DNA from: Mycobacteriales bacterium | Lineage (GTDB): Bacteria > Actinomycetota > Actinomycetes > JAFAQI01 > DASSKL01 | Assembly (NCBI GenBank): GCA_035690485.1 | Contig: DASSKL010000008.1 | Span: 1 to 62,585 of the forward strand | Direction of reading: 5' to 3' | DNA: 62,585 nucleotides | Shown: one piece after another, positions 1 to 62,585 of the stretch | Position numbering within the stretch: position 1 is the first letter of the stretch | Layout: every line of letters starts with the position of its first letter | Position numbers and translations under genes: made by a program | The notes under the pieces: model-generated | What the model saw: the letters and a program-made list of their open reading frames with translations, nothing else | The model's database searches: none | Told to the model about the DNA's origin: nothing

Positions 1-37
1 AGCCGCGACGGCTACGGGATCGATCGGTGAGTCCGCC

Positions 38-328
38 ATGACTCCCGAACAGCGGGCACTGAGGGCGCGGATCGCCGCTCATTCGCGGTGGGCGACTCAG
101 GACCGCCGCGAGGGAACTGCGGCAGCGCGCGCCGCGTTCGCCGATCGGTTCGAGCGCGAGGTCGACCCGGACGGGACGCTGCCGCGTGATGAGCGGTTGC
201 GCCGGGCCGAGAGTGCCCGCAAGGCGTACTTCGCTCGGTTGGCACTCGCGTCGTCCCGGGCCCGGCAGGAGCGCAAGAAGCGCAGCGCTCCTAGCGCTCG
301 ACCTGCGCGAGAAGCCCCGCCGGAGTAA
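38..328 (+). CDS. Conserved actinobacterial hypothetical protein
   Basis: This encodes a 96-residue, strongly basic and helical protein with no membrane segment. Its pattern (RARIAAHSRWA near residue 9, a VDPDG motif near 43, and a KAYFARLALASSRAR segment near 63) matches a small family that is widespread in actinobacteria and has no assigned function. The ATG at 38 follows a TGA at 28-30 that may end an upstream frame running off the window edge. The last 38 bases overlap the 3' end of the convergent PIN toxin gene. The family is recognised from memory of similar proteins; no role is proposed. Confidence 0.7.
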   Translation: MTPEQRALRARIAAHSRWATQDRREGTAAARAAFADRFEREVDPDGTLPRDERLRRAESARKAYFARLALASSRARQERKKRSAPSARPAREAPPE

Positions 329-701
329 GCACCGCGACTCCTGCGTCGCTGATTTCGAGGAGGTGCTCATCGCCGGACACGATCGCGTCCGCGCGGCTGG
401 TCGCAGCGAGCGCGAACAGGTAGTCGTCGTCCGGGTCGCGGGTCATCGCCGGGGCGTCCACGGGATCGTCGTGGAACTCAGCGAGCGCCGCGACCGCCGA
501 TACGAACCGGCGGGCGTCGTCGACACTGAGCCATCGACGGAACTTGCGCCGCCTCAACACCTCGCTGAGCTCATCGACCAGGCGGGGGGACGCGACGACA
601 GTCCAGCGACCTTCCGTGGCGGCGATGAGCAATCGACCGCAGGTGCCGTCTGGTGCGATGACCGCCGCGACGAGCACGTTTGTGTCGGCGACCACCCGCA
701 T
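291..701 (-). CDS. PIN-domain toxin of a type II toxin-antitoxin system
   Basis: This is a 136-residue PIN-domain protein of the COG1569 type, expected to act as a Mg-dependent ribonuclease held inactive by its antitoxin. The sequence shows the first acidic position in VVADTNVLVAAV (residues 3-14), a conserved acid in LVDELSEVL, and the central acidic motif TRDPDDDYLFALA followed by ADAIVSGDEHLL. The length fits the family. Its ATG directly abuts the TAG of the upstream ribbon-helix-helix gene, so the two should be translationally coupled. Its 3' end overlaps the convergent hypothetical gene. The RNA target cannot be predicted. Confidence 0.85.
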   Translation of the reverse strand: MRVVADTNVLVAAVIAPDGTCGRLLIAATEGRWTVVASPRLVDELSEVLRRRKFRRWLSVDDARRFVSAVAALAEFHDDPVDAPAMTRDPDDDYLFALAATSRADAIVSGDEHLLEISDAGVAVLTPAGLLAQVER

Positions 702-974
702 CTATCGACTGCTCCGTCGCGCCTTCCGAGCTTTGGCAACTTCGTCGAGCGCTACCTGCATGGCAGTTGAGTTGGCGGCTGGTCCGCGCTTCGCAACCCG
801 TTGCATCACCGCGCGCACCTCGGCTGCGGCTGTCTTGGCGGCGTCACCTTGCAGGTAGGCGCGGAGCGCGTCTTCCACGACGTCGCTCTCACTGCGCGCC
901 GACGACGCGGCGACGACCTTCGTCGCGGTGAGGACGTCGTCGTCCAAGTAGACGGTGGTCTTCCGGCGAGCCAT
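702..974 (-). CDS. Ribbon-helix-helix antitoxin, partner of the PIN toxin
   Basis: This 90-residue protein starts with RKTTVYLDDDVL, the beta strand and first helix of a ribbon-helix-helix DNA-binding domain, and ends in a basic tail that would bind the toxin. It should neutralise the downstream PIN nuclease and repress its own operon. A GTG at 983 is possible, but the AAGGTGG ribosome site overlaps that GTG and sits five bases before the ATG at 974, which favours 974. A 32-bp palindrome begins within the ribosome-site region and is the likely operator. It lies directly downstream of the integrase gene. Confidence 0.85.
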   Translation of the reverse strand: MARRKTTVYLDDDVLTATKVVAASSARSESDVVEDALRAYLQGDAAKTAAAEVRAVMQRVAKRGPAANSTAMQVALDEVAKARKARRSSR

Positions 975-981
975 GGCAGCC

Positions 982-1013
982 ACCTTACCGTCATGACGTC
1001 ATGACGGCAAGGT
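982..1013. promoter_or_regulatory. Palindromic operator of the toxin-antitoxin operon
   Basis: These 32 bases form an inverted repeat centred on TGACGTCA, with 15 of 16 pairs matching and one mismatch (987/1008). It covers the antitoxin ribosome site and ends on the stop codon of the integrase. No T-run follows, so an autoregulatory operator for the ribbon-helix-helix protein is more likely than a terminator. Confidence 0.7.
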
Positions 1014-1945
1014 CAGAGCCGGTCCCCCAGCGCCAACCGGCGGTGCGCCTTGCGAGCCCGCTCCGCCGCCAGGGACGCGCCGTAGCGCCGGAGCATGATC
1101 GGCGATGTCCAGCCGGCCAGTTTCATCAGGTCGCCTTCGCTGCCGCCGGCCTCGAGCCAGGCGTGGGCGAACGAGTGACGCAGCTGGTGCGGGTGGATCT
1201 TGCCCAGGCCGGCGGCATCAGAGCGCTCGCGCAGCATCTTGTAGATGGCGCCCTTCTTCATCGGCCCGAGGCGTCCGATCCAGAGGTGCTCGTCGTCGGC
1301 ACGCGGATGCTTCATCCGGCGTCGCAGGTAGCGGTCGATGGCCCTGGCAGTGGCGTTGCCGAACGGCACCACCCGAGGCTTGGCTCCCTTGCCCATCACC
1401 GCGCAAGTGCCATTTGTGATGTCGAGGTTATCGAGGGTCAGGTCCGCGAGCTCGGACAAGCGAAGGCCAGAGTCGAGGAACAGCCGCACGATCGCTTCGT
1501 CACGCACGTCACGAAAGTCGGTGCGGCTGAACTGCTTCACGAGCTTGCGCATCTGGTCGACGGTCAGCGCCTCCACCTGGGTCTGACCCGGGGACGGCAG
1601 CGGCATCCCGTCGAGTGGGTTGCGGGCTACCTCCTCCTCGAGCACCAGCCAGGCGAAGAACCGGTCGACGCCACAGTGCCGGCCGCGTCGCGTGTCCTGC
1701 GACGCACCGGAATCGACGAGGTGAGCGAGCCACGCGCGGCAATGGTCACGAGTGACGTCGGCCCAGTCCGTGACCCGTGGCGGGTGACCGTCTTCCGGCA
1801 GCGCGTCGAGCCAGGCGGCGAACAGCCGCACCGACCCGCCGTAGTTGGTCAACGTCGCCGGGCTCTTGCCCTCGGCGCGCAGCTGCAGCATCCAGGAGTC
1901 GGCGAGGGTCTTGAACGACGGCGGCATCGGCACGCGAGCGGGCAT
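1013..1945 (-). CDS. Tyrosine recombinase (phage/ICE-type integrase, XerC/D-like)
   Basis: This 310-residue site-specific recombinase has an N-terminal SAM-like core-binding domain (about residues 11-105) and a C-terminal catalytic domain. The catalytic set is complete: R162 in DSGLRLSE, K186 in GKGAKPR, H253 and R256 in [10 protein letters not shown]279 in LAGWTS, and the nucleophile Y288 in LRRYG. It sits next to a toxin-antitoxin pair at the window edge, as in small integrative elements, but no tRNA or repeat marking an attachment site is visible nearby. The ATG at 1945 has an AAAGGGGG ribosome site that lies inside an inverted repeat. A housekeeping XerC/D role is less likely in this setting. 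Confidence 0.92.
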
Positions 1946-1974
1946 AATTCGCCCCCTTTCAGAGGAGGCGAATT
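1946..1974. repeat. Inverted repeat covering the integrase ribosome site
   Basis: AATTCGCC (1946-1953) pairs with GGCGAATT (1967-1974), and three more inner pairs are possible (1955-1957 with 1963-1965). The repeat begins right before the integrase ATG and includes its purine-rich ribosome site. It could fold in the mRNA and hide the ribosome site, or be a protein-binding site. Confidence 0.6.
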
Positions 1975-2047
1975 TATCAGCACTAGGAGCGCTCTGCTAT
2001 CGCAACTCACCGACCTGTGGAGAGATCTCGGACAGTGTTTCCGCAGG

Positions 2048-2920
2048 TCAAGTGCCGTTTAGCAGGTCCGCCAACTGCCTCGCATTGGTCTGCGCGTAGT
2101 TGCGGTAGCAGTTGTTCAGGAGCACATGGGTTTCCGCAGCCGACTCGGCGAGCTGCTGCACCTTGGGCGCCCACTCCAGCAGTTCCTGCTCCGAGTAGAG
2201 GTAGCCGAACCGCTCGTAGATGTCGCGCGAGTCCCACTTGTCGCTGTGCCCGTGGAAACGCACGACCGCCAAGTCTCCTGACGTGGCGGCGACGACCGGC
2301 GGGATCGACGACGGGTAGCCCTGCGGCATGTCGACGCACACGTACGGCACGGCGTAGGACGTCAAGAAGTCCAGCGTCTCCGCCGCGTTGTCCTCCGACA
2401 TCCAGGTCTTGTTCCGGAACTCCACGCAGATGCGGTAGGGCTCGCAGCGTCGCTTGCACTCCAGCACGTAGGTCTTGTTGGCGCGACCGATCGGAAACCA
2501 CTGGGGAAACTGGAAGAGTACGGCGCCGAGCTTGCCCGCCTCGTGCAACGGCTGCAGCGCGGAGACGAACCGCTCCCACACCTGGTCGACCATCGCGTCA
2601 TCGCAGTCGCGCAGGTAGACGTTCTTCTTCGTGTCGGGACGGAGGTCCTTGTAGATCGCGCCCGGCCGGGTCGGGTGGTGCGTGAGCAGCGAGAAAGCCT
2701 TGACGTTGAAGGTGAAATCGGGCGGCGTGCGGGCGGCCCACAACTCCGCGGTGCGCTCGGCCGGGGGCGAGTAGTAGGTGCTGTCGACCTCGACGAGCGG
2801 GAACTGCGAGGCGTAGTAGGCGAGCCGCGCCTCCGGCGTGTCGGCGTCGGGCGGGTACCAGCCCGAGGCGAGCAAGGTCTTGTCGGTCCACGACGCCGTG
2901 CCGACCTTGACCTCGCCCAC
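2048..2920 (-). CDS. DUF72 (YecE-like) family protein
   Basis: This 290-residue protein belongs to the DUF72 family, a TIM-barrel-like fold related to sugar isomerases and xylose-isomerase-type barrels, with no settled function. Diagnostic segments are KVGTASWTDKTL at the N terminus, the VEVDSTYYSPP motif near residue 44, TFNVKAFSLLTHH near 70, and VRFHGHSDKWDSRD near 223. The GTG at 2920 follows TAGGCT by six bases, so the transcript may be leaderless. It is transcribed alone, between the integrase and the helicase. The family assignment is firm and the biochemical role is unknown. Confidence 0.88.
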   Translation of the reverse strand: MGEVKVGTASWTDKTLLASGWYPPDADTPEARLAYYASQFPLVEVDSTYYSPPAERTAELWAARTPPDFTFNVKAFSLLTHHPTRPGAIYKDLRPDTKKNVYLRDCDDAMVDQVWERFVSALQPLHEAGKLGAVLFQFPQWFPIGRANKTYVLECKRRCEPYRICVEFRNKTWMSEDNAAETLDFLTSYAVPYVCVDMPQGYPSSIPPVVAATSGDLAVVRFHGHSDKWDSRDIYERFGYLYSEQELLEWAPKVQQLAESAAETHVLLNNCYRNYAQTNARQLADLLNGT

Positions 2921-2926
2921 CGCCGC

Positions 2927-2932
2927 AGCCTA
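2927..2932 (-). promoter_or_regulatory. Candidate -10 element (TAGGCT) for leaderless DUF72 mRNA
   Basis: TAGGCT on the minus strand lies six bases before the GTG at 2920. No ribosome site is visible. No clear -35 hexamer was found. Confidence 0.4.
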
Positions 2933-3061
2933 ACGACGTCCCGGGCCTGCACAGCGCAAGATCAAGAGCCCTGGATCGGTACGCCGGCCGGCGGGTCGCA
3001 CCGAAGGGGGACCCCGATCATGGACCGAGCGGTTGGCGACCCGGTCGGCCGAGGGGCGTGG

Positions 3062-4750
3062 TCAGCGCAGGGACCACCGGCGGATGGCGGCGATCCGCTC
3101 CTGCAGCTCGGCTGCGGTCGCCCGCGAGACGGCGGGACCGCCGCAGATCCGCCGCAGCTCGGCATGGATCGAGCCGTGCGGCCGGGCGGTGCGGTGGTGG
3201 TAGGCAGCGACCAGGCCGTTGAGCTCGCGGCGAAGTCCCGCGATCGTCTCGTGGGTCGTCATGGGTTCCGGCTCGACGGCAACGGGGACCGGGCGCAGCT
3301 TGGCCTGGCGTTGCCGCAGCAGGTGGGCGACCTGGTCGGGGTCGAGCAGCCCGGGCAGACCGAGGAACTCCTGTTCCTCCTCGCTGACCGCGCCGGTGCC
3401 GAACTCGGCCCCGTCGAACAGCAACCGGTCGAACGACGCGGACGCCTCGAGCGCCTCGAAGCCGGGCAGCTCGTCGGTCGCCTCCGACTGCTCCCGCCGC
3501 GCGGCCTCCAGCAGGTCGTCGTCGAGCCCCGGCGAGGAGCCGTCGGCGAGCGCCAGCACGTGGTCTCGTTCGGCCTCCAGCTCGGCCGCGAGGGCGAGCA
3601 GGACGGGCACGGACGGGAGGAACACCGACGCGGTCTCGCCCCGCCGGCGCGCGCGGACGAATCGGCCCACCGCTTGAGCGAAGTACAGCGGCGTCGAGAC
3701 GCTGGTGGCGTAGACGCCGACCGCAAGCCGCGGGACGTCGACTCCTTCCGAGACCATCCGGACCGCGACCATCCACCGGTCGCTCGACCGCGAGAACAGC
3801 GCGATCTTCCGGCTGGCCTGCGGGTCGTCGGAGAGCACGACCACCGGCGGTTCGCCGCAGATGCGCCGCAGCAGCAGGGCATAGGCCCGGGCCGCGGCGT
3901 GGTCGGACGCGATGACCAGCCCGCCCGCGTCGGGCATGCCGCCCGCACGCACCTGGGCGAGCCGCTGGTCGGCCGCGCGCAGGACCTGCGGCACCCACTC
4001 CCCCGCCGGGTCCAGCGCGGTGCGCCACGCCTGCGCGGTTTGCTCCTCGGTGAGCGGCTCCCCGAGCCGCGCGGTCATCTCGTCGCCCGCCGACGTACGC
4101 CAGCGCATCTCGCCGGAGTAGGCGAGGAACAGGACCGGCCGCACCACGCCGTCGCGCAGGGCGTCGCCGTAGCCGTACGACGAATCCGCGAGCGACCGCA
4201 GGGCGCCCGCGCCGTCACGGGCGTAGGCGACGAAGGGGATCGGGTTGGTGTCGGACCGGAACGGCGTGCCGGTGAGCGCCAGCCGGCGCGCGGCCGGCTC
4301 GAACGCTTCCCGCACGGCATCACCCCACGTCAGGGCGTCGCCGGCGTGGTGGATCTCGTCGAGGATCACGAGGGTGGAGCGGGACTCGGTCCGGGCCCGG
4401 TGCAGCAGCGGCGCCACACCGACCTGCGCGTAGGTGAGGGCGACGCCGCGGTAGTCACGGGAGGTGCCCCCGTCGCTGTTGCGGAACTCCGGGTCGAGCG
4501 CAATGCCGTGCAGGTGAGCGGCCGCCGCCCACTGTCGCTTGAGGTGCTCGGTGGGCGCGACGACCGTGATCCGCTGGACGACCCCCTCGGTGAGCAGGCG
4601 CCCGGCGAGGTCGAGCGCGAAGCGCGTCTTGCCGGCGCCCGGGGTCGCGACCGCCAGGAAGTCGCGCGGACCGCGGGCGAAGTAGGCGTCGAGCGCGGCG
4701 ATCTGCCAGGCGCGCAGGGCAGCAGCGACCGGAAGGGGAGAAACGGACAT
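3062..4750 (-). CDS. DEAD/DEAH-box superfamily 2 helicase
   Basis: This 562-residue protein is a cytoplasmic SF2 helicase of a type common in actinobacteria. Motif I ATPGAGKT lies at residues 35-42, motif II DEIHH at 131-135, motif III ALTGTPFRS near 163, and motif VI QAVGRFVRARR in the second RecA-like domain. Motif Ia/Ib region VVAPTEHLKRQW is also present. The C-terminal 150 residues are family-specific and include no recognisable nuclease. The helicase should couple ATP hydrolysis to duplex or complex remodelling, probably in DNA repair, but its substrate is unknown. The gene stops before an unremarkable intergenic stretch and starts 12 bases after the phosphoribosyltransferase gene, so they may be cotranscribed. 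Confidence 0.9.
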   Translation of the reverse strand: MSVSPLPVAAALRAWQIAALDAYFARGPRDFLAVATPGAGKTRFALDLAGRLLTEGVVQRITVVAPTEHLKRQWAAAAHLHGIALDPEFRNSDGGTSRDYRGVALTYAQVGVAPLLHRARTESRSTLVILDEIHHAGDALTWGDAVREAFEPAARRLALTGTPFRSDTNPIPFVAYARDGAGALRSLADSSYGYGDALRDGVVRPVLFLAYSGEMRWRTSAGDEMTARLGEPLTEEQTAQAWRTALDPAGEWVPQVLRAADQRLAQVRAGGMPDAGGLVIASDHAAARAYALLLRRICGEPPVVVLSDDPQASRKIALFSRSSDRWMVAVRMVSEGVDVPRLAVGVYATSVSTPLYFAQAVGRFVRARRRGETASVFLPSVPVLLALAAELEAERDHVLALADGSSPGLDDDLLEAARREQSEATDELPGFEALEASASFDRLLFDGAEFGTGAVSEEEQEFLGLPGLLDPDQVAHLLRQRQAKLRPVPVAVEPEPMTTHETIAGLRRELNGLVAAYHHRTARPHGSIHAELRRICGGPAVSRATAAELQERIAAIRRWSLR

Positions 4751-4762
4751 GGGAGCCCGAGG

Positions 4763-5407
4763 CTAACCCGGCGACCCACCGTCTCCGTGCAGCAACGCGC
4801 GGACCTCGTCGTCGGTGGTCTCCCTGAAGTCGCGGTAGTGGCTGCCGACCGCGGTGAAGTCCGCCGGAGTCGAGCAGCAGACGACCTCGTCGGCGATCGT
4901 GCCGAGCTCGCGCACCGACTGAGCGGGCGCGACGGGGACGGCGACGACGACCCTGGCCGGCTCGTACCGGCGCGCCGCCTCGACCGCCGCTCGCATCGAG
5001 GCGCCCGTGGCCAGGCCGTCGTCCACCAGGATCACGACGCGCCCGGTGAGGGACAGCGGGGGCCGCTCACCGCGGTAGATCTCCTCCCGCCGCCGCAGCT
5101 CGGCGCCCTCCTCGGCGGCGACCCGTTCGACCGCCTCCTCGCTGATGCCGGCGGCGCGCAGGACCGGATCGTTCATGACCCGGATGCCGCCGCTCGCGAT
5201 GGCGCCCATCGCGAGCTCCCGGTGGCCGGGTACGCCGAGCTTGCGGACCACGAACACGTCGAGCGGCGCGACCAGCACACGGGCGACCTCGGCGGCCACC
5301 GGGACGCCGCCGCGCGGCAACCCGAGCACCATCACGTCGGCGCGGTGGGCGTAGCCCGCGAGCGAGCGGGCCAGCTCGCGACCGGCCTGGGCACGGTCGT
5401 CGTACAC
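4763..5407 (-). CDS. Phosphoribosyltransferase-like protein (COG1926)
   Basis: This 214-residue protein is a type I phosphoribosyltransferase fold. The PRPP-binding loop VVILVDDGLATGAS spans residues 124-137, and LGLPRGGVPVAAEVA near 28-42 and FVVRKLGVPGHRELAMGAIA near 52-71 are hallmarks of the uncharacterised COG1926 group. Members are often found near stress proteins and do not act on a known base, so a nucleobase-salvage role is only one option. The start is a GTG nine bases downstream of the glcF stop. It could be cotranscribed with the glycolate operon above it. Confidence 0.85.
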   Translation of the reverse strand: MYDDRAQAGRELARSLAGYAHRADVMVLGLPRGGVPVAAEVARVLVAPLDVFVVRKLGVPGHRELAMGAIASGGIRVMNDPVLRAAGISEEAVERVAAEEGAELRRREEIYRGERPPLSLTGRVVILVDDGLATGASMRAAVEAARRYEPARVVVAVPVAPAQSVRELGTIADEVVCCSTPADFTAVGSHYRDFRETTDDEVRALLHGDGGSPG

Positions 5408-5416
5408 GCCGGTGCC

Positions 5417-6736
5417 CTACCCGCCGGCGCGGGCCAGCAACTCCCCGGCCCCCGCACCGCGGATCGACGCGTCGAGGACTTCGACCGTGTGCGCGAGCGG
5501 CAGCGGCCGGCCGGCGCGACGCAGCGCGGCGTCGATCTGCATGAGGCACCCGGGATTTGCGGTCACCAGCAGCGCGGCGCCGGTGGAAGAGACGTTGGCG
5601 GCCTTGCGGTCGCCGAGAGCACGCGCAGGGTCGGGCTCGAGGATGTTCCAGACGCCGGCCGACCCGCAGCACACGTCGCCCTCGGGGATCTCGCGCAGGT
5701 CCAGTCCCGGGATGCCACGCAGCAGCTCCCGCGGCTGGGCACGCACGCCCTGCGCGTGGCCGAGGTGGCAGGCGTCGTGGTAGGCCGCCGTCAGCTCGAC
5801 GGGGTGCCGCTCGGCCCGCGGGCCGAGCTCGGCGAGCAGCTCGGCGACGTCGCGCACCTTGGCGGTGAAGGCCGCGGCCCGCCCGGCCCACTGCGGATCA
5901 TCGGCCAGCAGCTCGGCGTACTGCTTCATCGACGAGCCGCAGCCCGCGACGTTGACCGCGACGTAGTCGACGTCGAGGTCGGCGAACGACTCGACCAGCC
6001 GGCGGGCGAACGCGCGGGCTTCATCCTCGCGCCCGGTGTGCAGGCTCAACGCGCCGCAGCAGCCCTGCTCCGGCGGCGCGAGCACGTCGCAGCCCTCGGC
6101 GGCCAGCACCCGCACGGTCGCCGCGTTGACGCCGGGGAAGAACTCTCGTTGCACGCAGCCGAGCAGCATGCCGACGCGGGCCCGCCGCTCCCCCGCCGCA
6201 GGCGTGTACGCCGGCACCGGTGCTGCCGCCCGGACGACGGGAAGCAGCTCCTCCATCGCGCCGAACGTCGGCGGCAGCCGGTCGAGCAGCCCGCTGCGCC
6301 GCACCAGCCGGCCGAGCCCGCTGCGCTGGTAGGCGCGCAGCGGGGCGCGCAGCCGGCGCAACCGCGAGGGGTAGGGGAACAGTGCGAAGATGGCTTCGCG
6401 CAGGGCGCGCTCGCGCCGCGGGCGGTCGTAGCGGCGCTCGACCTGGGCGCGGGTTGCCTCGATGAGCCTGTCGTACTGCACGCCGGACGGGCACGCGGTG
6501 ACGCAGGCCATACAGCCGAGGCACTGGTCGAAGTGCGGCACCAAAGGCTCCAGCGGTGCGCCCTCCAGGCCCTGATGCATGAGGTGGATGCGCCCGCGCG
6601 GGGAGTCCATCTCCTCGCCCCACAGCAGGTAGGTCGGGCACGTCGGCAGGCAGAAGCCGCAGTGCACGCAGTCGTCGATGAGCTCACGCGACGGCGGATG
6701 GTGCCCGTCGAACGCCGGCTGCGGTGCGGACGCCAT
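5417..6736 (-). CDS. glcF: Glycolate oxidase iron-sulfur subunit GlcF
   Basis: This 439-residue subunit should carry electrons from the flavin subunits of glycolate oxidase to the membrane quinone pool. Two ferredoxin-type clusters are visible: C23-C26-C29-C33 followed by Pro, and C72-C75-C78-C82 followed by Pro. The two CCG-type cysteine-rich modules follow, with GCVQREFFPG to GCCGAL and DACHLGHAQG to DVCCGSAGVWN. The length matches GlcF and related LutA/HdrD-like proteins. The ATG at 6736 overlaps the glcE stop as ATGA, so I prefer it over any upstream start. It is the last gene of the aceB-glcDEF run. Confidence 0.93.
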   Translation of the reverse strand: MASAPQPAFDGHHPPSRELIDDCVHCGFCLPTCPTYLLWGEEMDSPRGRIHLMHQGLEGAPLEPLVPHFDQCLGCMACVTACPSGVQYDRLIEATRAQVERRYDRPRRERALREAIFALFPYPSRLRRLRAPLRAYQRSGLGRLVRRSGLLDRLPPTFGAMEELLPVVRAAAPVPAYTPAAGERRARVGMLLGCVQREFFPGVNAATVRVLAAEGCDVLAPPEQGCCGALSLHTGREDEARAFARRLVESFADLDVDYVAVNVAGCGSSMKQYAELLADDPQWAGRAAAFTAKVRDVAELLAELGPRAERHPVELTAAYHDACHLGHAQGVRAQPRELLRGIPGLDLREIPEGDVCCGSAGVWNILEPDPARALGDRKAANVSSTGAALLVTANPGCLMQIDAALRRAGRPLPLAHTVEVLDASIRGAGAGELLARAGG

Positions 6737-7806
6737 CAGATCCCTCCGACGAACCGGCCGGGGGCCAACCGCCGCTGCGGGTCGAAGCGTTCCTTGACCC
6801 GCCGCATCAAGGCGAGCCCGGCCACCGGGCCCCACGGATCCACCCGCCGCCGGTCCTCCTCCGAAGCATGCAGCACGACGACGCTGCCGTCGTGGCCCGC
6901 AATCGCCTCGCGCAGAGGTGGCACGTCGTCGACCGCGGCCAGGGCGGCGTAGAGCACCCCGACGCCGGCGGGTCCGGACACCCGGGTCGCGCCGGCGGCA
7001 CGCAGCGCCTCGAGCACCTGCGGCACGGCCGCGACCTCGGCGGCCACCTTGATGCCGACCTCACCTTCGCCCCACGGCCGCGACCCGAACCCCTCGGGCA
7101 CCGTGCCGGCGATCTCGCCGCCGATCGCCTCGGCCATCGACGCGGCCCGCGCGCCGACTCCCGCCTCGACGCCCTCGATCAGCACCGTCACCCGGCCGTC
7201 GGCATAGTCGATGGCGGAGGCGACGGCCTGCGAGTGCAGCGCACCGGCCACGGCGCGGCCCACGTCGGCCGGCGTCGGCGTTTCGACGACGACGACCGCG
7301 CCGGCCTCCGGCAACGGGTGCAGGCGGAAGGTCAGCTCGGCGAGGACGGCCAGGGTCCCGTAGGACCCGCAGAACAGCTTGCACAGGTCGTATCCGGCGA
7401 CGTTCTTGACGACCTTGCCGCCCGCGCGGGCGACGGTGCCGTCTGCGAGCACGAACGTCGTGCCGATGAGCAGGTCACGTGGACCGCCGTACAGCAGCCG
7501 TCGAGGGCCGGTCGCGGCCGTCGCGACGATGCCGCCGAGCGTGGCGCCCGCCTCGGGCGGGTCGAGCGCGAGCCACTGCCCGGCGCCGGCGAGCGCCGCC
7601 TGCAGGTCGGCGAGGCGCACTCCCGCCTGCGCGGTCACGACGAGGTCACCCGCGGCGTGGTCGACGATCTCGCGGAGGTCGGCGACGTCGAGGTAGGCCG
7701 ACCCGTCCGGCGCGCCTCCCCAGTCCTGCTTGCTGCCGCCACCGCGCACGACGAACGGGCCGGGAGCCGACCGGACGGCCTCGGCCAGCTCCGCTACCGA
7801 GCGCAT
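6736..7806 (-). CDS. glcE: Glycolate oxidase FAD-binding subunit GlcE
   Basis: This 356-residue protein is the second, shorter FAD-linked subunit of glycolate oxidase. It has the PCMH-type FAD fold in VVRGGGSKQDWGG (about residues 20-32), the LDPPEAGATLGGIVA segment near 87, and the VVKNVAGYDLCKLFCGSYGTLAVL segment typical of GlcE. The ATG at 7806 shares bases with the glcD stop (ATGA), and its own stop overlaps the glcF start in the same way. GlcE lacks the long C-terminal domain of GlcD, as expected. It works only as part of GlcDEF. Confidence 0.92.
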   Translation of the reverse strand: MRSVAELAEAVRSAPGPFVVRGGGSKQDWGGAPDGSAYLDVADLREIVDHAAGDLVVTAQAGVRLADLQAALAGAGQWLALDPPEAGATLGGIVATAATGPRRLLYGGPRDLLIGTTFVLADGTVARAGGKVVKNVAGYDLCKLFCGSYGTLAVLAELTFRLHPLPEAGAVVVVETPTPADVGRAVAGALHSQAVASAIDYADGRVTVLIEGVEAGVGARAASMAEAIGGEIAGTVPEGFGSRPWGEGEVGIKVAAEVAAVPQVLEALRAAGATRVSGPAGVGVLYAALAAVDDVPPLREAIAGHDGSVVVLHASEEDRRRVDPWGPVAGLALMRRVKERFDPQRRLAPGRFVGGI

Positions 7807-9278
7807 CAGAACATCTCCGCGCGGCCCTGCGCGACCAGCGGATGCACGCCACGCCTCGGCCCCGGCGCCTCCCCGCACAGCCGCGGCGTCGGGAAGACCT
7901 TGCCCGGGTTGCACAGGTGCTCCGGGTCGAACGCGCACCGGAGCAGCTGCATGACGTCGAGGTCGGTCGCGCTGAACATGCGCGGCATGTGGTGCTTCTT
8001 GTCGCTGCCCACGCCGTGCTCGCCGGTGATCGACCCGCCGTGCGCGATGCACGCGTCGAGGATCGCGCCCGCGACCTCCTCGGCGCGCTCGGTCTGGCCC
8101 GGCTGCGTCGCGTCGAACAGCACCAGCGGGTGCAGGTTGCCGTCGCCGGCATGGAAGACGTTGGCGACGCGTACGCCGTTGCGCTCGGCGATCTCGCCGA
8201 TCTCACGCAGCACCTCGGGCAGGGCGGTGCGCGGGATCACGCCGTCCTGCACGTAGTAGTCGGGGCTGATGCGGCCGACGGCGGCGAATGCGGACTTGCG
8301 CCCCCGCCAGATCAGCCCCCGCTCGACGTCGTCGGCGGCCACGCGCAGCTCGAAGGCGCCGGCGTCGGCACAGATCTGCCGCACCCGCGCGAACCCCGCC
8401 TCGACCCCGGCGGCGGGTCCATCGAGCTCGACGATCAGCACCGCCCCGGCGCCCGCCGGGTAGCCGCACCGCACCGCGGCCTCGGCGGCCTCGATCGCCA
8501 GCGCGTCCATCATCTCGACGGCGGCCGGCACGATGCCGGCGGCGATGATCGCGCTGACGGCGGCACCTGCGTCGTCGGTGTGCGCGAAGCCGGCAAGCAG
8601 CGTCTGCACCGCCTCGGGCGAGCGCAGCAGCCGCACCGTCACCCCGGTCGTCACCCCGAGCGTCCCCTCGCTGCCGACGAACGCGCCGACAAGGTCGTAG
8701 CCGGGGCGCTCGACCGCCTTGCCGCCGAGGCCGACCAGCTCGCCGTCGGGCAGCACCACGTCGAGACCCGTGACGTGGTTGGCGGTGAAGCCGTACTTGA
8801 GGCAGTGGGCGCCCCCGGAGTTCTCGGCGACGTTGCCGCCGATCGAGCAGACCTGCTGGCTCGAGGGGTCAGGCGCGTAGTAGTAGCCGTCGGGCAGCGT
8901 GGCCCGGCTGACGTTGAGGTTGATCACGCCCGGCTCGACGACCGCCCGCTGGTTGGCGAGGTCGATCTCGACGAGGCGAGTCAGCCGCGACAGCACGATC
9001 AGCACGCCCTCGGCGTGCGGCAGCGCGCCGCCGGACAACCCCGTGCCACTGCCGCGCGCGACGAACGGCACGCCGTAGGCAGCGCAGCGGCGTACGACGA
9101 ACCGCACGTCTTCCGCGCTCGACGGCAGCACGACGAGGGCGGGCACCACCCGGTAGGCCGTCAGCCCGTCGCACTCGTAGGTGCGCAGCTTCTCCGGATC
9201 GGTGTAGACCGCATCGGCGCCGAGCCGCGCGGTCAGCTCGGCCGCGAGTGCCGCGAGATCTGCCGCCGGTTCAGTCAA
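7806..9278 (-). CDS. glcD: Glycolate oxidase catalytic FAD subunit GlcD
   Basis: This 490-residue flavoprotein should oxidise glycolate (or a related 2-hydroxyacid such as D-lactate) to the 2-oxoacid. The FAD-binding PCMH fold is seen in [14 protein letters not shown] (near residue 74) and [19 protein letters not shown] (near 148). The cap and active-site histidines appear in [17 protein letters not shown] and [11 protein letters not shown]. The start is TTG at 9278, giving an eight-base overlap TTGACTGA with the malate synthase stop and no independent ribosome site, which implies coupling. The order with glcE and glcF identifies it as GlcD rather than a stand-alone D-lactate dehydrogenase. 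Confidence 0.93.
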
Positions 9279-10869
9279 GCCGGTCGTAGGCCGGCAGGGT
9301 GAGGAAGGTGGTGAAGTCGTCGGCGAGCGCGACCTCTTCGAAGATGTCGCGGGCTTCCTTCCACCGGCCGCTGTCGTAGGTGTCGCTGCCGATCTCGTCG
9401 CGGATCGCGGCGGTCGCCTCGTCGGCGGTCCGGCGCACGAGGTCGGGCGTCACCTGCTCGCCGGTGTCGGCGAGCGACGCTCCGTTGTGCACCCACTGCC
9501 AGACCTGCGAGCGGCTGATCTCGGCGGTGGCAGCGTCCTCCATGAGGTTGTGGATCGCGGCAGCGCCGTTGCCGCGCAACCACGACTCGATGTAGCGGAT
9601 GCCGACGTCGACGTTGGTGCGCAGGCCGGCGCTGGTGATGTCGCCGGGCGTCTCCTTGGCGGCGAGCAGCTGGTCGGCGACGACGTGGACCTCGGGACGC
9701 TTGCGGTCGATCTGGTTGGGCTTGTCGCCCAGGACCTTGTCGAACTCCGCCTGGGCGGTCGGCACCAGGTCGGGATGCGCGACCCAGGTCCCGTCGAAGC
9801 CGTCGTTGGCCTCGCGCTTCTTGTCGGCGGCGACCTTCTCGAGCGCGACCTTGTTGATCTCCGGGTCCTTGCGGCTCGGGATGAATGCCGCCATGCCGCC
9901 CATGGCGAACGCCTCGCGCTTGTGGCAGGTCTGCACGAGCAGCTCCGTGTAGGCGCGCATGAACGGCACGGTCATCGTGACGCTGTTGCGGTCGGGCAGC
10001 ATGAACTCCGCGCCGCGGTCACGGAACGTCTTGATCATGGAGAACATGTAGTCCCACCGGCCGGCGTTGAGCCCGTAGGAGTGGTCGCGGAGCTCGAAGA
10101 GGATCTCGTCCATCTCGAACGCCGCGGGGATCGTCTCGATCAGCACGGTGGCGCGGATCGTGCCGCGCGGCACGCCAAGGGCGTCCTGGGCGTGGTTGAA
10201 GACGTCGTTCCAGAGCCGCGCCTCGAGGTGCGACTCCATCTTCGGCAGGTAGAAGTAGGGCCGGGTGCCTTTGCCGATCAGGCGCTTGGCGTTGTGGAAG
10301 AAGAACAGCCCGAAGTCGAAGAGCGAACCGCTCACGGGCTTGTCGTCGACCAGCAGGTGCTTCTCCGGCAGGTGCCAGCCGCGCGGCCGCGGCATCAGCG
10401 TGGCGACCTCGTCCTTGAGCTTGTAGTCCTTGCCCTCGGGCGAGGTGAAGTCGATGCGCCGCTCGATGGCATCCGTCAGGTTGATCTGCCCCTGGATCAT
10501 GTTGCTCCAGTTGGGCGTGTTGGCGTCCTCGAAGTCGGCCATGAAGACCTTCGCGCCGGAGTTGAGCGCGTTGATCAGCATCTTGCGCTCGGTCGGCCCG
10601 GTGATCTCGACCCGGCGGTCCTGCAGATCGGCGAGCGGGGCGACCCGCCACGAGGTGTCGGCGCGGACGTCCTTGGTCTCGTCGAGGAAGTCGAGGCGGC
10701 CCGTGTCGGCGGCCTGCTGGCGCCGCTGCTGCCGGCGGGCGAGCAGCTGCTCGCGCGTCGCGCCGAACCTGCGCTGCAAATCGGCGACGAACGCGAGCGC
10801 CTCGGGTGTGAGCACCTCGTCGTAGCGCTCGCCACTGCGTCCGAGCACCTTCGCCTGCGTGTCCGCCAT
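9271..10869 (-). CDS. aceB: Malate synthase A
   Basis: This 532-residue enzyme condenses glyoxylate with acetyl-CoA to give malate and CoA. The segments [49 protein letters not shown] and the C-terminal [22 protein letters not shown] all mark the A class of about 530 residues, not the 720-residue GlcB/G class that accompanies glcDEF in enterobacteria. The ATG at 10869 has a GGGAGG ribosome site ten bases upstream. It is the first gene of a four-gene overlapping operon with glcDEF, so the glyoxylate it uses is probably made by the products of its own operon. Isocitrate lyase is not in the window. Confidence 0.95.
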
Positions 10870-10944
10870 CGTGACGGCGCCTCCCTCGTGTTGCGGTCGA
10901 ACTCTCACCCTGACACACCGCCGCGAACCGGCGGCAACGCGCTG

Positions 10945-11715
10945 CTAGCGCCGACGGACCAGCCAGAAGAGCAGCGCGAGCACGGCGGCGACGCCGGCCA
11001 CCGGAAGCAGTCGCTTGACGACCGGAGCACCGGCGGTCTCGAACAGGTCGATCGCCTCGGCGCTGCGCCGCGGCTGCGGGCGGCTGGTCGGGATCGCCCC
11101 GCCGGTCGGTGCCCCCGTGGGTGCCGCCGCGTCGCTCACCCGGCTGATCGGGGTGGCCGGCGCAGGCGCCGGGTCAACGGGCGCCGCCGCCGTGGCTGCT
11201 GCCGCGGGTTCGGCGGCGGCAGCCTCCGCGGGTGCGCGCTCGGCCGCCGCGCTCTCGCTCGCCTCGGCGCCGCTGGCCTGGATCTCCTCGGAGAGGCAGT
11301 CGGCGAACTGCTGGATCAGCTTGGCGCTGACGTCGGCCATCACACCGCGGCCGAACTGCGCGGGCTTGCCGGTCACGTTGAGGTCGGTGACGACCTTGAC
11401 CTCGGTCTGGTCGCCCTGCTCGTGCATGGTCATCGTGACCGTGGCCTTGGCCGTGCCGCTGCCCCGCGACTCCTTCGCCGCCCCCTCGATGACGGCGCGC
11501 CTGGCGGCCTCGTCCTTCTCGATGAACGTCGCGGTGCCCTTGTAGGTCACGGTGATCGGGCCGACCTTGACCTTGACCCGCCCGTTGCTCGTGTCGCCGT
11601 CGACGGAGTCGAGCGTCGCTCCCGGCATGCACGGCGCCACCCGCTCGACGTCGAGCAGCACGCGCCAGGCCACATCGGCCGGCACGGGGACGGTGAACGA
11701 GTTCTCGAGCTGCAT
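10945..11715 (-). CDS. coxG: CoxG-like SRPBCC protein with C-terminal membrane anchor
   Basis: This 256-residue protein has an N-terminal SRPBCC/CoxG domain (about residues 1-150; LENSFTVPVPADVAWRVL, CMPGA near 33, KVKVGPITVTYKG near 48, and GKPAQFGRG near 117). An Ala/Pro-rich linker (about 150-215) and one membrane helix (LLPVAGVAAVLALLFWLV) ending in RRR follow. CoxG proteins are linked to membrane recruitment of aerobic CO dehydrogenases and electron delivery to quinone. This layout, a soluble lipid- or quinone-binding domain on a flexible tether, fits that. It is the last gene of the cox maturation run, with a strong AAGGAGAGGGA ribosome site, 28 bases after the nucleotidyltransferase stop. 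Confidence 0.88.
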   Translation of the reverse strand: MQLENSFTVPVPADVAWRVLLDVERVAPCMPGATLDSVDGDTSNGRVKVKVGPITVTYKGTATFIEKDEAARRAVIEGAAKESRGSGTAKATVTMTMHEQGDQTEVKVVTDLNVTGKPAQFGRGVMADVSAKLIQQFADCLSEEIQASGAEASESAAAERAPAEAAAAEPAAAATAAAPVDPAPAPATPISRVSDAAAPTGAPTGGAIPTSRPQPRRSAEAIDLFETAGAPVVKRLLPVAGVAAVLALLFWLVRRR

Positions 11716-11724
11716 TCCCTCTCC

Positions 11725-11760
11725 TTACCCAGCGACGTCCGGTTACCCAGCGACGTCCGG
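11725..11760. repeat. Perfect 18-bp tandem duplication at the end of the mobA-like gene
   Basis: The 18-base unit starting TTACCCAGCGACG occurs at 11725-11742 and again, without change, at 11743-11760. The second copy encodes the last codons and the TAA stop (read on the minus strand) of the nucleotidyltransferase. The first copy repeats them just past the stop. This is probably a recent slippage event. Confidence 0.9.
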
Positions 11761-12342
11761 CGGCTCGCTCGCGAGGCGGGCCAGGTCCGCGGGGGTGTCG
11801 ATGTCGCTCTCGGAACCAAGATCCTCGCACGGCACGAGGACGACCCGGTCGGGGTGTCGACGCAGCCAGACCCGCGCGCCCGCGTCGCCCTCCGCCAGTG
11901 CGGCCACCTCGGCCCACGTCGAGGCGTCGAGGAGCACCGGGTTTCGCGGTTGCCGGTCGTACGTCGCGACGGCCGCCTCCGCGCCGGCCCGCCAGGCGTC
12001 GACCAGCCGCTCGACCAGCGCCGCGCTGACGTGGGGCTGGTCGGCGAGCGCGACGACGGCTGCCTCGGCGGTGCCGGCCAGGGCGGCCAGGCCGGCCTGC
12101 AACGAACTGCCGATGCCCTCGGCCCAGCGCGCGTTGTCGACGAGCGTGGCGGGCAGCCGGGCACGGCGGCGTACGTCGTCGGCACCGGCACCCAGCACGA
12201 CCACGACCGGGTCGCAGCCGGCCTCGGCGAGGATCCGCGCGCCGCGCTCGACGAGCAGCTCGTCGCCGAACCGGACCAGCGCCTTGGGGCCGCCGAAGCG
12301 GCTACCGCCACCGGCTGCGAGCAGCAGCCCGGCCACCCTCAT
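11743..12342 (-). CDS. Molybdopterin nucleotidyltransferase-like protein (MobA/MocA family)
   Basis: This 199-residue protein has the NTP-transferase signature GLLLAAGGGSRFGGPKAL at residues 5-22, the DNARWAEGIGSSLQAGL segment near 68, the metal-binding VVALADQPHVS near 93, and the closing SDIDTPADL. These features fit the MocA group, which adds CMP to molybdopterin to make the MCD cofactor of CO-dehydrogenase-type enzymes. That is the expected cofactor of the CoxL encoded upstream. A guanylyltransferase (MobA) activity is the alternative. It follows xdhC after ten bases, and its stop codon lies in a tandem 18-bp duplication. Confidence 0.85.
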   Translation of the reverse strand: MRVAGLLLAAGGGSRFGGPKALVRFGDELLVERGARILAEAGCDPVVVVLGAGADDVRRRARLPATLVDNARWAEGIGSSLQAGLAALAGTAEAAVVALADQPHVSAALVERLVDAWRAGAEAAVATYDRQPRNPVLLDASTWAEVAALAEGDAGARVWLRRHPDRVVLVPCEDLGSESDIDTPADLARLASEPPDVAG

Positions 12343-12352
12343 CCGCAGCCGG

Positions 12353-13459
12353 TCATCCGTGGACGGCCGCGCGGTCCTCGTGGATGCGACCGGACGTCTC
12401 GGACAACGGCTGCCCGGAGCCGCCCCAGCGCCGCTGGATGATCTCGGCGGCGATCGAGACAGCGGTCTCTTCGGGGGTGCGCGCGCCGATGTCGAGGCCG
12501 ACCGGCGAGGACAGACGGGCGATCTCCGCGTCGGTCATGCCGATCTCACGGAGCCGGCGCAGCCGGTCGTCGTGCGTGCGCCGGCTGCCCATGGCGCCGA
12601 TGTAGGCCGCGGGACGGCGCAGCGCGAGCTCGAGAAGAGGTACGTCGAACTTCGGGTCGTGGGTGAGGACGGCGATGACCGTGCGCTCGTCGGTCGGGGT
12701 GCGCTCGAGGAACTTGTGCGGCCACTCGCAGACGACCTCGTGCGCCTCCGGGAACCGCTTGCGGGTCGCGAAGACGGGCCGCGCGTCGCAGACCGTGACG
12801 TGGTAGCCGAGGAAGACGCCGACCCGCGCCATCGCGCCGGCGAAGTCGATCGCGCCGAAGACCAGCATCCGCGGCGGCGGGTTGAACGCCTGGACGAAGA
12901 CGGCGACCTCGTCGACGCGGCGCTCGCCGCGCGGGCCGTAGTGCCGGGTGCCGGTTTGGCCCTGGGCGAGCATGCCGCGCGCATCGTCGGTGACCGCCAC
13001 GTCGAGGCCCTCGTTGCCGAGCGATCCCTCGGCCCGGTCGGCCCAGACGGCGACCTGCCGGCCGAGCGGGGCGCCGTCGACGACGGTGGCCAGGGCAACC
13101 GGTTCGTCGCGGCCAAGCGAGTCCATGACCGGCCCCAGCAGGCTGCCGCCGCGGACGGGCTGGACCAGCACGTCGAGGATCCCGCCACAGGTGAGCCCCA
13201 CGGCGAAGGCCTCGTCGTCGCTGATGCCGTAGGTCTCCAGCACCGGTTCACCGGACGCGAGCACGGACTGCGCGACCTCGTAGACGGCGCCCTCCACGCA
13301 CCCGCCGGAGACGCTGCCGACGACCTCGCCGTCCGCGCTGACCGCCATCACGGCACCCGGCTGGCGGGGCGCCGACCCGCGGATGCCGACGACCGTGGCG
13401 ACGGCGTAGGCCGTGTCGCTGTCGTGCCACGCCTTGAGTTGGTCGAGCACCTCACGCAT
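12353..13459 (-). CDS. XdhC/CoxI-family molybdenum cofactor maturation protein
   Basis: This 368-residue protein matches the XdhC/CoxF/CoxI family, which binds the molybdenum cofactor, promotes its sulfuration and inserts it into xanthine-dehydrogenase-type enzymes. The N-terminal domain shows VVGIRGSAPRQPGAVMAV and GSVSGGCVEGAVYE (about residues 24-60) with a conserved cysteine in LTCGGILDVLVQP. The C-terminal Rossmann-like domain shows LVFGAIDFAGAMARVGVFLGY, RRPAAYIGAMGSRRT and the closing GLDIGARTPEETAVSI. The ATG at 13459 overlaps the coxE stop in an eight-base ATGCGTGA. Confidence 0.92.
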   Translation of the reverse strand: MREVLDQLKAWHDSDTAYAVATVVGIRGSAPRQPGAVMAVSADGEVVGSVSGGCVEGAVYEVAQSVLASGEPVLETYGISDDEAFAVGLTCGGILDVLVQPVRGGSLLGPVMDSLGRDEPVALATVVDGAPLGRQVAVWADRAEGSLGNEGLDVAVTDDARGMLAQGQTGTRHYGPRGERRVDEVAVFVQAFNPPPRMLVFGAIDFAGAMARVGVFLGYHVTVCDARPVFATRKRFPEAHEVVCEWPHKFLERTPTDERTVIAVLTHDPKFDVPLLELALRRPAAYIGAMGSRRTHDDRLRRLREIGMTDAEIARLSSPVGLDIGARTPEETAVSIAAEIIQRRWGGSGQPLSETSGRIHEDRAAVHG

Positions 13460-14600
13460 GGGTGACCTCTCTCCTGCCGGCTCCGGCGACCACGGCGGCG
13501 AGCCGCTCCAACGCGGCCAGGCTGTGGCCCTCCACGAAGTCATCGACGCTCGGCAGGGCCGCCGCCATTCCCGCGGCCAACGGCGCGTAGCCGGGGCGCG
13601 CCTTGCGCGGGTTGGCCCAGACGACGCGATGGGCCAACCGGTGCAGCCGGGCCATCTGCTCGCCGAGCAGGGCGGGGTCGCCGCGTTCCCAGCCGTCGGA
13701 GAGCACGACGACGACGGCGCCGCGGGCCATGCCGCGCTGCCCCCACACGTCGAGGAACGCCTTGAGCAGCTCACCGAGCCGGGTGCCGCCGGACCAGTCG
13801 GGGATCGCGTGGGCGGCCGCCGCCATGGCGGCGTCGGCGTCACGGTGGGCCATCTCGCGGGTGACCCGGGTGAGCCGGGTGCCGATGGTGAAGACCTCGG
13901 TCGGCGCCCGCCCGCGGTGGCTCGCGGCGTGCGCGAAGCGCAGCAGCGCGTCGGCGTAGGCACTCATCGAGCCGCTGATGTCGACCAGGAGCACCACGCG
14001 CCGGGGACGTTCCCGCCGGTCCCGGCGGGCGAGGTGCGGGGTCTCGCCGCCCGCGCGCAGCAGCAGCCGCATGGTGCGCGCCTGGTCCACCCGACCGCGG
14101 TGCGCCCGCGCGAGCCGGCGGGTGCGCCGCCGCTCGCCCGGCAGGGAGAAGGCCGCGAGCAGCCGCCGCAACGCGGCCCTGTCGGCGGCGTCGAGGCTCG
14201 CGATGTCACGTTCGCGCAGCACCTCGGTGGCACTGGCGGCAGCCGGCAGCGCGTCACGCTCCGCACCGGCATCACCCCCCGTCGCCGGCTCCGCGTCGGG
14301 TGAGGCGACCAGCCGCAGCTGCGGCCGCTGCGCCGCCTGCTGCGGCGCGCGCGGAGCGGGCCGTTCACCGAAGTACGTCGCGAACACGTCGTCGTAGCGC
14401 GCGATGTCGTCGGCGCTGCCGCACAGCGTGAGCCGGCCGGCCCAGTAGACGTCGCTGCGACGCGCACCGTCGAGCCGGTCGAGCGCACGCACCATCTCGT
14501 GCACCCGGTCCGGCGTGGCCTCGACGCCCGCGGCGCGCAGCGTGCGGGCGAGACCGACGACCGTGTCGGTCACGTCGTAGGCCGCGCCGCTATCACCCAC
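13452..14600 (-). CDS. coxE: CoxE-like von Willebrand factor A protein
   Basis: This 382-residue protein carries a C-terminal vWA domain whose MIDAS motif is VVLLVDISGSMSAYADALL, with VVVVLSDGWERGDPALLGEQM further on. The N-terminal part is helical and acidic. With the adjacent MoxR-type ATPase it forms the CoxD/CoxE chaperone pair that matures the CuSMoO2-type active site in CO dehydrogenases. The GTG at 14600 is chosen because GGAGG lies six bases upstream; a second GTG three bases earlier would leave too little space. The start overlaps the coxD stop by eight bases (GTGGGTGA). Confidence 0.9.
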   Translation of the reverse strand: MGDSGAAYDVTDTVVGLARTLRAAGVEATPDRVHEMVRALDRLDGARRSDVYWAGRLTLCGSADDIARYDDVFATYFGERPAPRAPQQAAQRPQLRLVASPDAEPATGGDAGAERDALPAAASATEVLRERDIASLDAADRAALRRLLAAFSLPGERRRTRRLARAHRGRVDQARTMRLLLRAGGETPHLARRDRRERPRRVVLLVDISGSMSAYADALLRFAHAASHRGRAPTEVFTIGTRLTRVTREMAHRDADAAMAAAAHAIPDWSGGTRLGELLKAFLDVWGQRGMARGAVVVVLSDGWERGDPALLGEQMARLHRLAHRVVWANPRKARPGYAPLAAGMAAALPSVDDFVEGHSLAALERLAAVVAGAGRREVTHA

Positions 14601-15516
14601 CACGCGCCTCCGCGAGCAGCCCACCGAAGTCCAGACCGCGAGCGCGGTCCTGGTCCTCGCGGTACTTGAGCACGCTGCCGAGCGTCATCGTCGCCAGATG
14701 CGGGTCGAGCCGCTGCGCACCGAGAGCGAGCAGGGCCTCGGTCCAGTCGAGCGTCTCGGCGACGCCGGGCGGCTTCAGCAGGTCCTGCCCGCGCAGCTGC
14801 TGCACGGCGTGGGCGACCTCGGTCGCGAGGCGCTGCGTCGCCTCGGGCAACCGGCGTCGCACGATCGCGACCTCGCGCTCGAAGGACGGGTGCTCGACCC
14901 AGTGGTAGAGGCAGCGCCGCTTGAGCGCGTCGTGTACCTCGCGAGTGCGGTTGGAGGTGACGATCGCGACCGGCGGCACGTCGGCGTGCACGGTGCCCAG
15001 CTCCGGGATCGAGACGGTGAAGTCGGACAGAACCTCGAGGAGGAACGCCTCGAACTCGTCGTCGGCCCGGTCGACCTCGTCGACCAGTAGCACGCTCGGA
15101 GAGGTCTCGAGCGCCTGCAGCAGGGGCCGGGCGACCAGGAAGCGGCGGCTGTAGAGCTCGTCCTCGAGCTGCTCCACGTCCTCCTGCTGGGCGCGGCCGG
15201 CCGCCTCGGCCGTGCGCAGGTGCAGCAGCTGGCGCGGGAAGTCCCAGTCGTAGAGCGCCTGCGCAGCGTCGATGCCCTCGTAGCACTGCAACCGGATCAG
15301 CGGCGCGCCGAGGATGTCGGCGAGCGCCTTAGCCAGTGCGGTCTTGCCGACCCCGGCCTCGCCCTCGAGGAACAACGGCCGCGACAGCGCGAGGCCGAGG
15401 TAGGCCGCGGTAGCCAGCCCGTCGTCGGCGAGATAGCCGTGGTCGTCGAGCAGGCGACGCAGGTCGTCGGGCCCCTCGACTCCTTCGGGCAGCAGTCCGC
15501 GTCGCTCGGCTGACAT
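14593..15516 (-). CDS. coxD: CoxD-like MoxR-family AAA+ ATPase
   Basis: This 307-residue AAA+ ATPase has Walker A GEAGVGKTALAKAL near residues 52-65, Walker B SVLLVDEVDRADDEFEAFLLEVL near 140-162, and sensor 1 VAIVTSNRTREVHDALKRRCLYHW. The last stretch is specific to the MoxR/CoxD group. It should act with CoxE to install sulfur and metal in the Mo active site of CoxL. The gene opens a second transcription unit: a strong hairpin separates it from coxM. The ATG at 15516 has CAGACT six bases before it and GGAGG too close to serve normally, so a leaderless mRNA is possible. Confidence 0.92.
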   Translation of the reverse strand: MSAERRGLLPEGVEGPDDLRRLLDDHGYLADDGLATAAYLGLALSRPLFLEGEAGVGKTALAKALADILGAPLIRLQCYEGIDAAQALYDWDFPRQLLHLRTAEAAGRAQQEDVEQLEDELYSRRFLVARPLLQALETSPSVLLVDEVDRADDEFEAFLLEVLSDFTVSIPELGTVHADVPPVAIVTSNRTREVHDALKRRCLYHWVEHPSFEREVAIVRRRLPEATQRLATEVAHAVQQLRGQDLLKPPGVAETLDWTEALLALGAQRLDPHLATMTLGSVLKYREDQDRARGLDFGGLLAEARGG

Positions 15517-15522
15517 GCCTCC

Positions 15523-15528
15523 AGTCTG
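15523..15528 (-). promoter_or_regulatory. Candidate -10 element (CAGACT) for coxD
   Basis: CAGACT on the minus strand lies six bases before the coxD ATG, downstream of the hairpin that ends the structural cox genes. The same CAGACT-N6-ATG layout precedes the phosphatase gene at 24451. Confidence 0.35.
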
Positions 15529-15578
15529 CTCCCCCTGCGATCTTCCGGCGCATCCCCCGGGACGCTTCCCGACGTCTT

Positions 15579-15630
15579 CTGCCGCGTTGTGGGGGTCGAT
15601 AGGGATCCTCGGACCCCCACACGGCGGCAG
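15579..15630 (-). terminator. Strong hairpin between coxM and coxD
   Basis: Arms of 19 bases (15579-15597 and 15612-15630) pair with two mismatches around a 14-base loop; the stem core is GTGGGGGTC/GACCCCCAC. No U-tract follows on the minus strand, which is usual for actinobacterial hairpin terminators. It lies seven bases past the coxM stop, so it would end or attenuate the coxSLM transcript. Confidence 0.75.
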
Positions 15631-15636
15631 CAGTCG

Positions 15637-16488
15637 TCAGCCGGCGGCCTTGAGGACCGCTCGGGCGGTGAGCACCTGGACGAGGTGGTTGCGGTAGTCG
15701 GCCTGCGCGTGCAGGTCGCTGGTGGGTCGCGCGCCGGCGGTGGCACGCGCGGCCGCCTGCCTCACCGCCTCCTGCGACGCGGCGCCGCCCGCCAGCGCCT
15801 GCTCGACCGCGGTCGCGCGGACCGGGGTCGGCCCCATGTTGGTGAGCCCGATGCGGGCCTCGGCGATCGAGCCGTTCGAACGACGGACGGCCGCGGCCAC
15901 CCCGACGATCGCCCAGGCCTGCGCGACCCGGTGGAACTTCTCGTAGTGCACGCCCCAGCCGTCGCCCAGCTTGGGCAGCGACACTTCGACCAGCACATCA
16001 TCGGGCGCGAGCGCCGACTGCAGGTAGTCGGTGAAGAACTCGCTCGCCGGCACGGTGCGTCGCCCCGACGGCCCCTGCACCACGAACTCCGCGTCGAGCG
16101 CCAGCGCGACCGCCGGCAGGTCTCCCGCCGGGTCGGCATGCGCGAGGGAACCGCCGAATGTGCCGCGATGGCGCACCTGCCGGTCGGCGACGGTGGCGGT
16201 GGCCTCGGCGACGAGCGGGGCGTGGCGGCGTACGGCGTCGCTGCCCAGCACCTCGGCGTGCGTGGTCATCGCACCGATGACCAGCCGATCCCCCTCCTCG
16301 CGGATGCCGCGCAGTGCGTCGACGCGGCCGAGGTCGACGACCACCTCGGGGTAGGCCAGCCGCAGGCGCAGCAGCGGCAGCAGGCTCTGGCCGCCGGCCA
16401 GCAGCTTGGCATCGCCGGCGCCCGCCAGCGCGGCGACCGCCTCGTCGATGGACGACGCGCGCACGTAGTCGAACTCCGCGGGGATCAT
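15637..16488 (-). CDS. coxM: FAD-binding subunit of CO-dehydrogenase-type molybdoenzyme (CoxM)
   Basis: This 283-residue medium subunit binds FAD and passes electrons out of the molybdenum hydroxylase. The FAD contacts are the AGGQSLLPLLRLRLA segment near residues 31-45 and RHRGTFGGSLAHADPAGDLPA near 106-126; the usual TIGG is TFGG here. The C-terminal CO_deh_flav_C domain includes NMGPTPVRA. The length is close to the family norm of about 285. The ATG at 16488 overlaps the coxL stop (ATGA). A 19-bp-stem hairpin follows its stop. Confidence 0.94.
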   Translation of the reverse strand: MIPAEFDYVRASSIDEAVAALAGAGDAKLLAGGQSLLPLLRLRLAYPEVVVDLGRVDALRGIREEGDRLVIGAMTTHAEVLGSDAVRRHAPLVAEATATVADRQVRHRGTFGGSLAHADPAGDLPAVALALDAEFVVQGPSGRRTVPASEFFTDYLQSALAPDDVLVEVSLPKLGDGWGVHYEKFHRVAQAWAIVGVAAAVRRSNGSIAEARIGLTNMGPTPVRATAVEQALAGGAASQEAVRQAAARATAGARPTSDLHAQADYRNHLVQVLTARAVLKAAG

Positions 16489-18908
16489 CGGGCACCTGCC
16501 TGCGCCTCGTGGAGGGCGCGCCAGACGCGCTCCGGCGAGCACGGCATGCGAACGTCCTGCACCCCGAGATGGCGTACGGCGTCGAGGACCGCGTTGACCA
16601 CGGCGGGGGTCGAGGCGATCGTGCCGGCCTCCCCCACCCCCTTGACGCCGAGCGGGTTCGACGTCGAGGGGGTGACCGTGCGGTCGGTGACGAACTCCGG
16701 CAGGTCGGACGCGGCGGGCACGAGGTAGTCGACCAGGGTGCCGCTGGTGAGGTTGCCGTCGGCGTCGTAGACGCCCTCCTCGAACAACGCCTGCGCGATG
16801 CCTTGCGCGAGCCCGCCGTGCACCTGCCCTTCGACGATCAGCGGGTTGATGACGTTGCCGACGTCGTCGACCGCGACGTACTTCCGGATCTGCACCCAGC
16901 CGGTCTCGGTGTCGACCTCGACCGCGCACAGGTGCGTGCCGTGCGGGAAGGAGAAGTTCTCCGGATCGAGCACGTAGTCGCTGTTGAGCGACGGCTCCAT
17001 GCCCTCGGGCAGGTTGTGCGCCGCGAACGTCGCGAGCGCGACCTCCTGAATGCTGACCTTCGCGTCGGGTGACCCCTTGACACTGAAGACGCCACGCTGG
17101 AAGTCGATGTCGCCCTCGCTCGCCTCCAGCAGGTGGGCCGCGACCCTACGAGCCTTGTCGACGACCTTCTCGCAGGCCTTGTGCACGGCGATGCCGCCGA
17201 CGACCAGCGACCGCGACCCGTAGGTGTCCATGCCCATCGGCGCCGTCTTGGTGTCGCCGTGGATCACCTCGACGTCCTCGAACGGCACGCCCAGCGCGTC
17301 GGAGGCGATCTGCGACCACGAGGTGACGTGGCCCTGCCCGTGCGGGCTGGTGCCGGTGACGACCTCGACCTTGCCGGTCGGCAGCATCCGGATCGTCGCG
17401 GCCTCCCACCCGCCGGCACCGTAGGACAGCTGCCCGAGGACCCGCGAGGGCGCGAGGCCGCACATCTCGGTGAACGTCGAGATGCCGATGCCGAGCTGCA
17501 CGGGATCGTTGCGGTCTCGCCGCTGCTGCTGCTCGGCGCGCAGCCCCTCGTAGTCGAACAGCTCGGTCGCCCGGTCGGTGGCGGCTTCGTAGTTGCCGCT
17601 GTCGTAGGTCAGCCCGGCGATCGTCGTATAGGGAAACTCCTCGTGCCGGATCCAGTTCTTGCGACGCAGCTCGAGCGGGTCCATGCCGAGCTCGACGGCC
17701 AGCTCGTCCATCACCCGCTCGATGGCGAACGTCGCCTCGGGTCGGCCCGCGCCGCGGTAGGCGTCGGTCGGGGTCTTCGTGGTGAAGACGCCGGTGCAGG
17801 TGAAGCGGTAGGCGTCCATCTTGTAGATGGCGTTGAACATGAAGGCACCGAGCACCGGCACGCCGGGCGTCACCAGCATCAGGTAGGCGCCCATGTCGGC
17901 CTTGAGCTCGACCTTCAGCCCGCGGATCGTGCCGTCCCGGTCGGCGGCGATCGCGATGTCCTGGATCTGGTCACGGCCGTGGTGGGTGGCGAGGAAACCC
18001 TCGCTGCGCGACTCGGTCCACTTCACCGGCCGGCCGAGCCTCCGCGCGAGCAGCAGGCAGACGACCTCCTCGCCGTAGACCTGCAGCTTGGAGCCGAAGC
18101 CGCCGCCGACGTCCGGGGCGACCACCCGCAGCTTGTGCTCCGGCAGTCCGGTGACCATGGCCAGCATCAGCTTGAGCACGTGCGGCACCTGCGTGGAGGA
18201 GTAGACGGTGTACTCGTCGCTGGCGGGCAGCGGCGCGACGACGACCGCCCGCGGCTCCATCGCGCAGGGCACCAGCCGCTGCTGGATGAACCGCCGCTCG
18301 ACGACCACCTCCGCGGCGGCGAACACGTCGTCGACGGGTCCGTTCTCGAACGGCCAGGTGAACGACCTGTTGGTGCCCTTGTCGGCATGGACGAGCACCT
18401 CGTCCTTGAGCGCCTCCTCCATGTCGACGACGGCCGGCAGCGCGTCGTACTCCACGTCGATCGCCTCCAGCGCGTCGGCGGCGCTGTAGCGGTCGCGGGC
18501 CACCACGACGGCAACGGGGTCGCCGACGTGCCGGACCTCGTCGACCGCGATCGGGTGGTGGTCGGGATGCACCATGTCGGGCGTCACCGGCCAGGCGCAC
18601 GGCAGGCCGATCTGGTCGGCCCCCAGATCCGACGCGGTGTAGGCCGCGATGACACCCGGCCGCTGCAGCGCCCCTGACACGTCGAGCTTCGTGATGCGCG
18701 CGTGCGCCATCGGGCTGCGCAGCAGCGCGGCGTGCAGCATGCCGGGGAACTGGATGTTGTCGGTCCAAGTGGTCTGGCCGGTGACGAGCTTGGCGTCCTC
18801 CTTGCGGGCGCGCCGCCGCCCGATCTCCGTCGTCTGGTCGGGCGGCGCGAGCACGTCGGCCTGCCGGATCTGCTCGGCGACGAGACCTGCGTCGAGTTCC
18901 TCGGTCAC
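16485..18908 (-). CDS. coxL: Form II CoxL-type molybdenum hydroxylase large subunit
   Basis: This 807-residue subunit holds the molybdopterin cofactor. GFGSKLQVYGEE and the loop AYRGAGR (residues 383-389) identify it as a xanthine-dehydrogenase-family large subunit. AYRGAGR is the form II signature; true (form I) CO dehydrogenases carry AYRCSFR with the copper-binding cysteine. The C-terminal GVKGVGEAGTIASTPAVVNAV contains the catalytic glutamate near the Mo. The GTG at 18908 overlaps the coxS stop (GTGA). The enzyme should hydroxylate or oxidise a small substrate with water as oxygen donor. CO is possible but unproven for form II, and an aldehyde or N-heterocycle is the alternative. Confidence 0.93.
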   Translation of the reverse strand: MTEELDAGLVAEQIRQADVLAPPDQTTEIGRRRARKEDAKLVTGQTTWTDNIQFPGMLHAALLRSPMAHARITKLDVSGALQRPGVIAAYTASDLGADQIGLPCAWPVTPDMVHPDHHPIAVDEVRHVGDPVAVVVARDRYSAADALEAIDVEYDALPAVVDMEEALKDEVLVHADKGTNRSFTWPFENGPVDDVFAAAEVVVERRFIQQRLVPCAMEPRAVVVAPLPASDEYTVYSSTQVPHVLKLMLAMVTGLPEHKLRVVAPDVGGGFGSKLQVYGEEVVCLLLARRLGRPVKWTESRSEGFLATHHGRDQIQDIAIAADRDGTIRGLKVELKADMGAYLMLVTPGVPVLGAFMFNAIYKMDAYRFTCTGVFTTKTPTDAYRGAGRPEATFAIERVMDELAVELGMDPLELRRKNWIRHEEFPYTTIAGLTYDSGNYEAATDRATELFDYEGLRAEQQQRRDRNDPVQLGIGISTFTEMCGLAPSRVLGQLSYGAGGWEAATIRMLPTGKVEVVTGTSPHGQGHVTSWSQIASDALGVPFEDVEVIHGDTKTAPMGMDTYGSRSLVVGGIAVHKACEKVVDKARRVAAHLLEASEGDIDFQRGVFSVKGSPDAKVSIQEVALATFAAHNLPEGMEPSLNSDYVLDPENFSFPHGTHLCAVEVDTETGWVQIRKYVAVDDVGNVINPLIVEGQVHGGLAQGIAQALFEEGVYDADGNLTSGTLVDYLVPAASDLPEFVTDRTVTPSTSNPLGVKGVGEAGTIASTPAVVNAVLDAVRHLGVQDVRMPCSPERVWRALHEAQAGAR

Positions 18909-19375
18909 TTCGCGGCCTCCATCTGCTCGGCGGCCTGGCGGACCGCGCGGACGATGTTCTGGTAGCCGGTACAGCGGCACAGGTTGCCCTCGAGGCCGTG
19001 CCGTATCTCCTCGTCGCTGGGCGACGGGTTGTCACGCAGCAGGTCGACGGCCGCCATGATCATGCCGGGGGTGCAGTAGCCGCACTGCAGTGCGTGGTTG
19101 TCGTGAAACGCCTGCTGCACCGGGTGCCACTGACCGTCGGCGAGGCCCTGGATCGTCGTCACGTCCGCGCCGTCGGCCTGTACGGCGAGCACCGCGCAGC
19201 TCTTCACCGCCTTGCCGTCGAGATGCACCGTGCACGCACCGCAGTTGGAGGTGTCGCACCCGATGGGCGTGCCGGTGCGACCCAGCCGGTCGCGCAGGTA
19301 GTGCACCAGCAGGAGGCGGGGCTCGACCTCGTCCTGGTAACGCACCCCGTCGACGGTCATCTGCACTGTCGTCAT
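18905..19375 (-). CDS. coxS: [2Fe-2S] small subunit of the molybdenum hydroxylase (CoxS)
   Basis: This 156-residue iron-sulfur subunit has the plant-ferredoxin-type cluster ligands C40, C45, C48 and C60 and the second cluster ligands C98, C101, C133 and C135 in CGYCTPG and NLCRCTGY. It moves electrons from the Mo centre in CoxL to FAD in CoxM. The ATG at 19375 has GAGGAG five bases upstream. It is the first gene of the cox run and is divergent from a Nudix gene across a 129-base gap, which must hold the cox promoter. I could not pick out a convincing -35/-10 pair for it. Confidence 0.95.
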
Positions 19376-19491
19376 GCCATCTCCTCGGCTCTCGGAGTCA
19401 CGGCTGAGCGGACTGCGCCCGTGGCCCGACCCTAGGCCGAAACGCCCCGCGGACGTAAGGGTTCGACCGAAGGCTGCGAGGGCCGCCGCAC

Positions 19492-19497
19492 TACAGT
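19492..19497 (+). promoter_or_regulatory. Candidate -10 element (TACAGT) for the Nudix gene
   Basis: TACAGT is followed by seven bases and then the ATG at 19505, with no ribosome site between. This suggests a leaderless transcript divergent from coxS. Confidence 0.5.
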
Positions 19498-19504
19498 CCG
19501 GCCG

Positions 19505-20014
19505 ATGGTCGAGACGGCGCCCGACGACGTCCGCTACTGCATCCGGTGCGGCGGCGCGATGGCCACGCGCGCCGTCCACGGGACGGCCCGTCGCGGCTGC
19601 CCGTCGTGCGGGCACGTCCACTTCACCGACCCGAAGGTCGGCGTCGGCGTGCTGTGCGTGCACGAGGGCCGCGTGCTGCTCGTGCGCCGCGGCATGGATC
19701 CCGAACGGGGTCGGTGGGCCCTTCCTGCCGGCTTCCTCGACGCCGGTGAGGACCCCCGCACGCGGGCGGCGCAGGAGGTGCTGGAAGAGACCGGTCTCAC
19801 CGTGGCCGTCGGCGATGTCGTCGACGTGTTCGGCGGCCACCCCGGTGGCGCGACGGTGTTCGTGCTGTACGCCGGCGCTTACGTCGCCGGCACGCCGGTC
19901 GCCGGGGACGACGCCGACGAGGCGCGCTTCTTCGGCCCCGACGAGCTGCCCGACCTCGCCTTCGAGAGCACGCTGGCCGGCGTACGCCGCTGGCTCGACA
20001 GCCGAGCCGAATAG
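19505..20014 (+). CDS. Nudix hydrolase with N-terminal zinc ribbon
   Basis: This 169-residue protein has a zinc ribbon (YCIRC near residue 11 and CPSC near 32) followed by a Nudix domain. The Nudix box runs from GFLDAGEDP to QEVLEETGL. The usual arginine of the REUxEE core is glutamine here, while the metal-binding glutamates are kept. Zinc-ribbon Nudix proteins include NADH pyrophosphatases and related housecleaning enzymes, but this one is shorter than NudC and its substrate cannot be named. It is transcribed away from coxS, probably from its own leaderless promoter. Confidence 0.88.
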   Translation: MVETAPDDVRYCIRCGGAMATRAVHGTARRGCPSCGHVHFTDPKVGVGVLCVHEGRVLLVRRGMDPERGRWALPAGFLDAGEDPRTRAAQEVLEETGLTVAVGDVVDVFGGHPGGATVFVLYAGAYVAGTPVAGDDADEARFFGPDELPDLAFESTLAGVRRWLDSRAE

Positions 20015-20040
20015 CCAGGCACTTCCGCAGGGCGGCGCAG

Positions 20041-20307
20041 TTGCCCCACTATGAGCGGGTGGAGGGGGACCGCACCAGCACGGTCACCGTGCTGTTCACC
20101 GATCTCGTCGCGTCGACGCAGCTGCGCAGCCGGCTCGGCGACCTGGCCGCCGATGCCCGGCTGTGCCACGCGGCAGCGGGCGGCGAGGTCCTGGTCGCGG
20201 ACGTCGTCAGGGTGCTGGCGGGCTCACGGACACCGCACCGGTTCGAGCCGCGTGGAGCACTCGAACTGGCCGGGCTGCCGGCGCGGCCGAGGGAGAAAAC
20301 ACCTTGA
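20041..20307 (+). pseudogene. Internally deleted class III nucleotidyl cyclase remnant
   Basis: The 88-codon frame joins the start of a class III adenylate/guanylate cyclase domain (TVTVLFTDLVASTQLRSRLGD, with the first metal-binding aspartate) directly to the end of the same domain (ARLCHAAAGGEVLVADVV, then RVLAGSR and ELAGLPARP). Roughly the middle 100 residues are missing, including the second metal-binding aspartate and the base-recognition and transition-state residues. The frame is still open. Catalysis is not possible, so I call it a pseudogene; a binding-only peptide cannot be excluded. The start (TTG at 20041 or GTG at 20059) is uncertain. Confidence 0.75.
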
Positions 20308-20341
20308 CCCGCACCCGCCCGGGACTGAAGCCTGTCGCGTC

Positions 20342-21184
20342 GTGGGAAATTTCGCCCAAGACATAGCGGTGACGAAGGTCGGCGAGGGCCGCTACCGCGC
20401 CGACCTCGATCACGACTGGGACCTCTTCCCGATCCCGCAGGGTGGCATCGTCGCGTCGTTCGGCCTGCGCGCGGCCGCGGCAGAGATCGCCGACCCGGCC
20501 CAGCAGCTGCGCACCTGCACGACCGTCTTCGCCGGGCAGGTGGTGGCCGGCGAGCTCGAGATCGACGTGCAGGTGCTTCGCCACGGACGCTCCGCCTCGC
20601 AGATCGTCTCGACCGTGCGCAACTCCGGTTCGGCGGCCGGCGCGACGACGGTCTCGGTGTTCGGGGGTCCCCGGCGGGGTCCGACGTTCGTCGACGTGTC
20701 TCCTCCCCAGGTGGCCGCGCCGCTCGACTGCCCGTCGTACGCCGACGACCCCCCTCCCGGGGTGGAGCGGCACGAGCCGTCGCCGTTCTGGACCCGAGTG
20801 GAGGGCCGGCCGGCTCTCGGCCACGCCCCCTGGGAGGACTACGAGCCGACCACCTCGGACGTGGCCACGTGGTACCGCTTCCTCGACCCGCCCCGGCTCG
20901 ACGACGGCAGCCTCGACCCGCTCGGCGTGCTCACGCTGGCCGACCGCATGCCCGGCTGCATCGGCGAGCGTCTGGGGCGCGACGACGACCAGTGGTTCGC
21001 GCCGAGTGCCGACTTGACCATCCACCTCTTCGAGCCGCTGCGCACCGAGTGGCTCCTGGCGCACGACCGCGCCCGCTGGGCCGACGACGGCTGGGCATCC
21101 GCCGAAACCACCCTCTGGGACGAGCACGGCACGCTGGTCGGCTACGCGACGCAGATGATGCTGTTCACCTACACGAGGGGCTGA
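20342..21184 (+). CDS. Acyl-CoA thioesterase family protein
   Basis: This 280-residue protein matches actinobacterial double-hotdog thioesterases of the TesB-like 'thioesterase family protein' group. The N-terminal hotdog shows AVTKVGEGRYRADLDHDWDLF, PQGGIVASFGLRAA and the C-terminal one shows LADRMPGCIG and LTIHLFEPLRTEWLLAHDRA with WASAETTLWDEHGTLVGYATQM at the end. It would hydrolyse acyl-CoA esters in the cytoplasm. The start is not certain: GTG 20342 keeps the conserved N-terminal strand, while GTG 20369 is shorter; neither has a clear ribosome site. It follows the cyclase remnant in a different frame. Confidence 0.82.
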   Translation: MGNFAQDIAVTKVGEGRYRADLDHDWDLFPIPQGGIVASFGLRAAAAEIADPAQQLRTCTTVFAGQVVAGELEIDVQVLRHGRSASQIVSTVRNSGSAAGATTVSVFGGPRRGPTFVDVSPPQVAAPLDCPSYADDPPPGVERHEPSPFWTRVEGRPALGHAPWEDYEPTTSDVATWYRFLDPPRLDDGSLDPLGVLTLADRMPGCIGERLGRDDDQWFAPSADLTIHLFEPLRTEWLLAHDRARWADDGWASAETTLWDEHGTLVGYATQMMLFTYTRG

Positions 21185-21236
21185 GCCGCGCCACCTCGAC
21201 GACCCGCTGAGCCGCCGACTCCCAGGGCCGAGAGTC

Positions 21237-21273
21237 CCTCCATCAACGGTTGACACGGCGTGTCGTATGGAGG
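21237..21273. repeat. Nested inverted repeats upstream of gabD
   Basis: CCTCCAT (21237-21243) is the inverse of ATGGAGG (21267-21273), and inside lies the perfect palindrome GACAC-GGC-GTGTC (21252-21264), preceded by TTGACA at 21251-21256. The layout suggests a repressor site over a -35 element for the aldehyde dehydrogenase gene at 21324. Confidence 0.5.
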
Positions 21274-21323
21274 AGGGGAGTTCGATCGAGCAGCTGGCCG
21301 CCGACGATGGGTAGGCGAGGGGC

Positions 21324-22790
21324 ATGGCCGACAGCGCGCGGGAGAAGCAGGTTCTGGACGACGTCCCGACGGGGCTCTTCGTCGACGGCAGGTGGCGCGA
21401 GGCCGCCGGCGGCGGCTCCTTCACCGTCCGCGACCCGGCAACCGGCGACGCGCTCTGCGAGGTGGCCGACGGCGGCGGGGAAGACGCCATGGCAGCACTC
21501 GATGCCGCCTGCGACGCGCAGGCGGGCTGGGCCGCCACGCCGCCACGGGAGCGCGGCGAGATCCTGCGGCGGGCCTGGGAACTGCTGCAGGAGCGCATGG
21601 CTGACCTCGCCCTGCTCATGACCTTGGAGATGGGCAAGCCCCTCGACCAGTCGCGAGCCGAGGTGGCCTACGCCGCCGAGTTCTTCCGCTGGTTCGCCGA
21701 GCAGGCGGTGCGCATCGACGGCCGCTGGTCGACCAACCCCTCCGGCGACGGCCGCCTGCTCACGATGAAGCAGCCGGTCGGGCCGTGCCTGCTGATCACA
21801 CCGTGGAACTTCCCGCTGGCCATGGGCACCCGTAAGGTCGGCCCGGCGGTCGCCGCCGGCTGCACGATGGTGCTCAAGCCGGCACAGCTGACCCCGTTGT
21901 CATCGCTCGCCCTCGCCGCCGTGCTTGCCGATGCGGGACTGCCACCCGGTGTCCTCAACGTCGTCACCGGCGCGTCGGCGCGCGCGATCTCCGAGCCGCT
22001 GCTCGCCGACCCGCGGCTGCGCAAGCTGTCCTTCACCGGCTCCACACCGGTCGGTCGTGCGCTGATGGCCGGGGCGTCCGAGAACCTGCTGCGGGTCTCG
22101 ATGGAGCTCGGCGGCAACGCGCCTTTCCTCGTGTTCGACGACGCCGACATCGACCACGCGGTCGACCAGGCCGTCATCGCGAAGATGCGCAACATGGGCG
22201 AGTCCTGCGTCGCGGCCAACCGCTTCCACGTGCACGAGCCCGTGGCCGATGAGTTCACGAGCCGGCTCGCCGAGAAGCTGGCCGCCATGCGCGTCGGCCG
22301 CGGCACCGAGACCGGCGTCGAGGTCGGGCCGCTCATCGACGACGACCAGCGGCACAAGGTGAGCGACCTCGTCGACGACGCCGTACGCCGAGGGGCGCAG
22401 GCCGTCACCGGCGGGTCGGCCGTCGACGGACCCGGGTCCTTCTACGAGCCGACGGTGCTGGCCGGCGTGGACGAGTCGGCGCAGATGTACCGCGAGGAGA
22501 TCTTCGGACCGGTCGCCCCCGTCTACCGCTTCGCCACCGAGGACGAGGCGCTGCGGCAGGCCAACGGCACCGACTACGGCCTGGTCGCCTATGTCTTCAC
22601 CAACGACCTGCGCCGCGCGCTGCGGGTCGCCGAGCGGGTGGAGGCGGGCATGGTCGGCCTCAACCGCGGCATGGTCTCCAACCCGGCAGCACCGTTCGGC
22701 GGCGTCAAGCACTCCGGGTTCGGCCGCGAGGGCGGGGCCGAAGGCATCGGGGAGTACGTCGCGACCAAGTACGTCGCGGTCGACCTCTAG
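21324..22790 (+). CDS. gabD: NAD(P)-dependent succinate-semialdehyde dehydrogenase family aldehyde dehydrogenase
   Basis: This 488-residue enzyme has all aldehyde dehydrogenase hallmarks: PWNFPLAMGTRKVGPAVAAGC, the cofactor-site FTGSTPVGRALM, the general base glutamate in MELGGNAPFLV, and the nucleophile cysteine in MGESCVAANRFHV. The residues MVLKPAQLTPLSSLALA and AGMVGLNRGMVSNPAAPFGGVKHSGFGREGG place it in the GabD-like group that oxidises succinate semialdehyde to succinate. The cysteine context (GESC rather than GQTC) leaves the substrate open. Its stop overlaps the convergent phosphatase stop in the shared CTAG at 22787-22790. A palindromic region upstream may regulate it. Confidence 0.85.
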   Translation: MADSAREKQVLDDVPTGLFVDGRWREAAGGGSFTVRDPATGDALCEVADGGGEDAMAALDAACDAQAGWAATPPRERGEILRRAWELLQERMADLALLMTLEMGKPLDQSRAEVAYAAEFFRWFAEQAVRIDGRWSTNPSGDGRLLTMKQPVGPCLLITPWNFPLAMGTRKVGPAVAAGCTMVLKPAQLTPLSSLALAAVLADAGLPPGVLNVVTGASARAISEPLLADPRLRKLSFTGSTPVGRALMAGASENLLRVSMELGGNAPFLVFDDADIDHAVDQAVIAKMRNMGESCVAANRFHVHEPVADEFTSRLAEKLAAMRVGRGTETGVEVGPLIDDDQRHKVSDLVDDAVRRGAQAVTGGSAVDGPGSFYEPTVLAGVDESAQMYREEIFGPVAPVYRFATEDEALRQANGTDYGLVAYVFTNDLRRALRVAERVEAGMVGLNRGMVSNPAAPFGGVKHSGFGREGGAEGIGEYVATKYVAVDL

Positions 22791-24451
22791 GCGAGTCGCC
22801 GGTCGAGCACCCGGTGCAGCTCGGGCACCCCCTGACCTGGAGGTGCCATGTCGAAGGCCACCGACAGGGCCGCTCCATCGGCCTGCACCGTGGAGATCAT
22901 GTTGTCGAACCACGGCCCCGAGGTCATCTCCCACTGCAGCGGCGGCGTCGGGACGCCCGCCGCTCGCGACAGCGTGCGGCCGAACCACCGGCCGACCCGG
23001 CTGCGGGCGAACCGCTCGCCGTGCCGGACGTAGCGCGGCAGCGCGTTGCGGATCGGCGAGCACACGATCTGGTGGACGGGGCAGCGCGCGGCCGGCCCGT
23101 CACGGAACGACGCGTCGGCGACATAGCTGAAGTGCACGTCGCCGGACAGCAACGTCACCGAACGCGGGACGGGACCGTCGGCGCCCGTCGTCACCCGCTG
23201 GAGCAACCCGGCCAGCCGGCGGAACGACGACTCGAAGGCCGCCCAGTGCTCGAGGTCGAGCGCCTGGCGCACCTTCTCGCCGAGACCCGCCGCCCGCCGT
23301 CCCCAGGCACCGGCGCAGACCGCTTCGTTCCAGGCCTCGACGTGGTGCAGGCCGATCGGCAGCAGCACGGGCAGCGAGGTGGCGACCAGCAGGTGCTCGA
23401 CCTCGCCGGCGAGCTGCTCCTCGAGCCAGCGCCACTCCTCCTCGTCGATCATCTCGCGCACGTCGCCCTCGACGACCCGTCCCGCGCGGGAGTCGACGAC
23501 CACCAGCCGGACGGCACCGAAGTCGCGGGCGTAGCTCCAGCGCGCGTGCTTGCGCCCGTCGTCCTCCACCTCGGCCCGCGCGGCGAAGTCGCGGAGGAGG
23601 TCGCCGGCGTCGCTCGCGCAGTCACGGACCGCTCGGAAGACCTCGTCGTCGGCCAGCTCGTGGCGCGGCAGGTTGCCGATGTGCTGGTAGATCCAGTAGC
23701 TCATCAAGGCGCTCTCGATGTGCTCCTGCCACCAGTCCGTGCGACGCATCTGGGCGCGCCACGCCCCCGAGGTGTTCCAGTCGTCGTGCACGTCGTGGTC
23801 ATCGAAGATCATCGTCGACGGGACCGTCGACAGCAGCCATCGGATCGTCGGGTAGCTCCACGACTCCCGGTAGAGCACGCAGTACTCCGGGAAGTCGTAG
23901 ACCTGCCTGCCCGGCGGCCGGGCGGTGTCACGGCGGCGGCGGGCGAACTCCAGCGTCTGCGGCGACACGGTGTCGTCGGCGTAGACCTGGTCGCCCGCGA
24001 AGAACAACGCATCGGGCCACGTCTCGGGATCCTCGTGCCGCATGCCCTCCGCCAAAGCCCACAGGGCGTCCTGCTCGCGGCCCCGCTCGTCGCGGGTCGG
24101 GGACCACGTGTAGGGCGGATGGTGCGGCAGCGCCGTGCGGCAGGACCCCCACACCAGCCGGAACGGCCGCGACCGGGCGACGGTGCGGATCCGCGGCGTC
24201 GGGTAGTCGTAGCCCTCCGGCGGCCAGACGAGGTGCCCGTCGAGGCGCACGTCGTAGGTCGTTGCGCTGCCCGGGGCCAGGCCGCCGATCTCGACCAGCG
24301 CGTAGTGGTGTCCGCAGACTTCGAAGGTGGGAGCCTCGTGGCCGAGCACGCCGACGGTGCAGCGGGCCGAGGTCTCGACCCAGACGGTCGCGTCGGTCTC
24401 GCCGGCGTGCCGCAGCATGGGGCCGAGCACCAACGTCGGTGGCGAGGACAT
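22787..24451 (-). CDS. PhoD-like alkaline phosphatase/metallophosphatase
   Basis: This 554-residue protein has the PhoD metallophosphatase core: WGSCRTALPHHPP, the metal ligands in ALFFAGDQVYADDTV and MIFDDHDVHDDWNTSG, and the late SGDVHFSYVADASF. An N-terminal fibronectin-like sandwich (about residues 1-95, with DATVWVETSARC) precedes it. No signal peptide is seen, unlike secreted PhoD, so it may be cytoplasmic; similar actinobacterial proteins are annotated as alkaline phosphatase D family. The substrate is a phosphodi- or monoester of unknown kind. The ATG at 24451 has CAGACT six bases upstream and may be leaderless. Confidence 0.88.
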   Translation of the reverse strand: MSSPPTLVLGPMLRHAGETDATVWVETSARCTVGVLGHEAPTFEVCGHHYALVEIGGLAPGSATTYDVRLDGHLVWPPEGYDYPTPRIRTVARSRPFRLVWGSCRTALPHHPPYTWSPTRDERGREQDALWALAEGMRHEDPETWPDALFFAGDQVYADDTVSPQTLEFARRRRDTARPPGRQVYDFPEYCVLYRESWSYPTIRWLLSTVPSTMIFDDHDVHDDWNTSGAWRAQMRRTDWWQEHIESALMSYWIYQHIGNLPRHELADDEVFRAVRDCASDAGDLLRDFAARAEVEDDGRKHARWSYARDFGAVRLVVVDSRAGRVVEGDVREMIDEEEWRWLEEQLAGEVEHLLVATSLPVLLPIGLHHVEAWNEAVCAGAWGRRAAGLGEKVRQALDLEHWAAFESSFRRLAGLLQRVTTGADGPVPRSVTLLSGDVHFSYVADASFRDGPAARCPVHQIVCSPIRNALPRYVRHGERFARSRVGRWFGRTLSRAAGVPTPPLQWEMTSGPWFDNMISTVQADGAALSVAFDMAPPGQGVPELHRVLDRRLA

Positions 24452-24457
24452 GCAGGC

Positions 24458-24463
24458 AGTCTG
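24458..24463 (-). promoter_or_regulatory. Candidate -10 element (CAGACT) for the phosphatase gene
   Basis: CAGACT on the minus strand lies six bases before the ATG at 24451, with no ribosome site. The spacing equals that at coxD. Confidence 0.35.
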
Positions 24464-24503
24464 CCCCGCGTTTCGACATCACTCGTGAGGAGACTGATCG
24501 GCT

Positions 24504-26687
24504 GTGCCGCACATGACCATCGCGGGGCACGTCTCGCTGGTCCTGTGGACGCAGATCGCCGCCCTGCTCATCGCCGCGCACCTCCTCGGGGCGCTGGCCC
24601 GCAGGCGCGGCCAGCCGGCGGTGGTCGGGTCGCTGCTGGCGGGGCTGGGGCTCGGGCCGTCGGTGTTCGGCCAGCTGTGGCCGGGCGGGTTCCACTGGTT
24701 CCTGCCGGCGACCGGCTACGAGCCCCGGCTGCTGCTCGCCGTGTCGAGCGCGAGCCTGCTGATCCTCCTGGTCGTGCTGGGCGCGGAAACCGACCTGCCG
24801 CTCATCCGCTCGCTCGGGCGTGCCGCCGGGGCGGTCACCGGCGGCAGCATCCTGCTCCCGCTGATCGCCGGCCTGGTCGCGGGCTACGTGGTGCCGGCCG
24901 AGCTCATGGGCGACAGCACGGGGCGTACCGCGTTCGCGGTGCTGCTCGCGGGCGGTCTGGGCGCCTCGTCGCTGCCGGTCATCGCGCGCATCGTGAGCGA
25001 GCTGGAGATGGGGCGGCGCAACTTCGGCCAGCTCGGCATCGCCGCCGCCACGCTCAACGACGTCTTCGGCTTCCTCATGCTCGCCCTCGCGGCGGCCCTC
25101 GTCGGCGGCGACGGCCTGTCGGGCCTGGCCGTCCCACTGCTCGGCCTGGTCGTCATCGTCGGGCTGCTCGTGCTCGTCGGCCAGCGCTCGATCGACGCGA
25201 TGCTGCGCCTGGTCCGCCGTGAAGGGCCGAACGTCGCGGGGTCGCTCGCGGTGTGCTTCGTCACGGTGTTCGCGATCGCCGCCGCGACGGAGGCGCTGCG
25301 GGTCGACGCCGCCCTCGGGGCCTTCCTGGCCGGCATGGCGCTGGGCCGGTCGCGGTTCCAGCAGTCGCAGGCGCTCAAGGGCCTGCAGGACATGACCGAC
25401 GCGCTGTTCGCCCCCCTCTACTTCGCCACCGCCGGCCTGCAGGTCGACCTCACGACGCTGATGACACCCCGGATCGGCTACAGCTTCCTGGCGCTGCTCG
25501 GCGTCGCGGCGCTGACGAAGTACGCCGGGAGCTTCGCCGGCGGGGTGGTGGCCCGGCTCACCCCCCGGGAGAACAGCGCGCTGGCGTTCATGCTCAACGG
25601 GCGAGGCGCGATGCAGGTCATCATCGGCTCCGCCGGCCTCTCGCTCGGCATCTTCTCGACCGGCGCCTACACGATCATCATCCTCACCGCGATCGTGACG
25701 ACCCTCACCGTCGCGCCGCTCGTGCGTGCCACCGTCCGCGGGTGGGCCGGTACCGCCGAGGAGCGCGAGCGTCTCGACCGCGAGCGCGAGCTCGAGGCCA
25801 ACGTCATCGTCCGCGGCCAGCGGCTGCTGCTGCCGAGCCGCGGCAGCCTCAACTCGTTGGTCGCCGCGCGGGTGCTCGACGCGGCCTGGCCCGACTCCTC
25901 CGAGCTGACCGTGCTCTCGATCGGCACCGATGGGCAGGTGCCCGACGTGCGCCCGATGCTCGACCTGCCGTCCGGCCGCGAGGTGCGCCAGCAGCACGTG
26001 GACGAGAACGACGTGCTCGACGCGATCCTCGCGGAGGCCAACCTCGGTTACGGCGTCATGGCGCTCGGGGCGGTCGAGTCACCGAGCCCGGAGCGTCTGC
26101 TGCCCGAGACCGTCGAGGGTCTGCTCAGCTACAGCCCGATCCCGGTCCTCGTCGTACGCCGCGCGCGCCAGGCCCACGAGTCGGGTCTGTCGCTCACCGG
26201 CCGGTTCCGGCGAATCCTGACCCCCGTTGCGGGGTCGAGCGCCTCCCGGGCAGGTCAGGAGGTAGCGCACACGATCAGCCGGCGTACGGGCGCGACGGTG
26301 ACCGTGCTGCACGTGCAGACCAGGCCGGGCGGGGAGTCCACCGGCGCGCCGACGAGCGAGGGCGGTGCCGGGACGGTGACCGAGGGCGCGGTCACGGCGG
26401 TGCTCGTCGACGCGCTCGCGGTGGCGGACGAGCACGACATCGCCGCCGAACCGATGGTGCGCCGGGGTACCGCGGGCGAGGAGATCGAGGCGGCGGTGGA
26501 AGAGGTGCGCCCCGACCTCGTGGTCATCGGCGCGACGGTGCGGCGGGTCGGCGGCCGACCGTTCCTCGGGCACACCGTCGAGCACGTGCTGGAGCACGTC
26601 GACTCGGCGACGGTGGTCGTCGTCGTGATGCCGGAGGTCGCCGTCACCGCGACCGGTGAGGGTCACGCCGACCGCTCCGCGCGCTGA
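24504..26687 (+). CDS. CPA2-family cation:proton antiporter with C-terminal universal-stress domains
   Basis: This 727-residue membrane protein has about 12 hydrophobic helices in residues 8-420 of the Na+/H+ exchanger (CPA2/KefB) type; LAGLGLGPSVFGQLWPG, GGLGASSLPVIARI, ALGAFLAGMALGRS and FMLNGRGAMQVIIGSAGLSLG are typical. The C-terminal 300 residues are cytoplasmic and form two universal-stress-protein-like units (one ending VLVVRR, the other with DLVVIGATVRR and VEHVLEHV). Such fusions couple ion exchange to nucleotide sensing. The GTG at 24504 is used; the ATG at 24513 would remove only three residues. It is divergent from the phosphatase gene and stands alone. Confidence 0.9.
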   Translation: MPHMTIAGHVSLVLWTQIAALLIAAHLLGALARRRGQPAVVGSLLAGLGLGPSVFGQLWPGGFHWFLPATGYEPRLLLAVSSASLLILLVVLGAETDLPLIRSLGRAAGAVTGGSILLPLIAGLVAGYVVPAELMGDSTGRTAFAVLLAGGLGASSLPVIARIVSELEMGRRNFGQLGIAAATLNDVFGFLMLALAAALVGGDGLSGLAVPLLGLVVIVGLLVLVGQRSIDAMLRLVRREGPNVAGSLAVCFVTVFAIAAATEALRVDAALGAFLAGMALGRSRFQQSQALKGLQDMTDALFAPLYFATAGLQVDLTTLMTPRIGYSFLALLGVAALTKYAGSFAGGVVARLTPRENSALAFMLNGRGAMQVIIGSAGLSLGIFSTGAYTIIILTAIVTTLTVAPLVRATVRGWAGTAEERERLDRERELEANVIVRGQRLLLPSRGSLNSLVAARVLDAAWPDSSELTVLSIGTDGQVPDVRPMLDLPSGREVRQQHVDENDVLDAILAEANLGYGVMALGAVESPSPERLLPETVEGLLSYSPIPVLVVRRARQAHESGLSLTGRFRRILTPVAGSSASRAGQEVAHTISRRTGATVTVLHVQTRPGGESTGAPTSEGGAGTVTEGAVTAVLVDALAVADEHDIAAEPMVRRGTAGEEIEAAVEEVRPDLVVIGATVRRVGGRPFLGHTVEHVLEHVDSATVVVVVMPEVAVTATGEGHADRSAR

Positions 26688-26811
26688 TCGGGGGATGCAA
26701 CGTGGCGCGATCCGAATTACCATGCGCAGGTAAGCCCCCTGAGCCGGTGCCGAGCTCCCTTCCCTGGCACGCGCCGGCGCGCCGGATCACGCCCGACGCG
26801 AAAGGTTGTCC

Positions 26812-28230
<1,419 letters not shown>

Positions 28231-28237
28231 CCCGCGG

Positions 28238-29170
28238 ATGCAGCTGCGCATCTTCACCGAGCCCCAGCAGGGCGCGAGCTACGACGAGCTGCTCGCCGTC
28301 GCCCGGTCGACCGAGGAGTGCGGGTTCGACGCGTTCTTCCGCTCCGACCACTTCCTGCACATGGGTGGCGTCGACCCGTTGCCCGGCCCCACCGACGCCT
28401 GGGTGACGCTGGGCGGGCTGGCCCGGGAGACCTCGCGAATCCGGCTCGGCACGCTGGTCACGTCGAGCACGTTCCGGCTGCCCGGGCCGCTCGCGATCGC
28501 CGTCGCGCAGGTCGACGCCATGAGCGGCGGCCGGGTCGAGCTGGGCATCGGCACCGGCTGGTACGACGCCGAGCACCACGCCTACGGCATCCCGTTCCCG
28601 CCGCTGGGCGAACGCTTCGAACGGCTCGAGGAGCAGCTCGACGTCATCACCGGCCTGTGGCGTACGCCGGTCGGCGAGAGCTTCTCCTACGACGGCAGCC
28701 ACTACGCGGTCCAGGACTCCCCCGCGCTGCCCAAGCCCGTCCAGACTCCACACCCGCCGATCGTCATCGGCGGGCACGGCGCGCACCGAACGCCCCGGCT
28801 GGCCGCGCGCTACGCCGCCGAGTACAACGTGCCGTTCCCGTCGCTGGAGCAGACCCGGACCCAGTTCGAGCGGGTGCGGGCGGCCTGCGCGGAAGCCGGC
28901 CGCGACCCGGCGTCACTCGTCTGGTCGGTGGCGCTCGTCGTCGCCTGCGGCCGCGACGACGCCCAGGCCGCGCGGCGAGCGAAGGCGATCGGCCGCGAGC
29001 CCGACGAGGTGGCGGTCAACGGGCTCGGCGGCACCCCGGCGCAGGTGGTCGACACGCTCGGCCGCTTCGCGGAGGTCGGCGTGCAGCGTGCCTATCTGCA
29101 GGTGCTGGACCTGGCCGACCTCGATCACCTCGACCTGCTCGCCGAGACGGTCCTGCCCCAGGTCAGCTGA
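28238..29170 (+). CDS. LLM-class F420-dependent oxidoreductase
   Basis: This 310-residue protein is a luciferase-like monooxygenase fold enzyme of the TIGR03560 type found in F420-producing actinobacteria. Diagnostic stretches are FTEPQQGASYDELLAVARSTEE-like N terminus, AFFRSDHFLHMGG near residue 32, AVAQVDAMSGGRVELGIGTGWY near 86, and PHPPIVIGGHGAHRTPRLAARYA near 166. It should transfer hydride to or from F420, or FMN in some relatives, on an unknown substrate. The ATG lies eight bases past the sigA stop, so it is probably read with sigA at least in part. Its stop overlaps the convergent ABC permease end by eight bases. Confidence 0.9.
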   Translation: MQLRIFTEPQQGASYDELLAVARSTEECGFDAFFRSDHFLHMGGVDPLPGPTDAWVTLGGLARETSRIRLGTLVTSSTFRLPGPLAIAVAQVDAMSGGRVELGIGTGWYDAEHHAYGIPFPPLGERFERLEEQLDVITGLWRTPVGESFSYDGSHYAVQDSPALPKPVQTPHPPIVIGGHGAHRTPRLAARYAAEYNVPFPSLEQTRTQFERVRAACAEAGRDPASLVWSVALVVACGRDDAQAARRAKAIGREPDEVAVNGLGGTPAQVVDTLGRFAEVGVQRAYLQVLDLADLDHLDLLAETVLPQVS

Positions 29171-29963
29171 CCGCGCGGCGGTAGCGGCGTACCGCCAGCG
29201 GTCCGAAGATCGCGAGCATCCCGGCCGCGTAGGCGATCGTCACCCAGACATCGGTGGCGGTCGGACCGCCGAGGACGAGGTCGCGGACCGCGTCGACCGT
29301 GTAGCTCACCGGCTGGTGGTTGGCGAACGCCGCGAGCCAGCTCGGCATCGTCTGCGTCGGCACGAACGCGCTGGACGCGAAGACGAACGGGAAGATCAGC
29401 GGAAACGCCGCAGCCTGCGCGCTCTCGGCGTTGCCCACCGACAGCCCGACGATCGCCATCACCCAGCTGAACGCATAGCCGACGAAGATCAGCAGCAGCA
29501 TCGCGAAGACGAACTGCCACCACGACGTGTGCACCCGGAAGCCGACCGCGAAGCCGACGACGATCATGATGATGACGACGAACACGTTGCGGACGACGTC
29601 GGCGAGGGTGCGCCCCGCGAGCACGGCCGAGCGCGCCATCGGCAACGACCGGAAGCGCTCGATGAGCCCCTTGTTGAGGTCCTCGGCCAGCCCGATACCG
29701 GTCTGCACGCCACCGAACATGACCGTCTGCACGAAGATGCCGGGCATCAGGAAGTCGACGTACGACGCCCCCGGCACGTTGATCGCCCCGCCGAAGACGT
29801 AACGGAACAGCAGCACGAACATCACCGGCTGCACGAACGAGAAGACGACCAGCTCGGGGATCCGGGTGATGCCGAGCAGGTTGCGCCAGGTGATGGTGAG
29901 CGCATCGGAGACGGCCCACCGCAGCGAACCGTTCCAGCCCCGGGCGGGCGCGGCGATGCTCAT
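29163..29963 (-). CDS. ABC-2 type exporter permease (DrrB-like)
   Basis: This 266-residue protein has six predicted membrane segments and the ABC-2 signature MPGIFVQTVMFGGVQTGIGLAEDLNKGLIERFRSLPMARSAVLAGR (positions about 29594-29746). It is the membrane half of a daunorubicin-resistance-type exporter. The ATG at 29963 overlaps the stop of the ATPase gene (ATGA), so the two proteins are made together. The substrate could be a drug, lipid or glycolipid. Its end overlaps the convergent F420 enzyme gene. Confidence 0.92.
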   Translation of the reverse strand: MSIAAPARGWNGSLRWAVSDALTITWRNLLGITRIPELVVFSFVQPVMFVLLFRYVFGGAINVPGASYVDFLMPGIFVQTVMFGGVQTGIGLAEDLNKGLIERFRSLPMARSAVLAGRTLADVVRNVFVVIIMIVVGFAVGFRVHTSWWQFVFAMLLLIFVGYAFSWVMAIVGLSVGNAESAQAAAFPLIFPFVFASSAFVPTQTMPSWLAAFANHQPVSYTVDAVRDLVLGGPTATDVWVTIAYAAGMLAIFGPLAVRRYRRAVS

Positions 29964-30934
29964 GAGGCCTTGGCCTCCGGCTCGGCCTCTTCCTCGTCGG
30001 TCGCGGTGCGCCCGGTGAGCGACAGGAACACGTCGTCGAGGCTCGGCTCGTGCACGTCCAGGTCGGTGACCTGCACGTCGGCACCGTCGAGTGCGCGCAC
30101 CACCTCGACCAGCCCGCGGGCGCCCTCCTCGAGGGTGACCCGCACCTTGCGCCTGTCGTTGCCGTCGCGCACGTGCCCGACCGCCGCCAGCGCCCGGCGC
30201 GCCTTGCCGGCGTCGCGCAGCCGGGCGATCTCGATCTCGACGACGGTCGACCCGTAGTCGGCCTTCAGCTCGGTCGCCGTGCCCTCGGCGATGACCCGGC
30301 CGTGGTCGACGACCGCGATGCGGTCGGCCAACCGGTCGGCCTCCTCGAGGTACTGCGTCGTCAGGAGCAGGGTGGTCCCTTCCGCGACGAGGTCGTCGAT
30401 GACGCCCCACAGGGAGGTGCGGCTGCGCGGGTCGAGCCCGGTCGTCGGCTCGTCGAGGAAGAGCACCGGCGGGTTGTTGACGAGGGCGGCCGCGAGGTCG
30501 AGCCGGCGGCGCATCCCGCCGGAGTACGTCTTGACCGTGCGGTCGCCGGCGTCCGCGAGGTCGAACCGGGCCAGCAGCTCCGCGGCACGACGACGCGACA
30601 CGTCCTTCGGCAGGTGGTTGAGCCGGCCCACCATGAAGAGGTTCTCGAGGCCGGTGAGGTTCTCGTCGACCGCGGCGTACTGCCCCGCCAGGCCGATGCG
30701 GCGGCGTACGCCGTCGGGGTCGTGCGCCACGTCGACGCCGGCCACCTCGGCACGGCCGGCGTCGGGACGCAGCAACGTCGTGAGAATGCGCACGCAGGTC
30801 GTCTTGCCGGCGCCGTTGGGACCGAGCAGGCCGAGCACGGTCCCGGTGGCCACCTCGAGGTCGACGCCGTCCAGCGCGTGGACGCTCCCGAAGTGCTTGA
30901 CCAGGCCCTCGGCACGGATGGACACGTCGGGCAT
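29960..30934 (-). CDS. ABC exporter ATPase (DrrA-like)
   Basis: This 324-residue ATPase shows Walker A GLLGPNGAGKTTCVR near residues 35-49, the Q-loop AGQYAAVDENLTG, the signature YSGGMRRRLDLAAAL, Walker B PVLFLDEPTTGLDPRSR and the switch histidine position LLLTTQYLEEADRLAD. A C-terminal regulatory domain with LDVHEPSLDDVFLSLTGR is typical of DrrA. The H-loop position is glutamine, as in other DrrA proteins. The start is ATG 30934; ATG 30946 would add four residues. It powers the adjacent permease. The gene is divergent from the glycogen-binding-fold gene. Confidence 0.92.
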   Translation of the reverse strand: MPDVSIRAEGLVKHFGSVHALDGVDLEVATGTVLGLLGPNGAGKTTCVRILTTLLRPDAGRAEVAGVDVAHDPDGVRRRIGLAGQYAAVDENLTGLENLFMVGRLNHLPKDVSRRRAAELLARFDLADAGDRTVKTYSGGMRRRLDLAAALVNNPPVLFLDEPTTGLDPRSRTSLWGVIDDLVAEGTTLLLTTQYLEEADRLADRIAVVDHGRVIAEGTATELKADYGSTVVEIEIARLRDAGKARRALAAVGHVRDGNDRRKVRVTLEEGARGLVEVVRALDGADVQVTDLDVHEPSLDDVFLSLTGRTATDEEEAEPEAKAS

Positions 30935-31103
30935 GGCGGCCAGCATGCCAGTGGAGGATCGCGGGGAAGGCGGCGGCTCACCGTTCCGAGAGCTGCGGTG
31001 GCGGGCCCGCACCGGACCGAGTTTCGGTCAATCGGGGACAGAACGCCTGGGCATGCTGCAGGCTGTCTGCGGCACATCCCGCACAGCAGCATGGAGCAAT
31101 CCG

Positions 31104-31385
31104 GTGATCCGTCGTACCCGTGTCGCCAAGACCGGTGAGGTCAAGGTCACGTTCTCCCTCCCGCAGTCCGAACCCGCAGGCAGCGTCTCCGTCGTCGGCG
31201 ACTTCAACGACTGGACCCCCGGCAAGCACGTGCTGGCCCGGCGCGCCAACGGCACCCGCAGCGTGTCGGTGACGTTGCAGGCCGGATCGCAGGCCCACTT
31301 CCGCTACCTCGGCGAGCACGGGCACTGGTTCGACGACGGCGACGCCGACGCGATCGACGCCGACGGCAGCAGCATCCGCGCCTGA
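31104..31385 (+). CDS. Isoamylase early-set (CBM48-like) domain protein
   Basis: This 93-residue protein consists of a single E-set/CBM48-like fold: VIRRTRVAKTGEVKVTFSLP, then VSVVGDFNDWTPGKHVLARR, then SVSVTLQAGSQAHFRYLGEHG and WFDDGDADAIDADG. The same fold binds glycogen in AMPK-beta and branching enzymes; here it is a stand-alone domain common in actinobacteria. It may bind alpha-glucan or serve as a regulatory subunit, but there is no direct evidence. GTG 31104 has GGAG seven bases upstream; an ATG at 31053 has none. Confidence 0.85.
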   Translation: MIRRTRVAKTGEVKVTFSLPQSEPAGSVSVVGDFNDWTPGKHVLARRANGTRSVSVTLQAGSQAHFRYLGEHGHWFDDGDADAIDADGSSIRA

Positions 31386-31401
31386 CCCGCCCGCGGCGCC
31401 G

Positions 31402-31743
31402 TCAGTAGCCGAGCTCGTCGAGCCGGTCGTCGTCGATGCCGAAGTGGTGGGCCACCTCGTGCACGACCGTCGTGCGCACCTCGTCGACCACGCCCGCCTC
31501 GGTCGAGCAGATCCGGAGGATCGGCACCCGGTAGATCGTGATGCGGTCGGGCAGCACGCCCGCGTAGTCATGGGTGCGCGAGGTCAGCGGCACGCCCTCG
31601 TAGAGGCCGAGCAGGTGCGGATCCGCCGAGGACTCTTCGACGAACACCGCGACGTTGTCCATGAGCCGGGCGAGCTCGGCCGGAATCCCGTCGAGGGCCT
31701 CCCCCACGAGCTCCTCGAACCGGTCCCGCGGCACGTCCATCAC
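31402..31743 (-). CDS. Minimal zincin-like metallopeptidase
   Basis: This 113-residue protein belongs to the small 'metallopeptidase family protein' group (COG3824). The zinc site is HEVAHHFGIDDDRLDELG near the C terminus, an HExxH followed by a conserved aspartate-rich helix. Its N terminus MDVPRDRFEELVGEALDGIP is characteristic. It has no signal peptide and its substrate is unknown. The start is set at GTG 31743 because TACCGT lies exactly seven bases upstream; the ATG three bases on is an equally plausible annotation. It is divergent from the second sigma factor. Confidence 0.87.
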   Translation of the reverse strand: MMDVPRDRFEELVGEALDGIPAELARLMDNVAVFVEESSADPHLLGLYEGVPLTSRTHDYAGVLPDRITIYRVPILRICSTEAGVVDEVRTTVVHEVAHHFGIDDDRLDELGY

Positions 31744-31750
31744 GGACACC

Positions 31751-31756
31751 ACGGTA
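31751..31756 (-). promoter_or_regulatory. Candidate -10 element (TACCGT) for the metallopeptidase
   Basis: TACCGT on the minus strand is followed by seven bases and GTG 31743. It suggests a leaderless mRNA and supports the start choice. Confidence 0.45.
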
Positions 31757-31789
31757 TGGTCTTCTCGTCACCCGGTCGGTCGGCGCAGC

Positions 31790-31817
31790 GGGAACACCGC
31801 GAGCGCATAGCACGTTA
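31790..31817 (+). promoter_or_regulatory. SigR/SigH/SigE-type ECF promoter upstream of sigB
   Basis: GGGAAC (31790-31795) and GTTA (31814-31817) are separated by exactly 18 bases. This matches the actinobacterial thiol-stress sigma consensus (GGGAAT/C-N18-GTT). It would give a leader of about 95 bases before the sigma gene at 31919. In mycobacteria and streptomycetes, comparable ECF promoters drive sigB or hrd genes. Confidence 0.6.
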
Positions 31818-31918
31818 TCGACCATGACGGGTCGCCGCGGACGCCGCGGATCAGGCCTAGCCGACCGAATGCACACCGCCTCACCTCGAGGCTTCATCGA
31901 TTCCGAGGTGTACGAACC

Positions 31919-32944
31919 ATGACCCCGCCTGCCCTGGCCGTTGTCGAAGACGACGACATCGTCGACGAGGTCGTCGCGCACGACGACGACGTCAACGAGC
32001 CGTCGCTCGACGAGGAGGCGCCGACCACCGACCTGGTCCGGCTCTACCTGACCGACATCGGCAAGGTCGCGCTGCTCAACGCCGAGCAGGAGGTCGAGCT
32101 CTCCAAGCGCATCGAGGCCGGCGTCTACGCCCACGAGCTGCTGCGCCGGGCCCAGGCCGGCGAGTCGCCCAAGATCTCCAAGAAGCGCCGCGACGAGCTG
32201 CGGCTGCTGTTCGCCGACGGCGAGCGGGCGAAGCGGCACCTGCTCGAGGCCAACCTGCGCCTGGTCGTCTCGCTGGCCAAGCGCTACCAGGGCAAGGGGC
32301 TCACGCTGCTCGACCTCGTGCAGGAGGGCAACATCGGTCTGGTGCGCGCGGTCGAGAAGTTCGACTACGCCAAGGGCTACAAGTTCTCGACCTACGCGAC
32401 GTGGTGGATCCGCCAGGCGCTGCAGCGGGCGATCGCCGACCAGGGCCGCACGATCCGCGTGCCGGTGCACATGGTCGAGCAGATCAACAAGGCGGTGCGC
32501 ATGCGCCGCCACCTCGACCAGCAGCTCGGCCGCCCGCCGACGTTCGAGGAGATCGCCACGCAGCTCGGCACGACCGCGGAGAAGATCGAGGAGATCCTCG
32601 GCTACGGCCAGGACACCGTGAGCCTGGAGGCGCCGGTCGGTGACACCGGCGACACCCAGCTCGGCGACCTCATCGAGGACTCCGACACGCTCGCCGCGAC
32701 GACCGCGGTGGAGTACCACGACATGCAGCGCCGGCTGGGTGAGCTGCTGGCGACCCTGCCCGAGCGTTCGGCGACGGTCATGTCGCTGCGCTACGGCGTC
32801 TTCGACGGCCGCACGCGCACGCTGGCGGAGGTCGGCAACGAGCTCGGGCTGACCCGCGAACGGGTCCGCCAGATCGAGCGCGACACGATCAAGCAGCTGC
32901 GCCGCAGCGGCAACGCCGAACCGCTGCGCGCCTACCTCGACTGA
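31919..32944 (+). CDS. sigB: SigA-family group 2 sigma factor (SigB-like)
   Basis: This 341-residue sigma-70 protein lacks the long charged N terminus of the primary factor. It opens with a short acidic stretch then [25 protein letters not shown] (region 1.2), [27 protein letters not shown] and [14 protein letters not shown] (region 2), and the helix-turn-helix LAEVGNELGLTRERVRQIERDTIKQL (region 4.2). The size and pairing with sigA resemble mycobacterial SigB, a non-essential stress-phase factor. The ATG at 31919 has GAGGTG eight bases upstream. An ECF-type promoter sequence upstream suggests induction by oxidative stress. Confidence 0.9.
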   Translation: MTPPALAVVEDDDIVDEVVAHDDDVNEPSLDEEAPTTDLVRLYLTDIGKVALLNAEQEVELSKRIEAGVYAHELLRRAQAGESPKISKKRRDELRLLFADGERAKRHLLEANLRLVVSLAKRYQGKGLTLLDLVQEGNIGLVRAVEKFDYAKGYKFSTYATWWIRQALQRAIADQGRTIRVPVHMVEQINKAVRMRRHLDQQLGRPPTFEEIATQLGTTAEKIEEILGYGQDTVSLEAPVGDTGDTQLGDLIEDSDTLAATTAVEYHDMQRRLGELLATLPERSATVMSLRYGVFDGRTRTLAEVGNELGLTRERVRQIERDTIKQLRRSGNAEPLRAYLD

Positions 32945-32977
32945 CGCGCGACAACGCTCTGGGCCACACTCGGCGTC

Positions 32978-33439
32978 GTGCTGCTCGACGGTGACGGATG
33001 GACTCGCTGCCGGCGCGGCCATCGCCACTGGGGCCGGCACGGCGCCGCCGGCCTGCTGCTGCACCACCTCGACCCCGGCGGCACCTGCTGGGTGCTGCTG
33101 CAGCACCGCGCCTGGTGGAGCCACCACGGCGGGACCTGGGGCGTGCCCGGCGGCGCGATGGCGCGCGGCGAGTCAGCGGTCCAGGCAGCGCTGCGCGAGG
33201 TGTCCGAGGAGGTCACCGTCGACCTCGCGGCCGTACGGGTGACCGGCGAGCTGGCCGACGACCACGGCGCGTGGAGCTACACGACGGTGCTCGCCGACTG
33301 CGGCGAGCGGCTCGCCTGCGCCCCCTGCAGCGCGGAGAGCACCGACGTGCGCTGGTTCGCCACGGAAGACGTCGGCGGGCTCACCCTGCATCCGGGCTTC
33401 GCCGCGACCTGGCCGCAGCTCCTGCCGCTCCTGGGCTGA
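32978..33439 (+). CDS. Nudix hydrolase
   Basis: This 153-residue Nudix protein begins with WTRCRRGHRHWGRHGAAGLL, a pattern shared by a small actinobacterial group. The Nudix box GGAMARGESAVQAALREVSEE is complete in its glutamates, but the glycine that normally follows the EE pair is a threonine. It follows sigB after 33 bases and may be read with it. A CACACT seven bases before the GTG at 32978 could equally be a weak leaderless promoter. The substrate is unknown. Confidence 0.85.
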   Translation: MLLDGDGWTRCRRGHRHWGRHGAAGLLLHHLDPGGTCWVLLQHRAWWSHHGGTWGVPGGAMARGESAVQAALREVSEEVTVDLAAVRVTGELADDHGAWSYTTVLADCGERLACAPCSAESTDVRWFATEDVGGLTLHPGFAATWPQLLPLLG

Positions 33440-33450
33440 CCCGCCCCCTC

Positions 33451-33456
33451 TACCCT
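33451..33456 (+). promoter_or_regulatory. Candidate -10 element (TACCCT) for the GroES-like gene
   Basis: TACCCT is followed by exactly seven bases and GTG 33464, with no ribosome site. A leaderless start is likely. Confidence 0.5.
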
Positions 33457-33463
33457 GCTAGAC

Positions 33464-33820
33464 GTGACGGAGGCAGCGAGCGACGCCGCGCGGGCGCGAT
33501 TCGGGCAGAAGCTGCCGGTGCGGATGCTGCACGACCGGGTGCTCGTGTGCCTCGACTCCGAATCCGGTGAGCGCCGCTCGTCTGCCGGCATCGTGATCCC
33601 GGCGACCGCGAAGATGGGCAAGCGCCTGGCCTGGGCGCGGGTGGTCGCGGTCGGCAGCAACGTGCGCAGCGTCGAGCTCGACGATCGGGTCCTCTTCGAC
33701 CCGGAGGACCGGGCCGAGGTCGAGCTGCACGGCGACGACTACGTCCTGCTGCGCGAGCGCGACATCCACGCCGTGGCATCGGAGCGGCTGACCGACGGGG
33801 GCACCGGCCTCTACCTGTGA
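33464..33820 (+). CDS. GroES-like (Cpn10) co-chaperonin family protein
   Basis: This 118-residue protein has the Cpn10 fold: LPVRMLHDRVLVCLDSESGERRS, the mobile-loop-like SSAGIVIPATAK, GRVVAVGSNVRSVELDDRVLFDPE-type strands and the closing DDYVLLRERDIHAV. It is longer than canonical GroES (about 97) by an N-terminal extension of about 15 residues and a C-terminal tail. No groEL is nearby. Such orphan members occur in many actinobacteria and may assist a specific chaperonin or another partner. I would not equate it with the main groES. Confidence 0.85.
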   Translation: MTEAASDAARARFGQKLPVRMLHDRVLVCLDSESGERRSSAGIVIPATAKMGKRLAWARVVAVGSNVRSVELDDRVLFDPEDRAEVELHGDDYVLLRERDIHAVASERLTDGGTGLYL

Positions 33821-33836
33821 CGTCGACCACCTTTGT

Positions 33837-33860
33837 TGACTCGAAGTCAGTAGGTACCTA
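33837..33860. promoter_or_regulatory. Operator-like palindromes upstream of the hydrolase-P450 pair
   Basis: TGACT-CGA-AGTCA (33837-33849) and the perfect palindrome TAGGTACCTA (33851-33860) lie side by side, starting within a TTGACT (33836-33841) that could be a -35 element. The gene starts at 33897. TetR-type regulators often bind such sites. Confidence 0.55.
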
Positions 33861-33896
33861 GCGTCCGCAGCATCCCCTCCCCGCCAGGAGCCTTCG

Positions 33897-34940
33897 ATGC
33901 CGCCTGCCCGCACCACCACCCGTCTCCTCGCCGGCGCCGCCGCCGCGGCCGCCACCGCCGGAATCGCCGCGTCCCTCCGCCGCGGCGACCCGGGTCCCGA
34001 TCCGGCAGCCGACCACGGCCTCGGCAGCCTGCACGGCCGCGAGCTGACCGTCACGACCTCGGACGGCGTACGCCTGCACGTCGAGGAGCTCGGGCCGGAC
34101 GACGCGCCGGTCACCGTCGTCCTCGCCCACGGCTACACCCACCACCGGCACGCCTGGCACTACCAGGCGAGACATCTTGCGGAGGAGATCGACGCCCCCG
34201 CGCGGGTGCTCGTCTACGACCACCGCGGGCACGGCCGCTCCGACGCCTCGCCTCACGGCACCGCCACCATCGAGCAGCTCGGGCACGACCTCGCCCAGGT
34301 GATCGCCCAGTGCGCGCCCACGGGTCCGCTGGTCCTCGGCGGTCACTCGATGGGCGGCATGACGTTGATGGCGTTCGCCGAGCAGTACCCCGACCTGGTG
34401 CGCGAGCGCGTCGCCGGCGTCGCCCTGGTCGGCACGTCGTCGGGCGGGCTGGCCGAGGTGACCCACGGGCTGCCGGCCCCACTGGTGCCCCTCGTGCGCT
34501 GGGCACTGCCACGCCTCAACGAGCGGCGGCGCCGGCAGGCCGCGGCGGGCAAGAAGCCGCCCGCACCGTCGGCCGCCGGCACCCGCCGGCTCCTGTTCGG
34601 GACCAACCCCTCAGCGGCTCAGGTCTCTTTCGTCGCGCAGCTGACCGCCGACTGCTCGGCCGACACGGTCGCCGACTTCTACTACACCTTCGAAAACCAC
34701 GACCGCGGGGCCGCGCTGGCGGCGTTCCGGGAGATTCCGGTGCTCATCGTGGCCGGCGGCAAGGACGCCCTCTGCCCCGAGGCGCACAGCCGGACGATGG
34801 CCCAGCTGCTGCCCGACGCGGAGCTCGTCGTCTACCCGGACGCGGGCCACATGGTGCACTTCGAGCACCACGACGACGTCAACGCGCGGTTGGCGCGGTT
34901 CGTCCAGCACGCGATCGCCCGCGCAACCGCCGCCGCATGA
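33897..34940 (+). CDS. Alpha/beta hydrolase
   Basis: This 347-residue hydrolase begins with an Arg/Ala-rich hydrophobic segment (about residues 8-27) that could be a signal or anchor. The nucleophile elbow is GGHSMGGMT near residue 149, preceded by the oxyanion loop LAHGYTHHRHAWHYQ and the YDHRGHGRSD motif; the catalytic histidine is in YPDAGHMVHFEHH. The ATG has AGGAG upstream (AGGAGCCTTCG). Its stop overlaps the P450 start (ATGA), so the two enzymes are made together and may act on the same lipid ester or lactone. Confidence 0.9.
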   Translation: MPPARTTTRLLAGAAAAAATAGIAASLRRGDPGPDPAADHGLGSLHGRELTVTTSDGVRLHVEELGPDDAPVTVVLAHGYTHHRHAWHYQARHLAEEIDAPARVLVYDHRGHGRSDASPHGTATIEQLGHDLAQVIAQCAPTGPLVLGGHSMGGMTLMAFAEQYPDLVRERVAGVALVGTSSGGLAEVTHGLPAPLVPLVRWALPRLNERRRRQAAAGKKPPAPSAAGTRRLLFGTNPSAAQVSFVAQLTADCSADTVADFYYTFENHDRGAALAAFREIPVLIVAGGKDALCPEAHSRTMAQLLPDAELVVYPDAGHMVHFEHHDDVNARLARFVQHAIARATAAA

Positions 34941-36190
34941 GCGCGCCCGCCGAGGGCGAGGTGACGTTCTCGGCCACCGACCTGCTCGGGATCGACGACA
35001 TCGCCGACCCCTACCCGGCCTACCAACGGATGCTCGACGAGGGGCCGATCGTCGCCCCCGACGGGCTGTTCGCGCTCTTCCCGACCTACGACGAGTGCTT
35101 CCAGGTGATCACCGACCCGGCCTCGAGCGTCGACCGCGAGAAGGCCGCCCTCTTCCAGCAGCTGATCTCGCCGGCGCTGTCGGAGGAGCAGCGCGCGGAG
35201 AACCGCCGGGGCCGGGTCTTCCTCTTCATGGACCCCCCCGACCACACACGGCTGCGCCGGCTGGTCAGCAAGGCCTTCACCCGCCGTACGGTCGAAGGGC
35301 TGCGGCCCTGGGTCGAGCGGCTGGCGGCCGAGATGCTCGACACGGCCGTGGCGCGCGGCCGGATCGAGGTGGTGGAGGACATCGCCTACCCGCTGCCGGT
35401 CGCGGTCATCAGCGAGATGCTCGGCGTGCCGAAGGGTGACCGCGACACCTTCGCCGGCTGGTCGCACGTGCTGGCCCGCAGCCTCGACAGCACGCTGTCG
35501 GTCCCGGGTGGCGAGGAGTTCCGGCAGATCCGATCCTCGGCGGATGACTTCCGCGCCTACGTCGGCGCGCTCGCCGACGAGCGCCGGGCACGCCCGCGCA
35601 AGGACCTGATCAGCGCCCTGGTCGCGGTCGAGGCCGAGGGCGACCGGCTGTCCAACGAGGAGCTGATCTCCACCTGCATGCTGCTCCTCATCGCCGGTCA
35701 CGAGACCACGGTGAGCCTCATCGGCAACGGCATGCTGGCGATGCTGCGCCACCCGCAGGCGCAGGCGCAGCTCGCATCGACGCCCGAGCTGGCGGAGGGC
35801 TTCGTCGAGGAAGTGCTGCGTTACGACCCGCCGGTGCAGATGACGATGCGGGTGGCCGGCGCCCCGATGACGGTCGGCGGCCACGACGTCGCCGAGGGCG
35901 GCGTCATGGTGCTGGCGCTGGCCGCCGCCAACCGTGACCCGCGGCAGTTCAGCGACCCGTTGCGCTTCGACCCGACGCGCGCGGACGCACGGCACCTGGC
36001 CTTCGGCAGCGGCATCCACTTCTGCCTGGGCGCGCCGCTGGCGCGGATGGAGGGCCAGGTCGTGCTGCCGCGGATGGCACGGCGGTTGCGCAACCCGCGG
36101 CTCGCGGCCGGCGACCCGCAGCCGATGGCCTACAAGGACAACATCGTGCTCCGCGGCCTCTCCCGGCTGCACCTCGAGTTCGACACCTGA
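34937..36190 (+). CDS. Cytochrome P450
   Basis: This 417-residue soluble P450 has the heme-binding FGSGIHFCLGAPLAR (cysteine ligand near residue 356), the I-helix LLIAGHETTVSLIGNG, the ExxR motif in EEVLRYDPP and the PERF-like region LRFDPTRADARH. It needs an external ferredoxin, which is not encoded here. The start overlaps the hydrolase stop. The gene is convergent with a pair of acyl-CoA dehydrogenase genes, which hints at hydroxylation of a terpenoid, steroid or fatty acid; the motif spelling differs from that of the CYP125 cholesterol hydroxylase, so I do not assign that role. Confidence 0.93.
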   Translation: MSAPAEGEVTFSATDLLGIDDIADPYPAYQRMLDEGPIVAPDGLFALFPTYDECFQVITDPASSVDREKAALFQQLISPALSEEQRAENRRGRVFLFMDPPDHTRLRRLVSKAFTRRTVEGLRPWVERLAAEMLDTAVARGRIEVVEDIAYPLPVAVISEMLGVPKGDRDTFAGWSHVLARSLDSTLSVPGGEEFRQIRSSADDFRAYVGALADERRARPRKDLISALVAVEAEGDRLSNEELISTCMLLLIAGHETTVSLIGNGMLAMLRHPQAQAQLASTPELAEGFVEEVLRYDPPVQMTMRVAGAPMTVGGHDVAEGGVMVLALAAANRDPRQFSDPLRFDPTRADARHLAFGSGIHFCLGAPLARMEGQVVLPRMARRLRNPRLAAGDPQPMAYKDNIVLRGLSRLHLEFDT

Positions 36191-36264
36191 CTGCCCGTCG
36201 CGCTCGGCGTACGACGGCTCGTCAAACGCTCTCCACGAGGCCCACCCGGCGGCAGAACAGACAG

Positions 36265-37371
36265 TCAGACGCCCAACGCGTCGGCGAGCCGGAGCAGGTG
36301 CTGCGACGGGCTGCCGAAGAGCAGCTCGCTGGTCTTGGCCCGCTTGAAGTACAGGTGCGCCGGGTGCTCCCAGGTGAAGCCGATACCGCCGTGCACCTGG
36401 ATGTTGGTCGCGGCGCAGAACAGGGACGCCTCCGAGCAGAACGACTTCACGGTCGGCGCCACCGTCGACAGGTCCTCGCCGGGGCGGTCCGCGACCCACG
36501 CGCCGTAGGCCGCGAGCGACGCGGCCGACTCGGTGCGCAGGAGCATGTCGGCGCACTTGTGCTTGACCGCCTGGAAGCCGCCGATCGGCCGGCCGAACTG
36601 CGTGCGGGTGCGCGCGTAGCCCGAGGCGATCTCCAACGTACGGCGTGCCCCGCCGACCTGCTCGGCGCCGAGCAGCACCGCGCCGACGTCGAGGGCCCGC
36701 CGCACTGCGGCCTCGTCGCCGACACGACGTGCCGTCACGCCGGAGAGCTCCAGGCGCGCGAACCGGCTCGTCGGGTCGAGCGGGCGCTGCGCGGACAGCG
36801 ACAGCCCATCGGCGTCGCCGGCGACGGCGAACAGCCCGAGCCCGTCACCGGCGCGGGCAGCCACCAGCAGCAGCTGTGCCGCCCGGCCGAAGGGCACCAG
36901 CGACTTGACGCCGTCGAGCCGCCAGGCATCGCCGTCGCGGCGCGCCGCCAACGCGACCGCGTCGAGGTCCCACGAGCCGGACTCCTCGGCCACGGCAAGG
37001 GTCGCGATGGTCGACCCGTCCGCGATGGAGGGCAGCCACTCCTTGCGCGCGCCGTCGTCACCGGCGAGCAGCGCGGCGACCGAGAGCACCGCCGAGGGGA
37101 AGAACGGCGACGGCAGCAGAGCCCGTCCGAGCTCTTCGACGACGACGGCCGTCTCCTGCCAGCCGGCCCCGCTCCCGCCGTACTCCTCCGGGATCGCGAG
37201 CCCGCACACGCCGAGCGCTGCGAGGTCGCGCCACAGCGCCGCGTCGTAGCCCTCGTCGGTGGCCATCACCCGGCGCACCTCGGCCTCGGGCGACCGCTGC
37301 TCGAGGAAGCGGCGCACGGAGTCGCGCAGCGCCTGCTGCTCCTCGGTGACGGTGAACTGCTCCAGCTCCAC
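36265..37371 (-). CDS. Acyl-CoA dehydrogenase, pair A smaller subunit
   Basis: This 368-residue protein has the acyl-CoA dehydrogenase fold (FTVTEEQQALRDSVRRFLEQ at the N terminus, LGVCGLAIPEEYGGSGAGW, GGFQAVKHKCADMLL, and NIQVHGGIGFTWEHPAHLYFKRAKTSELLFGSPSQHLL at the end). The usual C-terminal E-GT motif is absent. This type commonly pairs with a larger partner as an alpha2beta2 enzyme in steroid side-chain or branched-acid oxidation. It follows the larger gene with only three bases between, and is closely related to the gene at 54522-55637. Confidence 0.9.
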   Translation of the reverse strand: MELEQFTVTEEQQALRDSVRRFLEQRSPEAEVRRVMATDEGYDAALWRDLAALGVCGLAIPEEYGGSGAGWQETAVVVEELGRALLPSPFFPSAVLSVAALLAGDDGARKEWLPSIADGSTIATLAVAEESGSWDLDAVALAARRDGDAWRLDGVKSLVPFGRAAQLLLVAARAGDGLGLFAVAGDADGLSLSAQRPLDPTSRFARLELSGVTARRVGDEAAVRRALDVGAVLLGAEQVGGARRTLEIASGYARTRTQFGRPIGGFQAVKHKCADMLLRTESAASLAAYGAWVADRPGEDLSTVAPTVKSFCSEASLFCAATNIQVHGGIGFTWEHPAHLYFKRAKTSELLFGSPSQHLLRLADALGV

Positions 37372-37374
37372 GGC

Positions 37375-38547
37375 TCAGGCCCCCCGCCGGCTCTCTGCCC
37401 ACGTCTTGCCCGCCTCGACGTCGATGTCGCGCGGCAACCCGAGCACCCGCTCGGCCAGGATGTTGCGCTGCACCTCGCCGGTGCCGCCGCCGATCGTCAG
37501 GGCGCGGGCGAACAGGAACCCGTAGGACCACGCCGAGCCGTCGGCACCGAGCGGCCCCGCGCCGTGCAGCACGCCGTTGCCGCCGGCGAGGTCACGGGCG
37601 AGGTCCATCACCTCCTGGCCGTGCTCGTCGGCGAGCACCTTGCGCACCGACGCCTCCGGACCCGGCGGCTTGCCGGTGACCGACGCCGCGAGCATGCGCA
37701 GCCGGATCGTGCGCAGCACCTCGGCGTGCACGTACATCTGCGCCACCCGCCGCCGCAGCTCGTCGTCGCCGGCGCCGCCCTGGGCGCGCACGACGTCGAC
37801 CAGGTCGTACGCCGTGGGGCCCTGGCCCCACAGCACCCCGCCCGACGACAGCGAGACCCGCTCGTTGCCGAGCGTCACCTTCGCCAGCGCCCAGCCGTCG
37901 TTGACCTCGCCGACGACGTTGGCGGCCGGGAGCCGCACGTCGTCGAAGAACACCTCGTTGAACAGGTGCTCGCCGGTCATCTCGATCAGCGGCCGCACGG
38001 TCACGCCCGGGGTGTCCATCGGGCAGATGAAGTAGGTGATGCCGCGGTGCTTCGGCGCGTCGGGGTCGGTGCGGGCGAGCAGGATGCCGAACTTCGACAC
38101 GTGGGCCCCGGAGGTCCAGACCTTCTGGCCGTTGACGACCCACTCGTCGCCGTCGCGCACCGCGCGGGTCGACAGCCCGGCGAGGTCCGACCCGGCCCCC
38201 GGCTCGGAAAACAGCTGGCACCAGATCTCCTCGCCGGCGAGGATCGGCAGCAGATAGCGCTGCTTCTGCTCCTCGGTGCCCGCGTGCACGATGGTCGGGC
38301 CGGCCCACCCGATGCCGATCTGGTTGCTCGGCCGCCGGACTCCGGCCCGCCGCAGCTCGTCGTCGATGATCAGCTGGTGCACCGCGTCGGCCCCGAGGCC
38401 CCAGGGCTTCGGCCAGTGCGGCGCAACGAGGCCGGCCTCGGCAAGTTGGCGGCCGGTCGGGTGCGGGTGCTCGTCGAGCCACCGGCGTAGGGCGATCCGG
38501 CGCGGGTCGTCGTCGCCGGGAAGTTCGAGGTCTGGTTCCGCGCTCAC
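37375..38547 (-). CDS. Acyl-CoA dehydrogenase, pair A larger subunit
   Basis: This 390-residue acyl-CoA dehydrogenase has EEIWCQLFSEPGAGSDLAGL, WVVNGQKVWTSGAHVSKFG and FNEVFFDDVRLPAANVVGEV, typical for FAD- and substrate-binding loops. The C-terminal motif reads IGGGTGEVQRNILAERVLGLP. The position of the catalytic glutamate in E-G-(G)-T motifs is glycine here. GTG 38547 is used; ATG 38574 would overlap the divergent gene. The promoter must lie in the 25 bases to the next gene, where a palindromic TATA-containing sequence is seen. It is closely related to the gene at 55709. Confidence 0.9.
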   Translation of the reverse strand: MSAEPDLELPGDDDPRRIALRRWLDEHPHPTGRQLAEAGLVAPHWPKPWGLGADAVHQLIIDDELRRAGVRRPSNQIGIGWAGPTIVHAGTEEQKQRYLLPILAGEEIWCQLFSEPGAGSDLAGLSTRAVRDGDEWVVNGQKVWTSGAHVSKFGILLARTDPDAPKHRGITYFICPMDTPGVTVRPLIEMTGEHLFNEVFFDDVRLPAANVVGEVNDGWALAKVTLGNERVSLSSGGVLWGQGPTAYDLVDVVRAQGGAGDDELRRRVAQMYVHAEVLRTIRLRMLAASVTGKPPGPEASVRKVLADEHGQEVMDLARDLAGGNGVLHGAGPLGADGSAWSYGFLFARALTIGGGTGEVQRNILAERVLGLPRDIDVEAGKTWAESRRGA

Positions 38548-38555
38548 AGTGCGGG

Positions 38556-38568
38556 ACCGTATAACGGT
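38556..38568. promoter_or_regulatory. Palindromic divergent promoter/operator
   Basis: ACCGT-ATA-ACGGT forms a 13-base palindrome in the 25-base gap between divergent starts at 38547 and 38573. It includes TATAAC on the plus strand, seven bases before the ATG at 38573, and TTATAC on the minus strand. One bound regulator could switch both genes. Confidence 0.55.
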
Positions 38569-38572
38569 TCCC

Positions 38573-38854
38573 ATGGAAGAGGAGCGGGCCACCGAGGTCG
38601 TCGACCGGCTGCGGGCCGGCGGGGTGATGGCGCACCTGCAGCGCGCCGGCGTGTTCCAGTTCGGCGTCCGCGTGGTCATCCCCGACGGTCGTGAGGCGAT
38701 CTGGGACACCGACGGCGCCGCCGGCCTAGAGGCCACCATCATGCGCGACGGCGAGCTGGTCGGCTACGTCCCCACCATCCCCGGCTCGGAGACCTACGAC
38801 GTAGAGCAGACCGTCGCGGCCATCGCCCGCGCCGACTACGACGCGCCGCTGTAG
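38573..38854 (+). CDS. Small conserved hypothetical protein
   Basis: This 93-residue acidic protein (theme: RATEVVDRLRAGGVMAHLQRAG, VFQFGVRVVIPDGREAIWDTDG, then GELVGYVPTIPGSE) has no motif I can tie to a function. It looks globular with several beta strands and no membrane segment. It starts at ATG 38573, seven bases after TATAAC, probably leaderless, and is divergent from the acyl-CoA dehydrogenase pair. It converges on the carboxymuconolactone-decarboxylase-like gene with a one-base gap. Confidence 0.65.
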   Translation: MEEERATEVVDRLRAGGVMAHLQRAGVFQFGVRVVIPDGREAIWDTDGAAGLEATIMRDGELVGYVPTIPGSETYDVEQTVAAIARADYDAPL

Positions 38855-38855
38855 G

Positions 38856-39416
38856 TCAGACGCCCTCGGCGCCGGCCGGCCAACCGGGCACGCCCTCGTC
38901 GAGCTGTACGCCGAAGGACCGCAGGGAGCCCGACACCAGGCGGTAGAAGCCGGCGAGCATGACCAGCTCGACCAGCTCGGCCTCGGACAGCTGCGCGGCC
39001 AGCCGGTCCCACGTCGGCTCCGACACCTCGCCGTGGAGGCACAGGTCGTCGGCGGCGGCGATGAAGTCGAGCTCGCGCGGCGACCAGCGGTCACCCGGGT
39101 CCTCGTGGGTGAGGGCCGCGACGTCGTCCTGCGACAGCCCGGACGCGAGGCCGATCAGCGTGTGCTGGCCGAACTCGTAGACCGACCTGCAGCGCCAGCC
39201 CACCCGCAGGATGACGACCTCCCGCTCGCGCTCGCCGAAGCTGCTGCGCCGCAGCAGCTGCCCGCCGAGCCGGTTGAACTGCTTGAGCACCATCGGGTTG
39301 TGCGCGACGGTGGCGAAGATGTTCAGCGGCTTGCCGTCGCGGGCGAGCGTCTTCGAGAGCATCTCGGCGACCTCGGGCGACGGGTCGGTGACCGGGGCGA
39401 TGCGGGGCTTCTGCAT
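38856..39416 (-). CDS. Carboxymuconolactone decarboxylase family protein
   Basis: This 186-residue all-helical protein has the CMD/AhpD fold signature RREREVVILRVGWRCRSVYEFGQH-like core (REREVVILRVGW then YEFGQHTLIG). A lone cysteine sits where AhpD peroxidases have CxxC, so a peroxidase role is unlikely. RDGKPLNIFATVAHNPMVLKQF at the N terminus is typical of the group associated with aromatic or steroid catabolism. It follows the RraA-like gene after 11 bases and may be in the same operon with the 40725 gene. No reaction is assigned. Confidence 0.85.
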   Translation of the reverse strand: MQKPRIAPVTDPSPEVAEMLSKTLARDGKPLNIFATVAHNPMVLKQFNRLGGQLLRRSSFGEREREVVILRVGWRCRSVYEFGQHTLIGLASGLSQDDVAALTHEDPGDRWSPRELDFIAAADDLCLHGEVSEPTWDRLAAQLSEAELVELVMLAGFYRLVSGSLRSFGVQLDEGVPGWPAGAEGV

Positions 39417-39427
39417 GCCGCCAGACG

Positions 39428-39994
39428 CTACCGGTCGAGCGCGGCCAGCCTCTCCTCGTCCTTGCGCCGCTTGGCGTCGGCCGCGGCCACCAGCTCGTCG
39501 ACGCGGGCGGCCGGCCAGATCACGACCCCGTCGTCGTCGGCGACCACCACGTCGCCGTCGTGCACCAGCACACCCGCCACCACCACGCTGCCGCCGACGC
39601 GACCCGGGCCGTCCTTGCGGGAGGCCGCGGGCGTCGCGCCGCGGCACCAGACCGGCAGCCCGAGCGCGGCGATCTCGGCCGAGTCGCGGACCGGCCCGTC
39701 GGTGACGACGCCGGCGATGCCGAGACCCAGCAGCTCACGCGCGACCAGGTCGCCCATGACCGCGGTGCGGGACTGCGCGGCGCCACCGACGACGAGCACG
39801 GTCCCGGGCGCGGGCGAGGCGGCGGCGACGTCACGCATCGCGGCGTTGTCGTCGCGGCCCACTGCCGCCACGAGCGCGCGCCCCACGACCCGCTGCCCCT
39901 GGCGGAGCGCCCGCACCAGGGGGTCGAGGACGCCCTCACCCCCGGTCGCGTCGGAAGCCAGGGTGGTGGCCAGCCAGTCCGGCAGGTCGCTCAT
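39428..39994 (-). CDS. RraA-like/4-hydroxy-4-methyl-2-oxoglutarate aldolase fold protein
   Basis: This 188-residue protein shares the RraA fold: VVGGAAQSRTAVMGDLVARELLGLGIAGVVTDGPVRDSAEI carries the G-x-x-x-x-G-D and substrate-binding RD residues, and the closing DGDVVVADDDGVVIWPAARV is typical. Relatives include HMG aldolases, oxaloacetate decarboxylases and regulators of RNase E. No RNase E gene is nearby, so an aldolase/decarboxylase role on a 2-oxoacid is a more likely guess. The ATG at 39994 overlaps the preceding gene's stop (ATGA). Confidence 0.83.
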   Translation of the reverse strand: MSDLPDWLATTLASDATGGEGVLDPLVRALRQGQRVVGRALVAAVGRDDNAAMRDVAAASPAPGTVLVVGGAAQSRTAVMGDLVARELLGLGIAGVVTDGPVRDSAEIAALGLPVWCRGATPAASRKDGPGRVGGSVVVAGVLVHDGDVVVADDDGVVIWPAARVDELVAAADAKRRKDEERLAALDR

Positions 39995-40725
39995 CGGTCG
40001 TACTCGCGCAACGCCTGCTCCGCCTCGGCCAGCTGCTCGCGCAACTGGCTGGCGCGCTCCTCGACCTCCGAGCGGCAGGCCTCCACGGTCTCGGCGATCA
40101 GCCCGCTCACCTGCGCGTCGTCGATGAGCTCGGCCAGCGCGGCAACGGCCCCCGCCCGCACCGGCACAGCCTTGCCGCCCACCCGCTTGCCGCCCCGTGC
40201 GGCCTCCGCCGTCCATCGGCCGTCGGCGAAACGCAGCGTCAAGTGGACCGGCCCGGGCGGCTTGCGCCGACCGACTCGCGCCGACGTGCGCTTCGCGGCG
40301 GCGGGCGTCGCCGGCGCGGCCGTGCGCAGCGGCGGCTTCTCCGCCCGCTTGCGGGGGCGCGACACGGCAGCGGGAGCGCCGGCAGGCGCCGAGACGGCCG
40401 GTGTCGCAGACTCGGGTTCGAGAACCTCGGACGGCGGGCTGCCCTGCTTCTCCGGCGTACGCCGTCCCGCCGCCCCCGGCAACGCCAGCTCCCCGGGCGC
40501 GAACGGGATCTCGTCGCCGCTGAGGCGCACGACGATGAACTCGCTCTGCACCGACGGGTCGCCGACCCGCAGCACCGGCCCGCGGGTACCGGCCGGCAGC
40601 CCGGCGGACGGCGTGCGGATCACCACGCGCGGTGCGCGCCCGGCCTGCACGTCGGCGCGCAGCTGGTCGACCTGCTCGTCGGTGAGCGGCGACGGCACGG
40701 CGCGAGCGCTGCGGCGAGGAGGCAT
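39991..40725 (-). CDS. Actinobacterial hypothetical protein (DUF6319-like)
   Basis: This 244-residue protein starts with a helical and beta N-terminal domain (about residues 10-80; LTDEQVDQLRADVQAGRAPRVVIR, GTRGPVLRVGDPSVQSEFIVVRLSGDEIPFAPGELAL). A basic Pro/Ala linker (about 90-150) follows, then a C-terminal part with VHLTLRFADGRWTAEAARGGKR and an acidic coiled-coil tail (VEERASQLREQLAEAEQALREYD). The N-terminal module resembles a family of uncharacterised actinobacterial proteins that I believe is DUF6319. A DNA- or RNA-linked role is possible. TAGGAT lies eight bases before its ATG. Confidence 0.65.
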   Translation of the reverse strand: MPPRRSARAVPSPLTDEQVDQLRADVQAGRAPRVVIRTPSAGLPAGTRGPVLRVGDPSVQSEFIVVRLSGDEIPFAPGELALPGAAGRRTPEKQGSPPSEVLEPESATPAVSAPAGAPAAVSRPRKRAEKPPLRTAAPATPAAAKRTSARVGRRKPPGPVHLTLRFADGRWTAEAARGGKRVGGKAVPVRAGAVAALAELIDDAQVSGLIAETVEACRSEVEERASQLREQLAEAEQALREYDR

Positions 40726-40733
40726 CGCGACTG

Positions 40734-40739
40734 ATCCTA
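40734..40739 (-). promoter_or_regulatory. Candidate -10 element (TAGGAT)
   Basis: TAGGAT on the minus strand, close to the TAnaaT consensus, precedes ATG 40725 by eight bases. The gap to the divergent gene at 40768 is 42 bases. Confidence 0.45.
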
Positions 40740-40767
40740 GGGCGCGGCCGTGCGCGAGACTGTCGCC

Positions 40768-41925
40768 ATGGACGCCGAAGACTTCGAGGCAGTGCTGAAG
40801 ACCGTGCGGCAGTTCGTCCGCGAGGAGGTCGTCCCGCGCGAGGACGAGATCGAGGCGGCGGACGCGGTCCCCGACGAGATCTGGGCGCAGGCCAAGGAGA
40901 TGGGCCTGTTCGGGTTCTCGATCCCGGAGGAGTACGGCGGCCTCGGGCTGACGATGAGCGACGAGGTGCGGCTGGCCTTCGAGCTGGGCTACACCACCCC
41001 GGCGTTCCGGTCGATGTTCGGCACCAACAACGGCATCGGCGGTCAGGTCATCCTGCTCGACGGCACCGAGGAGCAGAAGCAGCACTACCTGCCCCGGCTG
41101 GCGACCGGCGACTACGTCACGTCGTTCGCGCTGACCGAGCCCGACGCCGGCTCCGACCCGAGCACGCTGACCACGTCGGCCCGGCGCGACGGCGAGCACT
41201 ACGTCATCAACGGCGCGAAGCGCTTCATCACCAACGCCCCGCTGGCCGACCTGCTGATGGTGTTCGCCCGAACCAACCCCGACGACAGGGGACCGCGCGG
41301 CATCTCCTGCTTCGTCGTCCCGCGCGACACGCCCGGCATCACCCTCGGCCCGCGCGACAAGAAGATGGGGCAGTCCGGTGCCTGGACCTCCGAGGTCTTC
41401 TTCGACGACGTACGGGTGCCCGCCGACACCCTCGTCGGCGGCGTCGAGGGACAGGGCTACACGACCGCGATGAAGGCACTCGCGCGCGGCCGGCTGCACA
41501 TCGCGGCGATCTGCACCGGGATGGCCGGCCGGATCATCGACGAGATGACGTCCTATGCGCTGACCCGCCAGCAGTCCGGCAAGCAGATCTCGGAGTTCCA
41601 GCTGATCCAGGGTCTGCTCGCCGACTCGCAGACCGAGATGTACGCCGGACGCGCCATGTGCGTCGACGCGGCCGCGCGCTACGACAGCGGTGAGGACCGC
41701 CGCATGGGGCCCGCCTGCTGCAAGTACTTCTGCAGCGAGATGGTCAACCGGGTGGCCGACCGCGGGGTGCAGGTGCACGGCGGCATGGGCTACATGCGCG
41801 GGGTGCCGGTGGAGCGGTTCTACCGCGACGTCCGCGTGTTCAAGATCTACGAGGGCACCAGCCAGATCCAGCAGGTAGTCATCGCCAAGGCAATGCTCCG
41901 CGCGGCGGCCGAGCGCAGCGGCTGA
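40768..41925 (+). CDS. Acyl-CoA dehydrogenase (short/medium-chain homotetramer type)
   Basis: This 385-residue enzyme is a classic FadE-type dehydrogenase that introduces the alpha-beta double bond of an acyl-CoA. It shows FALTEPDAGSDPSTL for FAD/substrate binding, GAKRFITNAPLADLL, and VFKIYEGTSQIQQVVIAK, whose glutamate is the expected catalytic base as in medium-chain dehydrogenase. VHGGMGYMRGVPVERFYRDVRV is also standard. Unlike the other six here it keeps every hallmark and stands alone, so it likely works as a homotetramer with an electron-transfer flavoprotein. The ATG at 40768 is used; no clear ribosome site is seen. Confidence 0.93.
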   Translation: MDAEDFEAVLKTVRQFVREEVVPREDEIEAADAVPDEIWAQAKEMGLFGFSIPEEYGGLGLTMSDEVRLAFELGYTTPAFRSMFGTNNGIGGQVILLDGTEEQKQHYLPRLATGDYVTSFALTEPDAGSDPSTLTTSARRDGEHYVINGAKRFITNAPLADLLMVFARTNPDDRGPRGISCFVVPRDTPGITLGPRDKKMGQSGAWTSEVFFDDVRVPADTLVGGVEGQGYTTAMKALARGRLHIAAICTGMAGRIIDEMTSYALTRQQSGKQISEFQLIQGLLADSQTEMYAGRAMCVDAAARYDSGEDRRMGPACCKYFCSEMVNRVADRGVQVHGGMGYMRGVPVERFYRDVRVFKIYEGTSQIQQVVIAKAMLRAAAERSG

Positions 41926-42035
41926 ACGCCGCGTGGCCTGGCCCCATCGGGCTATCGCGGCATGGCCATTCCGACTCAGATGCGGGGATTCGCTGTTCGT
42001 CCGTTCGGGCCTCGTGTTGTGGTGTGCAGGTACGG

Positions 42036-42056
42036 GACAGTCGTCTGACGGCTGTC
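42036..42056. repeat. Inverted repeat upstream of hypothetical gene at 42073
   Basis: GACAG (42036) to CTGTC (42056) form ten-base arms with one G-T pair around a single central base. It ends 17 bases before the GTG at 42073, just ahead of a GAGGGGG ribosome site. It may be an operator or an mRNA hairpin. Confidence 0.5.
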
Positions 42057-42072
42057 GGTCGAGGGGGCGTAC

Positions 42073-42576
42073 GTGCCACTAGCCGTGGCTGCACAGGATG
42101 CGAAGGCGTGGTCGTCATGGCTACGCCTCGCCCGGCTGCAGACCGGCTTCGCCGTGACCCAGGGCCGGGTCTCCGCGGCGATGCGCGAGCCCGACACGGT
42201 CACCCGGGTCGTGCAGCTCCTCGTGCAGGAGATCGCCGCGTTGCCGGCGGTCGGGCAGGCCGTCCTCAGCGCCCCCGACGACCCCGACTTCCTCGTCTTC
42301 GCCCACTACCAGCGGGCCTCCACCGTGTGGCTCGACGAGCTTGCCGGCCGCGGTGTGATCAGTGCGCAGCGCGGCGAGGGCACCCGCCGGTTCGAACGCG
42401 CGCTGCTCGACTACGCCGGGCTCACCGCAGCAGACGCCCTCACCGAAGCTCGGGCCCCCGGTCCCTCCGCCGCGGCCCCGGGGGTGGGCACGGCGAAGCG
42501 CGGCGGCAGACGCCGGCTCGTGCTCGACCTTTCCTGGCCGGCGGCGGAGCCGGCGAACGGCAGCGTCAGCCGGTGA
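42073..42576 (+). CDS. Hypothetical protein, possible small DNA-interacting regulator
   Basis: This 167-residue protein is unrecognised. It has a helical N-terminal half (residues 12-80; WSSWLRLARLQTGFAVTQGRV and TVTRVVQLLVQEIAALPAVGQAVL), a middle segment FLVFAHYQRASTVWLDELAGRGVISAQRGEGTRRFERALLDYAGLT that could fold as a small winged-helix-like unit, and a Pro/Ala/basic tail. The start is GTG 42073 with GAGGGGG five bases upstream. Its last 11 bases overlap the convergent carboxypeptidase gene. A perfect-looking inverted repeat lies between promoter region and start. Function is unknown. Confidence 0.65.
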   Translation: MPLAVAAQDAKAWSSWLRLARLQTGFAVTQGRVSAAMREPDTVTRVVQLLVQEIAALPAVGQAVLSAPDDPDFLVFAHYQRASTVWLDELAGRGVISAQRGEGTRRFERALLDYAGLTAADALTEARAPGPSAAAPGVGTAKRGGRRRLVLDLSWPAAEPANGSVSR

Positions 42577-43822
42577 AGCGCGCGAGCCTGGCCACCGCGC
42601 TGTCCAGCTGACGCTGCGCGGCGGTCATGTCGCGGACGCCGGCGAGGAGCACGGAGAAGACCACCCGGCGGCCGTCGGGAGTCGCGGTGAAGCCGGACAG
42701 CGTCCGGACGGCGGTCAGCGTGCCGGTCTTGGCCCGCACCCGCCCGGTCAGCCAGGGTCCGCACAGCCGCGCGGCGAGCGTGCCGTCGAAGCAGGACCGC
42801 GGCAGCCCGCCGCGCAGCGCCGGCCCGATGGCGCTCGCGTCGGCGGCACGCAGCCAGGCGACCAGCTCCGTGGGGGCCTCGCGGTTCCAGTAGGACAGGC
42901 CGGATCCGTCGTACACCGCGCCGAGTGGCACGTTCATCGCCCGGGCCTGCGCGCCCAGCGCCTGGATGCCGGTGGCGCGGCTGCCGTGCCCGGTCAGGTG
43001 CGCGCCGACCTCGCGCAGGAGCATCTCGGCGTAGAAGTTGTCCGAGGCCTGCAGCATGTGCCCGACCAGCGACGACAGCGGTGCCGACCCGTCGGTCGCG
43101 AGCTGGGCGGTCGGCGCCCCCGCCGGCCGGCCGATCCGGGTCGGGCCGACGACCCCGATGCCGTGACGGGCGAGCGCGTCGCGCCAGAGCTGCGCGTTGC
43201 AGGGCGTGGGATCGGCGACGTACGCCGCGTCCCCGCGCCACCCGTTGCGGTCGACGCTGAACGCCGCGACCGGCCCGAGCTCGTCGGGTACGAAGCGCGG
43301 CTTCCAGCCCGGCGCGACGCTGTCGTGGGCGAAGCGCCCGTCGTCGACGTAGAGCGCGCCCTTGACGGTCCGCAGGCCCAGCCGAGACAGCACGGTGGCG
43401 AGGTTGTCGAGGTCACCCCGCCGCAGGCTGGGGTCGCCGGCGGCACGGAGCACGAGGTTGCCGGGCAGCACCCCGCCGACGATGCCGGTCGCGTTGACGT
43501 GCGGGGCGTCGGTCCACACGGCCGTGACGAAGCGGAACGCCGGACCGAGCTGCGAGAGCGCGGTGACCGCGGTGAAGACCTTCTGGTTGCTGGCCGGGGC
43601 CTGCGCGGTCGTCGGCCAGAGGCCAAAGGAGCCATGGCCGTCGATCTGCGCCTGCACGGCGATCTGCCCCGCAGTGCTGGCCCGCAGGTCGTTCAGGACC
43701 GCGCTGCGCAAGCCGGCGAGCGGATCGGTGGTCGCGCCGGCGGGTGACGCCGCGCCGAACCCGATGACCACGGCAAGCAGACAAGCGAGCACGGTTGTGA
43801 CACGAGTGACGCGGGGGGCCAT
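42566..43822 (-). CDS. dacB: D-alanyl-D-alanine carboxypeptidase/endopeptidase (PBP4/DacB class)
   Basis: This 418-residue exported serine peptidase has a signal peptide (residues 1-30, VLACLLAVVIGFGAASPAGA) and the three penicillin-binding motifs: SxxK at S78 in APASNQKVF, SxN as SDN in QASDNFYAEMLL, and KTG in RVRAKTGTLTAVRTLSGF. It acts outside the membrane, trimming peptidoglycan stem peptides. The length is close to other actinobacterial PBP4 proteins. ATG 43822 is preferred over an upstream in-frame ATG at 43870 because the signal sequence starts there. It is divergent from the small sigma-region-4-like gene. Confidence 0.93.
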   Translation of the reverse strand: MAPRVTRVTTVLACLLAVVIGFGAASPAGATTDPLAGLRSAVLNDLRASTAGQIAVQAQIDGHGSFGLWPTTAQAPASNQKVFTAVTALSQLGPAFRFVTAVWTDAPHVNATGIVGGVLPGNLVLRAAGDPSLRRGDLDNLATVLSRLGLRTVKGALYVDDGRFAHDSVAPGWKPRFVPDELGPVAAFSVDRNGWRGDAAYVADPTPCNAQLWRDALARHGIGVVGPTRIGRPAGAPTAQLATDGSAPLSSLVGHMLQASDNFYAEMLLREVGAHLTGHGSRATGIQALGAQARAMNVPLGAVYDGSGLSYWNREAPTELVAWLRAADASAIGPALRGGLPRSCFDGTLAARLCGPWLTGRVRAKTGTLTAVRTLSGFTATPDGRRVVFSVLLAGVRDMTAAQRQLDSAVARLARFTG

Positions 43823-43896
43823 GAGGGGACCGTACGGACAGCAGCGCGCCGGGGAGCCCGAAACGGTCAACCATCACCCGAAAGACCCAGGTGCCC

Positions 43897-43902
43897 TAGC
43901 CT
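43897..43902 (+). promoter_or_regulatory. Candidate -10 element (TAGCCT)
   Basis: TAGCCT is followed by exactly seven bases and GTG 43910, with no ribosome site. It points to a leaderless transcript. Confidence 0.5.
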
Positions 43903-43909
43903 TGGCCGG

Positions 43910-44248
43910 GTGAGCGACAAGCCGCGCTGCCGCCCGGTGCCCCCGGAAACGCTGCGCCATGCCGCCGCCGCCGAGGGCACGCCGGAGGCCGAGCTGCTCG
44001 AGCGGCTCGAGGCGGCACTGGCCGCGCTGCCCCCGGCCGAGCGCTCGGCGGCCGTCGTCGCCTACGGGCTGGCAGAGGGCTCGGCCGGCGTCGCCGACGA
44101 GCTCTCTCTGTCGACCGAGGACGCCGAGGCGCTGTCGCGCAGCGCCCTGCAGCTGTTGCGCGGCGCGCTGTCGGATGTCGACGTCGACGAGCCGCAGGTG
44201 CACCCACGCGTGGCGCGCAGCCGGCGCCGCCACCTTCCGGCCGAGTGA
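43910..44248 (+). CDS. Small sigma-region-4-like protein
   Basis: This 112-residue protein has LERLEAALAALPPAERSAAVVAYGLAEGSAGVADELSLSTEDAEALSRSALQLLRGAL (positions about 43997-44173), which resembles sigma factor region 4: a conserved L-x-x-LPPAERSAxxxAYGL helix, then a helix-turn-helix-like segment. The glycine-rich turn is unusual and there is no region 2. It may be a transcription regulator or an anti/co-sigma fragment; it is not a full sigma factor. A strong hairpin terminator with a T-tract follows 23 bases after its stop. Confidence 0.6.
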   Translation: MSDKPRCRPVPPETLRHAAAAEGTPEAELLERLEAALAALPPAERSAAVVAYGLAEGSAGVADELSLSTEDAEALSRSALQLLRGALSDVDVDEPQVHPRVARSRRRHLPAE

Positions 44249-44270
44249 GCCGACGCGCTGACCGCTCACT

Positions 44271-44307
44271 GAAAAGAGGCCCCCGACACTGTCTGGGACC
44301 TCTTTTC
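44271..44307. terminator. Intrinsic terminator downstream of the sigma-4-like gene
   Basis: GAAAAGAGG (44271-44279) pairs with CCTCTTTTC (44299-44307); an inner CCC/GGG extends the stem across one mismatch. The right arm ends with a T-run, and the left arm gives one on the minus strand, so it can work in both directions. It is the only hairpin in the window with a U-tract. Confidence 0.85.
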
Positions 44308-44478
44308 GCCGACCCGCCAGGTCGCCTCTCGGCACAGGTGCGCTCGTGGCGCCAATTGTTGGGACCGGGGGCCATGGAACGAGCCGGCAGGTGCACTGCC
44401 CCTCAGGGAGGCGGTAGCACCATGGGCTCCAACCTACAGGCCTGTCCGGGCATTCCGGGCCGTGACAGGGTGACGGTC

Positions 44479-46179
44479 ATGGCGACGCCCCTGGCAGCGG
44501 CCCGCAGCCGTGTCCACGACGTGCGCCACCCCGCCCCCCTGCTCCTCGAGCTCGACCTCACCGCCGACCTGCTCGACGACGTCCCGTCGGATCCGTTGTC
44601 GGCGCTGCAGGCGCGCCGGCGTACGCCGCTTCGGGCCGTGCTCGACAACCTGCACGACGCGGCCGACGACCCGCGGGTCGCGGGGGTGGTGGCGAGGGTC
44701 GGCGGGCGGCCGAGCCTCGCGCGGGTGCAGGAGCTGGCGGACGCGGTGCGGGAGTTCCGGCGACACGGCAAGCCGGCGGTCGCGTGGGCGGAGACGTTCG
44801 GCGAGTTCGGGCCGGGCACGTCGGGCTACGTGCTCGCGACGGCGTTCGACGAGATCTGGCTGCAGCCCTCCGGCGACGTGGGGCTCCTCGGTGTCGCGGC
44901 CGGTGCATGGTTCCTGCGCGAGGCGCTGGACCGGGCGGGCGTGGAACCGCAGCTCGACCGGCGCTACGAGTACAAGAACGCCGCCGACCTGCTGCTGTCC
45001 CGGGAGTTTCGCGCGGCCCACCGGGAGGCGACGGCCCGGTTGGCGGCGTCGGCCTTCGAGCAGGTCGTCGCCGCGATCGCCACCGGCCGCGGCCTGGCCG
45101 CCGCCGACGTCCGGTCCCTGGTCGACCGCGCCCCGCTGATGGCGCAGGAGGCGCTCGACGCCGGGCTCGTCGACCGGCTCGGCTACCGCGACGAGGTCTA
45201 CGCCGACCTGCGCCGCCGGCTCGGCCACGACGGCACCGTGCGGTTGCTCTACGTCGGTCGATACGAGCGACGCCACCGACTGCCCGAGCGGGTGGCCGGC
45301 GCCGTGCACCGCGACCGCCCGGTCGTCGCCCTCGTGCACGGCAGCGGCGCGATCCGCCAAGGGCGCAGCGGACGATCGTTCCCGACGGGAGCGGCGATGG
45401 GATCGGAAACGGTCGCGGCGGCGCTGCGGGCGGCCACGGCCGCCGGGCCGGTCAAGGCGATCGTCTTTCGCGTCAACAGCCCGGGCGGGTCCTACGTCGC
45501 GTCCGACACGATCTGGCGGGAAGTCGCCTGCGCCCGCGAGGCCGGCAAGCCGGTGGTCGTGTCGATGGGTGACGTCGCGGGGTCGGGCGGCTACTTCGTC
45601 GCCTGCGGCGCCGACGCGATCGTGGCCCAGCCCGGGACGCTGACCGGGTCGATCGGCGTGGTGGGCGGCAAGGCGGTGCTCACCGGCCTGCGCGAGCGGC
45701 TGGGCATCGGGCACGGCACGGTCACCGAGGGCCGCCACGCCCTGATGTTCTCGGCGCAGCAGGAGTTCTCGGCCGAGGAGTGGCAGCGGCTGCAGGACTG
45801 GCTCGACCGCGTCTACGACGACTTCACCGCGAAGGTCGCGGCGGGGCGCGGGATGAGCCGGGAGCAGGTGCACGAGGTGGCCCGCGGCCGGGTCTGGACC
45901 GGCGCCGACGCGCGGGAGCGCGGGCTCGTCGACGAGCTCGGCGGCCTGCACCGAGCCGCGGAGATCGCGTGTGAGCGCGCCGACCTGCCCGCCGGGACCG
46001 AGCTGCGCCGCTACCCCTCCGTCGGCCTGCCGGCACGGCTGCGGCGCCCGCGCTCCAGCGAGGATCCCGCGGCCGCGGCGGCGATGCACCTGCCCTGGGG
46101 CTCCTTCACCGACCTGGCCACCGTGCTCGGCCTGCCGGCCGCAGGCCCGCTGACGATGCCCGGCCTGCGCCTGACCTGA
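44479..46179 (+). CDS. sppA: Signal peptide peptidase SppA (67K type)
   Basis: This 566-residue serine protease degrades cleaved signal peptides. Two ClpP-like domains are visible: the N-terminal half with AGVVARVGGRPSLARVQELADAV and the lysine in RYEYKNAADLLLS, and the C-terminal half with RVNSPGGSYVASDTIWREV and the nucleophile serine in GDVAGSGGYFVACGADAIVA. TGSIGVVGGKAVLTGL is characteristic. The lysine-serine dyad is therefore split between halves, as in 67K SppA. No clear signal anchor is seen. An ATG at 44422 with AGGGAGG upstream would add 19 residues; I chose the ATG at 44479, which has AGGGTG nearby, with moderate certainty. Confidence 0.9.
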   Translation: MATPLAAARSRVHDVRHPAPLLLELDLTADLLDDVPSDPLSALQARRRTPLRAVLDNLHDAADDPRVAGVVARVGGRPSLARVQELADAVREFRRHGKPAVAWAETFGEFGPGTSGYVLATAFDEIWLQPSGDVGLLGVAAGAWFLREALDRAGVEPQLDRRYEYKNAADLLLSREFRAAHREATARLAASAFEQVVAAIATGRGLAAADVRSLVDRAPLMAQEALDAGLVDRLGYRDEVYADLRRRLGHDGTVRLLYVGRYERRHRLPERVAGAVHRDRPVVALVHGSGAIRQGRSGRSFPTGAAMGSETVAAALRAATAAGPVKAIVFRVNSPGGSYVASDTIWREVACAREAGKPVVVSMGDVAGSGGYFVACGADAIVAQPGTLTGSIGVVGGKAVLTGLRERLGIGHGTVTEGRHALMFSAQQEFSAEEWQRLQDWLDRVYDDFTAKVAAGRGMSREQVHEVARGRVWTGADARERGLVDELGGLHRAAEIACERADLPAGTELRRYPSVGLPARLRRPRSSEDPAAAAAMHLPWGSFTDLATVLGLPAAGPLTMPGLRLT

Positions 46180-46189
46180 GGCGACCGGC

Positions 46190-46696
46190 TCAGCCGAGGT
46201 GGCGGTAGTCGCCGCGGTGCCAGACCAGCGGATCGGGGAGGTCACCGGCTTCGGCGTACGCGATCTCGGCCGTCACCAACCGGCGCCAGCCGAGGCCGCG
46301 CGTGTCGATCACGGTGCAGCCGGCCCAGGTGGTCACTCCCTCGAGCACCGGACCCCACTCGGTGTCGCGCCACCGGCGAGTGCGGAACACGCCGCCCGGT
46401 GCCGGGCGCAGGCCCGCGACCTCGTCGGCGACGTCGCGCTGCGCCCAGTCGAGCACCTGCACCGTGAACCGGCCCGACTCCTCGAGCCGCTCGAGCAGGT
46501 CGCTGTCCTCCGTGACGACGCCGACGATCTGCGCGGGCTCCACGACGAAACACGACGACACGGTCAGCCCGGCCGGGCGCCCGCCGGCAAGCGCCGTCCA
46601 GACCGTGACGCCGCCGGCAAGCCGGCCGCGCAACCGGCGGACCGGCTCGCGGTCGTCCTCGGCCGGCAGGAAGGGGTGCTCCCCATGGATCGACAC
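46190..46696 (-). CDS. Flavin reductase family protein
   Basis: This 168-residue protein has the split-barrel FMN-binding fold: VRRLRGRLAGGVTVWTALAGGRPAGLTVSSCFVVEPAQIVGVV and LERLEESGRFTVQVLDWAQRDVAD. The family reduces flavin with NAD(P)H, often for a two-component monooxygenase, or acts as an oxidoreductase itself. No monooxygenase partner is adjacent. GTG 46696 is preferred because GAGG lies eight bases upstream; GTG 46717 would add seven residues. It converges with sppA, with a ten-base gap. Confidence 0.85.
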   Translation of the reverse strand: MSIHGEHPFLPAEDDREPVRRLRGRLAGGVTVWTALAGGRPAGLTVSSCFVVEPAQIVGVVTEDSDLLERLEESGRFTVQVLDWAQRDVADEVAGLRPAPGGVFRTRRWRDTEWGPVLEGVTTWAGCTVIDTRGLGWRRLVTAEIAYAEAGDLPDPLVWHRGDYRHLG

Positions 46697-46805
46697 CCGG
46701 CCATCCTCGCAAGCCACCGCAACCGATTCCCGCCTCCCGGCCTACTGAGTGGAACGGTTGTCGGACGGGGCACGGCAAATCCACCCCAATCGGCGGGGGA
46801 CGGGG

Positions 46806-47564
46806 CTAGGGCAGCGTGTCGAGGAAGTCCAGCACGGCTCGGTTGAAGGGCTCGGGGTTCTCGAGGTTGGCCGCGTGCCCCGCGTCGGGGATCACGACCT
46901 TGCGCGCGCCCGGGATCTTGCTGGCCATGTAGTCGCTGGCCGCCTGGTAGCCGGCGTCGTTGTCCCCCACGACGACCAGCGTCGGCACCGCGATGGACGG
47001 CAGCGAGTCGATGACGCGAGCGTCGCGCTGGCTGAAGTAGCCGCGCGAGGCCCGGGCGAGCCCGGCGGCGCTGCGGTGGCGGGCCACCGCGGTCTCGGTC
47101 GCCTTCGGCAGCGCGTCGAGGCCCTTCTCGTCGTAGCGCTGGGCGAAGCGCTCGGCGGTGGCGTTCCAGCCGTCTCGCGCGCTGTCCTTGCGGAAACCGG
47201 GGCCGGTGCTCATCAGCATCAGGGCGCGGACCCGCTCCGGGTGGGCGAGCAGGAACTCGAGGGAGAGGAACCCGCCGAGCGAGAGTCCAGCGACGACCGC
47301 AGTGTCGGCGCCGACGTGGTCGAGCAGCGCGACCATGTCGCCCATCACCCGCTCGACGGTGTACTCCGCCGGGTCCTCGGGCGAGTCGGAGTCGCCGTGC
47401 CCGCGCAGGTCCCAGGTGACCACCTGGAACCGGTCGGCCAGGGCCGGGACCGTGGGGTCCCAGAGCCGGTGGTCGGTGCTGTAGGCGTGGGACAGCAGCA
47501 CGGTGGGACCGCTGCCCTGCACGTCGTACCAGATGCCGACACCGTGGCGGTCGAGATAGGCCAC
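46806..47564 (-). CDS. Alpha/beta hydrolase (enol-lactonase-like)
   Basis: This 252-residue hydrolase has the elbow AGLSLGGFLSLEF near residue 94, the oxyanion region LSHAYSTDHRLWDPTVPAL, the WDLRGHGDSDSPED motif and the catalytic histidine in IPDAGHAANLENPEPFNRAV. This profile resembles 3-oxoadipate enol-lactonase and lipid hydrolases. It starts (GTG 47564) five bases after the SDR stop, so both belong to one transcript. The adjacent SDR and enoyl-CoA hydratase point to lipid or alicyclic-acid degradation. The substrate remains unknown. Confidence 0.88.
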   Translation of the reverse strand: MAYLDRHGVGIWYDVQGSGPTVLLSHAYSTDHRLWDPTVPALADRFQVVTWDLRGHGDSDSPEDPAEYTVERVMGDMVALLDHVGADTAVVAGLSLGGFLSLEFLLAHPERVRALMLMSTGPGFRKDSARDGWNATAERFAQRYDEKGLDALPKATETAVARHRSAAGLARASRGYFSQRDARVIDSLPSIAVPTLVVVGDNDAGYQAASDYMASKIPGARKVVIPDAGHAANLENPEPFNRAVLDFLDTLP

Positions 47565-47569
47565 TGCGG

Positions 47570-48355
47570 TCAGCCCTGCTCGGCCATACGGGCCTTGACC
47601 CGGCGCATGCCGGCGAGCCAGCGGTCGCGGTCGGCGGTGCGGCGGCGTTCGTACTCCACGACCTCGGGGTGCGGCAGCACAAGGAAGCGCTCGTCGCGGA
47701 TCGCCTGGACGACGGCCTCTGCGGCATCCTCCGGCTCGACCACGCCGCCGGCCGCGAGCGTGGCGTTGTGGGTGCCGGCGGCCATGAGCATCGGGGTGCG
47801 CACGCCCTGCGGGCACAGGCACGACACCTTGACGCCGGCGTCGCCGTAGTTCATCGACAGCCACTCGGCGAACGCGACCGCGGCGTGCTTGGTCACCGTG
47901 TAGGTCGCCGAGTCGAGGTTCGTGAGCAGCCCGGCCGCCGAGGCGGTGGTGAGGATGTAGCCGTGGCCGCGCTCGACCATCCGCGGTACGAGGGCGCGCG
48001 CCGCGTAGACGTGCGCCATCACGTTGATGTTCCAGGAGCCCATCCAGTCGGCGTCGTCGTCACCGATGCCGCGACCGAGCCCGACGCCGGCGTTGGCGCA
48101 GAACAGGTCGATCGGGCCGATGTCGCGCTCGACCTTCTCGACGAGGTCACGGACCTGACCCTCGTCGGAGACGTCGACCTTCTCGGCGACCGCCTGCGCG
48201 CCGGTCAGGCCCTCGGCCGTCTCGCGGGCGCCGTCGAGGTTGCGATCGACCACGACCACGGCCTTGGCGCCCTCCCGGGCGAAGCGCTGGCACAGCGCGC
48301 GGCCGATGCCGCTGCCGCCACCGGTGACCACAACGACCTTGTCCTTGATCTCCAT
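47570..48355 (-). CDS. Short-chain dehydrogenase/reductase
   Basis: This 261-residue SDR binds NAD(P) through TGGGSGIGRALCQRF (TGxxxGIG at residues 11-18). The NAG motif is CANAGVGLGRG and the catalytic set includes the serine in TTASAAGLLT and the YTVTK motif (Tyr and Lys). VDRNLDGARE after strand 2 favours NAD. It oxidises or reduces a hydroxyl/keto group on an unknown lipid. TAGAGT lies seven bases before its ATG at 48355, with no ribosome site, so it probably starts its own leaderless transcript downstream of the hairpin. Confidence 0.9.
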   Translation of the reverse strand: MEIKDKVVVVTGGGSGIGRALCQRFAREGAKAVVVVDRNLDGARETAEGLTGAQAVAEKVDVSDEGQVRDLVEKVERDIGPIDLFCANAGVGLGRGIGDDDADWMGSWNINVMAHVYAARALVPRMVERGHGYILTTASAAGLLTNLDSATYTVTKHAAVAFAEWLSMNYGDAGVKVSCLCPQGVRTPMLMAAGTHNATLAAGGVVEPEDAAEAVVQAIRDERFLVLPHPEVVEYERRRTADRDRWLAGMRRVKARMAEQG

Positions 48356-48362
48356 GGGCGCG

Positions 48363-48368
48363 ACTCTA
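48363..48368 (-). promoter_or_regulatory. Candidate -10 element (TAGAGT) for the SDR
   Basis: TAGAGT on the minus strand is exactly seven bases before the ATG at 48355. It lies right downstream of a hairpin that could end transcription from the upstream enoyl-CoA hydratase gene. Confidence 0.5.
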
Positions 48369-48383
48369 GGCCGAGCGCCACGT

Positions 48384-48436
48384 GCCCGCCGGTAGCGGGG
48401 GTTGGCGAGACCCCGATCGCCCCGTTACCGCCGGGC
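48384..48436 (-). terminator. Hairpin between enoyl-CoA hydratase and SDR
   Basis: Arms of 17 bases (48384-48400 and 48420-48436; core GCCCG...CGGGC) pair with two mismatches around a 19-base loop. It lies 18 bases downstream of the hydratase stop and before the SDR start. No U-tract follows, as for many actinobacterial terminators. Confidence 0.65.
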
Positions 48437-48454
48437 AGGTGCAGCGGGAGGAAG

Positions 48455-49237
48455 TCAGCGACCCTCGAAGTGACCCGGTCGCTTCTCACGAAAGGCCGCG
48501 AACGCCTCGCGCGAGTCGCTGGTCGACTGCACCACGGCCATGTGCGACGAGATCAAGTCGAGGTGGGTGCGCAGGTCGAGCCGAAGGGACTGGTAGGTCG
48601 CGCGCTTGATGACGCCTACCGACACCGGCGGCAGCGCGGCCAGCCGCTCGGCGAACTCGTAGGTCTTCGGCAGCAGCTCGTCATCGGGGTAGCAGTGGTT
48701 GGCGATACCGATGCGCTCGGCCTCCCGGCCGTCGACGAAGTCGCCGGTGAGCAGGAGCTCGAGGGCCTTGGCGACGCCGACGAGCCGGGGCAGCCAGAAG
48801 CACCCTCCGTCGCCGGGCACCAGGCCCACCCGGATGTAGCCCTCGGAGAACCGCGCCGACTCGCCGGCGAAGCGCATGTCGCACATCAGCGCCATGTCCA
48901 TGCCCGCCCCGACCGCCGGGCCCTTGACCGCGGCGACAACGGGCTTGTCGAGGTCCTCGAGCGCGAGCGCGATCCGGTGGATGCGGTGGGTCAGCATCCG
49001 CTTGCGGTCGAGGGGGGTGGGCTCGACGCCCGACAGGTCGCCGAGATCGATGCCGGAGCAGAACGCGTCGCCCGCCCCGGTGAGGACGAGTGCGCGTACG
49101 CCGTCGTCGGCGGTCACCTCGCGCAGCGCGTCCGCCCAGTCGTCGATCATCGGCAGCGTGAAGGCGTTCTTGCGGTGCGGACGGTTGAGCAGGATCGTCG
49201 CGACCTTGCCGTCGACGGTGTACTCCAGGTCAGCCAT
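48455..49237 (-). CDS. Enoyl-CoA hydratase/isomerase family protein
   Basis: This 260-residue crotonase-fold protein hydrates or isomerises enoyl-CoA. It shows LNRPHRKNAFTLPMIDDW, the oxyanion loop DAFCSGIDLGDLSG and KPVVAAVKGPAVGAGMDMALMCDMRFA, and VGLVPGDGGCFWLPRLVG at the acid/base positions. There is an aspartate at GDGG where classical hydratases carry glutamate, so a hydratase, isomerase or dehalogenase-type reaction are all possible. The ATG at 49237 overlaps the preceding acyl-CoA dehydrogenase stop by eight bases (ATGGCTGA). Confidence 0.9.
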   Translation of the reverse strand: MADLEYTVDGKVATILLNRPHRKNAFTLPMIDDWADALREVTADDGVRALVLTGAGDAFCSGIDLGDLSGVEPTPLDRKRMLTHRIHRIALALEDLDKPVVAAVKGPAVGAGMDMALMCDMRFAGESARFSEGYIRVGLVPGDGGCFWLPRLVGVAKALELLLTGDFVDGREAERIGIANHCYPDDELLPKTYEFAERLAALPPVSVGVIKRATYQSLRLDLRTHLDLISSHMAVVQSTSDSREAFAAFREKRPGHFEGR

Positions 49238-50312
49238 GTCGCTCCTCGTCCGAAGTCAGTTGGGGCCAGAGGCCGTCGGCACCGGCGCGCAGCGCCTGCT
49301 CGCCGACGACCCGCGCCCAGTGCTGCTCGTTGCCGTACTCGTCGCGCCACGCCCACAGCCGGGTGGTGGCCTGGCGGAGCACGTGCTCGCGGGTGAAGCC
49401 GATGGCGCCGTGCACCTGATGGGCGAGCCGGGCGACCACGCCGGCCGTGCGACCCGCCTGCTCCTTGGCGGCGGCGACCCGTACCCGCGCCAGTGGTGCG
49501 CCGGCCTGCAGGTCGCGGACGGCAGCGTCGGCCGCGATGCTCGACGCGGCGACCACCCCGGCCATCTCGGCGAGGTGCTGCTGCACCGCCTGGAACCGCG
49601 CGATGGGCCGGCCGAACTGCACGCGTTGCTCGGCGTAGCCCACCGACAGGTCGAGCGCGCGCTCAGCAGCGCCGGACATCAGCACGGCCCGACCCAGCGC
49701 GCCGCGCAGCAGGAAGGCGTCGGCGGTCGCGTCCGGGCCGGGGGCGGCGGCCGCGGCGGCGACTGCCCCGTCGAACGTCACCTCGTCGCGGGGCTCGGAG
49801 GCGACGTTGCGGCCGGGCTGCACGTCGTAGGCCGAGCGGTCGAGCAGGAGCACCAGCGGCTCCGGGACGTCGACCAGCACCACGAGCCGCTCGGCCACCC
49901 GCGCCCAGGGCACGCGGGACAGCCGGCCCGACACCCGCCAGCCGTCGCCGACCCGGCGCAGGGTGAGCCCCTCACCGACCGCGGCGGCCAGCGGGCCCGA
50001 CGGCACGTCGAGGCCGGCACCGGCGAGAAGCCAGCCGGCCAGCAACGCCGTCTCGGCGAGCGGGACGGGCGCGGCGTGGCGCCCCGCGGCCCGCAGCAGC
50101 GCGGCCGCCTCCACGAGTCCCGCGCCGGCACCGCCGCGCGCCTCCGGCACCGGAAGGAGAGTCATGCCCGCCTGCTCGAGCGCCTGCCAGACCTGCGGCG
50201 CCCAGCCGTCGCCGGCCGCCGCCTGATCGACGGCCTCCGGCGGGCAGGTGTCGGCGAACAGCTCCTCGGCGGTCGCGACGAGCAGGTCGTCGGCCATCGC
50301 GCCGTGTCCCAT
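49230..50312 (-). CDS. Acyl-CoA dehydrogenase, pair B smaller subunit
   Basis: This 360-residue protein is an acyl-CoA dehydrogenase-fold subunit with an Ala/Gly-rich N-terminal half, RVQFGRPIARFQAVQQHLAEMAG and LAHQVHGAIGFTREHVLRQ in the C-terminal helices, and no E-GT motif at its end. It lacks the KRAKTS tail of the smaller subunits in the other two pairs, so it is a more distant relative. ATG 50312 has GGGGGAG eight bases upstream and is preferred over ATG 50297. It is two bases downstream of the larger gene of the pair. Confidence 0.88.
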   Translation of the reverse strand: MGHGAMADDLLVATAEELFADTCPPEAVDQAAAGDGWAPQVWQALEQAGMTLLPVPEARGGAGAGLVEAAALLRAAGRHAAPVPLAETALLAGWLLAGAGLDVPSGPLAAAVGEGLTLRRVGDGWRVSGRLSRVPWARVAERLVVLVDVPEPLVLLLDRSAYDVQPGRNVASEPRDEVTFDGAVAAAAAAPGPDATADAFLLRGALGRAVLMSGAAERALDLSVGYAEQRVQFGRPIARFQAVQQHLAEMAGVVAASSIAADAAVRDLQAGAPLARVRVAAAKEQAGRTAGVVARLAHQVHGAIGFTREHVLRQATTRLWAWRDEYGNEQHWARVVGEQALRAGADGLWPQLTSDEERHG

Positions 50313-50314
50313 GC

Positions 50315-51487
50315 TCAGCGCTCCCCCGCCGACAGGGCGCGGGCCACGATGCCGCGCAGGATCTCGTTGGTGCCGCCGCGCAGGGTGAACCCGGGCGAGT
50401 GCAGCGTCGCGTGCGCGAGCCGGCGCGCCAGCGAGTCGGGCGCGGCGTCGGGGTCGGGCTCGACCGCGGCGACCAGGTGCGCCGCCTCGATGATCTCCTG
50501 CTCGAATCGGGTGCCGACGTCCTTGACCAGCGCCGCCTGGGTCGCCGGCGCCTGCCCCGCGGCCAGCGCGGCGGCGACCGACAGCGACATCTCCCGCAGC
50601 GTCATCAGCCGGGCGACCAGCGCGCCGACCTGCGCCGCCGCGACCGCGCCCGCATCGGCCTGCCGGGCCAGGTGACCGACCAAGCTGGCCAGCAGCAGGT
50701 ACGTCGAGAGAAAACGTTCGGGCCCGCTGCGCTCGAAGGCCAGCTCCGCGGTGACCTGGCGCCACCCGGCACCCACCGCGCCCAGCACCCGCTCGTCCGG
50801 CACGAAGACGCCGTCGAGCACCACCTCGTTGAAGTGCGCCGCGCCGGTCAGCAGCTGGATCGGCCGCACCGTCACCCCGGCGGCGTGCAGGTCGACGACG
50901 AACTGGCTGAGCCCGGCGTGCCGGTCCTCGCCGAGCGGTTCACTGCGAGCGAGAACGAAGAACCACTGCGCCTCGTGCGCCCCGGACGTCCACACCTTCG
51001 TGCCGGTCAGCCGCCAGCCGCCCTCGACCCGGTCCGCCCGCGTGCGCACCGACGCCAGGTCGGAACCGCTGTCGGGCTCACTCATGCCGATCGCGAAGTA
51101 GCACTCCCCCCGGGCGATCCGCGGCAGGAAGAACTGCCGCTGCTCCTCGCTGCCGTGCTTGAGCAGCGACGGGCCGGTCTGCCGGTCGGCGATCCAGTGC
51201 GCGGCGACCGGCGCCCCGGCGGCGAGCAGCTCCTCGACGACGACGTAGCGCTCCAGCGCCGACCGGCCCTGCCCGCCGTACTCGGTGGGGATCGTCATCC
51301 CCAACCAGCCACGCTCCCCCAGCCGCCGGCTGAACGCCGCATCCCAGCCGGACAGCCACGTGTCGACGCCGGGAACCCACCTCCCGGCCGCGACCTCGTC
51401 CTGCAGGAACGCCCGCACCTCCCCGCGCAAGGACGTCGCTTCGGGAGGCAGCGCGGCGAGCGGGAAGCGGACATCGCGCAGGCTCAC
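50315..51487 (-). CDS. Acyl-CoA dehydrogenase, pair B larger subunit
   Basis: This 390-residue dehydrogenase shows GMTIPTEYGGQGRSALERYVV, FAIGMSEPDSGSDLASVRTRA, GTKVWTSGAHEAQW and the C-terminal TLRGGTNEILRGIVARALS. At the E-G-(G)-T position there is arginine, so the catalytic base must be elsewhere or this chain is not the catalytic one. The GTG at 51487 has GTGAGGG upstream. It opens an apparent operon with the smaller subunit and the enoyl-CoA hydratase, right after the ferredoxin-NADP-reductase-like gene. Confidence 0.9.
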   Translation of the reverse strand: MSLRDVRFPLAALPPEATSLRGEVRAFLQDEVAAGRWVPGVDTWLSGWDAAFSRRLGERGWLGMTIPTEYGGQGRSALERYVVVEELLAAGAPVAAHWIADRQTGPSLLKHGSEEQRQFFLPRIARGECYFAIGMSEPDSGSDLASVRTRADRVEGGWRLTGTKVWTSGAHEAQWFFVLARSEPLGEDRHAGLSQFVVDLHAAGVTVRPIQLLTGAAHFNEVVLDGVFVPDERVLGAVGAGWRQVTAELAFERSGPERFLSTYLLLASLVGHLARQADAGAVAAAQVGALVARLMTLREMSLSVAAALAAGQAPATQAALVKDVGTRFEQEIIEAAHLVAAVEPDPDAAPDSLARRLAHATLHSPGFTLRGGTNEILRGIVARALSAGER

Positions 51488-51494
51488 GGCGCCC

Positions 51495-52484
51495 TCACTT
51501 CACGTCGGAGGAGTGACCGGGGAAGACGTGCGCGTCGGGGTCGATCACGACGGCTGCGTTGTTGACCGCGGTGGCCGCCTCACCGAAGCCGGTGGCGATG
51601 AGGCGCACCTTGCCGTCGTACTCCGTGATGTCGCCGGCGGCGAAGACCCGCCGCAGGTTCGTGCGCATCGCCGAGTCGACGAGGATGTGCCGGCGCCGCA
51701 GCTCGATGCCCCACTTGGCGATCGGCCCGAGATCGGCAACGAACCCGAGCGCCGCGACGACCTCCTGCACCTCGAGGACGGTGCGCTCGTCGGTGGAGTT
51801 GTCGAACACCTCGACCGCCTGCACGTAGCCCTCGCCGCGGATCTCGGCGACCTCGTAGGGCGTCATGACGGTGCACGACGAGCCGAGCACCTTGGTCACG
51901 CTGCCCTCGTGCGCGCGGAACTTCGGGCGGCGGTGGATGAGCGTGACGCTCGTGCAGAGCGGCTCGAGGCTCATCGCCCAGTCGAATGCCGAGTCACCGC
52001 CGCCGACGATCAGCACGTCCTTGCCCTCGAGCTCGGAGAGCTTCGGCACGAAGTAGCGCAGCCCCCGGCCCTCCCAGATCTCGGCGCCGGGCAGCGGCCG
52101 CGGCGTGAACATGCCGATGCCCGCGGTGACAAGCACGGCCTTGGCGTGCACGACCAGCCCGCGCTCGGTGCGCACCACGACCTCGTCGTCGGTGTGCTCG
52201 AGCTCCTCGGCGCGCTGCCCGAGCAGGTACGTCGGGTCGAACTGGCCGGCCTGCTCGACGAGGGCGTCGGTGAGCGTCTGGCCCTTGACCGACGGGAACC
52301 CGGCCACGTCGAAGATCATCTTCTCGGGGTACATCGCGGTGACCTGGCCGCCGGGCTCGGGCAGCGAGTCCATCACGGCGACGGACATGCCGCGGAAGCC
52401 CCCGTAGTAGGCCGCGTAGAGACCGGTCGGTCCCGCGCCGATGATGAGCAGGTCGGTGTGTACGTCGTTCGCGCCGGGCTGCAT
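51495..52484 (-). CDS. Thioredoxin-reductase-like ferredoxin--NADP reductase
   Basis: This 329-residue flavoprotein has two Rossmann motifs: FAD-binding IIGAGPTGLYAAYYGGFRGM near the N terminus and NADPH-binding IVGGGDSAFDWAMSLEP in the middle. The C terminus shows VFAAGDITEYDGKVRLIATGFGEAATAVNNA. It lacks the CxxC of thioredoxin reductase, which places it in the YumC/TrxR-like ferredoxin-NADP reductase group. It may reduce ferredoxins for a P450 such as the one at 34937. ATG 52484 is preferred because GGGAGG lies nine bases upstream. It is divergent from the histidine kinase. Confidence 0.88.
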   Translation of the reverse strand: MQPGANDVHTDLLIIGAGPTGLYAAYYGGFRGMSVAVMDSLPEPGGQVTAMYPEKMIFDVAGFPSVKGQTLTDALVEQAGQFDPTYLLGQRAEELEHTDDEVVVRTERGLVVHAKAVLVTAGIGMFTPRPLPGAEIWEGRGLRYFVPKLSELEGKDVLIVGGGDSAFDWAMSLEPLCTSVTLIHRRPKFRAHEGSVTKVLGSSCTVMTPYEVAEIRGEGYVQAVEVFDNSTDERTVLEVQEVVAALGFVADLGPIAKWGIELRRRHILVDSAMRTNLRRVFAAGDITEYDGKVRLIATGFGEAATAVNNAAVVIDPDAHVFPGHSSDVK

Positions 52485-52598
52485 GGCGAGCATCCTCCCG
52501 TGCCCGGCGACGCACGCCACCAGGAGGGGCCGAATCGGTTGCGCGGCGCGGCTCGAACGAGCACTGTGAGTAACGGCACGGCGACACGGGGGTGCGAC

Positions 52599-53918
52599 AT
52601 GACGGAGATGCGCGCGCGCAGCGTGCGCGTCGGCGTGCTCGTCACCTTCGGCGTCCTGACCACGCTGGTCGTCTACCGGCAGCTACCCGGCCACGCTCCC
52701 CTGCCCACGGCTGCCTTCGTGCCACTGGCGAGCACCGGAGCGCTCGGAGCGGTCGGCGTCGCCGTGCTGCCCTGGCGCCGGCTGCTCGAGGGTCGCTGGG
52801 GCGTCCTGCTGTTCTGCATCTGGTCGCTGCTCGACATCGCCCTGATCTCCGCGCTGGTCGCCGTCTCCGGCGCCAGCCACTCCCCCCTGTGGGCGATCTA
52901 CCTCCTGACGACCGTCTTCTTCGCATCCTCCTACCCCTGGCGCGCCCAGCTCGTGCTGCTCGCCCTCACCGGCGCGTCGTACACCATCACCATCCACGTG
53001 GCCGGCGACGGTATGCCGGCCGCCACCCTCTTCTTCCGGCTCGTGGTGCTGCTGACGGCGTGGATGCTCGCGGCGTTCCTGTCGCGCGAGTTGCAGAAGT
53101 CGATGGCCGAGCACGACACCGCCCGCTCCGAGTCGGCGCAACGCGCCGAGGCGCTGACGCGCTCGCTGGAGGCGCTCGAGGACGCACACGTCCGGCTGGT
53201 GCAGCAGGAGCGGATGGCGGCAGTCGGCGAGACGGCCGCGACCGTCGCGCACGAGCTTCGCAACCCCCTCGCCGTCGTCAACAACGTGATCTACCTGGTC
53301 GGCGAGCAGGTCAACGACAACCAGTACCTGCGCCACCACCTCGACACCGCGCTGCGCGAGATCGGCACCGCGTCGCGGGTCGTGGCTGACCTGCTGGAGT
53401 TCACCCGGCCGCGCACGCCGCTGCCGCGGGAGACCGACCTTGACACGGTGCTTTCCGAGGCGATCGCCTCCGGCCCACCACCACCGACCGTCACGCTGCT
53501 CACCGACCTCGGCGACGAGCCGCTCACGCTCGTCGCAGACCCAGGGCACGTGGGCCACGCGGTACGCAACCTGCTTTCCAACGCCTACGACGCCACCATC
53601 GACCGCCCCGAGGGTGGGCACGTCCTCCTCACGGCCCGCGCGGACGAGCACACGGTCCGTGTCACGGTCACCGACGACGGCCCGGGCATGTCGGCGGAAG
53701 CCGGCGCGTCGCTGTTCCAGCCCTTCGCCACGACCAAGGCGCGGGGGGTCGGCCTCGGACTGGCGGTCGCCAGCCGGCTGATCCGCGCCCAGCACGGCGC
53801 GCTGACCATCGACACCGATCCCGGCGTCGGTACGACGGTGACCGTCGTGCTCCCGCGCGACCCGGCGGCGGCCGTGCCGGCGCAGCCGGACGGCGGCACC
53901 CGGCACCCGGTGGCTTAG
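52599..53918 (+). CDS. Orphan sensor histidine kinase
   Basis: This 439-residue membrane kinase has about five N-terminal hydrophobic segments (residues 10-160), a coiled-coil linker (AEALTRSLEALEDAHVRLVQQE), and the HATPase set: H-box VAHELRNPLAVVNNV with the phospho-accepting histidine, N-box LLSNAYDATI, G1 DDGPGMSAEAGASLFQPF and G2 GVGLGLAVASRLIRAQHGALT. No response regulator gene is adjacent, so its partner is elsewhere. There is no extracellular sensor domain, so the signal may be sensed in the membrane. ATG 52599 is used; GTG 52566 would add 11 residues. Confidence 0.88.
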   Translation: MTEMRARSVRVGVLVTFGVLTTLVVYRQLPGHAPLPTAAFVPLASTGALGAVGVAVLPWRRLLEGRWGVLLFCIWSLLDIALISALVAVSGASHSPLWAIYLLTTVFFASSYPWRAQLVLLALTGASYTITIHVAGDGMPAATLFFRLVVLLTAWMLAAFLSRELQKSMAEHDTARSESAQRAEALTRSLEALEDAHVRLVQQERMAAVGETAATVAHELRNPLAVVNNVIYLVGEQVNDNQYLRHHLDTALREIGTASRVVADLLEFTRPRTPLPRETDLDTVLSEAIASGPPPPTVTLLTDLGDEPLTLVADPGHVGHAVRNLLSNAYDATIDRPEGGHVLLTARADEHTVRVTVTDDGPGMSAEAGASLFQPFATTKARGVGLGLAVASRLIRAQHGALTIDTDPGVGTTVTVVLPRDPAAAVPAQPDGGTRHPVA

Positions 53919-53921
53919 GTT
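53916..53921 (+). promoter_or_regulatory. Candidate -10 element (TAGGTT) for argA
   Basis: TAGGTT overlaps the kinase stop region and lies eight bases before GTG 53930. It would give a leaderless argA transcript independent of the kinase gene. Confidence 0.4.
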
Positions 53922-53929
53922 CCTGGAAC

Positions 53930-54448
53930 GTGCCCGTCGGATTCGACGTACGCCGTGCCCGCACGGCCGACGTGCCGGCCGTTCGCCGGCTCGTCGACAC
54001 CTATGCCCGCCAGCGGATCCTGCTCGACAAGCCCACGGTCACGCTCTACGAGGACGTGCAGGAGTTCTGGGTCGCCGATGCGGCCGGCACGATCGCCGGC
54101 TGCGGGGCGCTGCACGTGATGTGGGAGGACCTCGCGGAGGTGCGCACCTTGGCGGTCGACGAGGCGTGGCGCGGCCGTGGCGTCGGCCACGCGGTGCTCG
54201 ACCGGCTGGTCGAGGTGGCCCGCGACCTCGGGGTGCGCCGCGTCTTCTGCCTGACCTTCGAGGTCGACTTCTTCGCCCGGCACGGCTTCGTGCCGATCGA
54301 CGGCACGCCGGTAGCGGCCGACGTCTACGCCGAGCTGCTGCGCTCCTACGACGAGGGCGTCGCGGAGTTCCTCGACCTCGACCAGGTGAAGCCCAACACC
54401 CTCGGCAACACCCGCATGCTGCTGCACCTCGCGCCCGACCCCCAGTGA
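53930..54448 (+). CDS. argA: Amino-acid N-acetyltransferase (short ArgA type)
   Basis: This 172-residue GNAT enzyme should acetylate glutamate at the first step of arginine synthesis. Motif A is EVRTLAVDEAWRGRGVGHAVLDRLVE with the acetyl-CoA pyrophosphate loop RGRGVG, and RRVFCLTFEVDFFARHGFVPI closes the fold. The length and the KPNTLGNTRMLLHL tail match the stand-alone mycobacterial ArgA (Rv2747 type), unlike the longer fused enzymes of enterobacteria. It starts at GTG 53930, 11 bases past the kinase stop. Confidence 0.85.
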   Translation: MPVGFDVRRARTADVPAVRRLVDTYARQRILLDKPTVTLYEDVQEFWVADAAGTIAGCGALHVMWEDLAEVRTLAVDEAWRGRGVGHAVLDRLVEVARDLGVRRVFCLTFEVDFFARHGFVPIDGTPVAADVYAELLRSYDEGVAEFLDLDQVKPNTLGNTRMLLHLAPDPQ

Positions 54449-54521
54449 CGCCGGCCGGGCCGGCGGGGGAGGATGCGCGAAACCGAACGCGGCTCGGAAC
54501 TAGTCGGAGGGCGAGGTCGCA

Positions 54522-55637
54522 GTGGTCGACGCGGTGAGCGAGGAGCGGGAGGAGCTGCGCCGCACGGTGCGCGCGTTCCTCGACGATAAGTCGCCGGAGT
54601 CGGAGGTGCGCCGGCTCATGGCGACCGACGAGGGCTACGACCCGGCAGTCTGGCGGCAGATGGCCGAGCAGCTCGGGCTGCAGGGGCTCGCGATCCCGGA
54701 GGAGCTCGGCGGCCACGGCTACTCGTTCCTGGAGCTTGCCGTCGTGCTCGAGGAGATGGGCCGCGCGCTGCTGTGCGCACCGTTCTTCTCGACCGTGGCG
54801 CTCGCCGCGACCGCGCTGCTGGCCAGCGGTGACGACGCGGCGCAGAAGGAGCACCTGCCGGCGATCGCGGCCGGTCAGACGATCGCGGCCGTCGCGCTGA
54901 CCGAGGAAGGCTCCGACTGGACCGAGGCCGGCGTGCAGCTGCGCGCGGTGAAGTCCGGCGCCGGCTACCGCATCGACGGCGAGAAGCTGTACGTGATCGA
55001 CGGGCACGTCGCCGACCTGATCCTCGTCGCCGCACGCACCGACGCCGGCGTCACGCTGCTCGCGGTGCCCGGTGACGCCGCGGGGCTGACCCGCACGCCG
55101 ATGGTGACGATGGACGCCACCCGCAAGATGGCCAGGCTCTCCTTCGACGGCACACCCGCGACACTCGTGGGCGCCGACGGCCGGGGCTGGGCGGGACTGC
55201 GCCGCACGCTGGACCTCGCCGCCGCGGCGCTGGCGTCGGAGCAGGTCGGCGGCGCGGGTCGCTGCCTGGAGATGGCCGGCGACTATGCCAAGGAGCGGGT
55301 GCAGTTCGGCCGCCCGATCGGGTCGTTCCAGGCGGTCAAGCACAAGCTGGCCAACCTGCTGATGGAGGTCGAGCAGGCCCGCTCGGCCGCCTACTACGCA
55401 GCGCGTGAGGCCGCCGAGGACGGCGAGGACCTGGCTCTTGCGGCCGCCCTGGCCAAGTCCTACTGCTCCGACGCCTACATGCACGTCGCGGCCGACAACA
55501 TCCAGATCCACGGCGGCATCGGCTTCACCTGGGAGCACCCGGCGCACCTCTACTTCAAGCGCGCCAAGACCAGCCAGCTGCTGCTGGGCCACCCGAGCTA
55601 CCACCGCGCGCTGGTCGCCGAGCACGTCGGCATCTGA
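54522..55637 (+). CDS. Acyl-CoA dehydrogenase, pair C smaller subunit
   Basis: This 371-residue protein is a close relative of the gene at 36265. Shared stretches are the MATDEGYD segment, LQGLAIPEELGGHG versus VCGLAIPEEYGGSG, and the tail HGGIGFTWEHPAHLYFKRAKTS. It lacks the C-terminal E-GT motif. It should pair with the protein from 55709 as an alpha2beta2 dehydrogenase. The GTG at 54522 has GGAGGGCGAGG upstream. The order in this pair is smaller then larger, the reverse of pairs A and B. Confidence 0.9.
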   Translation: MVDAVSEEREELRRTVRAFLDDKSPESEVRRLMATDEGYDPAVWRQMAEQLGLQGLAIPEELGGHGYSFLELAVVLEEMGRALLCAPFFSTVALAATALLASGDDAAQKEHLPAIAAGQTIAAVALTEEGSDWTEAGVQLRAVKSGAGYRIDGEKLYVIDGHVADLILVAARTDAGVTLLAVPGDAAGLTRTPMVTMDATRKMARLSFDGTPATLVGADGRGWAGLRRTLDLAAAALASEQVGGAGRCLEMAGDYAKERVQFGRPIGSFQAVKHKLANLLMEVEQARSAAYYAAREAAEDGEDLALAAALAKSYCSDAYMHVAADNIQIHGGIGFTWEHPAHLYFKRAKTSQLLLGHPSYHRALVAEHVGI

Positions 55638-55708
55638 CGGCGCGTCCGGCGACCCGAGACACACTGCACCCGACCACAACACACAGCGGCATCCGAGGAG
55701 GACGCGCG

Positions 55709-56953
55709 ATGCGTTGGCACATCGAGGACACCCCCGAGCGAGCGGCGTTCCGCGAGCAGTTCCGCGGCTGGCTGCGCGAGGTGCTCCCGGCCGGCTGGCT
55801 GGAGGCCGTCGACGGGGATGACGACGCAGCGTTGGCCCAGGTGCGCACGCAGTGGGACCTCGGCAGCTGGCAGAAGACGATCGGCGGCTCCGGCTACGGC
55901 GCCCCGCTGTGGCCGAAGGAGTTCGGCGGCCTGTCGGGCGAGCCGTGGATGCAGCAGATCGTCCGCGAGGAGCTGACGCGCTACCGGCTGCCCTCGGTGA
56001 GCATCAACATCCTCGGCGTCGGCCTCGCCGGGCCGACCCTCATCGAGCACGGCAGCGAGGCGCAGAAGGAGCGCTACCTGCCGAAGATCCTCACCGCCGA
56101 GGAGATCTGGTGCCAGCTGTTCTCCGAACCGGGCTCCGGATCCGACCTCGCGTCGCTGGCGACCCGGGCGGTGCGTGACGGCGACAACTGGGTTGTCAAC
56201 GGCCAGAAGGTCTGGACCACCCTCGCGCACGTCTCGAGGTTCGGCATGCTGCTGGCCCGCACCGACCCCGAGGCACCCAAGCACGACGGGCTCACCTACT
56301 TCATCGTCGACATGCAGTCACCCGGCGTCGAGGTGCGCCCGCTGACCCAGCTGACCGGGTCGGCGGAGTTCAACGAGGTGTTCTTCACCGACGTCGTGAT
56401 TCCGGACGCCAACCGCGTCGGCGCGGTCGGTGAGGGTTGGCGCTGTGCGCGCACGACGCTGATGAACGAGCGGGTCGCGCTGTCCGGGATCGCCCTCGAC
56501 CGGGTGGCGTTCATGGGCGGCACCCGCAAGGACCCGTGGGGGTCGTTCCTCGAGACGGTGCCGCACCGCGAGTCACCGCTCGTGCGGGACCGGCTGGCCC
56601 AGCTCTACATCGACAACCAGGTCAAGGAGGTCACGGCGTTCCGCGCCGCGGCCGCCCGCGCCGCCGGTCGCCCGCCGGGGCCCGAGGGCAGCATCGGCAA
56701 GGTCTTCAACGCCGAGCTCAACCAGCGGCGCAGCGAGGCCGCGGTCGACGCGGCCGGGATGGCCGGGGTCGCCTGGATGCCCGGCGACCAGCTCGCCGAG
56801 TCGCGGGCGCAGGCGTACCTGCGGGCCCGCGCGAACACCATCGAGGGCGGTACGTCGGAGGTGTTGCGCAGCCAGATCGCCGAGCGGCTACTCGGCCTGC
56901 CCCGCGAGCCGGAGGCCGACAAGGGCCAACCGTGGAGCCAGATCCGACGGTAG
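55709..56953 (+). CDS. Acyl-CoA dehydrogenase, pair C larger subunit
   Basis: This 414-residue dehydrogenase is related to the product of 37375: EEIWCQLFSEPGSGSDLASL, WVVNGQKVWTTLAHVSRFG and FNEVFFTDVVIPDANRVGAV. Here the C-terminal motif is NTIEGGTSEVLRSQIAERLLGLP, so the glutamate at the catalytic position is present, unlike in pair A. It has a good GAGGAGGACGCG ribosome region before ATG 55709. It is the second gene of its pair, 71 bases after the smaller one. The fatty or steroid acyl substrate is unknown. Confidence 0.91.
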   Translation: MRWHIEDTPERAAFREQFRGWLREVLPAGWLEAVDGDDDAALAQVRTQWDLGSWQKTIGGSGYGAPLWPKEFGGLSGEPWMQQIVREELTRYRLPSVSINILGVGLAGPTLIEHGSEAQKERYLPKILTAEEIWCQLFSEPGSGSDLASLATRAVRDGDNWVVNGQKVWTTLAHVSRFGMLLARTDPEAPKHDGLTYFIVDMQSPGVEVRPLTQLTGSAEFNEVFFTDVVIPDANRVGAVGEGWRCARTTLMNERVALSGIALDRVAFMGGTRKDPWGSFLETVPHRESPLVRDRLAQLYIDNQVKEVTAFRAAAARAAGRPPGPEGSIGKVFNAELNQRRSEAAVDAAGMAGVAWMPGDQLAESRAQAYLRARANTIEGGTSEVLRSQIAERLLGLPREPEADKGQPWSQIRR

Positions 56954-57028
56954 ATCGGCGCTCCGGCGTACCTGGAAACGGGAGAAGCCCCGCAGGGCCG
57001 CCGATGGCACGCCGAGAACGGAGCGGCG

Positions 57029-57430
57029 CTACTCGTAGGGCCCCTCTGGGTTGACGTAGTACTCGTAGACGATCCCGGTCACGCCGATCAGCAGGCCGAC
57101 AGCGCCGACCAGGAACAGCCACCAGCCGTAGACGATGCCGACGCAGATGACCGCGGCCGAGGCGGCGGTGGGCAGCGGCCACCAGCTGTGCGGGCTGAAG
57201 AAGCCGACCTCGCCCGCACCCTCGGCGATCTCACTCTCCGGGTTGTCCTCCGGGCGGGGCCCGACGCGGCGCCCGGACAGCAGGATGAAGGAGCCGACCA
57301 GCACGCCGAGCGCGGTGCCGAACACCAGCAGCGCCGTACCCGCCGGGTCGTGCGAGGTGAACCAGTAGACCCCGCCCGATCCGCCGAGCAGGATCGCGAC
57401 GAACGCAAAGATGTAGCTCTCGATCTTCAT
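57029..57430 (-). CDS. ctaF: Cytochrome c oxidase subunit IV (CtaF)
   Basis: This 133-residue membrane protein has four hydrophobic segments (about residues 7-23, 32-53, 85-103 and 105-123) separated by a basic loop. IESYIFAFVAILLGGSGGVYWF and the YYVNPEGPYE tail are typical of the actinobacterial aa3 oxidase subunit IV. It has no redox cofactor and stabilises the complex. The GGAGG ribosome site sits nine bases before the ATG. It follows ctaD with a 19-base gap, completing the ctaC-ctaD-ctaF order found in mycobacteria. Confidence 0.93.
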   Translation of the reverse strand: MKIESYIFAFVAILLGGSGGVYWFTSHDPAGTALLVFGTALGVLVGSFILLSGRRVGPRPEDNPESEIAEGAGEVGFFSPHSWWPLPTAASAAVICVGIVYGWWLFLVGAVGLLIGVTGIVYEYYVNPEGPYE

Positions 57431-57449
57431 GTCGCTCTGCCTCCGCCGC

Positions 57450-59132
57450 CTACTCGCGGATCTCGCGAGCGCCGCCGGCTTCGAGCACACCGGTCACTTG
57501 CGGGTAGTGCAGGTCGAAGGCCGGCCGCTCGGAGCGGATCCGTGGCAGCGAGATGAAGTTGTGCCGCGGCGGCGGGCAGCTGGTCGCCCACTCGAGCGAG
57601 TTGCCGTAGCCCCACGGGTCGTCGGACAGCGCGCGTTCGTTCTTGCCCAGCCAGGAGCGCACGACGTTCCAGATGAACGGGAACATCGAGATCCCGAGGA
57701 TGTAGGCACCGATGGTCGACACCGTGGACAGCGTGGTGAACCCGTCGCTCGGCAGGTAGTCGGCGTAGCGCCGCGGCATGCCCTCGACGCCGAGCCAGTG
57801 CTGGACGAGGAACGTGGTGTGGAACCCGATGAACGTCGTCCAGAAGTGGATCTTGCCGAGCGTCTCGTTGAGCATGGTCCCCGTGAACTTCGGCCACCAG
57901 AAGTAGAAGCCGCCGAACACCGAGAACACGATGGTGCCGAAGAGCACGTAATGGAAGTGCGCCACCACGAAGTAGCTGTCGGTCACGTGGAAGTCGATCG
58001 GCGGGCTGGCGAGCATGACGCCGGTGACGCCGCCGAGCAGGAACGTGATCAGGAAGCCGATGGCGAACAGCATCGGCGTCTGTAGGGATATCTGTCCTCG
58101 CCACATCGTGCCGACCCAGTTGAAGAACTTGATGCCGGTGGGTACGGCGATGAGGAAGGACATCAGGGAGAAGAACGGCAGCAGCACCGCGCCGGTCGCG
58201 AACATGTGGTGCGCCCAGACGACGACCGACAGGCCGGCGATGGCGATGAGCGCGAAGATCATGCCCTTGTAGCCGAACAGCGGCTTGCGGCTGAACACCG
58301 GGAGGATCTCGCTGACGATCGCGAAGAACGGCAGCGCGACGATATAGACCTCGGGATGGCCGAAGAACCAGAAGATGTGTTGCCAGAGGATGGCTCCGCC
58401 GTTGGCCGCGTCGAATATGTGGGCCCCGAACTTGCGGTCGGCCTCCAGGGCGAACAGCGCCGCGGTCAGCGGCGGGAAGGCGACCAGCACGAGGATCGAC
58501 GTGACGAGGATGCCCCAGCAGAAGATCGGCATCCGGAACATCGTCATGCCGGGCGCGCGCATGGTGAACACAGTGGTCAGGAAGTTGACCGCGCCCAGGA
58601 TCGTCGACAAACCCGAGATGATCAGGCCCATGATCCACAAGTCGTTGCCGACGTTGGGTGAGAACACCTCGCTGTTGAGCGGTGCGTAGGCGAACCAGCC
58701 GAAGTCGGCGCCACCGTCGGAGGTCAGGAAGCCGGAGACGACGACCAGGCCACCGAACAGGAACAGGTAGTAGCTGAGGATGTTGAGCCGCGGGAACGCC
58801 ACGTCGGGCGCGCCGATCTGCAGCGGCATGATGACGTTGGCGAACCCGATGAACGTCGGCGTCGCGAACAGCAGCAGCATGATCGCGCCGTGGTTGGTGA
58901 ACAGCTGGTTGTACTGCTCGTTGGACGTGAACTGCAGACCCGGCTGGGCCAGCTCCGTGCGCATCATCAGCGCCATCACGCCGGCCAGCAGGAAGAAGCC
59001 GAACGACGTGGACAGGTACATGTAGCCGATGACCTTGTGGTCGGTGCTCGTCATCCACTTGACCACGCGGCTGCCCGGCTCGACCTGCACCCGCCGCGGC
59101 CGCACGGTCTGGGTGGGGTGGAGGAGGGTCAC
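57450..59132 (-). CDS. ctaD: Cytochrome c oxidase subunit I (CtaD)
   Basis: This 560-residue subunit holds heme a and the heme a3-CuB centre of the aa3 oxidase in the cytoplasmic membrane. Ligands are visible: the heme a histidine in FTNHGAIML, CuB histidine and cross-linked tyrosine in [11 protein letters not shown], the CuB pair in VWAHHMF, and the heme a3/heme a pair in [11 protein letters not shown]. About 12 membrane helices are present. The tail [20 protein letters not shown] is standard for actinobacteria. GTG 59132 overlaps the ctaC stop (GTGA). Confidence 0.96.
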
Positions 59133-59911
59133 TGGGTGCTCCCTGTCTGCTGCTGCTGCGCCGCCTTGACGAACGCGTCGTACTGGGCGGGCGTCACCGC
59201 CCGGACCGAGAACAACATCCGGTCGTGGTCGGCGCCGCAGTACTCCGCGCACTTGCCGTCGAAGACTCCGGTCTTCGTGACCGTCACCTCGAACTCGTTG
59301 TGCCGGCCGGGCACGACGTCGCGCTTGAACAGGAACGGAATCACCCAGAACGAGTGGATGACGTCGGGTGATGTCTCGACGAAGCGGATCGTGCGGTTGG
59401 TCGGGATGACGAGCTGCGGGATCTCACCGGGGCGGCCGGTGACCTGCAGCTTCTCGTTGACGTAGTTGAACTGCCAGTTCCACTGGAAGCCGACGACCCC
59501 GATGGTGACGTCGGGGTTCTTGGTGAGCTTGTTCTCGAAGTTCTCGGTGACCGCCGTGAAGTAGAACAGGTAGGCCACGACCACGACCGGCACGACCGTG
59601 TAGGCGATCTCGAGCGGGATGTTGTATTTCACCTGCCGCGGCAGCCGGTCCCCCTTGGCCCGGTAGGCAAGGGCGGCGAAGACGATCAGGAAGAGCACGA
59701 AGCCACCGACCGCCAGGCCCGCGACGAGGCTGCCCTGCCAGAGGCCGAGCGCGTGCTTGCCCTGGATCGTGACCGGCGCGGGCCATCCCCCGCGATACCA
59801 CTGGTCGGCGTTGCACCCGGTCGCAGCGACCGCGAGCAGCAGACCGACCATCAGGCGCCGGGTCGTCCGGCCGAACCGGTGAGAACCCGCGCTGGGACGC
59901 TGAGAACGCAC
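59129..59911 (-). CDS. ctaC: Cytochrome c oxidase subunit II (CtaC)
   Basis: This 260-residue subunit is a lipoprotein-type precursor ([10 protein letters not shown] with the lipobox cysteine near residue 33) with two membrane helices and a periplasmic CuA domain. The CuA ligands are the histidine in DVIHSFWVI and the C-x3-C-x3-H-x2-M set in [21 protein letters not shown] near the middle is also conserved. It accepts electrons from the cytochrome bcc complex. GTG 59911 is preferred, with AGGAAGG six bases upstream. It is the first gene of the cta run and is divergent from the cysteine desulfurase gene. Confidence 0.95.
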
Positions 59912-60009
59912 GCCTCGCCTTCCTGGAAGCCGTCCTGAGGACGGGGTGTCGATCCGCGGAAACACTACTGCACCAGCGGCTACCGCCCGCACCGGGCCAT
60001 CATGGGTCG

Positions 60010-61128
60010 GTGGTCTTTCTGGACGCCGCCGCGGGGCTGCCCCTGCACCCCGTCGCGCGCCAGGCGCTGCTCGCCGCACTCGACGACGGATGGGCCGATC
60101 CCGGCCGGCTCTATGCCGAGGGGCGGCGGGCCCGGATGCTCCTCGACGGCGCCCGCGAGGCCGTCGCCGCCGTGATCGGCGCCCGCCCGGACGAGACCTT
60201 CTTCGCCGCGTCCGGGACGGCGGCCGTGCGGTCCGGGCTCGACGGTCTCCTCACCGCCCGCCGGCGCCAAGGCGACCGGCTGGTCGTCGCAGCCGTGGAG
60301 CACTCAAGCGTGCTGGCGAGCGGCCGGCGGCACGACCCCGACGGCAGCCGGACGGCGGTCGTGCCGGTCGACCGCACCGGCCGGGTCGACCCTGACGCAT
60401 TCGCCGCGTCGCTCGCGCCCGGCACCGCCGTGGCCGCGCTGCAGACCGCCAACCACGAGGTCGGCACCGTGCAACCGGTCGCCGAGGTCGCGGCCGCCTG
60501 CGCGGCCGCCGGAGTGCCCCTGCTCTGCGACGCGGCGCAGTCGGTCGGTCGCGTGCCGGTCGACGTCGCCGCGCTGGAGGTGTCGGCTCTGGTCGCCAGC
60601 GCGCACAAGTGGGGCGGCCCGCCGGGTGTCGGCGTACTCGTCGTGCGCAAGGGCACCCGGTTCCGGCCGGCCGATCCGCCGGACGAGCGCAACCTGCCGG
60701 CGATCCTGGCCGCCGCCGCATCCCTGCAGGCACGCCTCGGCGAGATCGGCGAGGAGGCCGGGCGGCTCGATGCGCTCGTGACCAGGATCCGCGCCGAGGT
60801 GCCCCGAACAGTGCCCGACGTCGAGGTGGTCGGCGACCCGGTCAACCGGTTGCCGCACCTGGTCACGTTCTCCTGCCTCTACGTCGACGGGGAGGCGCTG
60901 CTGCTCGACCTGGACCGGGCCGGCTTCGCCGTGTCGTCCGGGTCGTCGTGCACCGCCGACACCATCCGCCCGTCGCACGTCCTGGAGGCGATGGGCGTGC
61001 TGTCGCACGGCAACGTCCGCGTTTCGCTGCACGCCGGCGTGACCGAGGACGACGTCGACCGGTTCCTCGGCGTGCTGCCGGAAATCGTGGGCCGGCTGCG
61101 CCAGGTGGCGGGCGTGGAGGGGTTGTGA
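60010..61128 (+). CDS. Cysteine desulfurase (class V aminotransferase)
   Basis: This 372-residue PLP enzyme should remove sulfur from cysteine and hand it to a carrier. The Schiff-base lysine is in SAHKWGGPPGVGVLV, the PLP-ring aspartate in VPLLCDAAQSVGRVP, and the catalytic cysteine in VSSGSSCTADTIRPSHVL. HSSVLASGRR and ANHEVGTVQPV are also typical of IscS/NifS-like enzymes. GTG 60010 is the start. Its stop overlaps the tusA start (GTGA), so sulfur is probably passed straight to TusA. Confidence 0.93.
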   Translation: MVFLDAAAGLPLHPVARQALLAALDDGWADPGRLYAEGRRARMLLDGAREAVAAVIGARPDETFFAASGTAAVRSGLDGLLTARRRQGDRLVVAAVEHSSVLASGRRHDPDGSRTAVVPVDRTGRVDPDAFAASLAPGTAVAALQTANHEVGTVQPVAEVAAACAAAGVPLLCDAAQSVGRVPVDVAALEVSALVASAHKWGGPPGVGVLVVRKGTRFRPADPPDERNLPAILAAAASLQARLGEIGEEAGRLDALVTRIRAEVPRTVPDVEVVGDPVNRLPHLVTFSCLYVDGEALLLDLDRAGFAVSSGSSCTADTIRPSHVLEAMGVLSHGNVRVSLHAGVTEDDVDRFLGVLPEIVGRLRQVAGVEGL

Positions 61129-61370
61129 CGGCGCCAGCCGCCGAGCCGGCGCTGACGGTCGACGCGCGGGGCCGTCGCTGCCCGGTGCCGGTCATCGAGC
61201 TCGCCCGCCGGTTGCCCGAGGCAGCGGTCGGGGACGTGGTCGCGGTGCTCTCCGACGACGCGGCCGCGCGCGTCGACGTGCCCGCGTGGTGCCGGATGCG
61301 CGGCCAGGACTACCTCGGCGAGAGGGCGGTCGACGGCGGTACGGCGTACCTGGTGCGGCGGCTCAGCTGA
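61125..61370 (+). CDS. tusA: TusA-family sulfur carrier
   Basis: This 81-residue protein has the TusA/SirA fold with the persulfide cysteine in the CPVP motif of GRRCPVPVIELARRLP (near residue 20). It also has the LSDDAAARVDVPAWCRMRGQ segment typical of the C-terminal half. It would take sulfur from the upstream desulfurase and pass it on, for tRNA thiolation, Mo-cofactor or other sulfur-transfer needs. The GTG at 61125 overlaps the desulfurase stop. Its 3' end overlaps the convergent adenosine kinase gene by eight bases. Confidence 0.93.
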   Translation: MTAPAAEPALTVDARGRRCPVPVIELARRLPEAAVGDVVAVLSDDAAARVDVPAWCRMRGQDYLGERAVDGGTAYLVRRLS

Positions 61371-62346
61371 GCGCCTTCTCCACGTCGGCCGCGGCGTCGT
61401 CGCCGTAGGTCGCACCCAGCCGGGCGAGGAACTCCGCGTGCTCCACGGCGTACTCCTGTGTGCCGACGGTCTCCAGGCAGTGGGTCGCGAGCACGGCGCC
61501 GACCTGGGCGGAGCGCTGCTCGTCGAGGCCGCGGGCGCGGGCGGCCAGGAACCCGGCCCGGAAGGCATCGCCGACGCCGGTCGGGTCGAGCTGCCGGCGT
61601 GCCGGGGTCACCGGGACCTCGAGCCTCGGCTCCCCACGGCGCTCGATGACGACGCCCTTGGCGCCGTGCGTGGTCACCCGCAGGTCGACGCGGTCGAGGA
61701 TCTCGGCGGCGGTCCAGCCGCTCTTGGACTCGGTCATCGCCGCTTCGTACTCGTTGGTGAACAGGTACGCCGCACCTTCGATCAGGGTACGGATCTGCGT
61801 GCCGTCCAACGACGACAGCTGCTGGGAGGGGTCGGCCGCGAACGGGATGCCGCGGTCGCGGCACTCGCCGGTGTGGCGCAGCATGGCCTGCGGGTCGTTG
61901 GGGGCGACCACGACCAGATCGAGGCCGCCGGCCCGCCGGGCGATCGGCTCCAGCTCGATCTCGCGTGCCTCGGCCATGGCCCCGGCGTAGAACGACGCAA
62001 TCTGGTTGTGGTCGCTGTCGGTCGTGCACACGAAGCGTGCGGTGTGGCGCAGTTCGGAGACGAGGACGCCGGTCGTGTCGACGCCATGGCGCTCGAGCCA
62101 GGAGCGGTAGTCGTCGAAGTCGGCGCCCACCGCGCCGACGAGGATCGGCCGCTGGCCCAGCTCGCCCATGCCGAAGCAGATGTTGGCCGCCACTCCCCCG
62201 CGGCGTACGTCGAGCTCCTCGACGAGGAACGACACCGACAGGTGGGCCAGCTGGTCAGGCAGCAGCTGCTCGGCGAACCGCCCGGGAAACGTCATCAGGT
62301 GGTCGGTCGCGATCGACCCGGTGACGGCTATGCGGGAGTCAGGCAC
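61363..62346 (-). CDS. adoK: PfkB-family sugar/adenosine kinase (AdoK-like)
   Basis: This 327-residue kinase has the PfkB fold: GSIATDHLMTFPGRF near the N terminus, RRGGVAANICFGMGELGQ for substrate binding, and DPTGVGDAFRAGFLAAR with the catalytic aspartate and anion hole near the C terminus. The ctaC-side location and the nearby erpA match the mycobacterial gene Rv2202c, an adenosine kinase, so adenosine is the likely substrate; ribose or fructose are alternatives. The GTG at 62346 has TAGTCT six bases upstream and may be leaderless. Confidence 0.88.
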   Translation of the reverse strand: MPDSRIAVTGSIATDHLMTFPGRFAEQLLPDQLAHLSVSFLVEELDVRRGGVAANICFGMGELGQRPILVGAVGADFDDYRSWLERHGVDTTGVLVSELRHTARFVCTTDSDHNQIASFYAGAMAEAREIELEPIARRAGGLDLVVVAPNDPQAMLRHTGECRDRGIPFAADPSQQLSSLDGTQIRTLIEGAAYLFTNEYEAAMTESKSGWTAAEILDRVDLRVTTHGAKGVVIERRGEPRLEVPVTPARRQLDPTGVGDAFRAGFLAARARGLDEQRSAQVGAVLATHCLETVGTQEYAVEHAEFLARLGATYGDDAAADVEKALS

Positions 62347-62352
62347 CCGGAG

Positions 62353-62358
62353 AGACTA
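62353..62358 (-). promoter_or_regulatory. Candidate -10 element (TAGTCT) for adoK
   Basis: TAGTCT on the minus strand is six bases before GTG 62346. No ribosome site is seen. Confidence 0.4.
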
Positions 62359-62384
62359 GTGGAGACACGACGGGACCGGTCGCT

Positions 62385-62454
62385 CGCCTGGCAAGGCCGC
62401 AGGAGCCACCGCGTGCCCTGAGGGCACGCACGGCGACGAGAACGCAGCCAGGCG
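62385..62454. terminator. Nested hairpins between erpA and adoK
   Basis: An outer pair CGCCTGGC (62385-62392) and GCCAGGCG (62447-62454) encloses a perfect inner stem GCGTGCCC/GGGCACGC (62411-62418 and 62422-62429) with a three-base loop. It lies just past the erpA stop and before the adoK start. It may terminate erpA transcription; no U-tract is present. Confidence 0.55.
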
Positions 62455-62472
62455 GTCGTGCCGGCCCGTCGA

Positions 62473-62585
62473 TCAGTGGAAGCTGTCGCCGCAGGCGCAG
62501 CTTCCGCTGGCGTTGGGGTTGTCGATGGTGAAGCCCTGCTTCTCGATCGTGTCGACGAAGTCGATGACCGCGCCGCCGAGGTAGG
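62473..62585 (-). CDS. erpA: Iron-sulfur insertion protein ErpA/HesB, C-terminal end (partial)
   Basis: The window ends inside this gene. The visible 36 residues include YLGGAVIDFVDTIEKQGF and the closing GSCACGDSFH, with two of the three conserved cysteines of the A-type iron-sulfur carriers. The family delivers [2Fe-2S] or [4Fe-4S] clusters to target proteins, and would serve iron-sulfur proteins such as GlcF and CoxS here. The stop TGA is at 62473-62475, and a nested hairpin follows. The order with ctaC, adoK and erpA resembles mycobacteria. Confidence 0.93.
   Translation of the reverse strand, partial: YLGGAVIDFVDTIEKQGFTIDNPNASGSCACGDSFH

Follow-up and report, generated by a model that had tools for sequence, protein, structure and literature searches.

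A probable pseudogene formed by in-frame internal deletion of a class III nucleotide cyclase gene in a Mycobacteriales genome

Broken cyclase genes in Mycobacterium

Broken cyclase genes are on record in Mycobacterium (PMC2447327, PMC4452763). One of them is a cyclase pseudogene of M. tuberculosis and M. bovis, the counterpart of an M. avium cyclase (PMC2447327), and the same pseudogene is also in the title of a 2005 paper cited by PMC4215837. The other precedent involves the mclx genes of the M. tuberculosis complex, which encode proteins of the cyclase-AAA/NB-ARC-LuxR type; at least one mclx gene is truncated in 51.3% of the organisms in that study's panel, and the lesions are described as frame-disrupting indels (PMC4452763). 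No in-frame deletion of the catalytic core comparable to the present one is described in the titles and abstract openings listed by literature searches, which included papers on Mycobacterium cyclase pseudogenes.

Here, we describe a locus of this kind on contig DASSKL010000008.1 of a Mycobacteriales assembly (GCA_035690485.1), within a stretch of 62,585 nt that was analysed as a whole and is referred to as the window. The most probable reading by a wide measure of our confidence is that positions 20041-20307 are a pseudogene, the remnant of a class III nucleotide cyclase gene that has suffered a 261-nt in-frame internal deletion. Like the M. tuberculosis/M. bovis pseudogene, the remnant would then represent a class III cyclase gene that one lineage has lost through a lesion, with intact counterparts elsewhere; the two are compared as broken genes only, the lesion here being an in-frame internal deletion. 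In contrast to the mclx lesions, this one keeps the frame, and no AAA part was found. The features of the locus are as follows.

19505-20014, plus strand: NUDIX hydrolase gene, 5' of the remnant (Pfam NUDIX, 67.3 bits)
20041-20307, plus strand: open frame with the cyclase remnant, 88 codons, TTG start at 20041, stop at 20305-20307
20059-20154, plus strand: retained start of a class III cyclase domain, from a possible GTG start to codon 38; D21 kept
20154/20155, plus strand: deletion junction, 87 model positions (261 nt) missing
20155-20280, plus strand: retained end of the cyclase domain (ARLC ... ELAGLP), model positions 136-179; R40 kept
20281-20368, plus strand: non-coding-like stretch past GLP; last domain strand not in frame
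20369-21184, plus strand: acyl-CoA thioesterase gene, 3' of the remnant, presumed GTG start

An open frame downstream of a NUDIX hydrolase gene

The remnant frame begins 26 nt past the NUDIX gene, and the NUDIX gene, the remnant and the thioesterase gene all lie on the plus strand. An initial annotation of the locus had reported a frame open over 88 codons, and that frame is present from the TTG at 20041 to the stop. On its own, an 88-codon open frame is unremarkable at the 72% G+C of the window: 377 of the 1430 stop-to-stop frames are at least that long, and 223 of 2000 random 354-nt spacers of the same composition carry a closed frame of at least 88 codons. The GTG at 20059, eight residues ahead of the motif VTVLFTD, is a possible alternative start. 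It may be the native start: for two intact frames (L030 and L085), the only possible starts lie 9 and 7 residues ahead of VTVLFTD. No promoter or terminator patterns were found in 19900-20500.

Two halves of a cyclase domain joined in frame

Evidence that the frame derives from a cyclase gene came from a profile. It was built on 18 intact cyclase domains, the set left after removing duplicates from 24 BLAST rows, some of which are overlapping copies of one locus. Against the stop-to-stop frame around the remnant, the profile gave an E-value of 1.1e-24 in two adjacent pieces. The first aligns model positions 14-48 with residues 4-38 and ends at 20154; the second aligns model positions 136-179 with residues 39-82 and starts at 20155. 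Between them, 87 model positions (261 nt) are absent and there are no inserted residues. These data bear out the initial description of the start and end of a class III cyclase domain joined in frame. Given how common long open frames are in this window, the likeness might be put down to a chance resemblance in a G+C-rich spacer. Chance does not account for two ordered, adjacent matches with a joint E-value of 1.1e-24, when the next-best frame of the window reaches only 7.9. The matches refute this explanation, to which we assign almost no probability.

The ends of the deletion, which the initial annotation had proposed to define from intact homologs, were mapped against a larger set of 62 intact domains (E < 1e-12, more than 120 model positions, duplicates removed). 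In these, the stretch between the two halves is 78-102 residues long, and it measures 87 or 88 residues in 18 of the 62. The offset between the halves in the 24 BLAST rows is 87 in 13, 88 in four, 85, 86 or 89 in six, and 77 in one. The homologues of the remnant, both in relatives and on GTDB contigs, are intact class III cyclase domains that match its first and last parts separately. Identity to the closest relative is 63% over the 68 retained positions (residues 13-80). Two frames of about 1,100 residues, L081 (G742:C197) and L019 (G032:C156), are 63% and 60% identical to the remnant over these positions, and differ from it in carrying the 87 missing residues and hundreds more past the domain.

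Matches to general models and to solved structures are weaker for the remnant than for an intact domain. Pfam PF00211 scores 12.6 bits on the remnant, below its cut-off of 21.9, and covers residues 10-31 only; the NCBIfam LipJ model scores 27.8 bits on residues 39-82, with a cut-off of 800. L081 is matched by the C-terminal domain of LipJ (1ybt), by Ma1120 (4wp9), which we take to be the M. avium counterpart of the M. tuberculosis/M. bovis pseudogene, and by Rv1264 (1y10), with E-values of 1.4e-19, 1.4e-18 and 4e-8. The remnant matches 1ybt at 1e-8 and the Ma1120 chains at about 2e-6, and the solved structures have the whole domain. Matches of the remnant below 1ybt are weak: THR1 (8g9j), a repeat protein unrelated to cyclases by name, scores equally well, at 1.2e-6.

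The initial annotation had also suggested looking for microhomology at the deletion ends. With the 18 intact relatives in register, the junction shows shared runs of 1-3 nt only, which is uninformative because none of these relatives is close enough to serve as a proxy for the parent gene. Direct repeats near the deletion site are short and chance-like.

Catalytic positions and predicted fold

The roles of the catalytic lysine, aspartate, asparagine and arginine residues of class III cyclases are taken from PMC4215837. The transition-state arginine, present in all 62 intact domains, is kept in the remnant as R40. The aspartate of the FTD motif, D in 61 of the 61 non-gap rows among the 62, is kept as D21; we take it and the second conserved aspartate to be the metal-binding pair. 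All other catalytic columns fall in the deleted part: the second metal aspartate of the GD motif (D in 62 of 62 intact domains), the substrate-specifying lysine (K in 60 of 62), the D/T position (D or T in 45 of 62) and the transition-state asparagine (N in 38 of 62). Comparison with the 62 domains thus substantiates the claim that the catalytic middle was lost. The remnant does not qualify as an active class III cyclase, lacking the second aspartate, the lysine and D/T pair, the asparagine, a PF00211 score above cut-off and a predicted fold.

AlphaFold2 predicted a fold for an intact relative but none for the short form. The short form, with six aligned sequences, received a mean pLDDT of 47.5 and a pTM of 0.21 (five models, 44.9-47.5), and the best model of the intact L081 domain, with five sequences, a pLDDT of 85.1 and a pTM of 0.81. 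Alignments this shallow are weak ground for either prediction, and a low score does not prove that the product is unfolded. The control itself was variable, with three of its five models above a pLDDT of 80 and two at 58.4 and 54.9. In the L081 model, the missing 87 residues correspond to residues 47-133, which take in the greater part of helix 2, four of the eight strands, helix 3 and half of helix 4.

These results bear on the other possibility raised by the initial annotation, in which the short protein has been kept because it binds a nucleotide or a partner. Under such a model, the first strand, the helix and the final strands would pair with other cyclases or bind a partner, and thereby modulate it. 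The open frame, the family-like halves with their codon signal (weaker in the second), the position in a one-strand row of genes 26 nt after the NUDIX gene, and the seven other PF00211 matches in the genome, which are possible partners, can all be read in favor of this model. If it were true, it would represent a new way of cyclase regulation. However, none of this amounts to positive support. Nucleotide-contacting positions went with the lysine, the second aspartate and the D/T column, and half of the eight strands in the control model fall within the deletion. No fold is predicted for the short form where one is for the intact relative, the coding signal stops short of the end of the domain, and the joined form was unseen in the other genomes searched. 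We therefore regard a kept small protein as quite unlikely. A more specific version, in which the first and last domain segments form a protein of 88 or 82 residues that is kept as a mini-cyclase partner to pair with and restrain other cyclases, would be very unlikely indeed.

The 3' end and the extent of decay

Codon usage places the end of the coding sequence before the end of the domain. Third-position G+C is 0.94 in the first half (counted from GTG 20059), 0.83 in the second half and 0.56 after codon 80; in four neighbor genes it is 0.91-0.93. The codon log-ratio is +0.63 in the first half, +0.21 in the second and -1.42 when read in frame over 20281-20368, and two neighbor genes, which belonged to the training set, score +0.59 and +0.61. 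Both measures drop past 20280, which places the end of the coding sequence at the conserved GLP. In relatives a final domain strand follows (PV..xEV.W), and the remnant lacks it in frame. Hence the initial statement that the start and end of the domain are both retained holds for the start and only in part for the end, since the strand after GLP is not in frame.

A possible trace of the missing strand lies in another frame, where KPVASWEI begins at 20328, about 47 nt beyond its expected place. Scored with the 62-domain set, KPVASWEI ranks 4 among 114,489 8-mers and PVASWEI ranks 5 among 115,741. With the 18-domain set, a 9-column version of the motif gave rank 10 among 113,261 and a 10-column version rank 30 among 112,054, and a 13-column version did not place KPVASWEI. 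The best 9-column match with the 62-domain set lies in yet another frame, at 20321 (rank 21 among 113,261). Because six versions of the motif were tried, a frameshifted domain tail as a second lesion is suggestive only. The bases at 20321-20366 can thus be read in two frames, each with a likeness to the final strand of a cyclase domain.

The retained halves have decayed little. Their summed profile score, 179.6, exceeds those of all 18 intact rows (112.8-173.5), although those rows had been picked for likeness to the remnant. Conservation reaches 80% or more at eight positions across the 62 rows, and the remnant keeps all eight. Departures at positions 70% conserved in the 18 rows are G24 to A, I50 to V and K77 to A; G stands at position 24 in 15 of the 18 rows, and K at position 77 in 17. 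Such slight decay fits either a recent deletion or constraint and does not separate the two. The little-decayed halves, the open frame and the available start count against a pseudogene and also fit a kept short protein.

Distribution of the joined form

Wide conservation of the short form had been named in the initial annotation as one result that would overturn a deletion. It was looked for in three overlapping samples of genomes, each of which included the genome of origin, and the joined form was seen in that genome only: among 60 relatives (6 with any match), among 393 genomes of the class (15 with a match; at most 13 candidates scored per genome) and among 396 genomes of the phylum (7 with a match at 1e-5; at most 13 candidates scored per genome). 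The closest relatives compared were 12 genomes of the same order. Nor did the joined form occur elsewhere among the GTDB contig matches listed. A plasmid search at an E-value of 0.01 returned zero matches, and it says little because even intact domains went unmatched.

Several matches that crossed the junction were rejected. Those in G305 (L037; model positions 22-184) and G673 (L084, L087) are an intact cyclase and an intact domain, and those in G072 (L035) and G349 (L036) are chance matches, with no cyclase by profile (best E-values 0.33 and 0.74). On a Calditrichia contig, L010 has an intact domain of its own, and its alignment crosses the junction only because it extends into that domain. 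The remaining matches in the class and phylum samples begin no earlier than residue 33 or reach no further than residue 42.

Synteny was uninformative about the age of the lesion. No intact ortholog was found at the same place: nine loci in relatives, one identified by the thioesterase (L069) and eight by the NUDIX gene (L070-L074 and L076-L078), had no cyclase profile match at an E-value of 10, several of them lying on short contigs. In no relative did the thioesterase and NUDIX matches share a contig, so the deletion cannot be dated in this way.

In another explanation, an error of assembly, the gene would be intact in the organism and 261 nt would have been skipped by the assembler. The genome is in 102 contigs, and so is probably a draft or metagenome assembly, which lends this possibility some weight. 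However, the join preserves the reading frame and is exact at the protein level, it lies 20 kb inside a contig of 152,762 bases, and loss of the 3' end would require a second, independent error. Moreover, the genome holds no close second copy of the remnant (next best match, E = 0.028) that could have caused a collapse, which speaks against a mis-join between copies. Consequently, we consider an assembly error unlikely.

Origin of the remnant

With the deletion ends set by 62 intact domains, the joined form unseen elsewhere and no close second copy in the genome, the evidence favors the other option of the initial annotation, a frozen in-frame deletion. Under the pseudogene reading, an internal deletion would have removed 87 codons (261 nt) of the catalytic core, with the frame kept by luck, perhaps in one step of the replication-slippage or end-joining type. 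The 3' end past GLP would also have been lost or scrambled, and for this reason the frame would continue through eight codons of non-coding-like sequence before it reaches a stop. Any product would presumably be unfolded and degraded, and nothing would select for the remnant now. The deletion is probably young in evolutionary terms, since the retained halves are still family-like.

The parent may have been a long gene. All eight matches outside the genome of origin in the phylum search sit in frames of 1077-1160 residues, and an AAA_16 domain lies behind the cyclase in three of four scanned relatives, which suggests that the cyclase domain could have been the start of a cyclase-AAA ATPase protein of about 1,100 residues. 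The mclx proteins likewise have the cyclase domain in front of a long protein. They differ in having a LuxR domain; Pfam finds none in the four scanned relatives, of which L081 and L075 are not whole proteins. A stand-alone cyclase domain exists in a 191-residue frame (L007), and a parent of this kind is also possible. If the parent was long, as is probable, everything behind the domain would be gone as well.

Redundancy among cyclases is plausible, since PF00211 matches seven other sites in the genome, and between 7 and 24 sites in each of the 13 genomes of the order (about 2.6-4.1 Mb). In an order with many cyclases, the finding is fairly ordinary. Its value would be as a record of gene loss in a cyclase-rich lineage, and as an example of an in-frame deletion whose leftover frame may be annotated by gene finders as a small unknown protein.

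Other observations at the locus

On the same contig outside the window, a 1331-residue frame (G000:C8:95116-96243; L026, L027) has two tandem cyclase domains. Tandem pairs of cyclase domains also occur in other genomes of the order, for example at G004:C246, G008:C338 and G010:C176.

A near-palindrome, TGGGAAATTTCGCCCA, lies at 20343-20358, ten bases ahead of the GTG at which the thioesterase gene is presumed to start. It is the sole match in the window at three or fewer mismatches and shares bases with the out-of-frame tail motif; it may be an operator. The thioesterase itself has a close match (63%) in one of the 12 relatives from the order (G007), with G004 second at 31%. Genes of the molybdenum hydroxylase kind occupy 14593-19378 on the minus strand. 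Among them, the small iron-sulphur subunit at 18908-19378 (minus strand) has a best NCBIfam match of 249.5 bits, with a cut-off of 290, and a nearby AAA ATPase gene resembles MadB at 263.6 bits, with a cut-off of 475.
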